A stretch of DNA of 64,000 nucleotides from Sediminispirochaeta smaragdinae DSM 11293 (GTDB lineage: Bacteria; Spirochaetota; Spirochaetia; DSM-16054; Sediminispirochaetaceae): contig NC_014364.1 of assembly GCF_000143985.1 (NCBI RefSeq), forward strand, positions 1-64,000, written 5' to 3'. The notes below the pieces were generated by a model that saw only the letters and a program-made list of their open reading frames with translations, was not told the DNA's origin and searched no databases. The translations under genes and the position numbers were made by a program. Positions 1 to 64,000 of the stretch are shown one piece after another; within the stretch, counting starts at the first letter, position 1; the number at the start of each line of letters is the position of its first letter.

Positions 1-10
1 TTTATAATTT

Positions 11-44
11 CTTTACCGGTATGGAATTAATAACAACGGTAAAG
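11..44. repeat. Short inverted repeat upstream of dnaA
   Basis: CTTTACCG at 11-18 and CGGTAAAG at 37-44 form a perfect 8-bp inverted repeat in the AT-rich sequence upstream of dnaA. It may be part of the origin or of the dnaA control region. No function can be assigned from sequence alone. Confidence 0.4.
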
Positions 45-106
45 TAATTGGAGGTATTTGCGACCTTTTAAGTTCTTTTGGCTCCGTACATTAGTGAAAA
101 GCAGCA

Positions 107-126
107 TGTGTATAACTTGTGAATAA
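107..126 (-). promoter_or_regulatory. oriC: Two DnaA boxes upstream of dnaA (oriC / autoregulation)
   Basis: TGTGTATAA (107-115) and TGTGAATAA (118-126) are the reverse complements of TTATACACA and TTATTCACA, each one or two bases from the consensus DnaA box TTATCCACA. They lie in tandem, in the same orientation, 24 bp before the dnaA ATG. This suits DnaA autoregulation or part of the chromosomal origin. A further 8/9 match, TGTGGATAT, lies at 1616-1624 in the dnaA-dnaN gap. Confidence 0.65.
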
Positions 127-149
127 TTCTTATAGTATTGAGGCTTTTA

Positions 150-1565
150 ATGAATACACAAAGCAGGTGGGACTTTTCCATCTTCTGGCAGGAAGCATTG
201 AACCAGTTGAAAAACGAACTATCGGACCAGGAGTTTGTTATGTGGTTCAGTAACATCTCCTATCACTCCTCCGAAGAGGGAAAGCTTATCCTTTCGGTTC
301 CCTCGGCATTCTACCGTGACCAGGTAAAACAGCGTTATACCGGCATAATAAAGGAAAAACTCTACGAACTATCCGGTTTTCAACTGGATGTCGATTTTAT
401 CGTTACAAAGCGAGCAACATCGGAATCGCCGAAGGAGAAAAATGAAGTTTCTGATACCCCTCAGCCCCCCATGGCGGTAAAACCGGTACCCGTATCGGTC
501 TCACCGGCTAAGAATGATCCCCCAAAAAAGCATCCCGATCTTAGACCCGATTACACGTTCGAGAATTTCGTTATTGGTGAGAATAACACCCTTGCGGCAA
601 ACGCTTGTATGGCCATCAGTAAAAATCCGGGAACTGCCTATAATCCCTGTCTGATATATGGGGGAGTAGGTCTTGGAAAAACGCATCTCATTCAGTCAAT
701 CGGAAATTATGCATGGGCACATAATCCCGACATAAAAATTGCTTATGTTACGGCGGAAACCTTCACCAACGAATTTATAGAGGCGATTCACCATAACAAA
801 AATCATCAATTCAAAAATAAATATAGAAAGGTCGATATCCTGCTTATCGACGATATCCATTTTCTCCAGGAAAAAACGGGAACACAAGAAGAACTCTTTC
901 ATACCTTCAACGCTTTGTATGAAACAAACAAGCAGCTTGTTTTTACCTGTGACCGTCCGGTGTCAGAGCTGAAACAGCTCACTGATCGGCTGAGAAGCCG
1001 GTTTGAACGTGGACTCAACGTCGACCTTCAGGCCCCAGCTTTTGAAACAAGGTTTGCCATTTTAAAGCAGAAGGTAGAAGAAAAAAAGGTACCGATAGAC
1101 GATGAAGTTATCGAACTCATTTGTCGAAACGTCACCACAAATGTAAGAGATCTCGAAGCCGCACTAACACGACTGATTGCCTATGCAGATCTCTTGCATA
1201 AGAAAGTGACCCTCGATATTGCCAGGCAGCAACTCAAAGATGTCTTTTCCAATCCCAAAATGAGTAATATCACCGTTGAAATGATACAGCGCGTTACTGC
1301 CGAATACTTCAATCTCTCCCCTAACGACCTTCGTGGTAAAAAAAGGACAAAAGCCATTGCCTTTCCCCGACAGATCGCCATGTATATTACCCGGGAAATA
1401 ACCGAATTCAGCACCACGGAAGTCGGTCTGGAATTTGGAGGGCGAGACCATACCACTGTTATGCATGCATGCCAACGAGTGGAAAGCAGAATGCAAACGG
1501 ATCCCAGCTTGGAACCTATCATCCAACGCATTGTACGGCAAATCAAAGAGTACGGGACAAAATAA
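150..1565 (+). CDS. dnaA: Chromosomal replication initiator DnaA
   Basis: DnaA binds DnaA boxes at oriC and melts the origin to load the replicative helicase. The 471-residue protein has the usual family length. Visible features: an N-terminal domain I with the W/F-rich start, a variable proline-rich linker (about residues 95-130), the AAA+ Walker A GGVGLGKTHL near residue 174, Walker B LLIDDIHFL near 230, and the C-terminal DnaA signature GGRDHTTVMHA near 429 that contacts the DnaA box. The ATG at 150 is preferred over the in-frame TTG at 138 because GAGG (140-143) sits 6 bp before it. It heads the origin cluster with dnaN and recF, and two DnaA boxes lie directly upstream. Confidence 0.98.
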   Translation: MNTQSRWDFSIFWQEALNQLKNELSDQEFVMWFSNISYHSSEEGKLILSVPSAFYRDQVKQRYTGIIKEKLYELSGFQLDVDFIVTKRATSESPKEKNEVSDTPQPPMAVKPVPVSVSPAKNDPPKKHPDLRPDYTFENFVIGENNTLAANACMAISKNPGTAYNPCLIYGGVGLGKTHLIQSIGNYAWAHNPDIKIAYVTAETFTNEFIEAIHHNKNHQFKNKYRKVDILLIDDIHFLQEKTGTQEELFHTFNALYETNKQLVFTCDRPVSELKQLTDRLRSRFERGLNVDLQAPAFETRFAILKQKVEEKKVPIDDEVIELICRNVTTNVRDLEAALTRLIAYADLLHKKVTLDIARQQLKDVFSNPKMSNITVEMIQRVTAEYFNLSPNDLRGKKRTKAIAFPRQIAMYITREITEFSTTEVGLEFGGRDHTTVMHACQRVESRMQTDPSLEPIIQRIVRQIKEYGTK

Positions 1566-1767
1566 TGAAAAGATGGTACAACTATGAGGAAGATATGTGC
1601 ATGAATACCGAAGGCTGTGGATATGTGCATTTTCATGGAATAACCTTTACAAGTTATTCAGATGGGCAACTATTTCTTTCAAAAGAAATTATGGCGGATA
1701 TTAACATATTCACCGTGCCTATTATTACTACTATTAATTAATATATACTGTAGGTAGGAGAGGAAAG
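1566..1767. other. dnaA-dnaN intergenic region, candidate origin part
   Basis: About 200 bp without a convincing gene. It contains a DnaA-box-like TGTGGATAT (1616-1624), an 8-bp hairpin ATTTCTTT/AAAGAAAT (1672-1689) and a very AT-rich run at about 1718-1748 that could be a DNA-unwinding element. In other spirochaetes the origin has been mapped or predicted next to dnaA. Assignment here is inference. The overlapping small reading frame 1469-1741 has no recognisable product and was not called. Confidence 0.4.
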
Positions 1768-2871
1768 ATGAAATTTACCTGCGAAAAAAACGCATTGTTG
1801 AAAGAAATTTCCATTGCCCAGGAAATCATCTCTACAAGAAATGCACTTTCAATTCTTTCAAACGTACTTCTCGAAGCCGACGATGGGTCTCTGACCATAA
1901 AAGCGACAGATTTGAAAGTAAGCTTCGAGACCAGAATACCAGTTGAAATTGCTGCTCCCGGAAGTACTACGGTCTTTTGTGACAAATTTTTGGGAATTCT
2001 TCGTTCCCTACCGGAAGGAGATATCGAGGTTGAACTGGTCGACAACAGAGTCATGATACGACCCCTCTTTCAGAAGATCAACTTTCAACTTAAGAGTATT
2101 GCCGGAGACAAATTCCCCGAATTGCAGGAAGTATCCGAAGATCTTTATTTTGAGATCCCTCAAAAGGATCTTATTGAGATGATCGGCCAGACAATCTTTG
2201 CTGTTTCCGATGATGAGACTCGTTATTACATGAACGGAGTCTATGTGGAGCAGGACGGTGAAAGTATTTCCATGGTGGCTACCGACGGGAGAAGGCTTTC
2301 CCTTATCAAACGGCGAATAGAATCCGAATTGAAGGAATTCGACGCCGTGATCATTCCTCCGAAGGTTCTTCAGCTTATCAGAAAGCTTTCATCAGGAGAG
2401 GGAAATCTGAAAATTGCTATTTCCGACCGGAATATATTCGTTCAGTTTGATGATCAACGGATTACCAGCAACCTCATTGAAGGACAATTTCCCAATTATC
2501 GGCGGGTCATTCCCGACAGTCAGGATTACCAGTTGGTTGTCAACCGTGATCAGCTTGAAGAGGCTCTTAAACGTGTATCGCTTTTGGTTGAGCAGAAATC
2601 AAGAAGGGTCTATCTCAGTGTTGAGAACGCAATGATGCGACTTACCAGTGAAGAGAGTGATATTGGTGTCGCCAAGGAAGAACTTTCCTGTAGTTATGAG
2701 GGACCTGAGACCACCATAGCGTTGAATTATCTTTACCTTGCCGAACCCTTGAAGGTTATGCGCTGTGAAGAAGTCGTTCTTCGTTTTACTGAAGCAAATA
2801 AGGCGATCACCCTCGAACCGGTTCCTGAAGGCGATTATTTCCATATCATTATGCCGATGCAGCTGGATTAA
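1768..2871 (+). CDS. dnaN: DNA polymerase III sliding clamp (beta subunit)
   Basis: The beta clamp is a ring-shaped homodimer that tethers DNA polymerase III and many repair proteins to DNA. The 367-residue length and the three repeated clamp domains of about 120 residues each match the family. Recognisable segments are the N-terminal MKFTCEKNALLKEI, the central MVATDGRRLSL (about residue 170) and the C-terminal IIMPMQLD resembling the family's 'MPMRL' ending. The Shine-Dalgarno GGAGAGGAAAG lies immediately before the ATG. recF starts 8 bp after the stop, so the two are probably co-transcribed. Confidence 0.98.
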   Translation: MKFTCEKNALLKEISIAQEIISTRNALSILSNVLLEADDGSLTIKATDLKVSFETRIPVEIAAPGSTTVFCDKFLGILRSLPEGDIEVELVDNRVMIRPLFQKINFQLKSIAGDKFPELQEVSEDLYFEIPQKDLIEMIGQTIFAVSDDETRYYMNGVYVEQDGESISMVATDGRRLSLIKRRIESELKEFDAVIIPPKVLQLIRKLSSGEGNLKIAISDRNIFVQFDDQRITSNLIEGQFPNYRRVIPDSQDYQLVVNRDQLEEALKRVSLLVEQKSRRVYLSVENAMMRLTSEESDIGVAKEELSCSYEGPETTIALNYLYLAEPLKVMRCEEVVLRFTEANKAITLEPVPEGDYFHIIMPMQLD

Positions 2872-2879
2872 GTGAAGCC

Positions 2880-3956
2880 ATGGGGTTTTTAGCCCTGAAG
2901 ACATATCAATATAGAAACCTAAAAGACGCGGAGGTGTGCCTTGACGCACCCCGCGTTTTTCTTGTGGGGGAGAATGGCCAGGGAAAGAGTAATCTGCTCG
3001 AGGCTATTTATCTATTGAGTTTTGGTTCTTCTTTTAGAACAAGGCGAGATCAGGAGCTTATTCGCCGGGGATGCGGTGAACTTGCGCTTCATGGAAAAAC
3101 CGCCGAGCATGATATATCCTTTTTGCTTTCAGGCAAGAACGGAACAACAAAAAGCATTAAGCTTGATGGAAAGCCTGTTACCGATCGAAAAGAGCTTGTA
3201 CGTATCTTTCCGGCCATTGTTTTTTGTCACGACGATATCTCATTTGTAAACGGATCGCCGGAAAGAAGGCGCTGGTTTTTCGACCAAACAATGAGTCTTC
3301 ATGAACCGCTTTTTATCGACACCCTTCGATCCTATCGCAAAATTTTGAAATTACGAAATATGGCCTTGAAAGAAGATCGCAGAGATCTCCTTGATGTTTA
3401 CGATATACAGTTGGCAAGGGCCGGGATGGAGATCCAGGAAAAGCGAAGAGAGGCAATAGAAGGCTTTAATACAACATTTTCTTCACTCCATGAGAAGGTT
3501 TCGGGTCTGGAGGGGGAAATGAAGATTGCCTATCGTCCCAGTTGGAAGGGATGTAAAGGCGAGGAAGATGTTGGTGTTCTTCTTCATCGAAGGAGGGAGA
3601 GTGATTTAGAAATGAAGACCTCCGGATCCGGTCCTCATCGAGATCGTTTTGCCTTTCTTCTTGAGGGGAGGGATTTTTCTTCCATTGCTTCCACCGGTCA
3701 ACTTCGACTTCTTTCCCTGCTTCTTAGGGTTGGACAGGCCCGATTTTTCTATGAGAAGTGTGGAAGACGGCCGGTACTGCTACTTGATGATGTACTTTTG
3801 GAGCTTGATCCGAGACGAAGGCAGCGCTTTTTGGGAACACTTCCGGAAGCCGATCAGATTTTTTTTACCTTTCTTCCCGATAGGCAGTATTCTGAACTGA
3901 AGGGAAACGATACCATGCTTTTACGGGTGAAAGAGGGTGAGTTTATTGAAGAATAG
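2880..3956 (+). CDS. recF: DNA replication and repair protein RecF
   Basis: RecF is an SMC-like ATPase that helps load RecA at single-strand gaps bordered by duplex DNA. The 358 residues include the Walker A GENGQGKSN (about residues 30-38), the ABC-type signature STGQLRLLSL (about 273) and Walker B VLLLDDVLLELD (about 299), in the order expected for RecF. The start is 8 bp after dnaN. The next gene, DUF721, begins 8 bp after the stop with AGGAGG ahead of it. This position is the common one for recF in bacterial origin clusters. Confidence 0.97.
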   Translation: MGFLALKTYQYRNLKDAEVCLDAPRVFLVGENGQGKSNLLEAIYLLSFGSSFRTRRDQELIRRGCGELALHGKTAEHDISFLLSGKNGTTKSIKLDGKPVTDRKELVRIFPAIVFCHDDISFVNGSPERRRWFFDQTMSLHEPLFIDTLRSYRKILKLRNMALKEDRRDLLDVYDIQLARAGMEIQEKRREAIEGFNTTFSSLHEKVSGLEGEMKIAYRPSWKGCKGEEDVGVLLHRRRESDLEMKTSGSGPHRDRFAFLLEGRDFSSIASTGQLRLLSLLLRVGQARFFYEKCGRRPVLLLDDVLLELDPRRRQRFLGTLPEADQIFFTFLPDRQYSELKGNDTMLLRVKEGEFIEE

Positions 3957-3964
3957 GAGGCCTA

Positions 3965-4435
3965 ATGAAAAAGGCATCGGAGATTCTGTCTCAGTTTTTT
4001 GATCAGGCACAGTTGGAAAAGGCCCAGAAATACAGCTCTTTTTTCCGTAGTTGGAGAACAATTGTCGGTATCGATATTGCAAGTCATACTCGGGTAAGGG
4101 AGATAGAGCGGGATGTTTTAATTGTGGAGGCAGATCATCCGGGTTGGGCTCAGATGATAGAATTGAAAAAACGACGAATCCTTCGGGATATCAACAAAAA
4201 GTATCCGGAATTTTCTTTGAGTAATATTAGGGTATGGATTGTACAGCAATTAGGGGCTGTCTATCCGGTAGAACGAGAAGAGGGCAATAGGAATGAGTGG
4301 CACTATGAGCCTCCCGTTTTTGGTGAAAAAGAAAAAAACGAGAGAAAAAGTGCCGGTGATGACGGCCGTTTACAGCAGATGCTCGATAGTATTGGGAAGA
4401 TGGTTAAGGGTTCTGAGAGGGATAATCGCCATTGA
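3965..4435 (+). CDS. DUF721 protein, DciA-like candidate helicase loader
   Basis: The 156-residue protein matches the DUF721 family. Its N-terminal 95 residues show the family pattern: a helical start, then FRSWRTIVGIDIASHTRV (about residues 27-44), a short beta hairpin DVLIVEADHPGWAQ (about 50-63) and a basic helix IELKKRRILRDI. DciA, the ancestral DnaB helicase loader of bacteria lacking DnaC/DnaI, belongs to this family. The C-terminal tail (about 105-156) is charged and low complexity. It lies in the origin cluster directly after recF, which agrees with a replication role. Family membership is fairly secure; the helicase-loading role is inferred. Confidence 0.75.
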   Translation: MKKASEILSQFFDQAQLEKAQKYSSFFRSWRTIVGIDIASHTRVREIERDVLIVEADHPGWAQMIELKKRRILRDINKKYPEFSLSNIRVWIVQQLGAVYPVEREEGNRNEWHYEPPVFGEKEKNERKSAGDDGRLQQMLDSIGKMVKGSERDNRH

Positions 4436-4461
4436 CATTCCCGACGGATGCAGCGTATACT
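4432..4461 (+). promoter_or_regulatory. Sigma-70-type promoter for rpmH-rnpA-yidC
   Basis: TTGACA (4432-4437) and TATACT (4456-4461) are separated by 18 bp and precede rpmH by about 55 bp. The -35 box overlaps the stop codon of the DUF721 gene, so rpmH and the genes after it have their own promoter within the cluster. Confidence 0.75.
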
Positions 4462-4516
4462 TTGGCACTCATTGGGACAAAAGCGCTGTATAGCGATACA
4501 ATAAGGAGTTGCTTCT

Positions 4517-4672
4517 ATGAAAAGGACTTACCAGCCTAGCAGGGTAAAGCGCAACAGAAAATTTGGCTTTCGAGCACGCATGAAAACCCGCGGCGGGCGG
4601 CTTGTTCTTGCCAGACGCCGAAAAAAAGGTAGAAAAAAGCTTTCTGTTGCTGATGAGAAAAAGCCTTACTAA
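4517..4672 (+). CDS. rpmH: 50S ribosomal protein L34
   Basis: A 51-residue, highly basic ribosomal protein of the large subunit. The sequence starts [18 protein letters not shown] and contains [20 protein letters not shown], diagnostic for L34. GGAG at 4505-4508 is the ribosome-binding site. The 3' end runs past the probable start of rnpA, giving a 20-bp out-of-frame overlap. This links translation of the two genes. Confidence 0.97.
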
Positions 4673-5030
4673 GAGGGATAGATTGAAACACTCGGCCGAC
4701 ATCGGCCGAGTGTTCTCTTCACGAACCAGGGTGTCCTGCCTTGGCGCGAAACTGATGTATCGAACAAATAATACAGAAAGGAACCGTTTTACGGTTACCC
4801 TGGTTAGAAAGTATGGAAATGCCGTTCAGAGAAACCGGGCAAAGAGAGTAGCCCGGGAGGCTTATCGGCTCATTAAGCCTGAAATCCGACAGGGATATGA
4901 CATGGTCTTGCTTTTGTATCGATCTGAAGATACATTGTCCAATCGTAGCCGTCAATTGAGCGATTTATTACACAAGGCACAACTTCTTGGAAAGCGGCAT
5001 CCGCTTTTTCTCTCAATCAAGGACCAGTAG
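4653..5030 (+). CDS. rnpA: Ribonuclease P protein component
   Basis: The protein subunit of RNase P assists the catalytic RNA in 5' maturation of tRNA precursors. From the ATG at 4653 it is 125 residues. Signature elements: [19 protein letters not shown] at the start (substrate-binding cleft) and the RNR motif as [17 protein letters not shown] near residue 66. The same frame stays open upstream to an ATG at 4602, inside rpmH, which would give 142 residues. The shorter start is chosen because family members begin just before the LxKRxRL motif. yidC begins 8 bp after the stop; no yidD lies between. Confidence 0.93.
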
Positions 5031-5038
5031 GAGAAGGT

Positions 5039-6796
5039 ATGGACAAAAGAACTTTGCTGGCGGTTATTCTTTCAACCATTGTTATTTCCGTCGGTTTCAT
5101 GATTCAAAATACGTTTTTTGCTCCTCCCCTTCCCGAGTCACCGGCTGTTACAGAACAAGCCGAGGCCTCCGGGAATACAAATGCTTCCGATGGATCTGTT
5201 TCATCGAATGATAATTCTCAACAGCAGCCGACGGCTCCTGTTTTACAGGCCCAAGGTATCATTCCTTTTGGTGATGAGCCTGGGGAGAAGATGGTTTCTC
5301 TCGACACAAAGGTATTTAAAGCAACCTTCAGCAGCCGAGGGGCTCTTTTGACCAGCATGAAGTTGAAAGAGCACTTTGAAAATGGAGAGCCGCTGGAGAT
5401 GATTTGGCGGGGAAACGATGCAGAGGGGGCTTTCGGTATATCTTTTGGTGGACCGGAAAGAGAGATAGCACATGTTCCGTTTTTTGTCCGGAATATCGAT
5501 GAGAATACGCTCGAATTTTACCGTGAGTTTGCAGTACAAACCTCTTCAGGTCCCGTTCCCTTCACTTTGACCAAGCGTTTTCGGTTTAATCCTTCCGATT
5601 ATCTTTTCGAGGTCTTGGTTAAGATTGAGAATAGTGTGAATGCCTATCCAGCCCTCGACGAAGATGGGTATGCCTACACGCTATCCTTTGGTCCTCAGAT
5701 TGGTCCCCAGGTTGAAAAAATGGATGGTAGATATGCCTATCGTCGTTATTTTACCTATGAAAACGGGAAACAGAAAAATTATCGAATGAAAAACGGTTCT
5801 GTTTCCGTTGATAATCGGGTAAGTTGGGCTGCCGTACTTGGAAAGTATTTTGCGGTTATCGGGGTTCCCGATGCAACCGACTATGATCTTCTTTTTACCG
5901 AAGGTTCCGAGCCCGGTTTGCCGACAACTTCGCGACTTTTCTTTTCCAGACCTCCTCTGAAAAGCAGCGTAAGCGAGGATGTTTTTCGTTTTTACATGGG
6001 ACCGAAGATCAGCCGTGTCCTGACACAGTACAACGATCCGGATAAAAATGGCTTCGGAACTCGTGACCTTCATCTTGAGGAGGTTATGGACCAGGGCCGT
6101 TTGCTTGGCTGGCTTGAGGTCATAATGAAAAAGTTGCTTGTCTTCTTTTATTCGATTATTCCAAATTGGGGTGTAGCCATCATTCTCCTTACCATTTTGG
6201 TCAAGGTCGTATTGTTTCCGATAACACATAAAAGCTACGAATCGACTAGTAAGATGCAGATGCTGCAGCCCAAGATGAAGGAGATTCAGGATAAGTATCG
6301 GGACAACCCGAACAAAATGAATCAGGAAATGGCGGAGCTTTATAAACGGGAAAAAGTGAATCCTATGGGAGGATGTCTTCCCATGCTTCTTCAAATGCCG
6401 ATGTTCATTGCCATGTACGGCCTTTTTAACAAGTATTTCGATCTTCGTGGCTCCTCGTTTATTCCCGGTTGGATTACCGACCTGTCGAGTCCCGAATCAG
6501 TATATAGTTTTGCACCCTTCAAAATTCCGATTCTGGGATGGAGCGATATACGGTTGCTTCCTATGTTTTTCGTTGCAACGATGATTCTCTCCAGTAAGAT
6601 GACGCAAAGTCCCTCGTCTGCAGGAAGCCAGAACAGTAGCATGAAGATGATGACCTACATGATGCCTATCTTTTTCTTCTTCTTTCTCTACAATGCTCCC
6701 TCCGGTCTGCTGGTTTACTGGATTGTTACCAACGTGCTGACGATAGGTCAGCAGAAGGCAATCTCAAAGATACAGAAGCGTAAGGAGGAAGGGTGA
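5039..6796 (+). CDS. yidC: Membrane protein insertase YidC
   Basis: YidC inserts and folds inner-membrane proteins, alone or with SecYEG. The 585 residues have the layout of Gram-negative YidC: an N-terminal membrane anchor (about 5-24), a large periplasmic beta-sandwich domain (about 70-350), then a conserved C-terminal insertase core starting near LVFFYSIIPNWGVAIILLTI (about 372). A cytoplasmic charged hairpin rich in K, M and Q follows. The last two membrane helices include MPIFFFFFLYNAPSGLLVYW. The linker after the first helix is S/N/Q-rich. AGGAGAAGG precedes the ATG. It is the third gene of the rpmH-rnpA-yidC-jag string. Confidence 0.97.
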   Translation: MDKRTLLAVILSTIVISVGFMIQNTFFAPPLPESPAVTEQAEASGNTNASDGSVSSNDNSQQQPTAPVLQAQGIIPFGDEPGEKMVSLDTKVFKATFSSRGALLTSMKLKEHFENGEPLEMIWRGNDAEGAFGISFGGPEREIAHVPFFVRNIDENTLEFYREFAVQTSSGPVPFTLTKRFRFNPSDYLFEVLVKIENSVNAYPALDEDGYAYTLSFGPQIGPQVEKMDGRYAYRRYFTYENGKQKNYRMKNGSVSVDNRVSWAAVLGKYFAVIGVPDATDYDLLFTEGSEPGLPTTSRLFFSRPPLKSSVSEDVFRFYMGPKISRVLTQYNDPDKNGFGTRDLHLEEVMDQGRLLGWLEVIMKKLLVFFYSIIPNWGVAIILLTILVKVVLFPITHKSYESTSKMQMLQPKMKEIQDKYRDNPNKMNQEMAELYKREKVNPMGGCLPMLLQMPMFIAMYGLFNKYFDLRGSSFIPGWITDLSSPESVYSFAPFKIPILGWSDIRLLPMFFVATMILSSKMTQSPSSAGSQNSSMKMMTYMMPIFFFFFLYNAPSGLLVYWIVTNVLTIGQQKAISKIQKRKEEG

Positions 6797-6835
6797 TGAA
6801 TGTGACATCCCGTTTACTCCAAGGAGATAAAATAT

Positions 6836-7519
6836 ATGGTAAAAGAATTCGAAGGAAAGACCGAAAAGGAGGCGATCGATAACGCAGTTTCAGCACTGAA
6901 TATTGACCGTGAAGAGTTTGACGTTGAGATTGTCGAATCCGTTAAGGGCGGCCTTTTCCGAAAAGGTGCAGTAAAGATCAGGGTTTTTATTGAAGACGAC
7001 GATGATGGCTTTGATGTCGGCGATCGTTACAGCGAAGATGTTGATCCTCAGGCCCAAGACGATTTTGAAAAGGCCTCGGTGACGTTTCTTGAAACACTGA
7101 TCGAAAAGATGGGTTTTCCTGGTACGGTTTCCATCAATTTCAGGGAAGAAAAGAAAATTGGTTTAACGATTGATTCCCAACATTCCGGTATTCTGATAGG
7201 AAAAAAAGGAAAAAATCTTGATGCATTGCAGCTTTTGGTTAATGTGTATTGCGGGAAGCTGCATGAGGGACGCCGAGTTATTGTCGATGCTGAGAATTAT
7301 CGAAGCAGGCACGAGGAAAGCATTATCCGTCTTGCCGACAGAACTGCGGCACAGGTACGGAAGACTAAGCGTTCCCGGCTCCTTGAACCGATGAATCCCT
7401 TTGAAAGGCGATTGGTCCACACTACCTTGAATGATATCGATGATGTGGAAACCAGGAGTGAAGGCGAAGGCCTTTATAAACAAGTCCGGATCATTTACAA
7501 GGGTTCGGCAAACTATTAA
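6836..7519 (+). CDS. jag: RNA-binding protein Jag/KhpB
   Basis: A 227-residue cytoplasmic RNA-binding protein of the Jag (KhpB/SpoIIIJ-associated) family. Visible domains: an N-terminal Jag_N domain with EFEGKTEKEAIDNAV and KGGLFRKGAVKIRV (about 4-50), a KH domain with the GILIGKKGKNLDALQ loop (about 117-131), and a C-terminal R3H domain with RRLVHTTLND and SEGEGLYKQVRI (about 180-223). A charged linker of Asp residues lies between Jag_N and KH. It follows yidC by 39 bp, the usual linkage. The gene is closed by the terminator hairpin at 7547-7573. Confidence 0.95.
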   Translation: MVKEFEGKTEKEAIDNAVSALNIDREEFDVEIVESVKGGLFRKGAVKIRVFIEDDDDGFDVGDRYSEDVDPQAQDDFEKASVTFLETLIEKMGFPGTVSINFREEKKIGLTIDSQHSGILIGKKGKNLDALQLLVNVYCGKLHEGRRVIVDAENYRSRHEESIIRLADRTAAQVRKTKRSRLLEPMNPFERRLVHTTLNDIDDVETRSEGEGLYKQVRIIYKGSANY

Positions 7520-7546
7520 AATTATTATAAATATGAGTTAAGGATG

Positions 7547-7585
7547 ACCCCAACTGGCTTAGCAGGTTGGGGTTGTTTTCTCTTT
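7547..7585 (+). terminator. Rho-independent terminator between jag and metK
   Basis: ACCCCAAC (7547-7554) pairs with GTTGGGGT (7566-7573), with an 11-nt loop, followed by the T-rich tract TGTTTTCTCTTTTT. This ends the origin-cluster transcript. The position 34 bp before metK could also allow attenuation, but no known SAM-riboswitch core is visible. Confidence 0.85.
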
Positions 7586-7606
7586 TTCGTATGTAGGAGA
7601 AAAGCT

Positions 7607-8773
7607 ATGGATACAAAAAGGAAAGTACTTTTTACTTCAGAGTCTGTCAGTGAGGGACATCCCGATAAGGTATGTGATCAAATTTCCGACGCCGTTCTTG
7701 ATGCCTGTTTGCGGGAGGATTCCACTTCGAGGGTTGCCTGTGAGACCTTTACAACTACGGGGATGGTTCTTGTCGGTGGAGAGATCAGTACCTCTACCTA
7801 CGTTAATCTTCAGGATGTGGTTCGAGGTGTTGTGAAGCGGATAGGGTACGATCGGCCGGAGTATGGCCTTGATTGGGAATCCATGGCTGTTATCGATACA
7901 ATTCATAATCAGAGCAGTGACATCTCCATGGGCGTTACCGCAGGTGAGAATAAGTATAAATCCCAGGGAGCCGGGGATCAGGGAATGATGTTCGGTTTTG
8001 CCTGCAATGAAACCGAAGAGCTTATGCCAGCACCCATCATCTTTGCCCACCGTCTGCTGCAAAAAGCGGCAGCAGTACGAAAGTCGGGGGAATGTTCCTG
8101 GATGCGGCCGGATGCAAAGAGTCAGGTTACCGTTCAATACGAAGGTGGAAAGCCGGTGCGGATCGATACCATTGTCATCAGCCATCAGCATAGCCCTTCG
8201 GTTTCGATAAAAGAGATAGAAGCGAGTCTCCGCAAACGGGTCATAGAACCTGTTCTCGGCGATACGGGACTGATAGACGAGAAGACACGGTTTTTCATCA
8301 ATCCGACGGGACGCTTTGTGATAGGAGGTCCTCATGGTGATTCGGGACTTACCGGTAGAAAGATTATTGTCGATACCTACGGCGGTATGGGGCGTCACGG
8401 CGGAGGGGCTTTCAGTGGAAAGGACCCAAGTAAAGTAGATCGTTCGGCCGCTTACATGGCCCGCTATGTGGCGAAAAACATTGTTGCGGCGGGATTGTGC
8501 GATCGATGTGAGTTGGAACTCTCTTATGCCATTGGCGTTCCCTTCCCCATTTCGGTTATGGTGGATACCTTCGGAACGGCTACTGTGCCCGAAGAGCGGA
8601 TTGAAGCTGCAGTTGAGAAGGTTTTTGATCTCTCTCCCGAGGGAATTATCAGGGAATTGGGTCTTTTGGCGCCTATCTACGAAGCGACGGCGGCATACGG
8701 TCACTTTGGAAGAGACGGTTTTTCCTGGGAACGGGTAGACAAGACCGAAGAGCTGAAAAAGGCCGTTGGTTGA
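7607..8773 (+). CDS. metK: S-adenosylmethionine synthetase
   Basis: MetK makes S-adenosylmethionine from methionine and ATP. From the ATG at 7607 (AGGAGA 9 bp before) the protein is 388 residues, typical for the family. Motifs in order: [13 protein letters not shown] (about 9-21), the hexapeptide-type region [16 protein letters not shown] (about 118-133), and the phosphate loop [19 protein letters not shown] (about 265-283). The in-frame upstream start at 7544 lies inside the terminator hairpin and is rejected. It is transcribed separately from jag. Confidence 0.97.
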
Positions 8774-8784
8774 CACGGCCATAG

Positions 8785-9717
8785 ATGGAAGGAATTGTTT
8801 CTCTCCTGATTCTCCTGGCCTTTCTTGGTGGGGGAATGATGTGCGCCAAGAGCACATTCGCGCCCAAGCCCAAAGGGGTCACGTGTATAATTGCCGTTAT
8901 ACTCCGCATCTTACTGCTTTTCATGGGCATCAGAATCGGCCGCCTCGGTATGAATATCCGGGAAGTACAAACCATTGGCCTTCTTGGCTTGGTATTTGGG
9001 AGTGCAACGATTTTCGGAACGGTCTTGTTTCTTATCATTCTGAACGGACTGTCGGGAGGAAACGAGTCGAAGCATAAAAGAGGACGTTCCGAGTCACGAC
9101 GTCCTTCTGCTAAAAGGCTTCTTTGGGAATCTCTTGGATTGTTTGCTTTTGTTATTGTCGGCATTGTGGCAGGAAAGATTCTTCCTTTTGCTTCCCTCAT
9201 CCCGAATGAAGCCGGAACCTGGACGCTTTATTGTTTGCTCTTTTTCATCGGGATGCAGATGATGCAAAGCGATATAAAGTTTGTCTCTCTGCTTCGGGAC
9301 CGAAGAATGCTTCTATTGCCTCTTGTTACGGCATTAGGATCGATTTGCGGTGGGATCATGGTCTCTCCCCTCTTTCACCTCTCAGTGGGAGAAGCTGCGG
9401 CTCTCTCGGCCGGCTTTGGTTGGTACAGTTTATCGGGGGTGCTTATCTCGGATCTCGGAAATCCGTTACTCGGTTCCGCCGCATTTCTTGTCAATCTTGT
9501 AAGAGAGAGCCTTGCTCTTTTCATGATACCCCTTTTGGGAGGCTTGGGCCTTCCTCATCTTGCTATCGGCGTCGGAGGGGCCACTTCAATGGACGTCACC
9601 CTTCCCCTTGTGGAAACCAGCTGCGGGGCAGGGTATGTTCCTCTTTCTATTGCCCACGGGGCACTTCTTTCGCTTCTTGTCCCCTTTCTCGTTCCTTTTT
9701 TTTGGGGGTTTGCCTGA
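8785..9717 (+). CDS. lysO: Lysine exporter LysO-family membrane protein
   Basis: A 310-residue membrane protein of the LysO (YbjE, DUF340) family, whose E. coli member exports L-lysine. The layout is a short N-terminal two-to-three helix part (about 1-90), a basic cytoplasmic loop (SKHKRGRSESRRPSAKR, about 94-110) and a C-terminal bundle. The latter contains the family signatures LFFIGMQMM, AGFGWYSLSG (about 212-221) and GGATSMDVTLP (about 268-278). It starts 11 bp after metK without a clear Shine-Dalgarno site, so it may depend on translation of metK. Substrate is inferred from the family only. Confidence 0.85.
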   Translation: MEGIVSLLILLAFLGGGMMCAKSTFAPKPKGVTCIIAVILRILLLFMGIRIGRLGMNIREVQTIGLLGLVFGSATIFGTVLFLIILNGLSGGNESKHKRGRSESRRPSAKRLLWESLGLFAFVIVGIVAGKILPFASLIPNEAGTWTLYCLLFFIGMQMMQSDIKFVSLLRDRRMLLLPLVTALGSICGGIMVSPLFHLSVGEAAALSAGFGWYSLSGVLISDLGNPLLGSAAFLVNLVRESLALFMIPLLGGLGLPHLAIGVGGATSMDVTLPLVETSCGAGYVPLSIAHGALLSLLVPFLVPFFWGFA

Positions 9718-9729
9718 TTTATGCCCGAT

Positions 9730-10791
9730 TTATGTGAGAAGTCTGATTTTGGTGAAGATGTAATCAAGAGAGTCTCGTTTTAGTACCGTTCGAAAAAAAC
9801 CGGTGTTATCCAGTTGAGAGGTGTTTTTCCCGTCGTTTTTCCGGTATTTTTCATCGACGTCTTCATTGAACCAGTGAACAAGCGATATTTTTCCTCCTTT
9901 GATTTCTATCGCCGTCATTCCTCGCTTTCCGATTACGCAGCCGGAATTAAAAACGGAAGGAGCAAGGGTCTGGCTGCTGTACAAAGAACTTATTGCCTGC
10001 TCTTTGCCCTTTGTCATGATGGATTTGTCGATCTCTTTTTTGATTTCCTCGATTTGCTTTTCAAGAAACTTTTGTTTTTCGTCACCGGATTTTGCATATC
10101 TGCGCAGAAGATTTTCGATTTTGTATTTAAGAGAGTCGAGTTTTGAAAGGGATTCAAAAAGGGGGCGATGGGTATGGCCGATGATGGATACGATGTTTTT
10201 TTCAATGGAGAATTCGTAGGTCCGCTTTTCGATTTTAAAGCGCCTGCCTTTATCGTGTGCGACCGAATAGTGTTTGATTCGTAAGGGTTTTGCAATGAAG
10301 CGGAGCAAAAGGCCCGATATTTCATTGAATTTTTCGTAAAAATAGCTGGGCTGATGGCCATGGAAGAGAAAAAGCGTCATACCCTTATAATTCAACTTGA
10401 GTGATTCGTAGAGTTTGTAGCGTAGGGGCTCTCCAGGGAGGTTAAAAAGTTTCGAATCATGATTACCCGAAAGCTTATAAAGGCGATTTTCCGCATCGAA
10501 TGCATCAAAAAGCGAATATAGGCTCTTCCATGTAGAGCGGATTTCGGCAAGTGTATAACGATGGAGCTCCTCAATATCTCCGTTGAGGATGAGGGTATAT
10601 CCTTTTTCATAGTAGTAGTCATGGAGAGCGGTCTGGAAGAGTTTGGCATTGGGACGAAAGTCGTCTCCATATTTCCCGTTTCCGACGTGAAGATCGCTGA
10701 AGATGACAAACCGCTGATTGTCATGTATCTCAATCTCTTTTGCCTTTGTGTAAAGCTCTTCGAGCTTGAGATGATAGAATTGCTTGTTCAT
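9730..10791 (-). CDS. Calcineurin-like metallophosphoesterase
   Basis: A 353-residue cytoplasmic phosphoesterase with the full metal-binding set of the calcineurin superfamily: FSDLHVGNG (D-x-H, near residue 31), NGDIEELHRY (GD, near 70), SGNHDSKLF (GNHD, near 108), FHGHQPSY and SIIGHTHRP (GHxH, near 200). A charged coiled segment of about 50 residues (LRRYAKSGDEKQKFLEKQIEEIKK) is inserted after the last motif, unusual for small members. The substrate cannot be told from sequence. It runs convergent to lysO and downstream of the EIIA-like gene on the same strand. Confidence 0.85.
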   Translation of the reverse strand: MNKQFYHLKLEELYTKAKEIEIHDNQRFVIFSDLHVGNGKYGDDFRPNAKLFQTALHDYYYEKGYTLILNGDIEELHRYTLAEIRSTWKSLYSLFDAFDAENRLYKLSGNHDSKLFNLPGEPLRYKLYESLKLNYKGMTLFLFHGHQPSYFYEKFNEISGLLLRFIAKPLRIKHYSVAHDKGRRFKIEKRTYEFSIEKNIVSIIGHTHRPLFESLSKLDSLKYKIENLLRRYAKSGDEKQKFLEKQIEEIKKEIDKSIMTKGKEQAISSLYSSQTLAPSVFNSGCVIGKRGMTAIEIKGGKISLVHWFNEDVDEKYRKNDGKNTSQLDNTGFFRTVLKRDSLDYIFTKIRLLT

Positions 10792-10865
10792 ACTATTCTT
10801 AAATATAAAAAATTGATGACCCTTTTGTGAATAGTATATGAAAAAATGGTTAGTTGAAGTGGCGG

Positions 10866-11339
10866 CTATGTTCGTATCGGGATGGTGCAGCCACGCTGCT
10901 TAAAAAGAAGGTAAACCTGCTCGGCTGTAACACAGTGCATGATTTTTTCCCTGAATGAATCGTTGCGGAGCAAACGGACAAGGGTTGAGAGGGCGCTTAA
11001 ATACTCCAATTGTGTTTCCGGAGGATTTGCAACAAGAAAAAGAAGGTGGACGGGTTGAGAATCAATGGCATCATACTCAATTCCTTCCTGACTGATTCCC
11101 AAGGCAACGTAGACTTGATCGATTCCCTGACAGGTTCCGTGAGCAACCGCAATACCCTTGCCGAGACCGGTGCTCTGTAGCAGCTCCTTTCTCATTACTT
11201 CACAATAGAAATCGTCAGCCCAAGGTTTGTTTGCAAATTGTCTTGCATGTGAAATGAGCTCGAGAATGGCCTGGGACTTATTTGTCTTGGATAGCTGACA
11301 GATGCCGTTTTTCCCAATCAACCTGCATAAGGTAACCAT
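10866..11339 (-). CDS. PTS EIIA (fructose/nitrogen-type) domain protein
   Basis: A 157-residue single-domain protein resembling PtsN/fructose-type EIIA. The motif GKGIAVAHGT (about residues 64-73) contains the candidate phosphorylated histidine. SQPVHLLFLVANPPET and YLSALSTLVRLLRN are the usual following helices and strands. No EIIB or EIIC gene is nearby, so it is probably a regulatory EIIA rather than a sugar transporter part. The ATG at 11339 with GGTGG before it is preferred over the upstream start at 11387. It is divergent from the ferredoxin gene. Confidence 0.8.
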   Translation of the reverse strand: MVTLCRLIGKNGICQLSKTNKSQAILELISHARQFANKPWADDFYCEVMRKELLQSTGLGKGIAVAHGTCQGIDQVYVALGISQEGIEYDAIDSQPVHLLFLVANPPETQLEYLSALSTLVRLLRNDSFREKIMHCVTAEQVYLLFKQRGCTIPIRT

Positions 11340-11410
11340 AAAACCACCTATAGTATAATATCGACATTTTGTAGCTTTTACAAACAAAAAAAAGCAGATA
11401 CTCTTTTCTC

Positions 11411-11728
11411 ATGGCAACACTTATCGTAGAAGGATACGACAGGCTTATTACCGCAAGCCCGGCAATTTCTTTGCTTAATACCCTGCTTAGGGAAGGTATC
11501 CCAATTTCCCACCTCTGCGGAGGAAAGGCCCAATGTGGTACCTGCAGGGTGAAAATCCTTGACGGGGAGTCTTTTTGTAGTCCGATGGGTGAGAGGGAAC
11601 GTCTGCGCCTTTCCGGAAAAGAGGGAACACTTCCGGAGTCTGTCCGGCTTGCATGCCAAACCTATATCAGAGGCAGGGTTGTGGTACGGATACTCGCCTC
11701 CGGTCGTTCCCTTGACAAAAAAGAATAG
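11411..11728 (+). CDS. 2Fe-2S ferredoxin domain protein
   Basis: A 105-residue plant/adrenodoxin-fold ferredoxin. The cluster ligands are C36-x5-C42-x2-C45 (HLCGGKAQCGTCRV) and C82 (RLACQTY), with an extra C56. The soluble protein has no signal peptide or second domain. Similar small domains feed electrons to reductases or occur fused to cyclases, but no partner is adjacent: the neighbours are an EIIA-like protein (divergent) and a LacI regulator. Electron-transfer function is well supported; the partner is unknown. Confidence 0.88.
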   Translation: MATLIVEGYDRLITASPAISLLNTLLREGIPISHLCGGKAQCGTCRVKILDGESFCSPMGERERLRLSGKEGTLPESVRLACQTYIRGRVVVRILASGRSLDKKE

Positions 11729-11759
11729 ACAGGTGGCGAGCATTCGTTTATCATTGTAA

Positions 11760-11773
11760 TGGAACCGGTTCCA
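11760..11773. promoter_or_regulatory. LacI-type operator candidate before the LacI gene
   Basis: TGGAACCGGTTCCA is a perfect 14-bp palindrome with a central CG, the typical symmetry of LacI-family operators. It lies 21 bp before the regulator's start codon, so autoregulation is likely. Confidence 0.65.
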
Positions 11774-11794
11774 ATTAATTGATTGAAGCGTATC

Positions 11795-12805
11795 ATGAAA
11801 AAGCAAACGATAAATGATGTTGCCCGTCTTTCGGGAGTGGGTAAGGCTACGGTTTCTAGGGTTTTTTCAGGTTCTCCTCTTGTTTCAGAAGCCACAAGGG
11901 AGAGGGTGTTGGAGACTGCACGTGAAATTGGTTATCATCCTAATCCCGTTGCACGTGCTCTGACTACCGCGAAGACCGGGAATATTACCATCGTCCTTCC
12001 GAGCCTTCAGTCCTTTGTTATGTCGCAGATCGTTAGGGGTGCCATGTTCGCAGCCAACAAAAACGGCTACAGCCTTTTTGTTCTTGATTCGGGTGAGGAT
12101 TCGGATAAATCCGGAGCCGATTACTCGGACCTACTCCATGAACACGCCAGCGACGGTGTCATATTCTGCTATGAAAGCGCCCGTCAGCAGATGGAGTCGG
12201 TTTCATTACGTCGTCCAGTGCTTTTTCTGGAAAGTACTCCGACAAAGGAGAGTCTGGATTGCATACGCACGGACAACAGGACAGGGATGCGGCTTTTGGT
12301 TGAGTATCTTTTTGAGCTCGGACACAAGCGCATTGCCGCTGTTTTTGGAAGGCGAAGTCCCTACTCGGAAAACCGCTATATCCACTTTATTGCTGCAATG
12401 GAAGGCGTTGGTTTACCGGTAACCGAGGATCATCTTTTGTTTAGTAATTGGGCCATTGAAGATGGATATCGAGATTTCCGTTCTCTTATGGGCCTTCCAT
12501 TTTCATCTCGGCCGAGTGCTATTGTTTTTATATCGGATTTTATGGCAACCGGTGCACTTCGTGCTGCAGCCGATATGGGGATTGCGGTGCCAGATGAGGT
12601 TAGTATTGCCGGCACCGACGATGCCGAAACAAGTGCCTTTCTTATTCCCGGGTTGACTACCCTTGGTTTTGACCCCCATGGACTTGGGGAAAAGGCAGTG
12701 GAGCAGCTGATACGACGAATACAATATCCCGATGAGGAGGCTCTGCATCTTGTTGTGCCGGTTACGTTACGAAAACGGGGTTCCACCGGCCCGGTGAAAT
12801 GGTAA
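11795..12805 (+). CDS. LacI-family transcriptional regulator
   Basis: A 336-residue regulator with the LacI helix-turn-helix and hinge at the N terminus (QTINDVARLSGVGKATVSR, about 4-22, then ERVLETAREIGYHPNPVARAL). A periplasmic-binding-protein-like effector domain follows (about 60-330), with the typical ITIVLPSLQSF start and the TDDAETSAFLIPGLTTL segment. The start at 11795 is chosen over 11783 because it gives the normal MKKxTINDVA beginning. A perfect palindrome lies 21 bp upstream. Its regulon may include the Fe-alcohol dehydrogenase downstream, though a 150-bp insertion-like element separates them. The effector is unknown. Confidence 0.93.
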   Translation: MKKQTINDVARLSGVGKATVSRVFSGSPLVSEATRERVLETAREIGYHPNPVARALTTAKTGNITIVLPSLQSFVMSQIVRGAMFAANKNGYSLFVLDSGEDSDKSGADYSDLLHEHASDGVIFCYESARQQMESVSLRRPVLFLESTPTKESLDCIRTDNRTGMRLLVEYLFELGHKRIAAVFGRRSPYSENRYIHFIAAMEGVGLPVTEDHLLFSNWAIEDGYRDFRSLMGLPFSSRPSAIVFISDFMATGALRAAADMGIAVPDEVSIAGTDDAETSAFLIPGLTTLGFDPHGLGEKAVEQLIRRIQYPDEEALHLVVPVTLRKRGSTGPVKW

Positions 12806-12812
12806 TCCTTTT
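12802..12812 (+). repeat. Left 11-bp direct repeat flanking the MITE-like element
   Basis: GTAATCCTTTT, which contains the TAA stop of the LacI gene. An identical copy is at 12963-12973, on the other side of the 150-bp inverted-repeat element. The pair looks like a target-site duplication. Confidence 0.75.
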
Positions 12813-12962
12813 ATAGTGTTCGGAATCCTGGTGGTCAAAGCCTCTCAATTTTTTTTGTTGCCGTCAATTACAGAGTATAGGGGCATACGATCAAGCAATC
12901 CTGGAAACCTAAGGATTTTTCCGGGAAAGACGGCATGAAACCACCAGGATTCCGGACACTAC
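12813..12962. mobile_element. MITE-like element with 22-bp terminal inverted repeats
   Basis: The ends 12813-12834 and 12941-12962 are inverted repeats matching at 20 of 22 positions. Their core is GGAATCCTGGTGG / CCACCAGGATTCC and the outer part is TAGTGT. The 150-bp unit is bracketed by identical 11-bp direct repeats (12802-12812 and 12963-12973). It has no reading frame of note. Internal pairings TGCCGTC (12859-12865) with GACGGCA (12929-12935), and AATCCT (12897-12902) with AGGATT (12912-12917), mean its RNA could fold along its whole length. Small size, inverted ends and flanking duplication fit a non-autonomous miniature transposable element. A structured RNA or regulatory cassette remains possible. 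Confidence 0.7.
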
Positions 12963-12973
12963 GTAATCCTTTT
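12963..12973 (+). repeat. Right 11-bp direct repeat flanking the MITE-like element
   Basis: GTAATCCTTTT, identical to 12802-12812. Together they form the apparent target-site duplication of the element in between. Confidence 0.75.
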
Positions 12974-12981
12974 GTCTATTA

Positions 12982-12998
12982 TCCGGCCATGAGCCGGA
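12982..12998 (+). promoter_or_regulatory. Small inverted repeat before the Fe-alcohol dehydrogenase gene
   Basis: TCCGGC (12982-12987) and GCCGGA (12993-12998) form a 6-bp inverted repeat with a 5-nt spacer, 32 bp before the gene start. It could be an operator half-site pair or a leader hairpin. Confidence 0.35.
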
Positions 12999-13030
12999 AG
13001 GAAATCCAGATTTGGTAAGGAGCATAAGCA

Positions 13031-14173
13031 ATGAAAAAAGCGATTCTGAATCTTCCCACCGCCCTCTACTGTGGGCGGGGTTGTCGCTCTGGCCTTGCGG
13101 AGTGTATCCCTCAGGAGGCGAAGGTTGCGCTGGTAACGGATAAGGGGCTGGTCGGCGCGCCCCCTCTGGATTTGGTGACAACGATTTTCGATGAGGCAGA
13201 TATTTCCTGGAAGCTAATTTCCGATATCGATCCCAACCCCGATGAGGAAACAGTACTTAGGGTAGTCAAAGCGGTTAAAGCAATGCAGGCCGACGTTATT
13301 GTCGCCATAGGCGGGGGAAGCCCCCTCGATACTGCGAAGGCCGCTGCTTGCATGGCACGGAACGATGGACCGCTTTCAGACTACCAGTGGGAGGGAAAAC
13401 CCTTTGTCAATGCCCCCCTTCCGCTCTATGCGCTGCCGACAACCGCAGGTACTGGTAGTGAGGTGACGGGAGTGGCCGTCATCACCAGCAGAAACATGAA
13501 AAAGGGCATTAATGCCAGGGAGATTTTTCCCAAAGCCGCTTTTGTAGACCCTGAGTTGATGATAGGCCTTCCACCCTATCTTACCGCGATCACCGGAATG
13601 GATGCCCTGACCCACGCCATAGAAGCCTATGTCGGCTTAGGGGCCAACCCATTTTCCGATGCGCTTTGTGAAAAGGCCATCGAATTGATTGCGGATCATC
13701 TTCCCCGAGCCTTTTCTTATGGCGGGGATATTGAGGCGCGGGAGGCGATGGGTACTGCCAGTTCTCTTGCCGGCCTTGCTATGGACCAGGCAGGGCTCGG
13801 CATCGTTCATAGCCTTTCAAGTCCTGTTTGTGCCTATCTCCATGTTTCTCATGGCTTGGCAAATGCCATGCTGCTACCACATGGAATGCGATACAATCTG
13901 CCGGCCCGACATGAGAAATTTGCCGTTGTTGCCGAATTGATGGGGTATGATACCACCGGCATGACTCCCCGGGATGCGGCTGAGGCGGCTGTTGTTGCTG
14001 TGGAAGATTTGCTGGAAGAATTGGAGCTCGGCTCCGCAATTGAGGAGGTCGTACACAATGCGGTCGACTTCGAGGAGTTCGGGAACAATGCCTCCAAGAT
14101 GTTTCTCATCCGGAACAATCCCCGAGGTGCCGATTCCAAGGCCTGTCGCTCGATCTTCGAAACAATTTTCTAA
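13031..14173 (+). CDS. Iron-containing alcohol dehydrogenase
   Basis: A 380-residue group III alcohol dehydrogenase, reducing aldehydes or oxidising alcohols with NAD(P). The N-terminal dinucleotide-binding part shows [15 protein letters not shown] (about 95-109) and [12 protein letters not shown] (about 137-148). The C-terminal metal-binding part shows [14 protein letters not shown] (about 195-208) and [16 protein letters not shown] (about 273-288) with the metal-ligand histidines. The family includes 1,3-propanediol, lactaldehyde and butanol dehydrogenases, and the substrate cannot be fixed here. AAGGAG precedes the ATG. It ends convergent to msrB, with the two stop codons overlapping. Confidence 0.93.
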
Positions 14174-14577
14174 GAAGTAGCGGCGATGAATTTCAGGGAT
14201 ACCGAATTAATGCAGTAGCGTAAGCCTGTAGGCTGCGGGCCATCTTCAAAAAGATGGCCGAGATGGCACCCGCACCGGGCACAGAGCAGCTCGGTGCGGA
14301 TCATGCCGTGACTACTGTCGGTACGGCGTTCCACTCTCTTCTGATCGATGAGATCCATGAAACTGGGCCATCCGCTTCCCGAGTCATATTTTGTTTCCGA
14401 ACGAAAAAGTGGTGTTCCGCAGCCGACACAGTGGTATGTTCCTTTCCTGTGTTCATCCCATAGTTTCCCGGAAAAAGGGGCCTCCGTTCCCTTCATCCTG
14501 CACACATAATATCGTTCCGGGCCGAGTTTGTCCCGCCATTCACTTTCACCGTGGGGCATCTTACTGGACGATTCCAT
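14170..14577 (-). CDS. msrB: Peptide-methionine (R)-S-oxide reductase MsrB
   Basis: MsrB repairs the R form of methionine sulfoxide in proteins. The 135 residues carry the zinc-binding pairs C50/C53 (CVGC) and C99/C102 (CARC), the substrate motif DSGSGWPSF (65-73), GHLFEDGP (107-114) and the catalytic C122 in RYCINS. The protein is soluble, with no signal peptide and no fused MsrA. A purine-rich GGAGG precedes the start. It overlaps the stop of the alcohol dehydrogenase gene and is divergent from the nitroreductase gene. Confidence 0.96.
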
Positions 14578-14632
14578 AATAGCCTCCTTATATTCTTAAC
14601 ATACTCATGTTAAGCAAAGGGAGTCCACATCG

Positions 14633-15154
14633 ATGAACCAAATTATCGAAACCATTTTGCAAAGAAAAAGTGTACGCCATTATGGAGCCGGAGAGATCCC
14701 AAAGGAGGACCTCGAGACGATCATGCGGGCCGGAATGGCTGCACCTTCCGGAATGAATAAACAGCCGTGGGCCTTTGTTGCAGTACGGGATCGACAGCAA
14801 CTCGATATGCTTGGAGATGCTCTTCCCTATGCGAAAATGCTTCTTCAGGCAACGGCGGCCGTTATTGTCTGCGGAGACCTGCGCACGCTTTCCAATGAAG
14901 AGGCAAAGCTGTGGGTACAGGATACCTCTGCGGCAACCGAGAACATCCTTCTGGCGGCAGAGGCTCTCGGTTATGGAGCAGTCTGGACCGCCGTGTATCC
15001 GGAAGCCGACCGGATGAAACCGGTGGTTGAGATTTTAGGTCTTCCTGAGCGCGTCATTCCCTTGAATGCTATTGCTGTCGGCCAGCCTCTTGAGGATCGT
15101 GACCGGCCCAAGAATAAGTGGAAGCCGGAAAAGATTCATTACGATCGCTGGTAG
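14633..15154 (+). CDS. Nitroreductase-family FMN protein
   Basis: A 173-residue FMN-dependent oxidoreductase. The N-terminal ILQRKSVRHYGAGEIP (about 8-23) with the R-S-x-R phosphate-binding pattern, MAAPSGMNKQPWAFV (about 34-48) and the C-terminal PLNAIAVGQPLE (about 142-153) are typical of the NfsA/FRP-like fold. AAAGGGAG precedes the ATG. The physiological substrate (quinone, flavin, nitro compound) cannot be inferred. A strong bidirectional terminator follows. Confidence 0.92.
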   Translation: MNQIIETILQRKSVRHYGAGEIPKEDLETIMRAGMAAPSGMNKQPWAFVAVRDRQQLDMLGDALPYAKMLLQATAAVIVCGDLRTLSNEEAKLWVQDTSAATENILLAAEALGYGAVWTAVYPEADRMKPVVEILGLPERVIPLNAIAVGQPLEDRDRPKNKWKPEKIHYDRW

Positions 15155-15159
15155 AAAAT

Positions 15160-15193
15160 AAAAGGCCGACCCAGTTTCCGGGGCCGGCCTTTT
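15160..15193. terminator. Bidirectional terminator
   Basis: AAAAGGCCGACCC (15160-15172) pairs with GGGCCGGCCTTTT (15181-15193), with one mismatch. A-rich and T-rich flanks let it serve both the nitroreductase gene (+) and the outer-membrane protein gene (-), which converge here. Confidence 0.88.
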
Positions 15194-15218
15194 GTATCGA
15201 AAATTCTTAAACGAATTC

Positions 15219-16184
15219 TTAGATCTGGATACGGGCGTTCAGACCGCCGCCTAGGGACTGAGTGGTAAAGTTGTACTGGGCGTTCAGGTCCAGTTTCAGT
15301 ATCGTCAGATTGAAGCTTAGCCCGCCGAATGCCCTGAAAGATCCGCCGCTGGCATCGGAGTAGACCACAAAACCGTCGTCGGTGATTTCCACATCATAAT
15401 TATCTTCCACAGCATCTACGTCTCCGGTTATATCTGCATTAACACCTCCGCCGGCCCGCGACCAGCCGTAGGAGTAGCCTGCCCCGAGATAGGGGGTGAG
15501 GATGAGCAGGGATTTGCTTGCCTGGACCGAGAGGTCGATTGCATGGGTCTTCCATGCAAAGACGGCATCGGGATTACCTATATTGAGAGTTTCTCCGCCG
15601 GGAAAGTCAATCTGATTTGCCATTCCCGTGGTTTCCATGGCAACCGAGCCGTTGAGGTAGGTATAGCCGAGTCCCACGCTGACTGCGGGAATAAGCAGAC
15701 GGTCTTTAAGAAGGGGATAACGAACCTGAAGACCTGCCAGGATATATTCGGCGGTAAGGCCGGTTGAACCTTCGAGGGCATCACCCATTGAAGGGGTGAG
15801 ATAACCGAATTTTGCGCCAATGTCGAAGGGGATAAAAGGAAGCCCCAATCGTGCGTCGACAGCGTAGCCGGGCAGGGGAACTCCCAGACTGGAATCAGTT
15901 ATTTCGCTTGGAAGCTCAAAGCCTAGAGCAGTTGCAACATCTTCGAAGGCCTCCTTCGGAATGGTAACCGCCGATACCGAAAGGCCGATACCGAAGTGGG
16001 GGAAGCCCTTTACCCTGGCATCCGACCAGGTGAGGCCGGTAGCCGCAGCCGCGAACGGCAGTGCCTCGGCAACATCATCGGCAAAGGTGGCAAAGGATGA
16101 TTCAAGATCGGAATATTGTATTTGCCCAAACATCGGCACTGCTATCAACAGGGCCAGGATCATCACTGTAATGACTCTTTTCAT
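15219..16184 (-). CDS. Outer-membrane beta-barrel-like protein (DUF6588-like)
   Basis: A 321-residue exported protein. The signal peptide MKRVITVMILALLIAVPMFG ends near residue 20. The mature part is rich in alternating aromatic/glycine beta-strand patterns (YAVDARLGLPFIPFDIGAKFGY, GLGYTYLNG, GAGYSYGWSRAGGG). It ends in a long amphipathic strand before the terminus NARIQI, as in transmembrane barrels. Family assignment to DUF6588-type outer-membrane proteins is tentative. AGGAGG lies before the start. It is monocistronic, ended by the shared terminator at 15160-15193. Confidence 0.7.
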   Translation of the reverse strand: MKRVITVMILALLIAVPMFGQIQYSDLESSFATFADDVAEALPFAAAATGLTWSDARVKGFPHFGIGLSVSAVTIPKEAFEDVATALGFELPSEITDSSLGVPLPGYAVDARLGLPFIPFDIGAKFGYLTPSMGDALEGSTGLTAEYILAGLQVRYPLLKDRLLIPAVSVGLGYTYLNGSVAMETTGMANQIDFPGGETLNIGNPDAVFAWKTHAIDLSVQASKSLLILTPYLGAGYSYGWSRAGGGVNADITGDVDAVEDNYDVEITDDGFVVYSDASGGSFRAFGGLSFNLTILKLDLNAQYNFTTQSLGGGLNARIQI

Positions 16185-16324
16185 AAAACCTCCTTGGTGT
16201 TGATACCGCTATTCTACTATAACGCACTTTCGAATCGGTTTCAGGAACCCTTTGCGTTCTTTTTCGCTTAGCGCTACTATGTAAGCGTAAGTGATTTTCG
16301 AAATAAAGTCTAAAGGAGAGAGTC

Positions 16325-17554
16325 ATGCAGGCAATACGGATACGCGACGGTATTTATCGCATTAGTGCCAACATAGGAAATAAAGATCTCTTTGAAGGTA
16401 TTTGGCCCCTTCCTAATGGAGTAAGCCTCAACTCCTATCTTGTAAAAGGGGAAAAGATAGCACTTATCGATCTTGTAAAGGATTGGGACGATGCTCCGGG
16501 ACAGATTGCGTCTCAGCTCGCATCGGTAGGTGTCTCGTTTGATCAGATTGATTATCTGATCATCAACCATATGGAACCGGATCATACCGGTTGGTTGCGG
16601 GAGCTTCGGGAAAAGAATCCGAAGCTGCAGATTCTCGCCAGTAAGAAGTCGATTCCCCTGATAAAGAATTTCTACGGCATTGAAGAGGGCGTGAAGGCCG
16701 TAAGTTCCGGTGATAGCCTTGACCTTGGAGACGGCAAGACGCTGTTTTTCGAAGATACGCCAAATGTTCATTGGCCGGAAACAATGGTTACCTGGGAGCG
16801 CTCCTCAAAGGTCCTTTTCAGCTGCGATGCGTTCGGTTCTTTCGGCGCCATGGGAAACAAGGCCTTTCACGATGAACTTTCCGCCAGCGAAAAGGATTTT
16901 TTTGATCGCGAGACCCTCCGCTACTATGCCAATATCGTTTCTACCTTCAGCCCTTTTGTCGAACGTGCAATTAAAAAGCTTGAAAATCTGGAAATCGATG
17001 TAGTGGCGCCAAGCCATGGTCCCATTTGGCGGGAAGAACCCGAGAAAATCGTCGAACAGTACGCTCAGTATGCATCCTGGATGAAAGGGCCTGCTCTTCC
17101 CGAGATTACCTTTGTCTGGAGCAGTATGTACGGCAATACCCAGAGAATGGTCGAACCGGTTTTGGAAGGAATACGGTCGGAGGGGGTTCCCGTTCATGTG
17201 CACCGGGTGCCTCAGGAGCACGTTTCTTTTGTTCTGGCGGATGCCTGGAGATCAACGGGTATAGTGCTTGGTATGCCTACCTATGAGTATAAGATGTTTC
17301 CGCCGATGGCGCATGTACTTGATATTCTTGATCGAAGTCATGTTCAGAGTAGAACGGCTTTTCGATTCGGCTCGTACGGCTGGTCGGGGGGTGCACAAAA
17401 GCAGCTTGAAGAGTTTACTTCCTCGATGAAATGGAACTGCATGGAGGCTCTTGAGTTCGCGGGTGCACCTGATGCCGACGACCTGGCATTGGGGCGTGAG
17501 CGAGGGGCTGAACTTGCCCGGGCCGTAAAGAAAATGTGTCAAGCCGACAAATAA
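16325..17554 (+). CDS. Flavodiiron protein (FprA family)
   Basis: A-type flavoprotein that reduces O2 to water and/or NO to N2O in anaerobes. The N-terminal metallo-beta-lactamase domain keeps all diiron ligands: H82, E84, D86, H87 (NHMEPDHTGW), H149 (NVHWPE), D168 (CDAFGS) and H231 (APSHGPIW). The C-terminal flavodoxin domain begins at about 253 with VWSSMYGNTQRM, and PTYEYKMFPPM is the second FMN loop. The 409-residue length is normal for the two-domain class. AAAGGAGAGAG precedes the ATG. It points to an anaerobe exposed to oxidative or nitrosative stress. No rubredoxin gene is nearby. Confidence 0.96.
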   Translation: MQAIRIRDGIYRISANIGNKDLFEGIWPLPNGVSLNSYLVKGEKIALIDLVKDWDDAPGQIASQLASVGVSFDQIDYLIINHMEPDHTGWLRELREKNPKLQILASKKSIPLIKNFYGIEEGVKAVSSGDSLDLGDGKTLFFEDTPNVHWPETMVTWERSSKVLFSCDAFGSFGAMGNKAFHDELSASEKDFFDRETLRYYANIVSTFSPFVERAIKKLENLEIDVVAPSHGPIWREEPEKIVEQYAQYASWMKGPALPEITFVWSSMYGNTQRMVEPVLEGIRSEGVPVHVHRVPQEHVSFVLADAWRSTGIVLGMPTYEYKMFPPMAHVLDILDRSHVQSRTAFRFGSYGWSGGAQKQLEEFTSSMKWNCMEALEFAGAPDADDLALGRERGAELARAVKKMCQADK

Positions 17555-17595
17555 GAGCGTTTGTTTGTTCTTCTTGGCATGATACAATTCAGCCT

Positions 17596-18168
17596 ATGAA
17601 AATTCGTGCCGGTCAATTATTACTTGAACGTCCAGGTTTGATCTTCATCCTCTTCCTTGGGATGGGGATCAACCTTGTCGGCTACTACATTGTGTATTGG
17701 CTGGAGCTGCCGCTGTTTCTCGACAGTATGGGGACATTTTTGGCTGCTGCTGTTTTAGGTCCGTGGTTGGGTGCCGCCTGCGGTTTCTTTTCAAATCTCT
17801 TAATTGGACTTATCGACAATCCCGTTATGATCCCCTTTGCCCTGGTCAATATCGTTATTGGAATTATTGTCGGCCTTTTTTCCTTGCATTTTCGTTTTCG
17901 TTCCCTTTTCGTGGTTATTATTGGGGCGCTGGTTTCTGCCCTTGTTAGTTCATTATTGGGTACCGTAATAACCGTATTTGTTTTCGGCGGAGTTAGCGGA
18001 GGGGTTATCGACGCTTTTGTTGCAGGTATGGCGACTTCCGGTAGAGAAATTTTTTCATCCACGTTCCTTGTCAGGCTTCCGGTCAACATTGGCGATAAAT
18101 TGTTCAGCGCCTTTCTCATCTGGATTTTCCTGCTATTGTTCCCGGAACGGTGGAAAGGCTATGCTTAA
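17596..18168 (+). CDS. ECF transporter S-component-like membrane protein
   Basis: A 190-residue integral membrane protein with about six hydrophobic segments (first at about 13-35, last at about 165-185). LPLFLDSMGTFLAAAVLGPWLGAA and the glycine-rich helices resemble the substrate-binding S component of energy-coupling-factor vitamin transporters. No A or T component is adjacent. The stop codon overlaps the start of the sensor kinase that follows (TAATG), so the two are translationally coupled and may work together in sensing. Start 17596 is chosen over 17536, which overlaps the flavodiiron gene. Fold assignment is moderate; ligand unknown. Confidence 0.6.
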   Translation: MKIRAGQLLLERPGLIFILFLGMGINLVGYYIVYWLELPLFLDSMGTFLAAAVLGPWLGAACGFFSNLLIGLIDNPVMIPFALVNIVIGIIVGLFSLHFRFRSLFVVIIGALVSALVSSLLGTVITVFVFGGVSGGVIDAFVAGMATSGREIFSSTFLVRLPVNIGDKLFSAFLIWIFLLLFPERWKGYA

Positions 18169-19775
18169 TGAGGAATTTCTTTGCCGTTTTGTTTTTTTCT
18201 CTCGTTATTTGTGTTCCGGAGATTTTTTGTCTACAGAATCTGACGGTAGTGGGGGGAGCAAACGGCAACGTCCCCTATGAATACCTTGATGACAAGGGCC
18301 GCCCCAGAGGAATCCTGGTGGATGTATGGGATCTTTGGTCAAAAGAAAGTGGGGTTGAGGTTTCCTATCTCCTGGTCGATAACTTCAAAGATGTCATGGA
18401 TCTTGCCGGAAACGATGCATCCGGTCCTATTGTACTTGCCCATGATCGTATCCCCGGTTTTTCCGATGATGCCGGTCGGTTTGAACATGGTGAGGTATAT
18501 TATGAGGTTCAACCTTCCATTTTCTATCACAAAAGAATCAGCGGTATTATCAGGATTGAGGAAATGGCCGGATATGTGGTGGGAGTCGCTGCTGATTCCG
18601 GGATAGAAGCGCCTCTTGCAGAGGCTTATCCTTCTTTGGTGATCAGAAGCTATGACAGCAGACAGGCATTGTTGGCTGCCGTCCTGAGCCATCAAATTCA
18701 TCTTTTTGTCGGTTACCCCCCTTCTATGATTCATCAGATTGGTATCACCGGAAATGCCCGTGCCTTTCGTTCGGGGAAGGCACTTTCGTTTTCAATGCCC
18801 TTTGCACCTGTACTGGTAAAGGGCCCGAAAGAGCTTCTGGAAGATATTCAAGAAGGTTTTTCCTCAATGAGCCCCTTTGCCCGCAATCTTACAATTCACC
18901 GGCAAACTGGTTTCTTCAGGGGATGGTCGATCCGCTGGCCGCTAATAGCAGCGGTAGGCCTCGTTCTTATGGTTGGCTTGCTTTTCTCTCTCTTTTGGTT
19001 CTGGAAACTTCAATTGGACAAGCGCATTCGTCAGGCAACCGATGCCCTTGTCGAGCAGCGTCGGCAGTTGGAGATTTCCCGGGATGCACTGGCACATGCC
19101 CTTCGTGAGAAAGAAATTCTTCTCAAAGAGATTCATCATCGAGTTAAAAACAACCTCCAGATTATTTCAAGTTTGGCCAATCTTATCCGGAATACAGGAG
19201 GTACCACCGACGAGGGAAGGGATCGCTTTGCCGAACTCCAGAGCCGCGTCGTTTCAATGGCGAAAGTACATGAAGTGATCTATACCAACGAGCAGTTCGA
19301 GCAGGTTCCTCTGCGGGATCTCATTAAGGAGATAAGTGAATTGCTTATTTCTTCCATCGGTATGGGCTTGGCTATTCGTTTGTCGGTCAAGTGCGATAAC
19401 CTTGCCATAAATGTTGGTGATGCGACGGCTTTTTCTCTGATCATTCACGAAGCAGTGGCGAATGCAATTAAACATGCCTTTGCTCCGGGGAGAAACAACG
19501 TTCTGGAGATCCTTGTACGCGAGATTAACAATACGGTTGTTTTGTGCATAAAAGATAATGGTGCGGGCTTTCCAGCTGAACTTGATTTTGACGGAAAGAA
19601 TCATTTGGGACTTTTCATGATAAAGCAGCTGGCTACACAATTACGCGGTGAATTTGTATTGAAGAATTGCGGGTATGAAGGTTCCGGTGCTCAGATAACG
19701 GTAGAATTTCCCCTACCGGAAGCCCGCTTTGTGGGGCTTCCGGAGGAGAATAATAGAGACTATCTGCGACGATAG
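18168..19775 (+). CDS. Sensor histidine kinase with periplasmic solute-binding domain
   Basis: A 535-residue membrane sensor kinase. Order: signal peptide/anchor (about 1-20), a periplasmic SBP_bac_3-like domain (NVPYEYLDDKGRPRGILVDV to the HRQTGF region, about 30-245), a transmembrane helix (about 255-280), a short coiled coil (about 283-315), a HisKA_2 box KEIHHRVKNNLQIISSL near 321, and an HATPase_c domain with HEAVANAIKHAF, DNGAGFP and LGLFMIKQL. The ATG at 18168 is preferred over the GTG at 18150. It overlaps the previous stop. No response regulator is adjacent, so it is an orphan kinase. A strong hairpin is embedded near its 3' end. Confidence 0.88.
   Translation: MRNFFAVLFFSLVICVPEIFCLQNLTVVGGANGNVPYEYLDDKGRPRGILVDVWDLWSKESGVEVSYLLVDNFKDVMDLAGNDASGPIVLAHDRIPGFSDDAGRFEHGEVYYEVQPSIFYHKRISGIIRIEEMAGYVVGVAADSGIEAPLAEAYPSLVIRSYDSRQALLAAVLSHQIHLFVGYPPSMIHQIGITGNARAFRSGKALSFSMPFAPVLVKGPKELLEDIQEGFSSMSPFARNLTIHRQTGFFRGWSIRWPLIAAVGLVLMVGLLFSLFWFWKLQLDKRIRQATDALVEQRRQLEISRDALAHALREKEILLKEIHHRVKNNLQIISSLANLIRNTGGTTDEGRDRFAELQSRVVSMAKVHEVIYTNEQFEQVPLRDLIKEISELLISSIGMGLAIRLSVKCDNLAINVGDATAFSLIIHEAVANAIKHAFAPGRNNVLEILVREINNTVVLCIKDNGAGFPAELDFDGKNHLGLFMIKQLATQLRGEFVLKNCGYEGSGAQITVEFPLPEARFVGLPEENNRDYLRR
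19716..19743 (-). terminator. Hairpin inside the kinase gene, possible terminator of the convergent gene
   Basis: CCGGAAGCCC (19716-19725) pairs perfectly with GGGCTTCCGG (19734-19743). It is coding sequence for the last residues of the kinase. For the minus-strand gene ending at 19760 it lies 17 nt after the stop, the usual place for a transcript-end hairpin. No T tract follows on the minus strand, so termination is uncertain. Confidence 0.5.
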
Positions 19776-20260
19776 CCTCCCATTCCAGGCGCAGGTACCA
19801 TATGGTTCGAATCATCGTAACCTGATTCGAAACAGCCCCATCCCTCATGGAACCTTCCGGGACCTCCGGGACCCATATGGCCGTAGAAGCGGGAAAGGTC
19901 GTAGGTCTGACCGTCTATGGTCGCTTTCACCAAGCGAAGATAGACCGCATCACTGGGATTTCTTGTCGGCCGCCAGTTTGCGGGAGCAGAAAATCCTTCT
20001 ACACTTACGCTTTCTCCATTGGAAAGTTCAAGACTGTCTGCAAGAAACATGGGGAACATCAAGCGGTAGGTTTTTCCGTCGTCTCCTTTCAACTCGGGAA
20101 AGCCTGAAAAACTTGCATAGATCTTTCCGCTTACGGTTACTGTTTGGTAGGGATTATCCCGAAAGTCTTCATCTTCCTGGGCCCCCTCTGCAAAAAGGGT
20201 AGAGCCGGAAGAAAAAACCATTCCAGCAGCAATAATGAACATAATCGTGTATTTTTTCAT
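19760..20260 (-). CDS. Small exported protein of unknown function
   Basis: A 166-residue secreted protein. The signal peptide is about residues 1-24 (MKKYTIMFIIAAGMVFSSGS) and the mature start is near EGAQEDEDF. The body (about 38-120) has beta-rich segments such as TVTVSGKIYASFSGFPELKG and GESVSVEGFSAP that suggest an OB-like fold. The tail (about 128-166) is rich in G, P, H, M and aromatic residues (FYGHMGPGGPGRF, NHMVPAPGMGGYRRR) and could bind a metal. No family is recognised. Start 20260 with AAGGAGG before it is preferred over 20296. Its 3' end overlaps the kinase gene by 16 bp, tail to tail. Confidence 0.75.
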   Translation of the reverse strand: MKKYTIMFIIAAGMVFSSGSTLFAEGAQEDEDFRDNPYQTVTVSGKIYASFSGFPELKGDDGKTYRLMFPMFLADSLELSNGESVSVEGFSAPANWRPTRNPSDAVYLRLVKATIDGQTYDLSRFYGHMGPGGPGRFHEGWGCFESGYDDSNHMVPAPGMGGYRRR

Positions 20261-20294
20261 TAAACGCCTCCTTCGGTTTTCGTTGTCTGATACC

Positions 20295-20387
20295 AATAAT
20301 AGGCCTGTGATGTGAACCGAATGTGAACGGCTTGTGTTACTGTTGCGAATTTTGGCAGTGAATCACCACCAGGATTCCTAACACTAC
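20295..20387. repeat. Possible degraded relative of the MITE-like element
   Basis: The right end CCACCAGGATTCC..ACACTAC (20366-20387) matches the right inverted repeat of the element at 12813-12962 at 20 of 22 positions. The 93-bp segment is flanked by 8-bp direct repeats CTGATACC (20287-20294 and 20388-20395). The left end (TAGGCCTGTGATG) matches only weakly. This looks like a shortened, decayed copy, or a shared regulatory motif upstream of the RpiR gene. Confidence 0.45.
20310..20331 (+). repeat. Tandem ATGTGAAC repeat upstream of the RpiR gene
   Basis: ATGTGAACCGA (20310-20320) is followed directly by ATGTGAACGGC (20321-20331). The 11-bp spacing equals one helical turn, so the two could be a pair of activator half-sites for either divergent gene. 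The pair lies within the MITE-like remnant. Confidence 0.35.
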
Positions 20388-20455
20388 CTGATACCGCCCT
20401 TGCTCCCCGCCTGTGGAACATGGTACCATCCCACACTCTCGGAAGGAGTGTTTGT

Positions 20456-21319
20456 ATGGACATCCTTGAACAGATCAAAAGTGAGTATCCCAACTACAAC
20501 AGCACCAGAAAGCGTATTGCTTCATTTATTTTGGAAAATCCGACTCGCTGCTGTTTTCTCTCTTTGAAGGAATTTGCTGAAGAGGCTCGTTCTACCGAGG
20601 TCACCGTTCTCAATTTTTGCCGTTCTCTGGGGCTCGGACGTTATGTCGAACTAAAAAAAGCTCTGCAATCGCATGTATTAATCTGGACAAGGCCCGCGGA
20701 TCGAATGAAGGCCCTTGCAAGTCGAAGCAGCGACAGTAACGAATTGTTCGACCAGGTTGTTAAGTCGGAACAGAAGGCCCTGCGATCGACCTTTGAGCAT
20801 AACGGTCCCAAACAAATTCTTTCCTTCATTCAGATGATACGGAAGGCCCGTCGGGTTTTTGTAGCCGCACATGGTGCAAGTCGTATTTTTTCTTCGGTTA
20901 TTACCTATAGGCTCTCGCTTTTGGGGGTAGATATCAGTGAATTGGATATGGATAATCCCCACAAAACGATTTTTCGGCTGCTAAGTTGTAATCCAGAAGA
21001 GAGTCTTTTAATCGCTATAGCAACTCCTCCTTACGGGAAAAATACCATTGCAACTACCCGTATGTGTCGGTCCCGGGGGATTTCCGTGGTTACCATTACC
21101 GACAGTACCCTTTCGCCCTTGGTTTCCATGGCTGAGACCGCACTGATCTGCCCGACGGAATTGATGGGGCTCACCAATTCTCCCACCTCTATTATGGCGA
21201 TCATAGATATCATTGCCGTACTCTTCCTTGCTGAGAAACAGGAGGACGAATTCTCCCACCAAGAGGATCTTGCCCAGCAATACGAACATTACCTTAAGTT
21301 GTTCAATAGCGAATTGTAG
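20456..21319 (+). CDS. MurR/RpiR-family transcriptional regulator
   Basis: A 287-residue regulator. The N-terminal HTH_6 domain (about 1-75) shows YNSTRKRIASFILENP and SLKEFAEEARSTEVTVLNFCRSLGL. The C-terminal SIS sugar-phosphate-binding domain (about 110-265) shows RRVFVAAHGASRIF and ISVVTITDSTLSPL. Start 20456, with GGAAGGAG before it, is chosen over 20420. The peptide importer operon starts 83 bp downstream on the same strand, with a 19-bp palindrome in the gap, so it likely controls that operon. An RpiR regulator over a peptide-type importer hints that the imported compound carries a sugar or phosphate, but this is inference. Confidence 0.9.
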   Translation: MDILEQIKSEYPNYNSTRKRIASFILENPTRCCFLSLKEFAEEARSTEVTVLNFCRSLGLGRYVELKKALQSHVLIWTRPADRMKALASRSSDSNELFDQVVKSEQKALRSTFEHNGPKQILSFIQMIRKARRVFVAAHGASRIFSSVITYRLSLLGVDISELDMDNPHKTIFRLLSCNPEESLLIAIATPPYGKNTIATTRMCRSRGISVVTITDSTLSPLVSMAETALICPTELMGLTNSPTSIMAIIDIIAVLFLAEKQEDEFSHQEDLAQQYEHYLKLFNSEL

Positions 21320-21322
21320 TAA

Positions 21323-21341
21323 AAACTTTAAATTAAAGTTT
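21323..21341. promoter_or_regulatory. 19-bp palindrome, operator candidate for the RpiR regulator
   Basis: AAACTTTAAATTAAAGTTT has perfect 9-bp arms around one central base. It ends 3 bp before the -35 box of the importer operon and begins 3 bp after the RpiR stop. The position suits activation or autoregulated repression. Confidence 0.6.
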
Positions 21342-21344
21342 ATA

Positions 21345-21373
21345 TTGACCCTCTTCCCCAGCTCTGATACCAT
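21345..21373 (+). promoter_or_regulatory. Promoter of the peptide importer operon
   Basis: TTGACC (21345-21350) and TACCAT (21368-21373) with a 17-bp spacer, 29 bp before the first permease gene. The -10 box is a weak match, consistent with dependence on a regulator bound at the adjacent palindrome. Confidence 0.5.
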
Positions 21374-21402
21374 CTATCTAACCTTTTTCGGGGGCTCTTC
21401 TC

Positions 21403-22392
21403 ATGTGGAAATATATCCTCAAACGACTCTTGATGATGATTCCTGTGCTCATCGGTGTGACCTTTATTGTATTTTTTATCATGGCACTGACTCCAGGCGA
21501 TCCTGCTGCAATTATCCTTGGTGATCAGGCTAGTGCCGAGGCTCTTGCCCTGAAGCGGATCGAACTTGGACTCGATAAACCCATACCGATACGTTACCTC
21601 AACTACGTAAATGATATGTTTCATGGGGATCTAGGTACCTCATACAAAAACCAAATCAAGGTCTGGGATCAGGTGTGGGATAAGTTTCCCAACACCGCTA
21701 TCCTTGCCGTTGCCGGTATTTTGGTTGCCCTCTTGATTGGAATTCCGATTGGTATCCTCTCTGCAAAGAAGCAATATACCTTCATGGACAACTCCTCGAT
21801 GGTGCTTTCCCTCATAGGTGTGTCCATGCCCAACTTCTGGCTTGGGCTTCTCCTTTCTCTCTTTTTCGCATTGAAACTTGGTTGGCTGCCCTCCCAGGGG
21901 ATGGGAACAGGCTTTTTTCCGTTATTGAGAAGTCTGGTTCTCCCGGCGATCACCCTGGGAACAGGGGCTGCCGCAACCGTTGTTCGAATGACCCGATCTT
22001 CCATGCTTGAGGTGATCCGCCAGGATTATATCTCTACTGCACGGGCAAAGGGACTCTCCGAAAAGGCCGTCACCAGACACCATATGCTGAAGAATGCAAT
22101 GATTCCGATCGTTACGGCGGTAGGTTTGCAATTTGGGCAGCTACTGGGAGGGGCGATGCTTACCGAAACGATTTTCTCATGGCCGGGGCTTGGGCGACTG
22201 ATGGTGGATTCGATTACCAGTAAAGACATCCCGATGGTCCTTGGGGCGGTGATTTTCATGGCGGTTATGTTTTCATTTGTAAATCTTCTCGTCGACATTA
22301 TCTACGCGTTTATCGATCCACGCATCAAAAGTCAATACGATAAGGCTGGGGTAAAACGGATTGGCTTTCGAAAGAGGAGTATTGCAGCATGA
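21403..22392 (+). CDS. Peptide/nickel-type ABC transporter permease (DppB-like)
   Basis: Inner-membrane channel subunit of a dipeptide/oligopeptide importer. The 329 residues start with the family hallmark MWKYILKRLLMMIPVLIGVTFIVF (first helix). The periplasmic loop contains LGDQASAEALALKRIELGLDKP. The EAA coupling loop DYISTARAKGLSEKAVTRHH (about 208-227) follows, then LTETIFSWPGLGRLMVDSI. Six membrane segments are apparent. It overlaps the next permease gene by 4 bp and is the first gene of the operon. Confidence 0.94.
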   Translation: MWKYILKRLLMMIPVLIGVTFIVFFIMALTPGDPAAIILGDQASAEALALKRIELGLDKPIPIRYLNYVNDMFHGDLGTSYKNQIKVWDQVWDKFPNTAILAVAGILVALLIGIPIGILSAKKQYTFMDNSSMVLSLIGVSMPNFWLGLLLSLFFALKLGWLPSQGMGTGFFPLLRSLVLPAITLGTGAAATVVRMTRSSMLEVIRQDYISTARAKGLSEKAVTRHHMLKNAMIPIVTAVGLQFGQLLGGAMLTETIFSWPGLGRLMVDSITSKDIPMVLGAVIFMAVMFSFVNLLVDIIYAFIDPRIKSQYDKAGVKRIGFRKRSIAA

Positions 22393-23273
22393 GTAGCGGA
22401 CCCAAGGCTCGTTCCCTCTGGAAAGAAACCTGGAGAAGGCTGAAAAAGAACAGGCTCGCCGTTGCCGGTATGCTTTTTTTAATTACCCTGGTGCTGATCG
22501 CCATTGCAACGATCGTCATAGATTTGGTGATGCACAACGCGATCTATAATGACTATGTCATTAAACAGAACCTGCGACTTCGTCTAAAAGGGCCCAGCCC
22601 CGAGCACATTTTTGGCCTTGATGAGTTCGGCCGGGATATTTTCCTTCGTATGATTTGGGGAATTCGCTATTCGCTCTTTATGGGGACGATTGCGATTGCC
22701 CTATCCACCATTGCCGGTGGCATACTTGGGGCGATCGCCGGCTATTATGGCAAGGCGACCGACAATATCATCATGCGCTTCATGGATGTCCTTCTTGCCA
22801 TTCCATCCATGCTTTTGGCAACCGCTATTGTTGCCGCCTTAGGAACGAGTCTTACCAACCTGCTTTTGGCGATTGCCATCAGCTATGTACCCACCTTTGC
22901 CCGTACCGTCAGGGCTTCGGTGCTGACGATCAAGGACCAGGAGTTCATTGAGGCGGCAAGGGCGCTAGGGGCGGGAGACGGAAGGATCATCTTCAAGTAC
23001 ATCATTCCGAATTCACTTGCACCCTTGATCGTCCAGGCCACATTGGGCGTGGCTGGTGCAATTCTGTCCATAGCCGGACTCTCGTTTTTGGGGCTCGGTA
23101 TTCAGCCTCCCACTCCTGAGTGGGGATCGATGCTCTCGAGTGCCCGTTCCTACATTCGTGAGGGGTGGCACATCACCGTTATCCCGGGGCTCGGCATCAT
23201 GCTAACCATTTTGGCACTGAATGTCATGGGTGACGGGCTACGCGATGCACTTGACCCGCATCTGAAGAACTGA
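22389..23273 (+). CDS. Peptide/nickel-type ABC transporter permease (DppC-like)
   Basis: Second channel subunit, 294 residues. It starts with the cytoplasmic SLWKETWRRLKKNRLAVAGM of OppC_N. It has the GPSPEHIFGLDEFGRDIFLRMIWG segment (about 62-85) and the EAA loop EFIEAARALGAGDGRIIFKY (about 186-205). It ends PEWGSMLSSARSYI...NVMGDGLRDALDP, typical of DppC/OppC. ATGA overlap with the upstream permease shows coupling. Confidence 0.94.
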   Translation: MSSGPKARSLWKETWRRLKKNRLAVAGMLFLITLVLIAIATIVIDLVMHNAIYNDYVIKQNLRLRLKGPSPEHIFGLDEFGRDIFLRMIWGIRYSLFMGTIAIALSTIAGGILGAIAGYYGKATDNIIMRFMDVLLAIPSMLLATAIVAALGTSLTNLLLAIAISYVPTFARTVRASVLTIKDQEFIEAARALGAGDGRIIFKYIIPNSLAPLIVQATLGVAGAILSIAGLSFLGLGIQPPTPEWGSMLSSARSYIREGWHITVIPGLGIMLTILALNVMGDGLRDALDPHLKN

Positions 23274-23284
23274 GGAGCGTAACG

Positions 23285-24262
23285 ATGGACGAGCCTTTAC
23301 TCACGGTAGATAACCTGACCGTTAATTATGAAACAGACGATGGTATTGTGCAGGCGCTGAACGGAGTCTCCATTTCTGTGGGGCAGGGAGAGACACTTGG
23401 TTTGGTCGGGGAGACTGGGGCGGGAAAGACAACCCTTGCAAGGGGAATCATGCGCCTGGTTCCTTCTCCTCCGGGAAAGATCAAATCCGGATCAATCATG
23501 TTCGAGGGTAGGGACTTGCTGAAGCTGAGCGAAGCCGAGATGCGAACTGTTCGCGGTAAGTCCGTTTCCATGATTTTTCAGGATCCGATGACCAGCCTGA
23601 ACCCGATCTTGAGCATCGGCGAACAGATACAGGAGGTGATTGCCACCCACAATCGGGAACTCTCGAAGGAAAAGCTGCGGAAGCAGGCAAACGATATGCT
23701 GGAATTGGTTGGAATCTCCGCAGATCGGGCACATGAATTCCCTCATCAGTTTTCCGGTGGGATGAAGCAGCGCGTCATTATTGCCATCGCCCTTGCCTGC
23801 AATCCGAAGCTGTTAATTGCCGATGAGCCGACCACGGCTCTGGATGTGACCATCCAGGCGCAGGTTTTGGACATGATCAGGACCCTGAAGGAAAAGATGA
23901 ACACGGCCATGCTCCTTATTACCCATGATCTTGGGGTTGTAGCCCAGAACTGCAACAGGGTGGCGGTTATCTATGCGGGAGAGATTGTCGAAATGGGGAC
24001 CATTCGCCAGATCTTCAAGAATCCGACCCACCCATACACCATTGGGCTGCTCGAATCGATCCCTTCTCTTGCAAAAAAAGAGGTTCATCGCCTCAATCCG
24101 GTTAAGGGAATGATGCCCGATCCCACCAATCTGCCGGTGGGGTGCAAATTCAACCCCCGATGTAAGCATGCCTTCGAACCATGCTATGGCAAGGTACCAC
24201 CTCTTACCGATATTGGCGCTGGTCAGCTGGTCAGATGCTATCTCGCAAAGGAGAGGGGTTGA
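23285..24262 (+). CDS. Peptide ABC transporter ATP-binding protein (DppD-like)
   Basis: First ATPase of the importer, 325 residues. Walker A GETGAGKTTLARG (about 44-56), Q loop MIFQDPMTSLNP, signature FSGGMKQRVIIAIAL (about 157-171) and Walker B LLIADEPTTALD (about 178-189) are all present. The C-terminal extension carries the oligopeptide-ABC cysteine cluster VGCKFNPRCKHAFEPCYGKVP (four Cys around 291-315), seen in Dpp/Opp ATPases and thought to bind iron-sulfur or metal. Confidence 0.95.
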   Translation: MDEPLLTVDNLTVNYETDDGIVQALNGVSISVGQGETLGLVGETGAGKTTLARGIMRLVPSPPGKIKSGSIMFEGRDLLKLSEAEMRTVRGKSVSMIFQDPMTSLNPILSIGEQIQEVIATHNRELSKEKLRKQANDMLELVGISADRAHEFPHQFSGGMKQRVIIAIALACNPKLLIADEPTTALDVTIQAQVLDMIRTLKEKMNTAMLLITHDLGVVAQNCNRVAVIYAGEIVEMGTIRQIFKNPTHPYTIGLLESIPSLAKKEVHRLNPVKGMMPDPTNLPVGCKFNPRCKHAFEPCYGKVPPLTDIGAGQLVRCYLAKERG

Positions 24263-24263
24263 T

Positions 24264-25232
24264 ATGGCAGAAAAACAGGAGATCCTGAGAGTCGAGCATC
24301 TGAAGAAATACTTTGATACCCCCTCGGGGTCGCTTCATGCGGTTGATGACCTTTCCTTTTCCATCAACAAGGGAGAGACCCTCGGAGTAGTCGGCGAATC
24401 GGGCTGTGGTAAATCGACCCTCGGCAGAACCATCCTTCGGCTTCACGAACCGACAAGCGGGAACATTTGGTTCGAAGGCCGGGAAATTAACAGTTGCAAC
24501 AAACGGGAGATGAAAAATCTGCGTAAGCATATGCAGATCATTTTTCAGGACCCCTTTGCCTCTCTTAACCCCCGTATGACCGTGGGAGAGACCATTTCCG
24601 AGAGCCTTCTCATCCAGAAGCTTGTTGGAAGGAAAGACAAGGCCAAGCTCGAGAAAGAGGTAACGGAATTGATGGATATGGTGGGTATTGCCCCCAGGCT
24701 CATCAACAGCTATCCCCACGAGCTGGATGGCGGCAGGCGACAGCGGGTTGGAATTGCCCGGGTACTTGCCCTCAGGCCGCAGTTTATCGTGTGTGATGAG
24801 CCGGTGTCCGCCCTTGATGTCTCGATTCAGGCACAGGTACTCAACCTGATGCAGGATCTTCAGGAGGAATTCGGCTTTACCTACCTGTTCATTACCCACG
24901 ATCTTTCGGTGGTGAAGCATCTTTCCAATGAGATTTTGGTTATGTATCTGGGAAAGATGGTGGAAAAAGCCCCGGCTTCCGCGCTTTTTGCCAATCCGCT
25001 CCATCCCTATACACAGGCCCTGCTATCGGCCATTCCCGTTCCTGATCCAGATTTTCCAGTCAGCCGTATCTTACTGGAAGGGGAATTGACAAGCCCTATC
25101 GATCCAAAACCGGGGTGCCGGTTTGCGCGACGCTGCCCTAAGGCAACGGAGGCGTGCCTGAAGGGGGATATTCCCTTTATTGAGGTTGAGCCGAACCACT
25201 TTGCGGCTTGCATCATGATTGGTAAGACTTGA
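24264..25232 (+). CDS. Peptide ABC transporter ATP-binding protein (DppF-like)
   Basis: Second ATPase, 322 residues from the ATG at 24264. The upstream start at 24168 overlaps the previous gene and is rejected. It shows Walker [15 protein letters not shown] loop [12 protein letters not shown] and Walker [15 protein letters not shown]. The signature is [15 protein letters not shown] instead of LSGGQ; the D for S change is known in some DppF-type proteins and probably keeps function. The C-terminal cysteine cluster [15 protein letters not shown] is present. It starts one base after the DppD stop. Confidence 0.94.
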
Positions 25233-25280
25233 TAGCCCCGCTTTGCAGGGTAAAACGATATCAAGAAAAAGGAGAGAAGC

Positions 25281-26810
25281 ATGAAAAAAGCTCTGACATG
25301 TTTGCTGTTCTTGCTCATCGCCTGCTCGTTTGTTTTTGCTAATGGAGCAAGTGAAGCATCCGCCGCTTCAGGTGGGTACAAGGACACCATCACCTTTGCA
25401 CAGGGAGCGGACGTTACCTCGTTTGATCCTCACATTGGAAAGGAAACTCCCGCCGTGGCCGTGACCAACCACATCTACGATACCTTGGTGGATATCGATT
25501 CGGTCAGCGGTGAGGTGGTTCCTCAGATTGCTGAACGATGGGAACAGATTTCCGATGTTTCCTACAGGTTTTTCATCCGTAAGGGATTGAAATTTCACAA
25601 TGGCGAGGATCTTACTGCCGATGATGTAAAATTCTCTCTTGACCGGGCCATTGCCAGTGCAGCAGTCTCTTACATCGTTGATTTTATCAAGGATGTAAAG
25701 ATTGAGGACGACTATACCGTAGTGGTGACCACCAAGGCTCCCTATGCCCCTGCCCTGCGTAACCTTGCGGTTCCCTTTGCCGCCATTGTTCCGAAGGACT
25801 ATGTGGAGGCAAATCCCGACATCCTCAAGACCAAGCCCGTCGGTTCGGGGCCGTATAAATTTGTCTCATGGGCCCAGAGTGACAGCTGTAAGCTTGAGGC
25901 CTTCGACGACTATTATGCCGGTGCTCCGAAAACCAAGTACCTGGTTATGAAGGTTATTCCCGAGGCTGCTCAGAGGACCATCGCGCTGGAGACTGGCGAA
26001 GTGGATCTTTCCTATGATATTCTTACCTCCGACCTGAAGAGGGTAAGAGAGAACGAAAAACTTACCCTTTACGAAGCACCCTCCCTTACCTGTTTCTATA
26101 TCTCCATGAACATGAGAAAGAAACCCTTCGATAACAAGCTGGTCCGACAGGCGATCAACTACGCCATCGATCGGCAGCTTTTGGTCGATACGGTAAACAG
26201 CGGTACCGGTGCTCCCGCCGATGCGATTATTGCTCCGGCGGTTTTCGGCTACTACTCTCCGGGACAGTATGACTACAATCCCGAGAAGGCTAAAAAACTG
26301 CTTGCCGAAGCCGGTTATCCGAACGGCTTTTCCTGTAGCCTTTGGGTCAATAACAACCAGACCCGTGTTGAGATGTGTCAGGCGATTCAGGAGATGCTCA
26401 GAGAGGTTGGTATCACCTGCAAGATCGAAGTAATGGAATTTGGTGCCTTCATCAGTCGTTCCACCAGCGGTGAGCACGATATGGCTTACTTCGGCTGGGT
26501 TACCTCCACCAAGGACGCTGATTACACCTACTACTCCCTGGAGCACTCATCACAGCAGGGTGCAGCCGGAAACCGTACCTTTATCGCCGATCCCGAGGTC
26601 GACCGCCTTATCGAGCTTGCCAGGACCAATACCGATACGGACACCCGTCGCGAAGCGTATAAGGATCTTGCAATTCTGCTCAAGGATATTGCCAACAACG
26701 CTCCGATTATTTATACCGCAATTACGGCGGGTTCGAGCAATAAGGTCGAGAACTTTGCTCTCGACCCCATTGGATATCACAAACTCGAAGGTGTCACCGT
26801 TCATAATTAG
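25281..26810 (+). CDS. Extracellular peptide-binding protein (SBP_bac_5)
   Basis: Solute-binding component of the importer, 509 residues. The signal peptide covers about 1-20, with a cleavage just before NGASEASAASGG. LIAC at 14-17 could alternatively be a lipobox. The SBP_bac_5 fold is recognised by FAQGADVTSFDPHIGKETP, FRKGLKFHNGEDLTADDVK-type text (here FIRKGLKFHNGEDLTADDV, about 95-113), VGSGPYKFVSW and NPEKAKKLLAEAGYPNGF. It is placed after the permeases and ATPases, unlike the common SBP-first order. A strong hairpin follows, which likely gives it separate mRNA stability. Ligand not known; peptide or opine-like compounds are typical. Confidence 0.94.
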   Translation: MKKALTCLLFLLIACSFVFANGASEASAASGGYKDTITFAQGADVTSFDPHIGKETPAVAVTNHIYDTLVDIDSVSGEVVPQIAERWEQISDVSYRFFIRKGLKFHNGEDLTADDVKFSLDRAIASAAVSYIVDFIKDVKIEDDYTVVVTTKAPYAPALRNLAVPFAAIVPKDYVEANPDILKTKPVGSGPYKFVSWAQSDSCKLEAFDDYYAGAPKTKYLVMKVIPEAAQRTIALETGEVDLSYDILTSDLKRVRENEKLTLYEAPSLTCFYISMNMRKKPFDNKLVRQAINYAIDRQLLVDTVNSGTGAPADAIIAPAVFGYYSPGQYDYNPEKAKKLLAEAGYPNGFSCSLWVNNNQTRVEMCQAIQEMLREVGITCKIEVMEFGAFISRSTSGEHDMAYFGWVTSTKDADYTYYSLEHSSQQGAAGNRTFIADPEVDRLIELARTNTDTDTRREAYKDLAILLKDIANNAPIIYTAITAGSSNKVENFALDPIGYHKLEGVTVHN

Positions 26811-26823
26811 TCGTTCATATTTC

Positions 26824-26854
26824 GGGAAAAGGGGCCCAAAAGGGCCCTTTTCCC
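26824..26854 (+). terminator. Intercistronic hairpin after the peptide-binding protein gene
   Basis: GGGAAAAGGGGCCC (26824-26837) pairs with GGGCCCTTTTCCC (26842-26854), with one bulged G and an AAAA loop. No T tract follows and the next gene starts 17 bp later. It therefore probably acts as an mRNA 3'-end stabiliser or partial attenuator, not as a full terminator. Confidence 0.75.
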
Positions 26855-26871
26855 ATCTATAGGAGGAGAGC

Positions 26872-27633
26872 ATGTTGTTATCTGAAATGACTTGGCCGCA
26901 AGCCGAGAAGTATTTCAAGGAATCGGATTTAGTCATTATTCCCATCGGAAGTATCGAATGCCATGGAAAGCATATGCCTTTGGGGACCGATACTCTTATT
27001 CCGGACAAAATCATCGAACTTTTGCGTAGGCAGGAGGACCGATTTCTTATTGCGCCGACCATTCCTTACGGTGCCTGTGAAAGCTTGTACCCCTTCCCTG
27101 GGACCGTCAACCTGGGAACGGATCTTCTGTACGAGCTGATGAAAACGATTGTGGAAAATCTGAAACGACACGGAGCAAAGAAATTCGTTGTGCTGAATGG
27201 GCACGGTGGAAATATTAAGGCGCTGGAACGTATCGGCTACGAGTTGGATGCGGATGGCTGTCTCATGGCGATTCTCAATTGGTGGCTCAATGTTTGGGAG
27301 ATGAACCCCGAATGGAAGGGCGGGCACGGCGGTGGTGAGGAAACGGCAGCCGTTATGGCCATTGATCCCGACCTGGTCGACCGCTCTTATATCGATTTAC
27401 CCCTTGAAATCACCGATCTCTCCGATACCATCAAGGGATCCGGTTTCAATACGGTGCAGTACGACAATATCACCGTTACGATTCCGAGGCTGACCAATCA
27501 CGTAACCAGCAACGGCTGGATCGGACCTGATCATCCCAAATATGCCACCGTCGAGTGGGGGAGCGAGATGCTCCAAACCTTTACAAACTTCATGGTTTCC
27601 TTCCTGAAGGAATTCGAGAAGGTGGAACTGTAG
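26872..27633 (+). CDS. Creatininase-family amidohydrolase
   Basis: A 253-residue metal-dependent amidohydrolase of the creatininase family, which hydrolyses cyclic or linear amides (creatinine, formamidopyrimidine intermediates, peptides in the MftE branch). Metal-ligand motifs are visible: IPIGSIECHGKHMPLGTD with E29, H31 and D40, then LNGHGGNIKAL (about 105-115) and GGHGGGEETAAVM (about 148-160). AGGAGGAG precedes the ATG. It sits inside a peptide importer operon and is followed 6 bp later by an M42 aminopeptidase. Hydrolysis of an amide bond in the imported compound is the best guess. Confidence 0.88.
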   Translation: MLLSEMTWPQAEKYFKESDLVIIPIGSIECHGKHMPLGTDTLIPDKIIELLRRQEDRFLIAPTIPYGACESLYPFPGTVNLGTDLLYELMKTIVENLKRHGAKKFVVLNGHGGNIKALERIGYELDADGCLMAILNWWLNVWEMNPEWKGGHGGGEETAAVMAIDPDLVDRSYIDLPLEITDLSDTIKGSGFNTVQYDNITVTIPRLTNHVTSNGWIGPDHPKYATVEWGSEMLQTFTNFMVSFLKEFEKVEL

Positions 27634-27639
27634 GCAAAC

Positions 27640-28716
27640 ATGGACAAACAAGCAAGTATACGGAGAATTCAGCGCCTGAGCGACGCAAACGGCATCTCGG
27701 GATTCGAGGATGCGGTGGTAGAGCTTATTAGGCAAGAGGCAGAGGATCTTGGGAACTTCAGTGAAGACAGCCTCCGCAATCTTTATCTGGAACGCAGCGG
27801 CAACGGAAAGGATAGACCCGTTCTCCTTCTTGATGCTCATACCGATGAGGTAGGCTTTATGGTGAAGGCGATCAGGCCTGACGGGATGCTGGAGTTCATT
27901 ACCATCGGAGGGTGGGTTCCTTTCAATATCCCTGCACATTTGGTCAGGGTACGTAACAGAGACGGTCTCTACATCCCCGGCGTGGTCGCAAGTAAGCCTC
28001 CCCATTTTCTCACCGAAGCGGAGCGCAAGGCTCCTCTGGAGGTTAGGGATCTGGTTATTGACGTCGGTGCAAGTTCGGCGGAAGAGATTGAGCATGAATA
28101 TCTGATAGAGATAGCCGCTCCGGTGGTTCCTGATGCCCACTGCAGCTACGATGAGGTGCATGATATCCTCATGGGCAAGGCCTTCGACAACCGCCTCGGA
28201 TGTGCGGCCGTTGTTTCCGCCATGGAAGAGCTCCGGGGGGATGAGCTGCCGCTTAATATAGTAGGGGCCTTTGCTTCTCAGGAAGAGGTCGGGACCCGAG
28301 GGGCCGCCGTTACGGCACAGCGTGTTACTCCCGATCTTGCGATCGTTTTTGAGGGGTGTCCCGCCGACGATACGGTGGTTCCCGCTTATCAGGCACAGAC
28401 CGTGCTGAAGCGCGGGCCGATGCTTCGTCACATCGATGCCCGTATGATTACGAATCCCCGCTTTCAGCGCTACGCGCTTGATATAGCCAAGAGGGAGGCT
28501 ATTCCCGTGCAACGCGCCGTTAGGACCGGTGGTGCAACCAACGGTGCCCCTATTCATCTTTCCAATCAAGGAGTTCCCGCCATTGTTGTTGGTATTCCCG
28601 TTCGCTATGCACATACCCATTACGGGATATCCTCATATAGCGACTTCGCCCACGGGGTTGAGCTTGCAGTGAAGATCATACGGAATATTACACACGATAT
28701 TATTGCTGGTTTTTGA
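27640..28716 (+). CDS. M42-family metallopeptidase (glutamyl aminopeptidase/deblocking type)
   Basis: A 358-residue cytoplasmic dinuclear-metal aminopeptidase, usually forming a dodecameric tetrahedron. Visible motifs: ISGFEDAVVELIRQE at the start, LLLDAHTDEVGFMV (about 66-79, first metal ligands), GKAFDNRLGCAAVV (about 178-191), AFASQEEVGTRGA (about 208-220, catalytic EE) and GGATNGAPIHLSNQGVPAIVVGIP (C-terminal half), all canonical. It starts 6 bp after the creatininase-like gene and its stop is 1 bp before the PLP-protein gene. It probably degrades peptides brought in by the upstream importer. Confidence 0.94.
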   Translation: MDKQASIRRIQRLSDANGISGFEDAVVELIRQEAEDLGNFSEDSLRNLYLERSGNGKDRPVLLLDAHTDEVGFMVKAIRPDGMLEFITIGGWVPFNIPAHLVRVRNRDGLYIPGVVASKPPHFLTEAERKAPLEVRDLVIDVGASSAEEIEHEYLIEIAAPVVPDAHCSYDEVHDILMGKAFDNRLGCAAVVSAMEELRGDELPLNIVGAFASQEEVGTRGAAVTAQRVTPDLAIVFEGCPADDTVVPAYQAQTVLKRGPMLRHIDARMITNPRFQRYALDIAKREAIPVQRAVRTGGATNGAPIHLSNQGVPAIVVGIPVRYAHTHYGISSYSDFAHGVELAVKIIRNITHDIIAGF

Positions 28717-28717
28717 C

Positions 28718-29767
28718 ATGGGTATTGGAAGGATGTTTCCACTGGAAGCGGTGGGCAACAAACGGCAGGAGTATCCTGCTTCCCTTGGTTCCGATGTGTG
28801 TTTTTGCATGTCCGGACGATGCGCAATCTATGCATGCTTACTGGATTTTTTGCCTTCAGATAGCCGGCGGGTGGTCTACGCGCCGGCATATACCTGCGAA
28901 ACGGTCCTTGCTAGCTACCTGAAGGCCGGCTATTCCTGCAGGTTTTACGATATTGATCCGGAAGGATTGCGACCCCGGTTCCGCGAAGAAGAACTTGATG
29001 AAGTTTCGCTTCTTTCCCTGTGCGGATATTACGGTGTTTCCACCTATGATCGGGAATTCGTGAGGAGATGCGCCGAACGCGGCATTGTTATTATACACGA
29101 CACGACACATACTCCTTTTCAGCCGGACCCTGCGGCGGATTACATTGCGGGCAGCATGCGAAAGTGGATGGGGATAGCCTGTGGAGGAATTGCCGCGAAA
29201 CGAAAGGGACATTTTTCGATCTCCCCCCTTCCTGTAGATCCAGAACATCTTGCCGGACGCTACGCTTCCCTTGAGTTAGCCGGAAAAGCACAAAAGGGTG
29301 ATTTACATGCGTCCTCCGAGGCTTCATCCGTTTTCTGGGAGACGGAACTGGCTCTCAGAAAAAGTTTTGATGCCTATGGCAGCGATGAACAATCTCGACG
29401 AATTCTCGAATACTATCCCTATGACGATATGATTGCACGAAGACGGGCAAACTACGGCCTTCTGCTGGGACTTCTCGGTCCTCCGACGGGCTGGGCACCT
29501 GTTTTCCCACTCCTGCCTGAGAATGCGACACCAAGCCATTTTTCACTTTATGCGGATGACCGGGAGGACCTGCGTTCCTTTCTTGCCCAGCGGGATGTCG
29601 CTACTACCGTCTACTGGCCCATTCCCCCGATGATTGGGGACATTTCTTCCTACCCCGGGGCAGAGTGGATCTATAATCATATCTGCTCGATCCAGATTGA
29701 CCAGCGCTACGGCGCCGAGGATATGCGACTGCTTGCTTCCTGTCTTAATGCGTACAGCAGGATCTGA
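28718..29767 (+). CDS. DegT/DnrJ-like PLP-fold protein of unknown role
   Basis: A 349-residue protein with the fold-type I PLP-aminotransferase pattern seen in DegT/DnrJ/EryC1-like proteins. It has CFCMSGRCAIYACLLDFLP at the PLP-phosphate site (about 27-45), VYAPAYTCETVLASYLKAGY (about 55-74), VIIHDTTHTPF with the ring-stacking/aspartate position (about 125-135) and the candidate Schiff-base lysine in GSMRKWMGIACGG (about 146-158). C-terminal similarity to known enzymes is low. It starts 1 bp after the M42 stop, so it is the last gene of the peptide operon. A transaminase or a PLP-dependent amine-processing role is inferred. The reaction is unknown. Confidence 0.7.
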   Translation: MGIGRMFPLEAVGNKRQEYPASLGSDVCFCMSGRCAIYACLLDFLPSDSRRVVYAPAYTCETVLASYLKAGYSCRFYDIDPEGLRPRFREEELDEVSLLSLCGYYGVSTYDREFVRRCAERGIVIIHDTTHTPFQPDPAADYIAGSMRKWMGIACGGIAAKRKGHFSISPLPVDPEHLAGRYASLELAGKAQKGDLHASSEASSVFWETELALRKSFDAYGSDEQSRRILEYYPYDDMIARRRANYGLLLGLLGPPTGWAPVFPLLPENATPSHFSLYADDREDLRSFLAQRDVATTVYWPIPPMIGDISSYPGAEWIYNHICSIQIDQRYGAEDMRLLASCLNAYSRI

Positions 29768-29770
29768 CTC

Positions 29771-31648
29771 CTACTCTTCGTTCTTCTCTTCTCGCACCTG
29801 AAACCGTGCGACCAGTTCCTCCAGTTCCCTGACACTGCCGGAGTTCTGATCCCCTGCATTTGATACATTCTGGGCCGCCTGGGCAATTTCGAGAATCCCA
29901 AGGGCCATCTCTTCCATGCCTGCCGTCGACTCTGCAGAGATATTCTGGAGGGTTTCCAGACTGGATGTGATGGCGGCAACCTTCTGGTCCATTTCACCCG
30001 ACGAATTTTGCACGTCCTGGGTTATTTGAACCAGAGAACCCAATGCCTCAACAATCTGTCCGCTACCGATGGAAAGCTCCTGGGTAGCATTTTGCATCTC
30101 GTTCATGCTTCGGGAGACTTCCTTGATCATTTGGAGCATCCTGTCGAACATTTCTCCGGTCCGCTCGGTTGATTTGTCCGTAACGGAGATATTCTCGATA
30201 ACCTCTTTCAAGCTTTTGGAGATCTCTTTTGCGGAGTTTGAACTCGATTCGGCAAGGTTCCTGATTTCGTCGGCAACAACACCAAAACCCTTACCTGCTT
30301 CTCCTGCATGGGCCGCTTCAATTGCAGCGTTCATTGCAAGGAGGTTGGTTTGGCTGGCAATAGCGTCGATCACCTCGATCATCTCCATCATGACATCCGC
30401 AGATTCAGCCACCTTTTTCATGACTTCCCGGGTGATTCCCATTTCGCTGCTGCCCTGTTCAGAGGTATGCTCAAGCTCTTCGGCAATTTTCAGTTTTTCG
30501 GCACTGGAATGGGCTATAGAGTTGATACTTGCGGACATCTCTTCGATTGAAGCCGAAGATTCGGTAATTGCCGAGGCCTGACTCTGAATCTGTTCATTGA
30601 CCCGCTGGATAAAAACTCTTACCTCGTCGGCCGAGCTTTTTGAGGAATGGACCTCCTTATCCAAATGGTGCATTTGGTTTTTCATCTGATCGCTGTTTGC
30701 TCTAATCTCCTCCACGGCAGCCGCTGTTTCGGTGGAGCTGGATGCAAGGTCTTCACTGATACTTCGGGTATTCCTGGTTACCTTTCCGATATCGAGAATC
30801 ATTCCGTGGAGTGAAGAAACAAATTTATTGAAGTAATCCGAAAGTTGCCCGATTTCGTCCCTTGAATCGACACCGCTGCTTACGGTGAGGTCTCCGGCAC
30901 TGACCGCTTCGAAGTTCTGGATATAGTCTTTCAACGGTCTGGTAATCATTTTAATGCTGAACCAGAGAAAGAGGCCGAGGAGGAACATAATCGAGAGCGA
31001 GAGAAGCGTGATTTGTATCGCCGCCTTGGTCGTCGTGGCTTTTGCAGCTTCCAGGCTGCTTATGATCTCAAAGGCCCCGTGGATTTCACCCACCTGCCAT
31101 CCCTCTTTTATCCCACCGATGGGATCGGGGGTTCCGGCCGGTGAGCCGTGGCAGAGAAGACACTCCTGGGTCAGCTTAATGGGGCGAAAATAACGGATCT
31201 GGTTTTCCTCGTAGATCACTTTCTCTTCGAGGCCTTTTGCTTTCAGCTCTTCAAGAACCTTTGCCTCGAGTTCCGTCGGTTCGTTCTCCGGGTTACGGGG
31301 TGAGACCTTCGGAACACGAAACTGATAGTTGGCCTTTTCAGCATTTTCTTTTGCAATACTGATGGCGGTGATGATGGGAACGGCTTCGAGTAGTTTATCC
31401 CTGTCGCCCTCGGCGGCAAGATCATCAAAATTTCGAATGACCCCCATATTGATTTTATGGGCCATATTCTCTCGTGCTGCTTCCGCAGTGTAGACTACCG
31501 CATGGCTTTTCTCCAGGATTGCTTTTTCCGCCTGGCTTCCAATCGCATTGGTAAAAACCACAGAGAAAATAACAGAAAGGGTGACAATACCCAGCAGTGT
31601 AATGGTCAAAATTTTAGCCGTGATGGGAATGTCTTTAAAGCGGGTCAT
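29771..31648 (-). CDS. Methyl-accepting chemotaxis protein with haem-c-type DUF3365 sensor
   Basis: A 625-residue chemoreceptor. The N-terminal helix (about 12-35) is followed by a periplasmic DUF3365-type domain (about 36-200) containing a CxxCH haem c attachment motif, CLLCH at residues 163-167, next to [13 protein letters not shown] second membrane helix (about 205-230) and a HAMP domain precede the signalling domain (about 290-600) with the hairpin tip [35 protein letters not shown]. Haem-based redox, O2 or NO sensing is likely from the motif. It lies downstream of pepD on the same strand with GGAGGAG before the start, and converges with the peptide operon. Confidence 0.92.
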
Positions 31649-31683
31649 GGAACTCCTCCGAACAGGACACTTTATTTCTTATT

Positions 31684-33150
31684 TTATACGTTTTCCAGCA
31701 ATTTGATAAGAAAGCCCCAAAGCTTTTCCACCGAGGGAATATTGAGCCGTTCTTCCGGAGTATGCACCCCCAGCATTTCCGGCCCAAAGGATATCATTTC
31801 CATACCCTCCAGTTTATCGCCGATGACACCGCATTCCAACCCCGCATGGATGGCGGCATGGACGGCTTCTTCACCGGTAAAATCTCGGTAGATTCGTTTA
31901 CATTCGGCAAGGAGTTTACTGTTCGGATTGGGCGTCCAGGCAGGATAGCGTGAATAGTGGCGCACCTGACCGCCTACGACACATATTGCAGCATTCACCT
32001 TTGCAGCTATGTCGTCAAGAGCACTCATGATCGAGGATCGCTGACTTGTTAAGACCTTCACCGTCGTACTACAGCAATCCTTTTGGGTTTCGATTGCTGC
32101 AAAGTTGGTACTTGTTTCGACCAGGCCCTCAATACTCCGGCTCATTGCCGCCACTCCGTGGGGCATGATACGCAGCATATAGCATATTCGGTCTGTAGAC
32201 GAAGGGTCGAACTGTTCGTCGGCTTCGGTATCCTTTTCAAAGATGAGGTTGAATCCCGGTGCGTTATCGCCCAATTCCGCTTTGATCTCTCTTCCGATTG
32301 TTTTCGCCAGCTTCTCTGCTTCGGCGACTTTTTCCTTTGAAAGGGTGAAACGGGCATGACATTCTCTGGGGATGGCATTATGTTTTCCCCCTCCGTTGAT
32401 GGAAACGAGATTGAAATCTCCCAACTTCCGCAGTTCCCAGAGCAGCCTGCCAACGAGGTCGATGGCATTGCCACGACCGAGATGGATTTCGCCTCCCGAA
32501 TGTCCACCTTGGAGCCCTTCAATCGTCAACGTATAGCAGACACGCCCTTGGGGTACTGCCTCGCTTGTAATCGGCAACATTCCCTCGGTGTTGACACCTC
32601 CCGCACAGCCGATGTAAAAGACCCCCGGTTCCTCCGAGTCGAGGTTGAGAAGGATTTTTCCTTCGATTATGGAGGGATCAAGACCCATTGCCCCGGTTAA
32701 GCCCGTTTCCTCGTCAACGGTAAAGAGTACTTCAATAGGACCGTGGCTGATTTCATCAGATGCAAGGACTGCCAGGGCCATGGCAACCGCAATGCCGTTG
32801 TCGGCTCCCAGGGTCGTTCCGTCGGCTTTGAGCCAGTCGCCGTCGACTACAAGTTTGATAGGATCAACGGTAAAATCATGCTTGGTCGTACGATTTTTTT
32901 CGCATACCATATCGAGGTGGCCCTGGAGGACTACTCCGGGATGGGCCTCCTTACCGACAGAAGCACCCTTCTTTACCGCAATATTGCCCGCCGCATCGAT
33001 TTTCCAGGCCATATGATGCTCTTCTGCGAATTGCCGGACATAATCACGAACCGCTGCCTCGTTGCATGAGCAACGGGGAATCTTGCTGATGGTCTGAAAA
33101 TAATGCCAGACCGAAGCGGGTTTTCTTCCCTCCAAAGGGTTATTATTCAT
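31684..33150 (-). CDS. pepD: Aminoacyl-histidine dipeptidase (M20 PepD)
   Basis: A 488-residue M20C metallopeptidase that cleaves Xaa-His and other dipeptides in the cytoplasm. Zinc and catalytic motifs: VVLQGHLDMVCEKN (about 72-85, H-x-D), DGTTLGADNGIAVAMALA (about 114-131) and FTVDEETGLTGAMGLD (about 145-160, catalytic EE). The lid domain covers about 180-380, with GGKHNAIPRECHA. The C-terminal HAGLECGVIGDKL completes the metal site. GGAGCC lies before the start at 33150. It may complement the dipeptide importer encoded upstream at 21403-26810. Confidence 0.95.
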   Translation of the reverse strand: MNNNPLEGRKPASVWHYFQTISKIPRCSCNEAAVRDYVRQFAEEHHMAWKIDAAGNIAVKKGASVGKEAHPGVVLQGHLDMVCEKNRTTKHDFTVDPIKLVVDGDWLKADGTTLGADNGIAVAMALAVLASDEISHGPIEVLFTVDEETGLTGAMGLDPSIIEGKILLNLDSEEPGVFYIGCAGGVNTEGMLPITSEAVPQGRVCYTLTIEGLQGGHSGGEIHLGRGNAIDLVGRLLWELRKLGDFNLVSINGGGKHNAIPRECHARFTLSKEKVAEAEKLAKTIGREIKAELGDNAPGFNLIFEKDTEADEQFDPSSTDRICYMLRIMPHGVAAMSRSIEGLVETSTNFAAIETQKDCCSTTVKVLTSQRSSIMSALDDIAAKVNAAICVVGGQVRHYSRYPAWTPNPNSKLLAECKRIYRDFTGEEAVHAAIHAGLECGVIGDKLEGMEMISFGPEMLGVHTPEERLNIPSVEKLWGFLIKLLENV

Positions 33151-33370
33151 GGATGGCTCCTTAGTTTGTATCGTTACGCCACTATAGTACCATATACCGG
33201 TGCGAGCTCATATCTTTTTGACTGAAAATTAAGAAAAGGGGGCCGATTTTTGTCACGTGAGGGACTATCCTATTAGTATCTTTGAAGCTTTAAATTGAGA
33301 AGCCTGATAAAAAAATGATGAAAAAAATAGGACAAACTATTGACGGTTTAAAATGAGATGGGTATTTTTT

Positions 33371-33390
33371 GTTACCGAACGGTCGGTAAC
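33371..33390. promoter_or_regulatory. TetR-type operator candidate before the RND operon
   Basis: GTTACCGAACGGTCGGTAAC is an inverted repeat with 9 of 10 paired positions. It has the ACCG...CGGT symmetry common in TetR/AcrR operators and ends 5 bp before the ATG of the tandem TetR gene. Binding here would block transcription or translation of the whole efflux operon. Confidence 0.7.
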
Positions 33391-33395
33391 TTTAT

Positions 33396-34613
33396 ATGAC
33401 AGATAAGCAGAAACGAAGAAGAGAAGAGATCATCGAAACTGCATTTCGGGTGTGGTCGGAGAGCTCGTTTAAAAAGACCAGCCTCTCAGCCGTTGCAACG
33501 CGTATGGGAATAAGCAAAACAGCGTTGTATCGCTACTTTTCGGGAAAAGAGGCGTTGCTTCAGGCCATGGAAGAGTATTTTCTTCGTTTGTACAACCACT
33601 TATGTGATGAAGTGATCAGGCATCGAGACGAAAGGAGTGTTGCAGAGGCCCTGGAGGCGTATAACCGCATTTTTGTAGGTTTTTTTGCGCGGAATTCTCA
33701 TTACCTCCGGTTTGCTCAGATTCGCTTTATCAGAAAGCCCCAAGTCGGGGATTCCTTTCTGGCCATGACCTTTCGGAGAAATATGGATCTTTTTCCTGCT
33801 GAGCCTCTTGCAAGGGAATTCGGCTGGAGAATGGCGCAGATACCGGTTATCGTTCGTTATATACTGTCGGTTTCGAATTTTCTTCTTGCCGTCGAACACT
33901 GTGGAAACGAAGAAATAGCGGGGGGTGCTGAGAGCCTTCTGGAAGTAAATCGCCGCTTGATTATCTCGGGTATCAGCTTGAACCGTGATCGTCAGATACC
34001 CGATTTTCAGATGATCGAGGAGCGATGTATCCTTTCCGAGGGGGATTTTCCCGAAACCGATCGGGTGACTTATGCCGTAAGCGAGGTGGTTGCTGAGAAT
34101 GGTCTTTGGAATACCACGGTGGAAAAAATCGCGCATCGGCTGGGGATGAGTAAAAGTAGTCTTTACTTTTACTTCGAGAATCGTGACGAGATGCTGTGGA
34201 AATTGATTGAGCAGGAGCGGCAGGCTTTTGGCGCGTTGGTCATTAGGGATATTGAACCAATGGAGTCCTTTTCCGATCAGCTCTATGCTTATTTTGTATT
34301 GCATGCGCGCTATTTGTGGGGACGGCCGGAGTTTTTAGCAACGATGAACTGGTATCGCTTCCAGGATATCGCTTTCCATCCCCCTGAGGATCCGATCTCC
34401 AGCGTGATCAGATTTTATCGATTTGTCGAAGAGGCAGTTGAAGCGGGCGTTATGTCGGAGAAGGTCCCTTTGCTCAGTTTTCTTCGTCTTTTAAATTTTT
34501 TGCTGATGCAGGAGCTTTCCGAACATTTTCGACGCGGTAATGATTTTAATCAGCTTTTTCCGATCCTGCGGACGCTGCACCAACTTTTGCTGTATGGAGT
34601 ACAAGGAGCGTAA
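33396..34613 (+). CDS. Tandem (double) TetR-family regulator
   Basis: A 405-residue protein built of two TetR-like units of about 200 residues each. Unit 1 has its HTH at about 26-52 (TSLSAVATRMGISKTALYRYF). Unit 2 has a second HTH at about 240-265 (TTVEKIAHRLGMSKSSLYFYF). Each HTH is followed by an all-helical ligand-type region. Ordinary TetR proteins have one HTH and act as homodimers, so this chain may work as a built-in pseudo-dimer. No frameshift separates the halves. It lies 3 bp before the TolC-like gene and heads the efflux operon. An operator-like palindrome abuts the start codon. Repression of the pump is inferred. Confidence 0.88.
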   Translation: MTDKQKRRREEIIETAFRVWSESSFKKTSLSAVATRMGISKTALYRYFSGKEALLQAMEEYFLRLYNHLCDEVIRHRDERSVAEALEAYNRIFVGFFARNSHYLRFAQIRFIRKPQVGDSFLAMTFRRNMDLFPAEPLAREFGWRMAQIPVIVRYILSVSNFLLAVEHCGNEEIAGGAESLLEVNRRLIISGISLNRDRQIPDFQMIEERCILSEGDFPETDRVTYAVSEVVAENGLWNTTVEKIAHRLGMSKSSLYFYFENRDEMLWKLIEQERQAFGALVIRDIEPMESFSDQLYAYFVLHARYLWGRPEFLATMNWYRFQDIAFHPPEDPISSVIRFYRFVEEAVEAGVMSEKVPLLSFLRLLNFLLMQELSEHFRRGNDFNQLFPILRTLHQLLLYGVQGA

Positions 34614-34616
34614 ATA

Positions 34617-36143
34617 ATGAAACATGCTTGGTTCTTGCTATGCGCGGCGATGTTGTTTCCCGCCGCTCTGTTTGCCGGCGGAAGCCGGGAAAGCGGGACT
34701 GATACGGATTTTTCTTCTCTTGACGAATTGAAAGAGTTTGCAACCCCCTCTTTGGATGAGAACGCGATAGAACGGGCGGTGAACTCGCAAGCTCCTGCGG
34801 ATATCGCAGACGGAGCAGGTGAGGCTGCATTGCTTTCCAGGGAACGCATGCGGCAGAAGGAGGAGTTGACCGTTGATGTGGAGAAGGCGGTAGGTCTGGC
34901 ACGGGAATACAACCTGAGTCTGAAGTCCAGCCAGCTTGGTCTTGTTAAGAAGCGCCGGGCCCTGAGCACGGTCTGGAACAGTTTTCTTCCGACGTTACAG
35001 GTTTCAACGACGCTGAAGAGGATGAATGAGGCACCAACCAGTTTTGATTTTACTACCTTTTCGGCCTATGAGCTTTCCCGCTGGAATCAGAGCTTCGGAG
35101 TCGATGCGAATCTTTATTTGAATCTGGCACTTTTCGACGGAATTACCGCGACGAGGTTGAATTATGAGTCGGGACTTGTCGATTATGAGCAGGCGCGGAA
35201 GCAGCTTGAGCGGGATGTGCGCAAGAACTTCTACAACCTCTTGTTGATGCAGCAGAACCGGGATCTCTTCGTGCAGCAGATTGCCGCTGCCAAGGACCGT
35301 TACGATCAGGCGAGGATCAACTACCAGAATGGTCTGGTTCCTGAACTGACGATGCTCTCGGCCAGGGTCGCCTGGGAGAATTTGAAGCCGACTCTGGAGT
35401 CGATGGATCTTAGTTACGATCAGGCTCTTTCCGGTTTCAAGATGACCTTGGGGCTCTCCCAGGATACGGAGCTGCATCTCGACGGTGAGATTTCGGCCGA
35501 TCCCATCGCTCTTGAAGCCGATCCGCTGATCGATCAGTACCTTACCGGAAGGCTCGATATCAAGTCGCTTCTGTACAATCTCAAGAACTTGGATGTACAA
35601 CGTCGTGCGACCATCTCCCAGGCCTTTACCCCGGGTCTTACCGTAGGCTGGAGCTATGATCCGACCATGAACGACCCTTTTGGCGGGGATTATTTCAATT
35701 CGGACAGCTGGGACCAGCAAAGTGGGATGTTCCGAATCACGGTTGCGATGAATCTGGAGGGGTTTCTGCCCGGCAGCAAAACAAAGGTTGAGCTGGCCGG
35801 TATAGAAGACGATAAGAGGAGCCTTCGGCTCAGTCTGATGCAGGCGATCGAGGGAGCCGAAATGGAGATTGATTCGCTTGTAAAACAGTTGAACCATTCG
35901 AAAAACAGCATGGATAGCCTTAAACTTAATATCGAACTGGCAGACCAAGCGTATCGAATGGCGGAGGAGGCCTACCGTGCCGGAAGCCGGGAACTTTTAG
36001 AGGTGCAGAATGCCGAGATCGAGCTCAATAATGCGAAATACGAGCTGCTGAAGGAGAAGTACAACTACGTGACAGGCTTGTTGGACCTTGAATATGCGTT
36101 AAATACAACGCTGGATAAGATAAAGGAAGGAAACGATGAATAG
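34617..36143 (+). CDS. TolC-family outer-membrane efflux protein
   Basis: Outer-membrane channel of a tripartite pump, 508 residues. The signal peptide is about 1-20 (MKHAWFLLCAAMLFPAALFA), then GGSRESGTDTD. Two OEP repeats follow, recognised by the long helices AVGLAREYNLSLKSSQLGLVK (about 95-115), ARINYQNGLVPELTMLSARV (about 235) and ADQAYRMAEEAYRAGSRELLEVQNAE (about 440-465). The acidic N-terminal extension (about 21-85) is unusual. AAGGAGCG precedes the start. It overlaps the adaptor gene by 8 bp. Confidence 0.92.
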   Translation: MKHAWFLLCAAMLFPAALFAGGSRESGTDTDFSSLDELKEFATPSLDENAIERAVNSQAPADIADGAGEAALLSRERMRQKEELTVDVEKAVGLAREYNLSLKSSQLGLVKKRRALSTVWNSFLPTLQVSTTLKRMNEAPTSFDFTTFSAYELSRWNQSFGVDANLYLNLALFDGITATRLNYESGLVDYEQARKQLERDVRKNFYNLLLMQQNRDLFVQQIAAAKDRYDQARINYQNGLVPELTMLSARVAWENLKPTLESMDLSYDQALSGFKMTLGLSQDTELHLDGEISADPIALEADPLIDQYLTGRLDIKSLLYNLKNLDVQRRATISQAFTPGLTVGWSYDPTMNDPFGGDYFNSDSWDQQSGMFRITVAMNLEGFLPGSKTKVELAGIEDDKRSLRLSLMQAIEGAEMEIDSLVKQLNHSKNSMDSLKLNIELADQAYRMAEEAYRAGSRELLEVQNAEIELNNAKYELLKEKYNYVTGLLDLEYALNTTLDKIKEGNDE

Positions 36144-37101
36144 GAAAACCGCAGGGCTTTTGCTGATGCTCTTTGCACTGCTGATCTTTGTTACCGGATG
36201 CGATAAGCTTCCCGGTCGGGGAAACAAGGAAAATGCTACCGAAGCAGGATCTGAGAAGGATGCAGACGAGAACACGGAAACGGTCTTTGCCGTGAGTGTT
36301 ACCGAAGCAGTTACGGGCCAGATCTACAACTATCTCAATGTAAATGGCGATGTCGTTTCAAAGACGACGGTCGATACCTATCCCGATGTAGCGGGAAAGG
36401 TAAGCAGGATTCTGGTAGCAGTGGGGGATACGGTTCGGAAGAACCAGGTTGTTGCGGAGGTGGATCCCTCAAAACCCGGTATGAACTATGCGGCAAGTCC
36501 GGTGAAGGCTGCCATTACGGGGACAATAACCAGTATTCCCGTGGAAGTCGGTTCCATGGTAAGCCAGCAGTCTCCGATTGTGAGAATCAGCAGGATGGAT
36601 GAGTTACAGATCAAAACCTATGTTGCCGAACGCTTTATCAGCAGGATGAAGCTGGGGCAGCAGGCTTTGGTTAGTCTTGATGCCTTTCCCGGCAAAACCT
36701 TCATGGCCAAGGTTGTTGAATTGAGTCCCATGGTGGACGCCTCCAGCCGAACCATGGACCTGAAGCTTGATTTTGTCGGTTCTACCGATGGGGTGAGAGC
36801 CGGAATGTTCGCTAAGATCAAAATCATTACCGAGGACAAGGAAGGGGTCGTAAAAATTCCTTCGGCAGCGGTTATCGAACGCTTTGGTGAAGACTATGTC
36901 TTTGTAATAAAAGATGAGTCCAGTGTTGAAAGGCGTAAGGTGACGGCCGGTATTGAGATCGATGGCAAGCAGGAGATCCTGGAAGGGCTTTCCGGTGGTG
37001 AGACCACCGTTATCAGGGGCCAAACACTTCTTGAAGACGGCTCTTTAGTGAAAGTCGTTCAGAAGGTAGAGCCTCTGCCCGTTAAAGATTCTATCGACTA
37101 A
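36136..37101 (+). CDS. RND efflux periplasmic adaptor (membrane fusion protein)
   Basis: A 321-residue adaptor joining the pump to the outer-membrane channel. The N-terminal lipoprotein signal is LLIFVTGC (lipid-modified Cys at about 22). A biotinyl-lipoyl-like hairpin (AGKVSRILVAVGDTVRKNQVVAEVDPS, about 84-110, and ITGTITSIPVEVGSMVSQQSP, about 128-148), a beta-barrel (KLGQQALVSLDAFPGKTF) and a membrane-proximal domain follow. The coiled-coil hairpin is nearly absent, so this is a short adaptor. It is the third gene of the efflux operon. Confidence 0.92.
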   Translation: MNRKTAGLLLMLFALLIFVTGCDKLPGRGNKENATEAGSEKDADENTETVFAVSVTEAVTGQIYNYLNVNGDVVSKTTVDTYPDVAGKVSRILVAVGDTVRKNQVVAEVDPSKPGMNYAASPVKAAITGTITSIPVEVGSMVSQQSPIVRISRMDELQIKTYVAERFISRMKLGQQALVSLDAFPGKTFMAKVVELSPMVDASSRTMDLKLDFVGSTDGVRAGMFAKIKIITEDKEGVVKIPSAAVIERFGEDYVFVIKDESSVERRKVTAGIEIDGKQEILEGLSGGETTVIRGQTLLEDGSLVKVVQKVEPLPVKDSID

Positions 37102-37115
37102 TAACGGAGTTTTGT

Positions 37116-40100
37116 ATGAGCGTATCAAAAACCGTCGTTGGCAAGCCAACGACGATACTTATCATTTTCCTGCTTTTAATCGGCCTCGGTATCTATTCCA
37201 CGAGTGACCTGGCCATTGATCTCTACCCGGAGATTGAACCACCTGTTCTTGTTGTATTTACCGGATATGACGGTGCGGGGCCCGAGGAAATTGAGAAACG
37301 GATTACCCGAACCCTTGAAGGTTCTCTGTCGAACGTAAGCAACATCGAGAGTATCACCTCGACGAGTTCGGAGGGGAGCAGCATGATCATGGTTGAGTTC
37401 ACGTGGGGGACCGACATGGCCGAGGCTGCGAACAGCGTTAGAGACAACCTGGAATTTGTCAAAGGTGCCCTTCCCGACGAAGCCGACAGCCCCATGATCT
37501 TCAAATTTGATCCGTCAATGATTCCGATTATGGGTTTGACCTTGTCGGGGAACAGGACCCCTGAAGAGTTACGGCAGATTGCCGAGGATGTGGTGCAGCC
37601 GAAGATCGAACAGATCGAAGGAGTCGCCCTGACAAGTGTAAGCGGCGGACGGGAACGGATTATCAGGGTTGAGATCCCGCAGGACCGCCTGGAGGCCTAT
37701 GACCTTACACTTACGCAGATTTCCAGCATGTTGCAGGGACAGAATGTACAGGTCACTGCCGGAAATATTGATGAAGGGAATATCAATTATCTGGTTACCA
37801 CCAGTGGTGAATATGACAGTATCGATCAGATCAAGAATACGGTCATTAGTTATAAAAACGAAGGTATGCCCGGAACAAGCGGAGACGGTTCTACACAGCG
37901 TACGGTTCGGCTCCGGGATATCGCCGATGTATACGACGGCTATAAAGATGCGGACAGCCTTGTCTATATAAACGGAGAGCCGGGGATACAGATCATCATT
38001 CAGAAACAGAGTGGTACCAATTCCGTCCAGACCGCGGACAATATTCGGAACAGGCTCGAGCGAATCAATAAACAGGTCCCCGAAGGAATTACGGTAACGG
38101 AGATTTTCAATACGACGGATATCATTAAGTCGTCCCTTAATCAGGTTTCAAGTAGTGCCATTACCGGCGCCCTCCTGGCGATTATTGTTTTATTTGTCTT
38201 TCTGCGGAGCCTGAAAAGTACCTTTATCATCGGCCTGACAATCCCTGTTTCGCTGATTGTTACTTTGATGCTGATGTACTTTTTCGGACTTACCCTTAAC
38301 ATTATGACCTTGGCTGGCCTTGCCCTTGGGGTTGGGATGCTTGTCGATAACTCCATCGTTATTCTTGAAAATATCTATCGCTACCGGGAGAAGGGGGCTA
38401 AGCTAACGGCCTCCGCCATACTCGGCAGCCAAGAGATGATAAACGCCATAGTCGCGTCTACGCTGACCACTATCTGTGTATTTGCCCCAGTCGTATTGTT
38501 CAAGAGCCAGCTTGATGTGGTCGGAGAGTTGCTTGCTTCTCTCGCTTTTACCGTTGTCATCAGCCTCTCCGCCAGTCTTGTGGTTGCCGTGACCTTGATT
38601 CCCGTTCTTTCGAGCCACTACCTTCCGCTGACAAGCCGCAGACAGCGCCCCTTGCGGGGAACCCTCAAGGCCCTCGACGGGGTAATGGAGCGTTTTTTCC
38701 AGGGACTTGAGAATCTTTACGCATCGATCCTCAGGGGTGTGCTTCGGCATAAGATTATAACGATTGTCGTGGTGCTTGCTGTCTTTCTCTCTTCCCTTAC
38801 ACTTATTCCGAAGACTGGCTTTGAATTTATGCCAAGTATGCAGGAGGATCAGGTTAACCTGGGTGTGGAACTTCCGGTGGGAACAAAGCTTGAAATCACC
38901 GAAACGGTCATCAAGCAGATGGAAGATATTGTTCGCAGCGAAGTGAAGGGGTATGATGATATCATTACCGAAGTGGGGGAAGCCTCCTTCTTCGGCCTCG
39001 GCGGAAGTGCTATCGGCTATAAAGGGAGCATCAGGATCATGCTGCCTCCCTATAAAGAGCGCATCGACTCTTCCGATGATGTGAAACAGAAACTGCGTAA
39101 ACACTTCAACGATTTTCCTTCGGCGGTATTTTCCTTCGACAGCAGTCAGGGGGCAAGTTTCGGCGGAACAACGCCCATCGATATTCTGATAAAAACCGAA
39201 GATTTGACCAAAGCAAAGGATATCGCGGAAAAGATTCGTGATATTCTGCAAAACATGCCGGAGGTGACGGAACCTCAGATCGATCTGAAAGACGGACTTC
39301 CTCAGGTAGAAATTGTCATGGATCGAGACAAGATGTACTCCCTTGGCCTTAACGTTTACTCGGTAGGCCAGGAGATTCAGGCAAATCTCGACGGTATTAC
39401 CGCAAGCCAGTTCCGTGAGGGTGGAAACGAATACGATATCGTCATGTTTCTTGCCGATGAGGATAGAAATCAGATTCTCGATTTGAATAAGGTTTTCGTC
39501 AATAATCAGGCAGGACAGCGTATCCCTCTTGCCAGCTTTGCCAGGTACCAAAAGGGAACCGGGCCGATTACCATCAATAGAGAGAATCAGACCCGTGTTG
39601 TACATGTAACAGCAGGAACGGTACCCGGAACGGCCCTGAACGAGGTGGCCGACCGTGCCCAGCAGCTGATTAATCAGGAAATCCCTGCCGATGAGGATGT
39701 ACTCATTGAGTTCTCCGGTGATTATGAAGATTTGCAAAAGTATGGCATGAGATTTGTTGCAATCATTCTTGTTTCCGTGTTCCTCGTCTTCGGGGTCATG
39801 GCCAGCCAGTTTGAGTCCTTTGTCGATCCGTTTATTATTCTTTTTGCGATTCCGCTTTCTATGATCGGCGTTATTCTGATCTATTTTCTTACCGGGCAGA
39901 TCTTCAACATCTTGACGGCGGTCGGTCTGGTTATGCTTGCGGGAATTATCGTGAACAACGGGATTGTACTGGTAGATTATACCAATTTGCTGAGAAAACG
40001 TGGAATGAATATCCACGATGCCTGCGTGGAGGCGGGGAGAAACCGACTCCGGCCGATCCTTATGACGACGCTGACAACGGTCCTCGGATTGGTTCCCATG

Positions 40101-40325
40101 GCCTTTTTCCCTGGTGAAGGTTCGGAACTTGTGCAGCCGATCGGCAAATCGGTGGTGGGCGGTCTTTCGGTTGGCTCTCTTTTCACCTTGCTTCTCATTC
40201 CTGTGATATATGCAATTGTTAATAGGGTTGGTGAGCGCCGTCAGGAAAAACGGGAGGCACGTAAACTTGCCAGACAGAAGAATCGTTTGGAAATTGAAGC
40301 ACAGTGCAAAGGAGATGAGGCATGA
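37116..40325 (+). CDS. RND-family efflux transporter permease
   Basis: A 1069-residue inner-membrane proton-driven pump of the AcrB/HAE type. Both halves of the family's twelve-helix layout are present: TM1 (about 12-30), a porter domain starting VFTGYDGAGPEEIEKRITR, TM2-6 from about 340, then the second periplasmic loop and TM8-12 from about 885. The proton-relay TM4 reads GLALGVGMLVDNSIVILENIYRYRE with D411; the second acidic residue of AcrB is N here, as in many pumps of this branch. A basic cytoplasmic tail (RRQEKREARKLARQKNR) ends the protein. Substrate unknown. ATGA overlap with the next gene. Confidence 0.95.
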   Translation: MSVSKTVVGKPTTILIIFLLLIGLGIYSTSDLAIDLYPEIEPPVLVVFTGYDGAGPEEIEKRITRTLEGSLSNVSNIESITSTSSEGSSMIMVEFTWGTDMAEAANSVRDNLEFVKGALPDEADSPMIFKFDPSMIPIMGLTLSGNRTPEELRQIAEDVVQPKIEQIEGVALTSVSGGRERIIRVEIPQDRLEAYDLTLTQISSMLQGQNVQVTAGNIDEGNINYLVTTSGEYDSIDQIKNTVISYKNEGMPGTSGDGSTQRTVRLRDIADVYDGYKDADSLVYINGEPGIQIIIQKQSGTNSVQTADNIRNRLERINKQVPEGITVTEIFNTTDIIKSSLNQVSSSAITGALLAIIVLFVFLRSLKSTFIIGLTIPVSLIVTLMLMYFFGLTLNIMTLAGLALGVGMLVDNSIVILENIYRYREKGAKLTASAILGSQEMINAIVASTLTTICVFAPVVLFKSQLDVVGELLASLAFTVVISLSASLVVAVTLIPVLSSHYLPLTSRRQRPLRGTLKALDGVMERFFQGLENLYASILRGVLRHKIITIVVVLAVFLSSLTLIPKTGFEFMPSMQEDQVNLGVELPVGTKLEITETVIKQMEDIVRSEVKGYDDIITEVGEASFFGLGGSAIGYKGSIRIMLPPYKERIDSSDDVKQKLRKHFNDFPSAVFSFDSSQGASFGGTTPIDILIKTEDLTKAKDIAEKIRDILQNMPEVTEPQIDLKDGLPQVEIVMDRDKMYSLGLNVYSVGQEIQANLDGITASQFREGGNEYDIVMFLADEDRNQILDLNKVFVNNQAGQRIPLASFARYQKGTGPITINRENQTRVVHVTAGTVPGTALNEVADRAQQLINQEIPADEDVLIEFSGDYEDLQKYGMRFVAIILVSVFLVFGVMASQFESFVDPFIILFAIPLSMIGVILIYFLTGQIFNILTAVGLVMLAGIIVNNGIVLVDYTNLLRKRGMNIHDACVEAGRNRLRPILMTTLTTVLGLVPMAFFPGEGSELVQPIGKSVVGGLSVGSLFTLLLIPVIYAIVNRVGERRQEKREARKLARQKNRLEIEAQCKGDEA

Positions 40326-40618
40326 AATTGTTACGTGTTGAGATCATTGCCAACCGTTCTATCGAAGAAGATATGCATGATGCGTTTCGTAAGGCGGGAA
40401 TTGTGCGTCATTATACGAAATTTCCTGTGGTTCATGGGGTCGGTACTTCCGGCCCCAGGCGGGGTGATCATGTTTGGCCCGAGGAGAATTTTGTTCTTAC
40501 CACCTATTGTGAGGAGGAAGAACTCGACGCTATTGTCGACGTGGTGCGCGAATTAAAGGATTTTTTCTGCGACGAAGGGATAAAGGTTTTTGTTTCAAAG
40601 GCAAAGGAAATTCTATGA
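40322..40618 (+). CDS. P-II-like transporter-associated protein (PG0541-like)
   Basis: A 98-residue soluble protein with a ferredoxin-like/P-II-like beta-alpha-beta pattern: MKLLRVEIIANRSIEEDMHDAF, then a loop with HGVGTSGPRRGDHVWPEENF (about 39-58) and the strand VLTTYCEEEELDAIVDVVREL. It resembles the small PG0541-type proteins found after RND genes. The 4-bp overlap with the RND gene indicates coupling, and regulation of the pump by a bound ligand or metal is the likely role. A terminator follows directly, making it the last gene of the operon. Confidence 0.72.
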   Translation: MKLLRVEIIANRSIEEDMHDAFRKAGIVRHYTKFPVVHGVGTSGPRRGDHVWPEENFVLTTYCEEEELDAIVDVVRELKDFFCDEGIKVFVSKAKEIL

Positions 40619-40623
40619 ACCTC

Positions 40624-40648
40624 TTCCACCTCTTCGAAAGAGGTGGAA
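40624..40648 (+). terminator. Terminator of the RND operon
   Basis: TTCCACCTCTT (40624-40634) pairs perfectly with AAGAGGTGGAA (40638-40648), with a CGA loop, 6 bp after the stop of the P-II-like gene. The following T tract is short. Confidence 0.7.
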
Positions 40649-40680
40649 TTCTCGGAGGGTTCATTATATAGTATAGCAAT

Positions 40681-41802
40681 ATGAAGAACACAGAGCTCCG
40701 TAAGGAGCCTTCCGCCCAGGAACTCTTGAAGATCATTTTTAAATATATAAACCTCATTGCAAATGAACGGGATGTTGGTCGTCTGCTTGTCGCCCTGGCT
40801 GATATGGGTCGGGATCTTATTACGGCCGATCGCTGTACCGTTTGGCTGGTCAACCAGCAGCGGGGAGAGTTGTGGAGTAAGATTGCTCATGGGGTCGACC
40901 GTATTGTTATCCCCCTTTCAAAGGGGGTTGCCGGTTATGTAGCCACTACCGGAAAGAGTATGATCACCAACGATGCCTATGCGGATGAGCGTTTCGACAA
41001 GCAGGTCGATAGCGAAACCGGTTATCGAACCAGAAATATCATTGCACTTCCGATTCGTGATTCGGCCGGAGAGGTAATGGGGGTCTACCAGGCGATCAAT
41101 AAAATGTCCGGGGAGGATGGCTTTACCGAACGGGATTTGGAACACCTGCAGCTTGCTGCAAGCTATACCGGCAGTGAACTCGAAGCCGTTGCTCTTCAGG
41201 AAGAAATTGAGCAAACCCAGCGGGAGATGATCGTTACCCTTGCAGAAGCGGGTGAAATGCGTTCGAAGGAGACAGGCGGGCATGTCAGGCGGGTCGCCGA
41301 ATACTCCTACCTTATTGCTCTGGCCATGGGAATGGATGCAGAGGAGGCCGAACTATTAAAAAATGCCTCTCCCATGCATGATATAGGCAAGATTGCCATT
41401 CCCGATGCCATCTTGTTGAAAGAGGGGCCGCTTACCGATGAAGAACGGGAGGTGATGAAGACCCACACCACAATTGGTTATGATATGCTAAAGTATTCGA
41501 CAAGAGATCTTCTAAAAACATCGGCGATTGTTGCGTATCAGCACCACGAAAAATGGGACGGCAGCGGTTATCCTCAAGGCCTTGTTGGAGAGGATATCCA
41601 TATCTACGCTAGGATTACCGCCATTGCCGATGTATTTGACGCCCTTTCCTGCGACAGGGTCTACAAAGCGGCCTGGCCCAAAGAAAAGATTGTTGCATTG
41701 TTCAAAGCGGAACGGGGACACCACTTCGATCCTGTCCTTTGCGATATTATGGATGGGTTGTGGGATCAGTTGTACGCAATCAAGAGGCAGTATTCTCACT
41801 AA
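40681..41802 (+). CDS. GAF and HD-GYP domain protein (cyclic di-GMP phosphodiesterase)
   Basis: A 373-residue soluble signalling enzyme. The N-terminal GAF domain (about 35-175) contains DRCTVWLVNQQRGELWSK and IALPIRDSAGEVMGVYQ. The C-terminal HD-GYP domain (about 190-365) contains MHDIGKI (H233, D234), HTTIGYDML, and HHEKWDGSGYPQGL with the GYP signature, then ITAIADVFDAL. All catalytic metal residues appear intact, so it probably hydrolyses cyclic di-GMP in response to a ligand bound by GAF. It stands alone, starting 33 bp after the terminator, and converges with the patatin gene. Confidence 0.93.
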   Translation: MKNTELRKEPSAQELLKIIFKYINLIANERDVGRLLVALADMGRDLITADRCTVWLVNQQRGELWSKIAHGVDRIVIPLSKGVAGYVATTGKSMITNDAYADERFDKQVDSETGYRTRNIIALPIRDSAGEVMGVYQAINKMSGEDGFTERDLEHLQLAASYTGSELEAVALQEEIEQTQREMIVTLAEAGEMRSKETGGHVRRVAEYSYLIALAMGMDAEEAELLKNASPMHDIGKIAIPDAILLKEGPLTDEEREVMKTHTTIGYDMLKYSTRDLLKTSAIVAYQHHEKWDGSGYPQGLVGEDIHIYARITAIADVFDALSCDRVYKAAWPKEKIVALFKAERGHHFDPVLCDIMDGLWDQLYAIKRQYSH

Positions 41803-41818
41803 ACGTTTTGAGCTTTGA

Positions 41819-42910
41819 TCAAAGAAACCTGGCTATCAGATCGATAAGCCTTCTGTTTCCCTCGATCGTGCGTTTTGCCACCGCTTCGAGACACTCCATG
41901 TTTTTTGCTCCTGCGTCATCCATCTCCTCACTACAGCCGTTAAGCAAAGGATTAAAGCGGATATATGTTACTCCGGGGAGATGGTTCAGCTGATAATCAA
42001 CGCACTTATTTTGTCCTGTGCTCATCATTCCAAAAAGTGGAACATTGTTTTGCGGAAGGACCCACTCCACATAGCCCCAGCTTTTGACCTGTTTATAGCT
42101 CAATCGCTGTTCCAGCTGTCCAGAGCCGAGGGAAAGGATGAAAAACTTTCTGGCAAGGGGAAAAAGCCTGCGGGCCTCCACATAGGCGCACATTGCCGGA
42201 TTGTTGGCAAAGACCCCGCCGTCGACGAGGCAGAATGGAGCATTACTGTCCAATCCGGTAACCTCGACCGGTGAAAAATAGCTAGGGGCGGCTGAGGATC
42301 CCCTTGCGGCATCCTTCATGTAGAAATTTTCTTCTCCCGGAAGATTTTTCATGATAATGGGACGGGCTGATAGGGTATCGTAGCTTGTTATCAGAACCCT
42401 TCCCAAAGCATCCCGGAGGGTAAGGTCGCCGAAAATATCTTCAAGCACACGATCGAAATTTCCTGCATCATACTTTTCCACAAAGGCTTGGCGAACCGTA
42501 TTCAACTGTTTGAAGATATATCGTGGAAAAATCTCTGTTCCTTTTTCTCGGTATAAGCGTGCGATCTCTGCGGCGTTGTATTTAGGGTGAGCGTTTGTGG
42601 ATAAAATGTTAATAAGCCTGGGCATAAGCGGTGTTTTTTTCGAGCTTTCTTCGGGAGAATCTGTGGGTAATTTCCTCGATTGTGGAACGGCCAGGCCGAG
42701 GCTTATGAGGCTGCCGGTGCTTGTTCCCGCCATCATATCAAAGCAGCGGCAAAATGGTTTTTTTCTTCCTATTTCGGTCCGTTTTTTCTCAATCTCTTCG
42801 AGAATGAGTGCAGCAAGATAGCCACGTATTCCTCCTCCGTCTACGGATAGGATGCGGATGGTTCTTCCAGGCACCAGTCGGCTATACCAGAGTGAATTGA
42901 TGTGATTCAT
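41819..42910 (-). CDS. Patatin-like phospholipase
   Basis: A 363-residue lipid acyl hydrolase. The oxyanion loop VDGGGIRGY (about 24-32), nucleophile elbow GTSTGS (about 62-67, Ser in G-x-S-x-G) and catalytic aspartate in LVDGGVFANNPA (about 218-229) are all present and correctly spaced for a Ser-Asp dyad. There is no signal peptide, so it is cytoplasmic or type-independent. The start overlaps the stop of the MATE gene by 4 bp, so the two are probably one transcript. No immune (CBASS) cyclase is adjacent, so a defence role is not suggested. Confidence 0.92.
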   Translation of the reverse strand: MNHINSLWYSRLVPGRTIRILSVDGGGIRGYLAALILEEIEKKRTEIGRKKPFCRCFDMMAGTSTGSLISLGLAVPQSRKLPTDSPEESSKKTPLMPRLINILSTNAHPKYNAAEIARLYREKGTEIFPRYIFKQLNTVRQAFVEKYDAGNFDRVLEDIFGDLTLRDALGRVLITSYDTLSARPIIMKNLPGEENFYMKDAARGSSAAPSYFSPVEVTGLDSNAPFCLVDGGVFANNPAMCAYVEARRLFPLARKFFILSLGSGQLEQRLSYKQVKSWGYVEWVLPQNNVPLFGMMSTGQNKCVDYQLNHLPGVTYIRFNPLLNGCSEEMDDAGAKNMECLEAVAKRTIEGNRRLIDLIARFL

Positions 42911-44283
42911 GTCGATACCTCACCTTCGGTAATATCCCTGACCCAAAGTCTGCTTCGAAAACGAAGAAGACCCATGATAGTTTTGCACACTTCTTCCATA
43001 CCCAACAACAAAAAGAGCAGATGAATAGGCAGTTCCCATACAAAGGCTCCCAAAAATGCAAGGGGCACCCCCACGAGCCAGACTCCGGAAAGATCCACAA
43101 AAAAGCTGAAGGCCGTGTCGCCTCCGGCTCTAAAGATACCGATGACGGTGTGAATATTAAGGGCCTTAAGTGGAAAGATAATAGGGAAAAGACGAAGAAC
43201 TCGTGCCGTCATTAATTTTACCTGGTCGCTTACATTGAAAAGACCGGGAATGAAACGAGCAAGAAGGAGTGCTCCGAGTCCTACCACTGCTCCGAAAAAG
43301 AATCCTATTGCAATGAAATGCCTTCCGGCTGTGAATGCTTCCTCTTTCTTTCCCATCCCGACCCGCTTACCAATCATGACCGCACAGGCATTACTCGTTC
43401 CCATAAAGATAATAAAAAGAAGATTGCTTGCGGTATCAACGATATTCATTGCTGCAATTACTCCGGTTCCCATTCTTGCAAATACGATCTTGTAGACAAC
43501 CATGCCGGTTGCCCAGGCCATTTCATTGAGAATTACCGGGGTCGCAGTCTTGAGAAAGCGACGGACAAAAGAGCTGTTGAAGTCAAAAAAGGTCCGGACG
43601 GGAGCGGCCAAGATATTCTTTTTGACAAAGATTGCATGGTAGAGGATGATCAGTTCCAGGCATCGTGAAATTGTGGTTGCCAGGGCTGCCCCGGCAACCC
43701 CCATTTGAGGAAAGCCGAACTTCCCGAAGATAAGGAGATAATTGAGGATGATATTTGCTATGATCGATGCTGTCGTTGCCCGCAGAGGGGTAGCTGCTTC
43801 TTCGATACTGCGCAGGCTTACCGATGATAGAACACTTGCCGCAACAAAAAGATAACTTATCCCCACCACCCTTAAGTATTCGACACCGACCGTTACGACT
43901 GCTTCGTCGGTAGTAAAAATCCTGAGGATCTGGTCGGGGATAGTGAGAGAAAGAAGACTAAAGAGTATGGCGGCAGAACCTGCGAAACTGAAGGCAAAGC
44001 CTACGGTTCGGTGAATCGACGGGATATCTTTCTTTCCCCAGAACTGGGCGATAAAGACCGATGCGCCGCTTGAGACCCCGAAAAAGAAGAGAAGTGAGAG
44101 GAAAAAAAGTTGATTTGCCAGTCCGACTGCTGCAATCTCCACCTCGCCAAGCTGACCGATCATAAGGGTATCTACAACTGAAAGGCTTGATATGAGAAGA
44201 TTCTGAAGCGCAACGGGGACGGCAATGCGAAGCAGCTCTTTTCGGAAGGAACGGTCTCCGAATAGCTGATCAGTAACGTGCAT
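42907..44283 (-). CDS. MATE-family multidrug/cation exporter
   Basis: A 458-residue membrane antiporter with about twelve helices in two repeats. Signatures: ELLRIAVPVALQNLLISSLSVVDTLMIGQLGE (about 16-46), GLANQLFFLSLLFFFGVSSGASVFIAQFWGKKD, and the second-repeat start ETATPVILNEMAWATGMVVYK-like segment at about 243 (TATPVILNEMAWATGMVVY). The C-terminal sequence AFLGAFVWELPIHLLFLLLG is compatible. It is the promoter-proximal gene of the pair with patatin and is divergent from the LacI gene at 44427. Substrate unknown. Confidence 0.93.
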   Translation of the reverse strand: MHVTDQLFGDRSFRKELLRIAVPVALQNLLISSLSVVDTLMIGQLGEVEIAAVGLANQLFFLSLLFFFGVSSGASVFIAQFWGKKDIPSIHRTVGFAFSFAGSAAILFSLLSLTIPDQILRIFTTDEAVVTVGVEYLRVVGISYLFVAASVLSSVSLRSIEEAATPLRATTASIIANIILNYLLIFGKFGFPQMGVAGAALATTISRCLELIILYHAIFVKKNILAAPVRTFFDFNSSFVRRFLKTATPVILNEMAWATGMVVYKIVFARMGTGVIAAMNIVDTASNLLFIIFMGTSNACAVMIGKRVGMGKKEEAFTAGRHFIAIGFFFGAVVGLGALLLARFIPGLFNVSDQVKLMTARVLRLFPIIFPLKALNIHTVIGIFRAGGDTAFSFFVDLSGVWLVGVPLAFLGAFVWELPIHLLFLLLGMEEVCKTIMGLLRFRSRLWVRDITEGEVST

Positions 44284-44426
44284 ACATACCTCTTATATTG
44301 TGTTCTGACTCTACGATGCTTTTAAGCTTTGGGCAAGCAGAGAAAAAAAGCACCTGATGTATTGAAACCAAAATTTCAAGCCTTTATATTGAGCTTGCCT
44401 ACAAATTTGATATAGTGTTGATTGTC

Positions 44427-45500
44427 ATGAAAAAAATAGTGACGCAAAAGGACATTGCGCAGGCCCTGCACATTGGCCAGATGACAGTATACAGGGCCCT
44501 TCATAATAAAGGGAACATTTCTCCTGAGTTACGAGAGCGAATACTCGCCTACGCTGACGAGGTCGGTTACCAAGCCAATCGGGCGGCCCAAACCTTGGTC
44601 CAGAAAAAGGTAACTCGTATTGTACTGTTCTCTACTGACACGCCCCGGTTTTTTTGGGACTCTGTCGAGTCTGGAATAGGACTTGCGAAAGAACAGGTTA
44701 AACACTTCAATTATTCCGTGGAGTACTATCGGATTGCAAACAAAAATAGTGTTGAGTACCTTTCTGCCTTGACGGCCGTTATTGCCGAAGGGGTTGATGC
44801 CGTCGGTCTTGTCAACAATGAAGAATATGATATGACTGCAATTTTCCGTGTATTGGATGATGCACAGGTTCCTTATATTTTGTTCAATATTGATGCTAAG
44901 GAGTCGCATCGCCTTTGTTATATCGGCCCTGATTATATAGGAGGAGGCCGACTTGCGGCTGAATTCTTGGGGAAATGTGTGGCAGGAACGTCGAAAATCC
45001 TTGTAATAACCGATGATCATACAAAGCAGAATATTTCTGCAGAAGTTAATCATCTGCGTATTGACGGCTTTATGTCCGTGATGAAAGAGAGGTATCCATC
45101 CATCATCAATACCATACAGGGCGTTGACCTTGAACAAGGTGCGACAGATGTTGGACTCGAACTCAAGACTATCATAAACGAGTCCGAGGTATGCTTTGAT
45201 GCGATATATTTGGTCCCGCCAATTAATCAGCTTCTTATGGAAGTCCTTGCCGAATCAAAAAGGCCGCTACCGAAAGTCCTTTTACACGATACCTTCCCCG
45301 GCTACAAAGAGTTTTTTGCAAGAGATATGATAACGGCAATTATTTTTCAAAACCCTATTCAGCAGGGCTTTTACGCCGTCAAGGTTCTCGAGGAGATGGT
45401 GGAAACCGGCTTCATACCTCGGGACGATATCCATTTGGTGCAGGAAGTCATGTTGGCTGAAAATAGCGATCTTGATAAGAATCACCTGTCATTTGACTGA
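44427..45500 (+). CDS. LacI-family transcriptional regulator
   Basis: A 357-residue sugar-responsive repressor. HTH: VTQKDIAQALHIGQMTVYRAL (about 4-24), hinge ERILAYADEVGYQANRAAQTL (about 35-56), then a type I binding-protein-like domain. The start at 44427 (ATG) is preferred over the GTG at 44415. No strong Shine-Dalgarno site is seen. It is followed on the same strand by a sugar importer and a GH31 glycosidase, and operator-like palindromes lie in the 160-bp gap at 45565-45593. It is the likely local repressor of that operon. Confidence 0.92.
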   Translation: MKKIVTQKDIAQALHIGQMTVYRALHNKGNISPELRERILAYADEVGYQANRAAQTLVQKKVTRIVLFSTDTPRFFWDSVESGIGLAKEQVKHFNYSVEYYRIANKNSVEYLSALTAVIAEGVDAVGLVNNEEYDMTAIFRVLDDAQVPYILFNIDAKESHRLCYIGPDYIGGGRLAAEFLGKCVAGTSKILVITDDHTKQNISAEVNHLRIDGFMSVMKERYPSIINTIQGVDLEQGATDVGLELKTIINESEVCFDAIYLVPPINQLLMEVLAESKRPLPKVLLHDTFPGYKEFFARDMITAIIFQNPIQQGFYAVKVLEEMVETGFIPRDDIHLVQEVMLAENSDLDKNHLSFD

Positions 45501-45543
45501 TATGCAGTGATCGTATAATGCACTACATGCAGCTTTCTTTTTC

Positions 45544-45572
45544 TTGACACATTGATTTACCCATGGTATACG
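45544..45572 (+). promoter_or_regulatory. Promoter of the GH31 sugar operon
   Basis: TTGACA (45544-45549), 17-bp spacer, TATACG (45567-45572). The -10 box is embedded in the LacI-type palindrome at 45565-45578. Confidence 0.7.
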
Positions 45573-45578
45573 TATATC
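45565..45578. promoter_or_regulatory. LacI-type operator candidate over the -10 box
   Basis: GGTATACGTATATC is a near-perfect 14-bp palindrome with a central CG, overlapping the -10 box of the sugar operon promoter. LacI-type repression by steric block is the natural reading. Confidence 0.65.
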
Positions 45579-45579
45579 A

Positions 45580-45593
45580 AGCTTAGCTAAGCT
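45580..45593. promoter_or_regulatory. Perfect palindrome just after the promoter
   Basis: AGCTTAGCTAAGCT is a perfect 14-bp palindrome about 7-20 bp downstream of the -10 box, followed by a run of seven T. It could be a second operator or a small attenuator hairpin. Confidence 0.45.
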
Positions 45594-45661
45594 ATTTTTT
45601 TACGATTCAGCTGAAAAAGCCTTTGCCATTTGAATGGTAATTTCCCAGCAAGGAGGGGAAC

Positions 45662-46897
45662 ATGAAGAAGATAGGGGTAATGATCGTATTGCTTATTTTT
45701 TTGAGTACGTTTACCTATGCATCAGGAGATCAGGAAGCGGGAAAGACCGAATTGTTTTTTTTCTGTGGTCATGGTGATCTCGAAGAGGGAACGAAGGAGA
45801 TAATTGCGGCGTACGAAGAGACGCATCCCAATATAAAAATTACAACGATTTTTAATTCAAAAGACTATGCTACGCAATTTCAATCGATGATGGCAACCGA
45901 TACATTGCCTGATATCGTTATGGTTGATCAGGAACGGCTGAAAGAATTTGTTGCTGCAGATATGTTGTTGGATCTAAGCGACAGGCCCGTTGCATCTCGC
46001 TTGTTTGATGTTGCGAAGGAACCAAACATGATAGACGGAAGGCTTTATTCGGTTCCGTTTCATCTCCAAGGCTATGGGATGTTGTACAATCCGAAATTGT
46101 TGGCGCAAGCACATATCAACAAGGTCCCCTCTACTTTGTCCGAATTGAAAGCCGCGGTCGACAAACTTAATGCCGCAGGGATTACTCCTTTTACGTCGAT
46201 GTTTAATGAAACGTGGGCGGCCGACCAGTATCTTTTGTTCGGAATCAGCCCGATCTTAAACCAGGACCCCAGCCTGGTTGCGGGCCTGTATAATGGTACG
46301 GTGAAATTCAGTGATGCAAAATTCTCCGAGGTATTTAACTATATCGATATCCTCAAGGACAATGTTCCGGAAAATCCCTTCTCCTATTCGTTTGGGGAAG
46401 GAGCCAGTTATTTTGGACAGGGGAAAGCTGCACTGGCAATCCACGGAGACTGGATTCTGAGAACGGCACTTGCCGTCGATCCTAATCTTGATGTCCATTT
46501 GGCAGCACTACCATATTCGAACGTGAAAGAAAATAACAAGATTGTCGTTGGTGTGGCAAACGGACTTGGGATCATCAAAAATAGCAAGCACCTGCAGGAG
46601 GCAATAGACTTTTTCGATTACTATTCGACCCTTGAATCGGCCCAGATTCTTTCGAAATATAATTTTTCGTATGTTCCGCAGAAGGGATTTGATACCAAGG
46701 GACTCCATGCCGTTTATACTGATATCTCCGAAGCGTTGGACCAGGGCAATGTTATTCCCTGGGAATGGTTAAAGGTCGCTCCCGGTGGGGTGAAGCTGGA
46801 AGCCGGACAGTCGATGCAGGCTTATCTCAGTAACCAAATATCCCAGGACCAAGTCATGGAAAATGTCCAAGCGGCATTTGATGATGCAGTAAAATAA
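45662..46897 (+). CDS. Sugar ABC transporter solute-binding protein (family 1)
   Basis: A 411-residue periplasmic sugar-binding protein. The signal peptide is about 1-20 (MKKIGVMIVLLIFLSTFTYA), then SGDQEAGKTELFFFCGHGD. The SBP_bac_1 fold is recognised by IIAAYEETHPNIKI, DIVMVDQERLKEF, LYSVPFHLQGYGMLYNPKLL (about 118-137) and YFGQGKAALAIHGDWIL. AAGGAGGGG precedes the ATG. It is the first gene of the operon with two permeases and a GH31 enzyme. A perfect 12-bp hairpin after it probably raises its yield relative to the permeases. The ligand is probably an alpha-linked oligosaccharide. Confidence 0.92.
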   Translation: MKKIGVMIVLLIFLSTFTYASGDQEAGKTELFFFCGHGDLEEGTKEIIAAYEETHPNIKITTIFNSKDYATQFQSMMATDTLPDIVMVDQERLKEFVAADMLLDLSDRPVASRLFDVAKEPNMIDGRLYSVPFHLQGYGMLYNPKLLAQAHINKVPSTLSELKAAVDKLNAAGITPFTSMFNETWAADQYLLFGISPILNQDPSLVAGLYNGTVKFSDAKFSEVFNYIDILKDNVPENPFSYSFGEGASYFGQGKAALAIHGDWILRTALAVDPNLDVHLAALPYSNVKENNKIVVGVANGLGIIKNSKHLQEAIDFFDYYSTLESAQILSKYNFSYVPQKGFDTKGLHAVYTDISEALDQGNVIPWEWLKVAPGGVKLEAGQSMQAYLSNQISQDQVMENVQAAFDDAVK

Positions 46898-46911
46898 AGC
46901 AATCTGTACGT

Positions 46912-46952
46912 CTTAGTTGCTCCTCTAAAGTCGGATATCGGGAGCAACTAAG
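46912..46952 (+). terminator. Intercistronic hairpin after the sugar-binding protein gene
   Basis: CTTAGTTGCTCC (46912-46923) pairs perfectly with GGAGCAACTAAG (46941-46952). No T tract follows and the permease gene starts 45 bp later. It is likely an mRNA stability or partial-termination element. Confidence 0.75.
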
Positions 46953-46997
46953 AGTATTAACGAAAATCCGATGACAAGCATATGAGATGCATATTCG

Positions 46998-47873
46998 ATG
47001 AAAAAGCACGATTATAGCGCAGATTATTTTTTGTTTATTCTTCCGGCATTTTCTTTATTCTTTCTTTTTTTCCTGATTCCGGTCTTCAATGGGGTACGTT
47101 ATAGTTTTTTTGAATGGAATGGCATATCCGCGACAAAGACATTTGTAGGTCTTGAGAATTTCAGGAATATTCTTAACGACAAAATCTTTTTCGAAGCTTT
47201 CAAGAATACGTTGAAATTTACCGTCGTACATGTACTGACCGTAAATCTTCTTGCACTTTTTTTGGCGGTTCTCCTGACAAAGCCTTCTGTTGTCGGGCGA
47301 AACTTTTTTCGCGGGATATTCTTTTTGCCGAATGTCCTTAGCCTCATTGTGGTCGGGCAGATTTGGAAATTTTTTCTTGGTCAAGCTTCATTCGAATTAG
47401 GGAAAAAAATCGGGGTTGCAGTGTTTCAGATAGGATGGCTGAGTGATCCACAGGTCGCTCTCTATTCGACGATCATTGCTTCGGTTTGGCAGGCTACGGG
47501 GTGGTATATGCTGATCTATATTGCCGGGATAACGGCAATACCTCGGGAACTGTACGAGGCTGCAACAATCGACGGAGGACGTCAGGTTTTTGTTTTTCGT
47601 CATATCACATTACCGCTGCTTATCCCGTCTCTGACTATATGTATTTTCCTTTCGACAATCAATTCTTTACGGGTATTCGATATTGTCTATGCAATGACGG
47701 GAGGTGGGCCTGGTCATGCAACAGAGACGGCCTTGCTAAATATTTATAATACCACATTCAATTCTTTCAAATACGGATATGGGACGGCAAAAGCCATTGT
47801 TTTACTGATTGTTATTATTGTTGTTTCATTTACACAAATTATATTGCTGAAACGCAAAGAAGTTGATTTGTAG
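46998..47873 (+). CDS. Sugar ABC transporter permease (MalF-like)
   Basis: First channel subunit, 291 residues, six predicted helices. It starts DYFLFILPAFSLFFLFFLIPV and the EAA loop is ELYEAATIDGGRQVFVFRHITLP (about 185-207). FDIVYAMTGGGPGHATETA is typical of carbohydrate permeases. The Shine-Dalgarno region is weak, consistent with lower expression than the binding protein. A stop 8 bp before the next permease gene indicates co-transcription. Confidence 0.94.
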   Translation: MKKHDYSADYFLFILPAFSLFFLFFLIPVFNGVRYSFFEWNGISATKTFVGLENFRNILNDKIFFEAFKNTLKFTVVHVLTVNLLALFLAVLLTKPSVVGRNFFRGIFFLPNVLSLIVVGQIWKFFLGQASFELGKKIGVAVFQIGWLSDPQVALYSTIIASVWQATGWYMLIYIAGITAIPRELYEAATIDGGRQVFVFRHITLPLLIPSLTICIFLSTINSLRVFDIVYAMTGGGPGHATETALLNIYNTTFNSFKYGYGTAKAIVLLIVIIVVSFTQIILLKRKEVDL

Positions 47874-47881
47874 AGGGAAAG

Positions 47882-48712
47882 ATGTCAGTAGAAAAATTGC
47901 TCAAAACCATTCTTATTTATATCATTCTCATCATAGGTGTCAGCATCTTTATTGCTCCTTTCTACTTTGTAATTATAAATTCCTTAAAGACAAATTCGGA
48001 ATATCTAGTATCAAAGCTGGTTCTCCCTTCCTCATTCTATGTGGACAATTATGTTGCAACCATTGAGATGATGAAATATGGAAAAACTTTGCTAAATTCG
48101 ATTGTTATTACAGCTTTTTCAGTCTTTGGAATTCTTGTGATAGCTTCGATGGCTGCATATAAGATTGCAAGGACGAAAGGTATACTAAATACCATTCTGT
48201 TTTTTCTCTTTTTAAGCGTATTTGTTGTGCCGTTTCAGTCCGTTATGATTCCCATAGTGGTGATGGCCAGACGATTGTCTTTGATGAACAAACTATATGG
48301 TATGGTTCTGGTCTATCTGGGTTTGGTTTCTCCGACCGCAATTTTTCTGTACAGAGGATTCATTCAGACCATTCCCCTCTCTTTGGAAGAATGTGCACAG
48401 ATCGACGGCGCTTCGGTATATCAGATTTTCTTTCGAATTGTTTTACCGTTGTTGAAGCCTATCACCAGCACCATTATCATTCTCCTCGGTCTTCAGATCT
48501 GGAATGATTTTCTTCTACCCCTTCTTATGCTGCAAACGCCTAAGAACTATACGCTGCCTTTGGCTACAATGCGCTTTTTCCAAACATATAATACTGCTTG
48601 GGGAAATATTCTGGCAGCGACGGTTTTGTCTTCAATACCTATGATAATCCTTTTTTTCTCAGCCCAAAAACAAATTGTACAAGGTGTAACCTCTGGTGCA
48701 ATAAAAGGATAG
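47882..48712 (+). CDS. Sugar ABC transporter permease (MalG-like)
   Basis: Second channel subunit, 276 residues. The signatures are NSIVITAFSVFGILVIASMAAYKIAR, the EAA loop SLEECAQIDGASVYQIFFRIVLP (about 172-194) and the end QKQIVQGVTSGAIKG, typical of MalG-type proteins. GAGGGAAAG precedes the start. No ATP-binding protein gene is found in the operon, so an MsmK/UgpC-type ATPase encoded elsewhere must energise it. Confidence 0.94.
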   Translation: MSVEKLLKTILIYIILIIGVSIFIAPFYFVIINSLKTNSEYLVSKLVLPSSFYVDNYVATIEMMKYGKTLLNSIVITAFSVFGILVIASMAAYKIARTKGILNTILFFLFLSVFVVPFQSVMIPIVVMARRLSLMNKLYGMVLVYLGLVSPTAIFLYRGFIQTIPLSLEECAQIDGASVYQIFFRIVLPLLKPITSTIIILLGLQIWNDFLLPLLMLQTPKNYTLPLATMRFFQTYNTAWGNILAATVLSSIPMIILFFSAQKQIVQGVTSGAIKG

Positions 48713-48720
48713 GATAAAAC

Positions 48721-50745
48721 ATGAATAAAATAAACACGACTCCTTTTTCTGCGGATAAGGAAGGTATAGTCTGGAAAGGCGGCCGTGAGACCGTAATGGT
48801 GCAGGCCGTATTACCGGGAGTGATTAGGGTACAAGCTTGGCAGGCCCCATCCTGTACGGAAGATTATTATACCATTGAGGCTTCTCATGCTTCAATAAAC
48901 GATAACGACTTATCAATACGGATTGAGAAAGAAAAGGCACGGCTGTCTTCGGGGGATCTTCAGGTTGCAATTTCATCGGGAGGACGGCTTAGCTTTTCGA
49001 ATGTACAGACAGGCCGGTTGCTTTTTCAGGAAGCCGACTGGCTGCCTGGTAACCCAACTCTTTTCCCAAAAAGTCGAACGTACAAAAGAAAAAATGGGGC
49101 CTGGAGTATACGACAATTGTTCCTTTCACATGACGAAGAAAGATTTTACGGCCTTGGTCAGCACCGGAACGGATTGTTCAATTATAAAGGTGCTGTTATT
49201 CCCTTATGTCAGCAGAATGGCGAGACCTCGATTCCCTTCCTGCTGTCTTCGAAAATGTATGGCTTTGTATGGAATAATCCGTCGTTGGGAGAGGTCGAAT
49301 TGGTGAAGAACCGCACCTCTTGGGTAGCGGAGGAGGCGCGGAAAATTGATTACTACGTCATCACCGGAGGTGATTATAAAACAATTTATTCACGGTATGC
49401 AGATGTAACCGGCCATTCCCCGCAACTTCCTTTTTGGGCTACCGGGTTTTGGCAAAGTAAGTTACGGTATGCTTCCCAAGAAGAAGTTCTGAACGTTGTG
49501 GATGAATACCAAAAACGGGGAATACCCTTATCGGCAATCGTCATTGATTATTTACATTGGACACGCATGGGGGATTTCGAGTGGGATGAGCGTTTGTGGC
49601 CTTCACCGGAAACAATGGTCGAAACATTGCGGCAGAAGGACGTAACCGTCGTCGCTTCGATATGGCCGGCAATAAATCCTAAGTCGAAACATGCGGAAGA
49701 ATTATCCAATAAAGGGTACCTGGTCGATTCTGTAAAAGGAATGAATCTTTTTTTTCCATTCTTTGATACGAACGATATTCCACCGGTCTTTCTCCAATAT
49801 TATGATGCCACCAATCCTGATGCACGCACCTATTTTTGGAAGAAAGTGAAGGCGATGTATTACGACAAGGGGATTAAAAATTACTGGTTGGATGGCTGTG
49901 AGCCGGAGATATATCCCTTTGATATGGACAACCTTTTGTTTTCTCTGGGAGATGGGAAAGCCGTTGCCAATCTTTACCCCTTGTGCCATCAAAGAGGGAT
50001 AGCCGAGGCATTATATGCAGAGGGTGAGAGGGATTTTGTGCTCTTGTGCCGTTCTGGCTGGCTTGGAACACAACGCTTTGGTTCTGCCCTTTGGTCTGGG
50101 GACATTTTGTCGAATTGGCAGACCTTTGCCGACCAGATTCATGTAGGCCTGCATGTCGGTATGAGCGGTATCCCGTGGTGGACTTCCGATATCGGAGGAT
50201 TCATGGAGGGTAATATCCATGATGAAGGATTTCAGGAACTGCTTATACGGTGGTTCGAATATGGAATTTTCTGTCCTTTATGCCGGCTCCATGGTAATAG
50301 GGATCCCCGGCCGGAAAATCCCACGGAATCTGGTGCGGACAATGAGGTTTGGTCCTTCGGTGACAAAGCCTATGGAATTTTGCAAAAGATGCTTAGAATC
50401 AGAGAGACGTTACGGCCGTATATCTACCGGGAAATGGAACGAACTTCTCAGGATGGACTTCCTATGATGCGGCCGTTATTTTTCGATTATCCGGAGGATT
50501 CGGCGTGCTGGGATATCGGGGACGAATACCTATTCGGCTCCCAGATCCTTGTTGCGCCCGTACATGAAAAGGGTGCTGTCGGCAGAAGTGTCTATCTACC
50601 CCAAAATCGGCAATGGATGGATGCGTGGACAGGAACCTTGTATGAAGGTGGGGTTCATCTTCAGGTTTCTGCGCCATTAGATATGATTCCCGTTTTTCTA
50701 TCACCGGATTGTGATGAGATTGTGGTAAAGGCTTTTCGGGAATAG
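48721..50745 (+). CDS. Glycoside hydrolase family 31 (alpha-xylosidase/alpha-glucosidase-like)
   Basis: A 674-residue cytoplasmic GH31 enzyme, without signal peptide. The N-terminal beta-sandwich (about 1-230) leads into a TIM barrel with FWQSKLRYASQEEVLNVV and AIVIDYLHWTRMGDFEWD. The nucleophile region is YWLDGCEPE with D391, and the probable acid/base is D461 in LWSGDILSNW. PWWTSDIGGF lies at about 490. Similarity of the layout to YicI-type alpha-xylosidases suggests cleavage of alpha-linked xylose or glucose from imported oligosaccharides. The specificity is not fixed. It starts 8 bp after the permease stop and belongs to the same operon. Confidence 0.93.
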   Translation: MNKINTTPFSADKEGIVWKGGRETVMVQAVLPGVIRVQAWQAPSCTEDYYTIEASHASINDNDLSIRIEKEKARLSSGDLQVAISSGGRLSFSNVQTGRLLFQEADWLPGNPTLFPKSRTYKRKNGAWSIRQLFLSHDEERFYGLGQHRNGLFNYKGAVIPLCQQNGETSIPFLLSSKMYGFVWNNPSLGEVELVKNRTSWVAEEARKIDYYVITGGDYKTIYSRYADVTGHSPQLPFWATGFWQSKLRYASQEEVLNVVDEYQKRGIPLSAIVIDYLHWTRMGDFEWDERLWPSPETMVETLRQKDVTVVASIWPAINPKSKHAEELSNKGYLVDSVKGMNLFFPFFDTNDIPPVFLQYYDATNPDARTYFWKKVKAMYYDKGIKNYWLDGCEPEIYPFDMDNLLFSLGDGKAVANLYPLCHQRGIAEALYAEGERDFVLLCRSGWLGTQRFGSALWSGDILSNWQTFADQIHVGLHVGMSGIPWWTSDIGGFMEGNIHDEGFQELLIRWFEYGIFCPLCRLHGNRDPRPENPTESGADNEVWSFGDKAYGILQKMLRIRETLRPYIYREMERTSQDGLPMMRPLFFDYPEDSACWDIGDEYLFGSQILVAPVHEKGAVGRSVYLPQNRQWMDAWTGTLYEGGVHLQVSAPLDMIPVFLSPDCDEIVVKAFRE

Positions 50746-50803
50746 TATCTTTGATACGCGGAAGATGTGGTATGATGAGTGCAGTTCCGGAGAAGGAGAG
50801 AAC

Positions 50804-51673
50804 GTGAAAGAACTTGATGCATTGACAATCACCGTAGTTGCGGAGGATTCCGTTGGTTACGAAACCCCTTACTTGGGGCAGCACGGCATTTCTCTTTTTC
50901 TCAATGCCGTTCGAGGTGAGACACGTGTCAACATTCTCATGGATGTCGGACAAAATCCGAAAGCACTCTTAACAAATATGGAATTGCTTAATATTTCACC
51001 TGGATCAATTGATATGATCGTTTTGACCCACTGTCATTACGATCACACCCAAGGCCTCGTTGAGATTATCAAAGCGACGGGGAAAAGAAACCTTCCTGTC
51101 GTTGCACATCCCGATCTTTTTCGCGTACATGTTATTACCGACCCTTTTTTGCGCTATATCGGCGTACCTGGAGAGGACCAAAACAAAGTGGTGGAGGAAG
51201 CAGGGGGAGTTTTGTGTCTCGTTTCCGATCCATTGGAACTTCTGCCGGGCCTCATGACGAGTGGAGAGATTCAGATGCTTACCGACTATGAAGAGGTTGG
51301 TATGGCATTGAAAACCATTCGAAACGGGAATGTATCAGAAGATTCTGTCGTTGATGATCTGAGCCTCTTCGCTGTGGTAAGAGATAGAGGGTTAGTCGTT
51401 ATGACGGGCTGTGGGCACAGAGGAATTGTGAATATTGTCCAGCAAGGGGTTCGAAATACCGGCGTTCGGAAGATTGCATCTATTATTGGGGGGTTTCATC
51501 TCATTGAATCTTCCGATGAAAAGATCGAAAAAACGGCTGCAGGCTTGAAGGCCTTGGATATTGATTCGGTGAAGGCCGGACACTGTACCGGCTTTAAGGC
51601 CCAGGTTGAGCTTTATCATGCGTTTAACGATAACTTTTCTCCCATGCACGCCGGAGATATATACCGATTCTGA
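50804..51673 (+). CDS. MBL-fold metallohydrolase
   Basis: A 289-residue metallo-beta-lactamase-fold protein with the zinc motif LTHCHYDHTQGL (H-x-H-x-D-H, about 74-85), MTGCGHRGIVNI (about 201-212) and a C-terminal GHCTGFKAQ (about 255-263). It resembles the archaeal/bacterial MBL branch annotated near the dihydropterin ribofuranosyl-aminobenzene phosphate synthase. The GTG start at 50804 with GAAGGAGAG 7 bp before it is preferred over the ATG at 50765. It lies at the end of the GH31 operon. Substrate unknown. Confidence 0.85.
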   Translation: MKELDALTITVVAEDSVGYETPYLGQHGISLFLNAVRGETRVNILMDVGQNPKALLTNMELLNISPGSIDMIVLTHCHYDHTQGLVEIIKATGKRNLPVVAHPDLFRVHVITDPFLRYIGVPGEDQNKVVEEAGGVLCLVSDPLELLPGLMTSGEIQMLTDYEEVGMALKTIRNGNVSEDSVVDDLSLFAVVRDRGLVVMTGCGHRGIVNIVQQGVRNTGVRKIASIIGGFHLIESSDEKIEKTAAGLKALDIDSVKAGHCTGFKAQVELYHAFNDNFSPMHAGDIYRF

Positions 51674-51679
51674 TATTGG

Positions 51680-51714
51680 GGGACCGTCTAAGCAATAGGG
51701 CAATAGGCGGTCCC
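51680..51714. terminator. Terminator hairpin between convergent genes
   Basis: GGGACCGTCTA (51680-51690) pairs with TAGGCGGTCCC (51704-51714), 11 bp with one G-U pair. It lies between the MBL gene (+) and the APC permease gene (-) and could end both transcripts, although T tracts are short. Confidence 0.7.
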
Positions 51715-51723
51715 ATCTCCTGT

Positions 51724-53061
51724 CTATGATTCAGGCCATCTGTCCATACGGGAAAGAATTTCTTTTTTATTTCTGCTGATCCCTACTAAATAGACCAGAT
51801 AGCCGACTATCATCCAGACGGCCGCATACAGGAGAGCCTTCCAGCCCTGAAGGATCAAGAGATAGACCGAAACAGCCAGTCCAAGTACAGGAAGACACAG
51901 AAATCCTTTTTTCCTGTATATCCCAGGGAGCTTGTCGACTAATTCCGGGAATTTTTTTCTTGCCATCAGGACAGCAATGTGTGTGATAATCCAATTATAA
52001 AGGAACATCGCTACAATAATTTCGGCGACAAGCTGAATCGTTCCGGAAATAATCAAGATAATGGCAAGTACCGATGTAGCAATGAGTCCGAAAGTCGGTG
52101 TCCCGAATCTATTTACCGATGCGGTTTTTCCTCCCAAGATTCCATCTCGGGACAGTCCGAAAAACACCCGCGCCGCTACTGCCTGCTCACCGTTATGTGA
52201 TGACAAAATCGCTGCCCATGCAACAATAACGATAAAGACGACACCGAAAGGCCCCATGAAGGTAGAAGCTACCGCAGCATAGGGGGCCTCAGATGCTGCA
52301 AAGTCCTTCCAGGGAAGCACTGCTGTTGAAACGAATGCCGATACAACATAGAGAAGTGTGGGAATTAAAATCCCTAGAATAATTCCCCAGGTAATGGTTT
52401 TTGCGGGATTCTTTGCTTCTTCCCCAAGATCTGCTGCCAAGGTCAATCCTGCATAGGAAAAAAGGAGCAACGATGTGGCCTTCATGACTCCGGCAAAACC
52501 CAGGGGTGATCCCATTGTGATATTTGTTCCCTTCATATGGGGAAGGGCTAGAATTATATATATGAGTATTCCCGCGACCATAAAAAGGAAAAGAACATTC
52601 TGTACGATTTTAACGGTTTTTAAGCCGACCCAATTGATGAGGGAAAATAGTATTGTAACTACAACCGCACCAATAGTCGCAGGAAAGACTACCGATGTTC
52701 CGGGAAGGGCGTTTAGGTAATTAATGAAGGCTTGTGCTGTAATTGCAATCGGACCGATAACGGCAAGCCACATCCCCCAACCTGATAAAAAGCCAAGAGG
52801 CTTCGAAACGATTCTGGTTGGATACACATAACTCTCTCCGCCTTCCACCGGATGCATAAGGTTAAGAAATATTGTGCTTATACCGACGAGAATAACAGGG
52901 ATGGCACCTATTGCATAGGCGAGCCAGGTGAGCGAACCCGCGAATTGAGCCGCTATTCCGGTAACGATAAATACACCGGCACCGATGATAATACCCGATG
53001 TAATTGCCGTTACATCTAGAATGCCAAGCTCCCTGTGGAGCCCGGTTCCTTTTTGAGACAT
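51724..53061 (-). CDS. APC-family amino acid/polyamine permease
   Basis: A 445-residue permease with about twelve helices. The N terminus has the APC-hallmark substrate-binding segment TAITSGIIIGAGVFIVTGIAAQF (about 16-38). A second is LLLFSYAGLTLAADLGEEAKNPAKT (about 195-219). SSHNGEQAVAARVFFGLSRDGIL is the conserved loop between later helices. The last two helices (about 390-435) end in a basic cytoplasmic tail. GGAGG precedes the ATG. It stands 70 bp downstream of the radical SAM gene with its own likely promoter. Substrate probably an amino acid. Confidence 0.9.
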   Translation of the reverse strand: MSQKGTGLHRELGILDVTAITSGIIIGAGVFIVTGIAAQFAGSLTWLAYAIGAIPVILVGISTIFLNLMHPVEGGESYVYPTRIVSKPLGFLSGWGMWLAVIGPIAITAQAFINYLNALPGTSVVFPATIGAVVVTILFSLINWVGLKTVKIVQNVLFLFMVAGILIYIILALPHMKGTNITMGSPLGFAGVMKATSLLLFSYAGLTLAADLGEEAKNPAKTITWGIILGILIPTLLYVVSAFVSTAVLPWKDFAASEAPYAAVASTFMGPFGVVFIVIVAWAAILSSHNGEQAVAARVFFGLSRDGILGGKTASVNRFGTPTFGLIATSVLAIILIISGTIQLVAEIIVAMFLYNWIITHIAVLMARKKFPELVDKLPGIYRKKGFLCLPVLGLAVSVYLLILQGWKALLYAAVWMIVGYLVYLVGISRNKKEILSRMDRWPES

Positions 53062-53101
53062 ACAAACCTCCTGGAAAAGATATTGCTTCTATGTATAGAT
53101 A

Positions 53102-53129
53102 TATTTACATGCCGACACCATTGGGTCAA
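53102..53129 (-). promoter_or_regulatory. Possible promoter of the APC permease gene
   Basis: On the minus strand TTGACC (53129-53124) and TAAATA (53107-53102) are 16 bp apart, about 40 bp before the permease start. It partly abuts the 3' end of the YgiQ gene. Confidence 0.4.
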
Positions 53130-53131
53130 GC

Positions 53132-55003
53132 TTACGGGTGTCGGTTTCTTTCCGGAGGGACCAAAGCTGTCTGACCAAATCCGATCAAATCACTCCTACC
53201 TGCCTGTCTAAGGGCTTTGCGAACCCTGTCGTAGTTTTTCGGTCTGTTGAATTGAAGCAGGGCGCGTTGAAGATGCCGTTCTTTTTCACCTCGCGGGACG
53301 AAGATCGGTTTCATGGTTCTGGGATCGATGCCGGTAGCCCACATGCAGGTGGATAGGGTTCCCGGGGTGGGGTAGAAATCTTGTACCTGGTCGGGAATAA
53401 AACCGCTTTTTTTCAGGAAAAGAGCCAACTCAACCGCTTCATCGAGGGTACTTCCGGGATGGCCGGCGATCAGGTAGGGAATGAGGTATTGCTTCTTGCC
53501 TATCCGCTTCGTTTCTTCGTAAAAAAGGCGGGAGAATTGTTCATATACCTCTATCGGTGGCTTTCCCATGGCTTCGAGGGTTCGCGATCCGGCATGTTCG
53601 GGAGCAACCTTGAGCTGCCCGCTGATGTGATATGCCACCAGTTCCTTTAAGAAACTTCTATTTTCATCCAGCAGGAGATAGTCGAAACGAATACCGCTTC
53701 GGATGAACACCTTTTTTACGCCGGGGAGCTTCCTCAGACTTTTGAGTACATCGAGGTAGGCCGTATGATCGACCTTGAGAGATGGGCAGGGTTTGGGAAA
53801 GAGGCACTGCCGGTTGCTACAGGCACCTCGATGTTTTTGCCCCTCGCAAGCAGGTGTGTGAAAATTTGCGGTGGGACCGCCGACATCGTGGATGTAGCCT
53901 TTGAAATCGGGATCGGCTATAAGCTTTTGGGCTTCCCGAAGAAGGCTTTCCTTGCTTCGGGGCGTAATGATCCGTCCCTGATGAAAGGTGAGCGCGCAGA
54001 AACTGCAGCCCCCGAAACACCCCCGGCTGCTGACAAGGGAGAAGCGTACCTCCTGGAGCGCAGGAATGCCTCCGGCCTTTGCATAGGAGGGGTGGGCCCT
54101 TCGGCAAAAGGGTAGTTCGTAGACCGCATCAAGTTCCTCCGTTGTGAGGGGAAAGGGAGGAGGATTGTGGACTATGAAGCGATCACCGCAGGGCTCTATA
54201 AGGGTTGCGGCGCTGTAGGGATCGGCATGTTTCATCTGGAGTGCAAAATGGTCGGCATAACGTGTGCCATCCTTGATGAGTGCCTCGTGAGAGGGCAAGA
54301 AAACAGTTTTTGATCCTGTGATATCATCATATTGTGATGATATGATATTGTCATATGCAATATTATTTTTTCCGACGACCCGAACCAAACCGCGAATCGT
54401 TTCCACATTGGGCTGGCTTCCTTTTTCGACAGCCGTCTCTAATGCAGCCGCCAGGGCAAGTATCGTAGTTTCCGACATCCCGTAGAGAAGATAGTCGGCC
54501 TTAGCATCGAGGAGAACCGAACGCCGAATCGTATCGCTCCAGTAGTCGTAGTGGCTTAGACTTCTGAGGGAGGCCTCAAGCCCGCCGAGTGCGACGGTAA
54601 CCCCTTTAAAGGCCTGCCTGATCCGGCTGGTATAGACTACCAGACTCCGGTCGGGACGCAGACCGGCTTTGCCGCCGGGCGAGTAGGCGTCCTCTCTTCT
54701 GGGGTGCCGTGATGCACTGTAGTTTGCGACCATTGAGTCAAGATTTCCGGAGGTGACCAGAAAGGCAAGACGAGGCCTCCCGAAACGACTGAAATCCTCT
54801 GTGTTCCTCCAGTCCGGCTGAGCTATGATCGCAACACGATAGCCGCGGCTTTCCAGGAGGCGGCCGATAAGGGCTGTTCCAAAGGAGGGATGATCGACAT
54901 AGGCATCCCCGGAAACGATGATGAAATCGGGGGACGCTGTTCCGTGCTGTGCCTCGAATTCCTGCTTTGTGAGGGGCAGGAATTCGGCGTGGTTCTTGTG
55001 CAT
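53132..55003 (-). CDS. YgiQ-family radical SAM protein
   Basis: A 623-residue (from the ATG at 55003) member of the UPF0313/YgiQ group. It shows the N-terminal SGDAYVDHPSFGTALIGRLLESRGY (cobalamin-like fold region), the [4Fe-4S] motif SRGCFGGCSFCALTFHQGR with C-x3-C-x2-C in its middle, AIVGGPTANFH-like IHDVGGPTANFH, and the C-terminal LIGFGQTALVPPERN tail. The frame also extends to a GTG at 55048 that overlaps the kinase stop (ATGTGA). Both starts are possible. The reaction is unknown; it is a widely conserved orphan radical SAM family. An AT-rich repeat-like stretch lies inside at about 54318-54365. Confidence 0.88.
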   Translation of the reverse strand: MHKNHAEFLPLTKQEFEAQHGTASPDFIIVSGDAYVDHPSFGTALIGRLLESRGYRVAIIAQPDWRNTEDFSRFGRPRLAFLVTSGNLDSMVANYSASRHPRREDAYSPGGKAGLRPDRSLVVYTSRIRQAFKGVTVALGGLEASLRSLSHYDYWSDTIRRSVLLDAKADYLLYGMSETTILALAAALETAVEKGSQPNVETIRGLVRVVGKNNIAYDNIISSQYDDITGSKTVFLPSHEALIKDGTRYADHFALQMKHADPYSAATLIEPCGDRFIVHNPPPFPLTTEELDAVYELPFCRRAHPSYAKAGGIPALQEVRFSLVSSRGCFGGCSFCALTFHQGRIITPRSKESLLREAQKLIADPDFKGYIHDVGGPTANFHTPACEGQKHRGACSNRQCLFPKPCPSLKVDHTAYLDVLKSLRKLPGVKKVFIRSGIRFDYLLLDENRSFLKELVAYHISGQLKVAPEHAGSRTLEAMGKPPIEVYEQFSRLFYEETKRIGKKQYLIPYLIAGHPGSTLDEAVELALFLKKSGFIPDQVQDFYPTPGTLSTCMWATGIDPRTMKPIFVPRGEKERHLQRALLQFNRPKNYDRVRKALRQAGRSDLIGFGQTALVPPERNRHP

Positions 55004-55044
55004 TGCACTTGAGTATAGAAGAAAGCCGATGCTATAAACAGGGG

Positions 55045-55689
55045 TCACATACCAACGGGAAAGAGGATTCCCTGTTTATCCAATAGTCGCTGTTCGATGG
55101 TTTTGACAATGGCCTCGAAGTCTTTGTTCTGCTCCACAAAATCCAAGCGATCCGTGGGAACTATCAATATCGGGGCAAGAGTGAAATCATTAGTCCACCG
55201 ATCATAGAGCCGATTCAAGCCTTGGAGGTAGGTGTCGGAAATGGAGGCCTCGAAATTCCTTCCCCGAAGGGCAATGCGTTTTTTTAAGGTTGTCACCGAT
55301 GCCCTAAGATAGACGATCAGGTCGGGCGGGGGAAGCATGGTGATAAGGGTATGATACAGTTCCTGGTAGGTTTCCCAGTCTCGCTTTGTCATAGATTGCT
55401 GTTCGTAGAGGTTTCTGGCAAAGACCTCTGCATCTTCGTACATGGAACGATCCTGCACCACAGAGAACGGATCCTCTGCCAAAAGGTGATGAGTCCTGAC
55501 CCGGTGGGTGAGAAAAAAGGTTTGGGAATGGAATGCCCAGCGTCTCATATCCGAATAAAAGTCTTTGAGGTAGGGGTTTTCCGTCACTGGCTCGTAGTAG
55601 GGCCTAAAGCCAAGCCGATCGGCAAGTTTTCTCACGAGGGTAGATTTTCCCGCACCGATATTTCCCGCAAGCACGACATATTTTTTCAT
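55045..55689 (-). CDS. Deoxynucleoside kinase
   Basis: A 214-residue kinase of the dCK/dGK/dNK family that phosphorylates salvaged deoxynucleosides. P-loop AGNIGAGKST (about 8-17), EPVTENPYLKDFY (about 34-46), DRSMYEDAEVFA (DRS motif, about 83-94) and the arginine-rich lid KKRIALRGRNFEASIS (about 136-151) are all visible. GGGAGCG lies before the start. It is the first gene of the minus-strand unit with the YgiQ gene, overlapping its GTG start. Substrate specificity is not determined. Confidence 0.92.
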   Translation of the reverse strand: MKKYVVLAGNIGAGKSTLVRKLADRLGFRPYYEPVTENPYLKDFYSDMRRWAFHSQTFFLTHRVRTHHLLAEDPFSVVQDRSMYEDAEVFARNLYEQQSMTKRDWETYQELYHTLITMLPPPDLIVYLRASVTTLKKRIALRGRNFEASISDTYLQGLNRLYDRWTNDFTLAPILIVPTDRLDFVEQNKDFEAIVKTIEQRLLDKQGILFPVGM

Positions 55690-55749
55690 GGTTCAGCGCT
55701 CCCGGATCTATACTCTATGCACTTCGGGAGTGCTTAACAAGGGGACTGG

Positions 55750-56901
55750 TCAGCTGTAGAAGGGAGAAATTTCCGCCTTCCCTGTCATGCCGCAGGATTC
55801 TCGGATGATCATTCTTGTTTCGGCATTAATAGTTCGGGCCGGGGCATCCGGATGTTCGATCCTCCAGAGGAGGGTTTCCAAGGCTAAGTTACCAATTTGT
55901 TGTACGGATTGATGAATGGTTGTGAGGGGAACTCTCAGCATTTGAGCGTAATGTACATCGTCAAATCCTACTATCCTGAGATGTTCCGGAACAGAAATAC
56001 CGACGGATTCGCACGCGCCTAAAAGCGCCGAGGCCGTTTCGTCATTGGCGCAAATCATATTGAAGGGGGGGGCTTCGGGATGGTCGAAACGAGAGGTAAT
56101 ATATTCGAGTTCCTCAGGATTGACCAGGTGGATCCATTCTGCTTGAGGTATAATTCCATAATCGATGAGAGCGGTACGATAGCCCCTCAATCTGATTGAA
56201 ATGGTATACGCGGAGTATGGACGAGCGAGGAAATCGATCCGTTTTTCTCCATGCCTGAGATAATGGCGGGTTGCCATATATGCCGCACGAAAATTATCGA
56301 TGCCCACGAGATCAAGATTGCTTCGTTCCGGGAAGGGGAGATAATCCGAGTCGATCAGGACAATAGGAATCCCGGCATCCTGAAACATTGATATGATTTT
56401 CCGATTGATCTGATCGAAAGAGGGGCTCAATTCCAGGGGTTCGAAGAAGACGCCTGCGATGTGGTGGGCAATATAGCGTTGCGTAACATCGACTAAACTC
56501 TTTGCTGCTTCCGTTGTTCTGATTTCCGAACCACTCCAGAGAAGTGAGCATTGATTTTTCTCCGCATTGGCAGCAATTTGCGTACAAATTGGTTCGAAAA
56601 TCTCTCCTTTACCAAGGCCAGGGACCAAGAGCCCAAAAATGCGGTTGTTGAATTTATTTTTGTAGGAATGAAGGTTGTTAACGAAACTTCCGGATCCTGT
56701 TTTTCGAACAATGATGCCCTCTTCCTGAAGAGCGTTCAACGCACGGGTGACTGTTGGCCGGGAGACATTAAAGCGTGAGGCCAGTTCAACTTCTGTCGGC
56801 AAGCGGTCACCGGCATGATATCTACCGTTTTCAAGAAGATTTCGAAGTTTATCATAGATATACTGATATTTGAACTGCATGCGCTCAACTTTGTTTGTCA
56901 C
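55750..56901 (-). CDS. GntR-type HTH / LacI-type ligand domain regulator (AraR-like)
   Basis: A 383-residue hybrid regulator. The N-terminal GntR winged helix (about 8-75) shows YIYDKLRNLLENGRYHAGD, LPTEVELASRFNVSRPTVTRAL and GIIVRKTGSGSFV. It is followed by a LacI/periplasmic-binding-protein domain (about 90-375) with IVLIDSDYLPFP, ICANDETASALLGACESVGI and RIVGFDDVHYAQMLRVPLTTI. The same architecture is found in AraR. The start is a GTG at 56901 or an ATG at 56880. It is divergent from the pentose-type importer operon, and a perfect palindrome lies in the shared 230-bp gap. Confidence 0.9.
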   Translation of the reverse strand: MTNKVERMQFKYQYIYDKLRNLLENGRYHAGDRLPTEVELASRFNVSRPTVTRALNALQEEGIIVRKTGSGSFVNNLHSYKNKFNNRIFGLLVPGLGKGEIFEPICTQIAANAEKNQCSLLWSGSEIRTTEAAKSLVDVTQRYIAHHIAGVFFEPLELSPSFDQINRKIISMFQDAGIPIVLIDSDYLPFPERSNLDLVGIDNFRAAYMATRHYLRHGEKRIDFLARPYSAYTISIRLRGYRTALIDYGIIPQAEWIHLVNPEELEYITSRFDHPEAPPFNMICANDETASALLGACESVGISVPEHLRIVGFDDVHYAQMLRVPLTTIHQSVQQIGNLALETLLWRIEHPDAPARTINAETRMIIRESCGMTGKAEISPFYS

Positions 56902-57037
56902 CTTTCTCTGCCTTTCCTTCTGTCGTTTCGCCGTCTCAGTATAGCGAGCTGAATGCCTTCGGAAAAGCGATCCTCCTTGCTTTTTTCGTTCTTTTCCATC
57001 AATGCATGTTTTTACTGCATTAAGTATACAGAATTGT

Positions 57038-57056
57038 AATATGATATTATCATATT
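57038..57056. promoter_or_regulatory. Operator candidate between regulator and importer operon
   Basis: AATATGATATTATCATATT has perfect 9-bp arms around one central T. It lies 14 bp before the -35 box of the importer operon and upstream of the divergent regulator gene. It is a natural site for the GntR/LacI hybrid regulator. Confidence 0.65.
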
Positions 57057-57070
57057 TGTAATATTTTTTC

Positions 57071-57101
57071 TTGACAAATATGCAGTTTATGCAGCTACAA
57101 T
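57071..57101 (+). promoter_or_regulatory. Promoter of the ribose/xylose-type importer operon
   Basis: TTGACA (57071-57076), 19-bp spacer, TACAAT (57096-57101), about 30 bp before the binding-protein gene. The spacer is 1-2 bp longer than ideal and contains the direct repeat ATGCAG/ATGCAG. Confidence 0.6.
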
Positions 57102-57131
57102 GTATGATAACAATGTTTTAAGGAGGAGTTT

Positions 57132-58085
57132 ATGAGAAAAGTAGTGCTGATACTGCTTTGTGGCATGTTGCTTGGCGGAACACTGTTTGCCGGTGGTCAG
57201 GGAGAAGGTGAAAAAGTTCTTCAGGTGGCGGCTACCTTCGGCGATCTTGGAAATCCCTTCTTTTTTACCATGGGTAAGGGAGTCGAAGATGCAGCAAAGG
57301 CAATTGATCCCAATGCAAAGGTCACTGTCCAATCGTCGGGCTATGATCTCAATACTCAAACCAGCCAGATGGAGAATTTCATTGCAAATGGTGTGGATAT
57401 TATTATCTTGAATGCGGCCGACACCGCAGGAATTGCACCTGCCGTACGGAAAGCAAAAGAGGCTGGTATTATCGTGGTTGCCGCCGATGTAAATGCAGAT
57501 GGCGGAGTCGATGCAACGGTTACCTCCAATAATTATCAGGCCGGTACCCAGGCTGGAGAATACATTGTAAAGAGGCTTGGGGGGAAGGGAAACATTGTCA
57601 TTATCAATGGACCTCCTGTATCCGCCGTTATCGACCGGGTAAACGGAGCAAAAGAGGTTTTAGCCAAGAATCCTGGAATCAAGATTCTCTCCGACAACCA
57701 AAACGCCGGTGGTAACCGTGAAGGCGGGCTCCGCGTCATGACCGATCTTCTTACCGCTTATGATAACATTGATGCGGTTTTTGCCATTAATGATCCAACC
57801 GGTATTGGTGCTGATTTGGCGATCAAACAGGCTAAACGCGGTGATGAAATGTTTGTTGTCGGCGTTGATGGTGCTCCCGATGCTGTGGTTGCGCTTAATG
57901 ACACGAACAGCTCTTTTGTAGCCACCCCATCACAGGATCCGTACACCATGGCGACGAGGGCCGTGCAGGTAGCGTATGAAGTGATACAGGGGAATCCCCC
58001 TAAAGAAAAACTGATCCTTATCCCGACCACATTGATTACCAGGGACAACGTTAGTGAATACAAGGGCTGGACCGAACCGGAATAG
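57132..58085 (+). CDS. Ribose/xylose-type ABC transporter substrate-binding protein
   Basis: A 317-residue periplasmic sugar-binding protein (RbsB-like, Peripla_BP_4). The signal peptide is about 1-20, then AGGQGEGEKVLQVAATFGD. It shows NPFFFTMGKGVEDAAK (about 38-53), the ligand-region DVNADGGVDATVTSNNYQAG (about 119-138), KGNIVIINGPPVSAVIDRV and VFAINDPTGIGADLAIKQA. AAGGAGGAG precedes the ATG. It is the first gene of the operon with rbsA-, rbsC-like and FGGY kinase genes. A perfect 11-bp hairpin after the gene suggests stabilisation of its mRNA. The pentose ligand is inferred from the neighbours. Confidence 0.94.
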   Translation: MRKVVLILLCGMLLGGTLFAGGQGEGEKVLQVAATFGDLGNPFFFTMGKGVEDAAKAIDPNAKVTVQSSGYDLNTQTSQMENFIANGVDIIILNAADTAGIAPAVRKAKEAGIIVVAADVNADGGVDATVTSNNYQAGTQAGEYIVKRLGGKGNIVIINGPPVSAVIDRVNGAKEVLAKNPGIKILSDNQNAGGNREGGLRVMTDLLTAYDNIDAVFAINDPTGIGADLAIKQAKRGDEMFVVGVDGAPDAVVALNDTNSSFVATPSQDPYTMATRAVQVAYEVIQGNPPKEKLILIPTTLITRDNVSEYKGWTEPE

Positions 58086-58115
58086 GTTTATCGTTCGGAC
58101 TTATGCAGTGTGATA

Positions 58116-58142
58116 GTGGCGGCCTCCGAGTGAGGCCGCCAC
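58116..58142 (+). terminator. Intercistronic hairpin after the sugar-binding protein gene
   Basis: GTGGCGGCCTC (58116-58126) pairs perfectly with GAGGCCGCCAC (58132-58142), 30 bp before the ATPase gene and without a T tract. It parallels the hairpins at 26824-26854 and 46912-46952. Confidence 0.8.
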
Positions 58143-58171
58143 CATATACTAGTTACGGGGGATGATATTTC

Positions 58172-59704
58172 ATGGATGAACAAGATCGAAAGGAACCGAT
58201 TCTTTCCGTCCGGAATCTGAGTAAACGCTTTCCCGGCGTACAGGCACTGGACGGGGTTTCTCTGGATATTTATGCCGGAGAAGTCCATGTACTCATGGGA
58301 GAAAACGGTGCTGGAAAAAGTACGTTGATGAAGATTCTTGCCGGAGTCTATAAGGCTGACGAAGGAGAAATTCGTATAGACGGGCAGTTGGTCGCCCCCG
58401 AAAACCCGCTTCAGGCCATGGCACTTGGGGTTAACCTAATCAATCAGGAGCTTGGCGTTGCGACAAATCTGACGGTGGCGGAGAACGTCTTTATGGGAAG
58501 CGAGCCGCATCGTTTTGGGGTAATAGACCGACACCAGATGGCTATTCGGACTCAGGAGGTTTTGAAAAAACTTGGCGCCTCTTTCCAACCGGAAGTGAGG
58601 GCTTCCCTGCTTAAAGTTGCCGAGCAGCAGCAGGTTGATATCGCTCGTGCCCTTGTACATAACGGCAGAGTGCTGATTATGGATGAGCCCACAGCAGCAC
58701 TAAGCGAGAGGGAGATCGACAGGCTCTTTGATCTTGTCCGCAGCCTTCGGGAACAGGGCCTGGCCATTGTTTATATTAGTCACCGTCTCGCAGAGGTCTC
58801 GGTAATAGCGGATAGGGTATCCGTTTTACGAGACGGCCAATACATCGGAACAGTCACGAAAGATAATATGGATAATGAAACCATCGTAAAGATGATGGTT
58901 GGGCGCTCTTTAAAGGATTTCTACGAACATCAGACCGCCGAGAAAAAAGAAGACAACTACCTGGTTGTTAAGCATGTGTCGGACGGCAAACGGGTAAAAG
59001 ATGTTTCCTTTCAAGCTGCGGCAGGTGAGATCCTAGCTCTCTCGGGGCTTGTTGGTTCAGGACGGACCGAGCTTGCCCGTTTGATATTCGGAGCGGATAA
59101 GCCGTTAACGGGCGAAGTAATCGTCGAAGGGAGAAAACTGACGATTACTTCACCAAAGGATGCAATTCACCAGGGAATCGGTTACGTGCCGGAAGATCGA
59201 AAAACAGAGGGGCTTTTTCTGGGCATGAGCAGTCAGGAAAACATCGTTATGAATATCATGGAGCAGAAGGCGCGTTTCGGCATCTTAAATCGGAAAGAAA
59301 ACGGCTCCATCACCGACCATGCAATAAAGCAGCTGAACATCAAGCTTTCCAACCCAAGAAACGCGGCTCTCTCGCTTTCAGGAGGGAATCAGCAAAAGCT
59401 CCTTCTCGCCCGTTGGTTACAAATCAAACCGAGGGTTTTGATTCTTGATGAACCGACCCGGGGTGTTGATGTGGGAGCCAAAAGTGAAATCTATAAGCTG
59501 ATCGGAGAAATTGCCCAAAACGGCGTTGCCGTTGTTTTTATTTCAAGTGAGCTGCCTGAGGTCGTGGGCCTTGCTCAACGGGTGCTGGTCATGCGCGAAG
59601 GGCGAATCACCGCAGAATTGCGGGGGCCTGAGCAGATCAATCAGGAAATCATTATGGCATATGCAACGGGCATTCGAAAACCGGACTACACTTTTTCTGC
59701 ATGA
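58172..59704 (+). CDS. Ribose/xylose-type ABC transporter ATP-binding protein
   Basis: A 510-residue double-ATPase of the RbsA/XylG/MglA class. First half: Walker A GENGAGKSTLMKIL (about 43-56), the degenerate signature KVAEQQQVDIARAL and Walker B VLIMDEPTAALS. Second half: degenerate Walker A LVGSGRTELARL (about 297-308), canonical signature LSGGNQQKLLLARWL and Walker B VLILDEPTRGVDVGAK. The asymmetry is normal for the family, where only one site is fully canonical. GGGGGA precedes the start. It is followed 23 bp later by the permease gene. Confidence 0.95.
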   Translation: MDEQDRKEPILSVRNLSKRFPGVQALDGVSLDIYAGEVHVLMGENGAGKSTLMKILAGVYKADEGEIRIDGQLVAPENPLQAMALGVNLINQELGVATNLTVAENVFMGSEPHRFGVIDRHQMAIRTQEVLKKLGASFQPEVRASLLKVAEQQQVDIARALVHNGRVLIMDEPTAALSEREIDRLFDLVRSLREQGLAIVYISHRLAEVSVIADRVSVLRDGQYIGTVTKDNMDNETIVKMMVGRSLKDFYEHQTAEKKEDNYLVVKHVSDGKRVKDVSFQAAAGEILALSGLVGSGRTELARLIFGADKPLTGEVIVEGRKLTITSPKDAIHQGIGYVPEDRKTEGLFLGMSSQENIVMNIMEQKARFGILNRKENGSITDHAIKQLNIKLSNPRNAALSLSGGNQQKLLLARWLQIKPRVLILDEPTRGVDVGAKSEIYKLIGEIAQNGVAVVFISSELPEVVGLAQRVLVMREGRITAELRGPEQINQEIIMAYATGIRKPDYTFSA

Positions 59705-59727
59705 ATTCGTGAGGGGGAGAGAAAAAA

Positions 59728-60696
59728 ATGAGTTCAAACAATTTGGCGACAAAGTTAAAGCAGCAGAATTCTGCGATTTGGGAAAGCCTCGGAATTCTTC
59801 CGATTTTACTTGTGATTGTCATTCTATTTTCACTTTTAAGCGGTAATTTCCTGCGGCCGACAAATCTCATGAACATTCTGAGGCAGGCTTCGATTAATAT
59901 CGTGCTTGCAGCCGGTATGACCCTTGTTATCTTAACCGGCGGCATTGATTTATCAGTTGGATCTATCTTGGCAAGTACTGCCGTGGTCAGCCTCTTGGTA
60001 TCTTTGAATCCCTCCTTGCAGGCCTTTACGGTCATCGCCCCATTACTTACAGGTTTGCTTTTTGGTGTGCTAAATGGGATTTTGATTGCTTATGTAAAGC
60101 TACCCTTCTTTATTGTTGTCCTGGGAAGTATGACAGCTCTTCGCGGGGCCTCGTATCTTTTGGCGAATGGTACCACATTGATTAACAATGATTTGAATTT
60201 CGCCTGGATCGGTAACGCCTATCTCGGCCCCTTCCCCTGGCTGGCCATTATAGCCCTCGCGGTCATTGCCATCATGTGGTTTATCCTAAGAAAAACCGTT
60301 CTCGGTGTACATATTTATGCCGTAGGAGGAAACCCAACTGCCGCTCGGCTAACCGGTATCAACGTAAGTTTTGTCCTTGTTTTTGTGTATGCCATGAGCG
60401 GCCTGCTTTCCGGACTTGGTGGGATCATGACCGCCAGCCGTCTTTACAGTGCATCCGGACTTTTAGGAAATGGCTACGAACTTGATGCCATTGCTTCGGT
60501 TATCCTGGGGGGAACCAGCATCTCCGGCGGCAGCGGAAGTGTTGTTGGAACGTTAGTGGGGGCCCTGATTATTGCGGTGCTGAATAACGGACTTACCCTT
60601 ATGAATGTCTCCTATTTTTGGCAATTGGTTGTACGTGGCATCGTTATTATTGTTGCGGTATTAATAGAACGATTTCGCCATCGAAAAAAAGTCTGA
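59728..60696 (+). CDS. Ribose/xylose-type ABC transporter permease
   Basis: A 322-residue membrane channel (BPD_transp_2). Helix-rich with the RbsC hallmarks LMNILRQASINIVLAAGMTLVILTGGIDLSVGSILA (about 48-83), LPFFIVVLGSMTALRG, GGNPTAARLTGINV and AIASVILGGTSISGGSGSVVGTL (about 250-272). AGGGGGAGAG lies before the start. The stop is 14 bp before the kinase gene, which lacks an obvious Shine-Dalgarno site and is probably translated by coupling. Confidence 0.95.
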   Translation: MSSNNLATKLKQQNSAIWESLGILPILLVIVILFSLLSGNFLRPTNLMNILRQASINIVLAAGMTLVILTGGIDLSVGSILASTAVVSLLVSLNPSLQAFTVIAPLLTGLLFGVLNGILIAYVKLPFFIVVLGSMTALRGASYLLANGTTLINNDLNFAWIGNAYLGPFPWLAIIALAVIAIMWFILRKTVLGVHIYAVGGNPTAARLTGINVSFVLVFVYAMSGLLSGLGGIMTASRLYSASGLLGNGYELDAIASVILGGTSISGGSGSVVGTLVGALIIAVLNNGLTLMNVSYFWQLVVRGIVIIVAVLIERFRHRKKV

Positions 60697-60710
60697 AGTT
60701 CATATTCGAC

Positions 60711-62132
60711 ATGTATTTAGGCATCGATCTGGGGACCGGTTCGGTGAAGCTTATGCTTCTCGGGCCGGATGGGGCTGAGCATACCGTCTCTCGCTCTTAT
60801 GAGGTCTCATCTCCCCATAGCGGCTGGGCACAGATTGACACGGATATCTGGCTTGCGGCCTTGTCTTCATGTATCCGGGAGCTTCCCGGGGTGGAAGGAG
60901 TGAAAGCCATAGGGCTCTCCGGCCAGATGCATGGCATTGTTCCGTGCTCGGGAATGAGCGGAACCGCACCTGTTGCTTTGGGGTCGGCCATTACCTGGGC
61001 GGATCAGCGGGCGGCGGAAACCTTGCCCTACTACAAGACCTTTTCCGAGCAAACCCTTTCGAAGCTGGGAAATCCCCCCTCTGCCGGAATGGCCGGACCG
61101 ATTCTTTTATGGCTTAGGGACCAGATGCCCGGACTCTTTGCCAAGATTGATATTGCGTGTATGCCAAAGGATTTTATTAGGGCTACGCTGACGGGAGATC
61201 GTCTGACCGATTATTCCGATGCAAGTGGAACACTATTGTATGATTTCTCGATACAAGGCTGGCATGCAGAACTGGTTCGAGCGATTGGGCTTGATATGAC
61301 CCAACTTCCTCAAATTCGGGCAGGCAATAGTATTGCAGGCTTTGTCAGCGATGATGCCGCTCGTCGATTTGGCCTTCCTCCCGGAATCCCTGTAGCGTTG
61401 GGGGCGGGTGATACCCCAGCCGCTTTCTTCGGAACAGATTTGCATGATCCCGGGACCGCACAAATTTCTATCGGAACGGCCGCCCAGATCGGTGTTCCGA
61501 TGGCGGAGCGTGGCATTCATACGGTCATGAACCTCAATCTTTTTGAGGGAGTACGACCTGGCTCACGGTATCGGATCGCTGCAATGATGAACGGCGGTCT
61601 TGCGCTTGAATGGGTACGGCGTCAACTGGGCTTTTCCTGGCAGGATCTTTATCGTTCTCTGGAACGACGGGGACTTGGGACTCCGTCGGATCTTATCTTT
61701 ATTCCCTATCTTTCCGGAGAACGAACGCCTCATATGAACCCTGATGCACGGGGGGCATGGATAGGACTTTCGCTCCATCATCAACGGGAGGATCTTGCCC
61801 TGGCGGCACTGCTGGGAGTGGCCTCAACTATCCGCCTCGGCCTTGATACCCTCCTCTCGGCGGGAAATTCTTCAATTAGCCAGCTGCGCCTCGTAGGCGG
61901 TAGCGCCAGGTTTCCCTTCTGGCGAAAAGTTCTTGCTGCAATGCTGGAACGAGACCTATTGGTTTCTCAGCAGACCGATAGTTCGGCACGGGGAGCCGCC
62001 CTTATGGCTGCGGAAGCTATCGGGGAACGGCTTTCGCCCTCCTTTGGCTTTGATTGCGAGCATGCCGAAAGCTACTCGTGGATGAAAGAGTATTTCCAAA
62101 AACAACAGGACCTCTATTATAAAATTTTCTAA
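60711..62132 (+). CDS. FGGY-family carbohydrate kinase (xylulokinase-like)
   Basis: A 473-residue sugar kinase. Signatures: YLGIDLGTGSVKLMLLG (phosphate 1, residues 2-18), LSGQMHGIVP (about 69-78), WADQRAAETLPYY (about 96-108), ALGAGDTPAAFFG (about 229-241) and the C-terminal LRLVGGSARFPFWRKVLA (about 390-407). The length (usual for xylulokinase is about 480-500) and the QMHG and GGSARSPF-like motifs fit XylB best; ribulokinase is the main alternative. Start 60711 is chosen because the upstream frame overlaps the permease gene. No isomerase gene is present in the operon. Confidence 0.88.
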   Translation: MYLGIDLGTGSVKLMLLGPDGAEHTVSRSYEVSSPHSGWAQIDTDIWLAALSSCIRELPGVEGVKAIGLSGQMHGIVPCSGMSGTAPVALGSAITWADQRAAETLPYYKTFSEQTLSKLGNPPSAGMAGPILLWLRDQMPGLFAKIDIACMPKDFIRATLTGDRLTDYSDASGTLLYDFSIQGWHAELVRAIGLDMTQLPQIRAGNSIAGFVSDDAARRFGLPPGIPVALGAGDTPAAFFGTDLHDPGTAQISIGTAAQIGVPMAERGIHTVMNLNLFEGVRPGSRYRIAAMMNGGLALEWVRRQLGFSWQDLYRSLERRGLGTPSDLIFIPYLSGERTPHMNPDARGAWIGLSLHHQREDLALAALLGVASTIRLGLDTLLSAGNSSISQLRLVGGSARFPFWRKVLAAMLERDLLVSQQTDSSARGAALMAAEAIGERLSPSFGFDCEHAESYSWMKEYFQKQQDLYYKIF

Positions 62133-62188
62133 ATCCGGGCAATTCTGAGCTGATACCGCTATAATGGAAGTCATGGAGTGGATATTTC

Positions 62189-63106
62189 ATGGCTGATAAC
62201 ACCGTTGTCATTTTGTGGTTTTCTATTGTGTTTCAATTAATGGCGGCTGCCTATGCGCTATTTCTCATTCGAGTGACCGGATTACGATATTCCTGGATTT
62301 GTATATCTCTCGCTTTGATTCTCATGAGCGTCCGACGAATCGTTTCGCTTTCGAGCGGGCTTTTAGGGGCCGCTACGATGGGGGAACCCCTATATGAAGC
62401 AATTGGGCTTTTGCTATCAATGCTCGTTTTTGTGGGAATTGTGGGGATTCGTTCTATCCTTGTCGAGTGGAGAAAGAATCAGACTAAGGTGGAGGCGCTC
62501 CTTCAGGAAAAAGAGATGATACTGAGAGAGGTGCACCATAGGATCAAAAATAATATGTCCACGATACTTAGCTTTCTTTCGCTTCAAGCCGAAACATTGG
62601 GTTCGTCACCGGCAAGAACCTCAATCGAGGAGGCGGAAAATCGTGTTCGAAGCATGATGATTTTGTACGATAAACTGTACAGGGGCGAGAATGTCGATGC
62701 TTGTCCTATTGATCAATATCTTCCCTTGCTAATCGATCAGATTCTTGCGACCTTTCCCAATAGTGATTCGGTCGAGGTTGAGAAGAGTATCGGAAATTTT
62801 GAGCTGGATGCAAAACGTCTTTCCTTGGTTGGAATTATCGTCAACGAACTTTTGACAAACAGCATGAAATACGCTTTTTCCGATGCGACACGTGGACATA
62901 TTCGTGTGCATGCAGAGCTGGAATCCGGACAGGTCTTGATTCGCTTTGAAGACAACGGAACAGGAATCCCTGCTCATGTCGATTTTGAAGGTACCTCGGA
63001 TTTAGGCCTTCGAATGATTAAAGCGCTTACCACTCAGCTTGACGGTACCGTTCAACTGGAACGGGAAGAGGGAACCTGCATTTCAATATCCTTCCCGTTT
63101 CAATAG
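62189..63106 (+). CDS. Orphan membrane sensor histidine kinase (HisKA_2 type)
   Basis: A 305-residue kinase with three hydrophobic N-terminal helices (about 5-24, 31-55, 65-90) and no extracytoplasmic domain. A short coiled segment (LVEWRKNQTKVEALLQEKE) leads to the HisKA_2 box LREVHHRIKNNMSTILSFLS (about 112-131). The HATPase_c domain shows NELLTNSMKYAFSD, EDNGTGIPAHVDFEGTSDLGLRMI and a C-terminal CISISFPF. No response regulator is adjacent. It belongs to the same kinase type as the larger kinase at 18168-19775. It converges with the truncated chemoreceptor gene 6 bp away. Confidence 0.87.
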   Translation: MADNTVVILWFSIVFQLMAAAYALFLIRVTGLRYSWICISLALILMSVRRIVSLSSGLLGAATMGEPLYEAIGLLLSMLVFVGIVGIRSILVEWRKNQTKVEALLQEKEMILREVHHRIKNNMSTILSFLSLQAETLGSSPARTSIEEAENRVRSMMILYDKLYRGENVDACPIDQYLPLLIDQILATFPNSDSVEVEKSIGNFELDAKRLSLVGIIVNELLTNSMKYAFSDATRGHIRVHAELESGQVLIRFEDNGTGIPAHVDFEGTSDLGLRMIKALTTQLDGTVQLEREEGTCISISFPFQ

Positions 63107-63112
63107 ATCTTC

Positions 63113-64000
63113 TCAAATGGAAAAACGTTTCAGGTTATCTTCGATCCTATCTACGGCCTCGACAGATTCTGAAAAGAGTTCCTGTAATGTGACCATCGAA
63201 CCGGTAACCTCTTGAACACCCGCGCTAATCTCCCTGATTCCCAGAAGGATCTCACTGCTTACTCCCTGTAGGCCATCCATCGATTCTGCAATTTCACCTG
63301 CACCGTTATTGATTTCCGAAGAGGCTGACTTGATGGATTCTGTTATTTCCGTAAGCTCATTTATTGCGATATTGATTTCATCCGCCCCGGTATTGATTTC
63401 TCCCATGGTGGAGGAGACTTCCTGAAAGGAATTGGCTAGATTGGTAACTCCCAAACGGAGCCGGGCAAAGGAGGTCTTGTTTTCCTGCGCCGATTCCTGG
63501 GCCTCTTGTATGATCGCATTTACTTTGCCTAATGTTTCGGCAATTTGCTTGGAATTGGACGATGTTTCTTCTGCAAGTTTTCTGATCTCATCGGCCACAA
63601 CGGAAAATCCCTTTCCCGCTTCTCCCGCATGAGCAGCCTCAATGGCAGCATTCATGGCTAGAAGATTGGTCTGCGTTGAAATATTATTGATGACACCGAT
63701 TACTTCAAGCATTTGTGTTGAGAGGGCGGCAACATTATCAATGACCATGCCAGTTGATTCGATGTTGCTGTCGGTTTGTTCAATAACGGAGATCAGTTCG
63801 GGAATTTCCTGTTGCCGATTTTGTGATATTCGGGCAACATTTGCTATGGATGCTGCCATCTCCTCAACGGCGGCCGACGATTGGATGACGGCACCGGCCT
63901 GTTGCTCGACCTGGTTGGTCATATCTTGAATATTGGTTCTAATCTGTTCGACGGCGCTACTCGATTCTGAAACCAGTCCGGTTTGCCGTTCTATATGGTG
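63113..64000 (-). CDS. Methyl-accepting chemotaxis protein, C-terminal part (runs off window)
   Basis: The frame is open to the window edge, so only the cytoplasmic signalling part (about 295 codons) is seen. The hairpin tip [37 protein letters not shown] and long heptad helices (SSAAVEEMAASIANVA, NTGADEINIAINELTEI) identify an MCP signalling domain. It lacks a visible CheR-binding tail. An internal ATG at 63922 is not the true start, because in-frame coiled-coil coding continues upstream to the edge. The sensory domain lies outside the window. Confidence 0.93.
   Translation of the reverse strand, partial: HHIERQTGLVSESSSAVEQIRTNIQDMTNQVEQQAGAVIQSSAAVEEMAASIANVARISQNRQQEIPELISVIEQTDSNIESTGMVIDNVAALSTQMLEVIGVINNISTQTNLLAMNAAIEAAHAGEAGKGFSVVADEIRKLAEETSSNSKQIAETLGKVNAIIQEAQESAQENKTSFARLRLGVTNLANSFQEVSSTMGEINTGADEINIAINELTEITESIKSASSEINNGAGEIAESMDGLQGVSSEILLGIREISAGVQEVTGSMVTLQELFSESVEAVDRIEDNLKRFSI

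Follow-up and report, generated by a model that had tools for sequence, protein, structure and literature searches.

The locus considered here raises the question of whether HTHs that share a chain can diverge and take their DNA site with them, and it would make that question addressable. A TetR homodimer is confined to symmetric sites. In the stretch of Sediminispirochaeta smaragdinae DNA that we analysed (64,000 nucleotides, hereafter the window), a first-pass annotation had described two complete TetR units in one 405-residue chain, encoded beside genes for TolC-type, adaptor, RND and P-II-like proteins, and had proposed that the fused HTHs might read an asymmetric site. The features on which our answer is built are collected in Table 1.

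Table 1. Features of the tandem TetR locus and its efflux operon (positions are those of the window).
Feature	Positions	Strand	Basis
Sigma-70-like promoter: TTGACG (33340-33345), 17 nt, TATTTT (33363-33368)	33340-33368	+	9/12 consensus matches
Operator GTTACCGAACGGTCGGTAAC	33371-33390	.	unique in genome, conserved near tandem TetR gene starts
Operator half alpha (GTTACCGAAC)	33371-33380		
Operator half beta (GTTACCGACC)	33381-33390	-	
Tandem (double) TetR regulator, 405 aa	33396-34613	+	ORF, Pfam, AlphaFold model, homologues
HTH1, residues 30-48, recognition helix SKTALYRYF	33483-33539	+	model helices 30-37, 41-45
HTH2, residues 242-260, recognition helix SKSSLYFYF	34119-34175	+	model helices 242-248, 253-258
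TolC-type outer-membrane efflux protein (OEP)	34617-36143	+	Pfam PF02321, E 5e-38
RND periplasmic adaptor (membrane-fusion protein)	36136-37101	+	TIGR01730 above cut-off
RND inner-membrane pump, AcrB/AcrD/AcrF family	37116-40325	+	Pfam PF00873, E 2e-249
PG0541-family P-II-like protein	40322-40618	+	NF045581, E 3e-28, above cut-off

The regulator gene is one uninterrupted frame, and Pfam TetR_N (PF00440) matches its product in two stretches (E 7e-25, 86.9 bits against a cut-off of 24). Compared with solved TetR structures, the family profile places residues 7-195 on 3vpr and residues 216-404 on FadR 5gp9, each half being near full length, and the profiles of the N and C halves align with each other lengthwise (E 5.5e-18, 15% identity). 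The whole single chain was modelled with AlphaFold2 on 44 family members (pLDDT 90.1, pTM 0.88); in the predicted model an all-helical ligand/dimer domain follows each HTH, and the C-terminal helices (146-168, 177-193, 359-380 and 384-404) lie in the expected place of the TetR dimer bundle. This predicted model is compatible with an intramolecular pseudo-dimer sitting on one site. Mean column identity of the regulator across the family is 23%; K41, A43 and R46 are near-invariant in HTH1, as are K253, S254, L256 and Y257 in HTH2. The description given by the first-pass annotation is thus borne out by Pfam, by the profile of each half and by the predicted fold. Its HTH positions (26-52 and 240-265) were right, the model having them at 30-45 and 242-258, and the whole-chain prediction as a monomer, which it had set as a test, gave a second HTH that is folded as TetR and kept family-wide.

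Tandem TetR matches at E<=1e-12 were found in 94 of the 395 Spirochaetia genomes sampled. In 60 loci the gene (some 380-450 aa, with variable predicted starts in a few cases) lies directly upstream of the OEP, adaptor, RND and PG0541 genes, with the same order and strand in nearly all, the exceptions being contig ends or interrupted genes. It had been suggested at the outset that homologues might be split into two genes and the fusion be a sequencing error, and a survey of tandem TetR proteins beside RND genes had been proposed; we reject this possibility, since the protein is one chain in nearly all homologues across Spirochaetia (exceptions: L034 and L124). In the first of these exceptions, which is the closest relative and belongs to the same genus (genome G025), the tandem TetR gene is interrupted at 6143-7352 (frames of 175 and 251 aa) and the RND gene is interrupted too, at 9879-13074 (frames of 518 and 541 aa), with operator and promoter intact; the interruptions are either sequencing errors of a draft assembly or operon decay. 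At another locus (L041, 9699-14766), the tandem-TetR operon has a divergent neighbour that encodes a single-domain TetR, an adaptor and a second RND pump, and that offers a natural comparison of the single-domain and tandem types of regulator.

As for the origin of the chain, a scan of one genome per species listed only spirochaetes, many of them Treponema, as best full-length matches; among the matches listed, the only ones outside spirochaetes were tandem proteins without RND neighbours, in Hoyosella (L186) and Pseudonocardia (L212). When the halves were placed separately in a FastTree phylogeny, the N halves formed one clade and the C halves another, and these two clades were each other's closest relatives, with 56 single TetRs placed outside them (support 0.86). 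The actinobacterial halves, from two sampled proteins with long branches, paired together and apart from the spirochaete halves. A likelihood test prefers the spirochaete N and C halves together, a preference which cannot prove duplication. With moderate confidence, we think that these comparisons point to an internal duplication within spirochaetes, independent of Mce3R. In the open-access literature we found no earlier report of a spirochaete tandem TetR family.

The OEP, adaptor and RND genes stand together, making this a tripartite RND efflux operon, and the last gene is a member of the PG0541 family (97.5 bits against the NF045581 cut-off of 45). With the P-II-like gene included and the order beside the regulator kept across spirochaetes, the locus is indeed a self-contained efflux operon, as had been annotated. 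The adaptor gene starts 8 nt before the OEP gene ends (36136/36143) and the PG0541-family gene starts within the RND gene, with 4 nt of overlap (40322/40325), which suggests translational coupling. Neither the drug nor the metal subfamily is matched by the RND protein above its curated NCBIfam cut-off, and the scores do not assign a substrate class. The PG0541-family protein has a mean column identity of 59% across 23 loci, with an invariant WPE motif, and is much better conserved than the regulator (the two figures coming from different locus sets); it may act on the pump after assembly. That the pump is regulated by the tandem TetR is suggested by position and conservation.

The putative operator has two perfect 8-bp arms around the four central bases ACGG, among which one pair (33379/33382) is mismatched, and the annotated palindrome with a single imperfect position is therefore confirmed. 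The promoter-like element ends 2 nt before this repeat, which would put the expected transcription start, as judged from a consensus match only, inside the operator; the promoter sequence is unchanged in the same-genus locus L034. Searching with the pattern GTTAMCGAnnnnTCGKTAAC from 400 bp upstream to 90 bp into the gene, we found 72 sites with at least 13 of the 16 positions near tandem TetR gene starts, against 0.28 expected in shuffles. Of the 61 tandem TetR genes compared (the window plus 60 loci), 57 have an operator with at least 14 of the 16 fixed positions near their start. The exact pattern is present in 56 of the 395 Spirochaetia genomes (reversed control, 1/395), and 55 of these 56 carry a tandem TetR, G106 alone being without one; 52 come from the homologue list (E<=1e-12), and three more (G300, G365 and G390) were added by profile search. 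This near-exclusive co-occurrence argues that the operator belongs to the tandem TetR. Across the 4.65-Mb genome (a single contig of 4,653,970 bp) there is one copy of the family pattern, and within the 64-kb window there is no second site with up to 3 mismatches; a large regulon in S. smaragdinae is rejected on account of this single operator site. We conclude that the module of regulator, operator and operon is real, widespread and well-defined.

Several operators elsewhere deserve mention in their own right. In G106, the genome with no detected tandem TetR, the site (L160, at 1834) is followed after about 60 bp by an Omp85/POTRA gene and may be a chance match. Three Treponema-type genomes (G143, G306 and G352) have a second operator copy upstream of a VTC-domain/DUF4956/CotH-kinase cluster (L162, operator at 1643; L163, at 1436; L245, at 2015), these domains being called by Pfam except in L245, where the cluster was recognised by sequence likeness alone; this suggests that the tandem TetR may have recruited a second target in those three genomes. 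Also in G352, and away from the tandem TetR, a pair of divergent genes flanks a perfectly palindromic site, GTTACCGAATATTCGGTAAC (L244, operator at 1933). In four other Treponema-type loci (L074, L076, L091 and L092), the tandem TetR is preceded by a pair of neighbouring operator-like sites.

We think that the regulator is probably a one-chain TetR pseudo-dimer that represses locally the five-gene efflux operon to which its own gene belongs. Within one polypeptide, the N- and C-terminal units would pack against each other, with their HTHs placed as in a normal TetR homodimer, and this pseudo-dimer would bind one 20-bp near-palindrome covering the expected transcription start, blocking transcription of its own gene together with those of TolC, adaptor, RND and PG0541. 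A ligand, probably a pump substrate, would enter the pocket between the halves, so that the DNA would be released and the pump turned on. Repression of its own operon with release by a pump substrate is, by analogy with TetR-type pump repressors and with Mce3R, the most likely mode of action; DNA binding, repression and ligand release are what we infer, as is the pairing of the halves within one chain rather than between chains. Separate coding would have let the two HTHs diverge, and most lineages now have a lopsided operator, one half being strict and the other looser.

To describe this lopsidedness, each operator was written as two 10-base halves and 75 sites were compared. At 56 of them just one of the two halves has A at position 9, with 37 expected if halves were paired at random (p 5e-5); the excess is kept when sites are collapsed by genus (37/51, p 0.001) or by family (31/43, p 0.002), families still sharing ancestry. 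In the asymmetric sites the half with A9 is near-fixed as GTTACCGAAC, the other being GTTA[C/A]CGA[C/T][C/T], and the A9 half is also stricter at positions 5, 8 and 10 (Fisher p 0.015, 0.026 and 0.0014). The pattern occurs in both orientations relative to the gene, even within the window's own family: the alpha half is upstream in the window and downstream in L035. The single imperfect position of the window's operator is not noise, the same lopsided centre recurring across families. The idea that fused HTHs read an asymmetric site is supported in that respect, but the halves of the window's operator are near-identical (9 of 10 bases) and 6 of the 75 operators are perfect palindromes, from which we conclude that asymmetry is common and dispensable for the protein.

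Which HTH would read which half can be approached through the recognition helices, that of HTH2 starting with a near-invariant KSS and that of HTH1 with K-x-A, where x is P, A, T or Q. In the collapsed set, an A5 half is present at 12/12 sites with Gln42 and at 1/13 with Thr42; by genus, residue 42 (Q/T) against position 5 of beta (A/C) gives 10/2 and 0/8 (p 0.0007), and within families p is 0.043. Other columns, such as 241, associate with the half-site as strongly by descent alone. An arrangement with HTH1 on beta and HTH2 on alpha fits the variable residue 42 and the invariant KSS, and we regard it as a lead only. Only tentatively do we put forward the fuller scenario of a spirochaete-own one-chain TetR, born by internal duplication independently of actinobacteria, in which HTH2 would read the fixed GTTACCGAAC and HTH1 would co-evolve with the variable half (Gln42 with A5, Thr42 with C5 and Lys46 with T9).

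The lopsided operator may instead reflect selection for moderate affinity, or common descent, and not differential reading by the two HTHs, an account that we find quite conceivable, if somewhat short of probable. Where total affinity is under stabilising selection, a strong half can be favoured together with a weak one, but this account is less readily reconciled with the same pattern in either orientation to the gene and with deviations at several positions falling in the same half. When HTH1 residues 42 and 46 were tested against beta on independent phylogenetic pairs, which were few, their covariation did not reach significance, as this account would have it; against it, KSS of HTH2 is near-invariant like alpha and position 42 of HTH1 is variable like beta.

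We consider it unlikely that the protein forms a between-chain or domain-swapped dimer, with N-N and C-C heads for two different sites and one head (say N-N) on the palindrome at 33371. A symmetric head is expected to have a near-symmetric operator, and the few perfect palindromes fit it, but deviations from consensus gather in one half-site, which a symmetric reader does not predict. Two adjacent operators are present at some loci (e.g. L074 and L076), whereas most, including the window, have a single operator, with no second conserved motif noticed. Until the structure of Mce3R was solved, between-chain pairing had been stated as an alternative for that protein too (PMC11667970); its halves pair within one chain, however, and the single chain of the tandem TetR is predicted here as a compact unit (pTM 0.88). 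Finally, an RNA hairpin or attenuator in place of a DNA operator is very improbable: the repeat lies where the transcript is expected to begin and is flagged as resembling a terminator, its tail being short and T-rich, but it is defined by conserved bases and not by pairing alone, near-fixed across families, its distance to the start codon varies with no consistent T run, and its centre is kept non-complementary in most lineages.

The dozens of matched protein-operator pairs in this second, widespread one-chain lineage would allow a direct test of what fusion buys. Moreover, an efflux operon common to many spirochaetes now has a searchable operator, in a group whose gene regulation is little studied.

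Among known systems, Mce3R alone is matched in the PDB at E<=0.001, the alignment spanning 430 columns (TM 0.57 by query and 0.60 by target); with an rmsd of 7.9 A, the halves are arranged differently from those of Mce3R or are not placed with certainty. The other PDB matches listed are single TetR chains over about 180-210 columns. In Mce3R of M. tuberculosis (PDB 9b7y), a single polypeptide forms an M1-M2 TetR whose two HTHs share one site, with a single ligand pocket and autoregulation (PMC11667970). Like Mce3R (~406 aa) and the actinomycete double TFRs, our protein has two TetR units with two non-identical HTHs in one chain, fused and conserved as such. Mce3R controls mce3/lipid genes and binds two non-palindromic sites of 25 bp each; our protein, by contrast, has a single near-palindrome, in some loci a perfect one, and an RND pump operon. 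The non-palindromic operator is a feature of Mce3R itself and is not known to be a trait of double TFRs in general. With its near-palindromic operator, our protein shares the architecture of Mce3R and is not an Mce3R orthologue; common descent of both halves is not recovered in the FastTree phylogeny, with two actinobacterial proteins sampled.

The single-domain repressors of RND pumps (AcrR, MtrR, TtgR and NalD) have near-palindromic operators. They resemble our protein in the fold of each half and in the kind of target operon, but they are homodimers of ~200-aa chains, and the tandem TetR scores far below the curated cut-offs of the NCBIfam AcrR and MtrR models. P-II-NG genes cluster with CzcABC pumps (PMC7726332), and the last gene of our operon is likewise a PG0541-family member beside an RND pump; the reported PG0541/P-II-NG cases are metal pumps with other regulators, whereas here the regulator is a tandem TetR. 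A one-chain double TetR is therefore not new in principle, Mce3R being the solved precedent. What is new here is a second, spirochaete lineage, apparently of separate origin, with a near-palindromic, lopsided operator and an RND pump operon.
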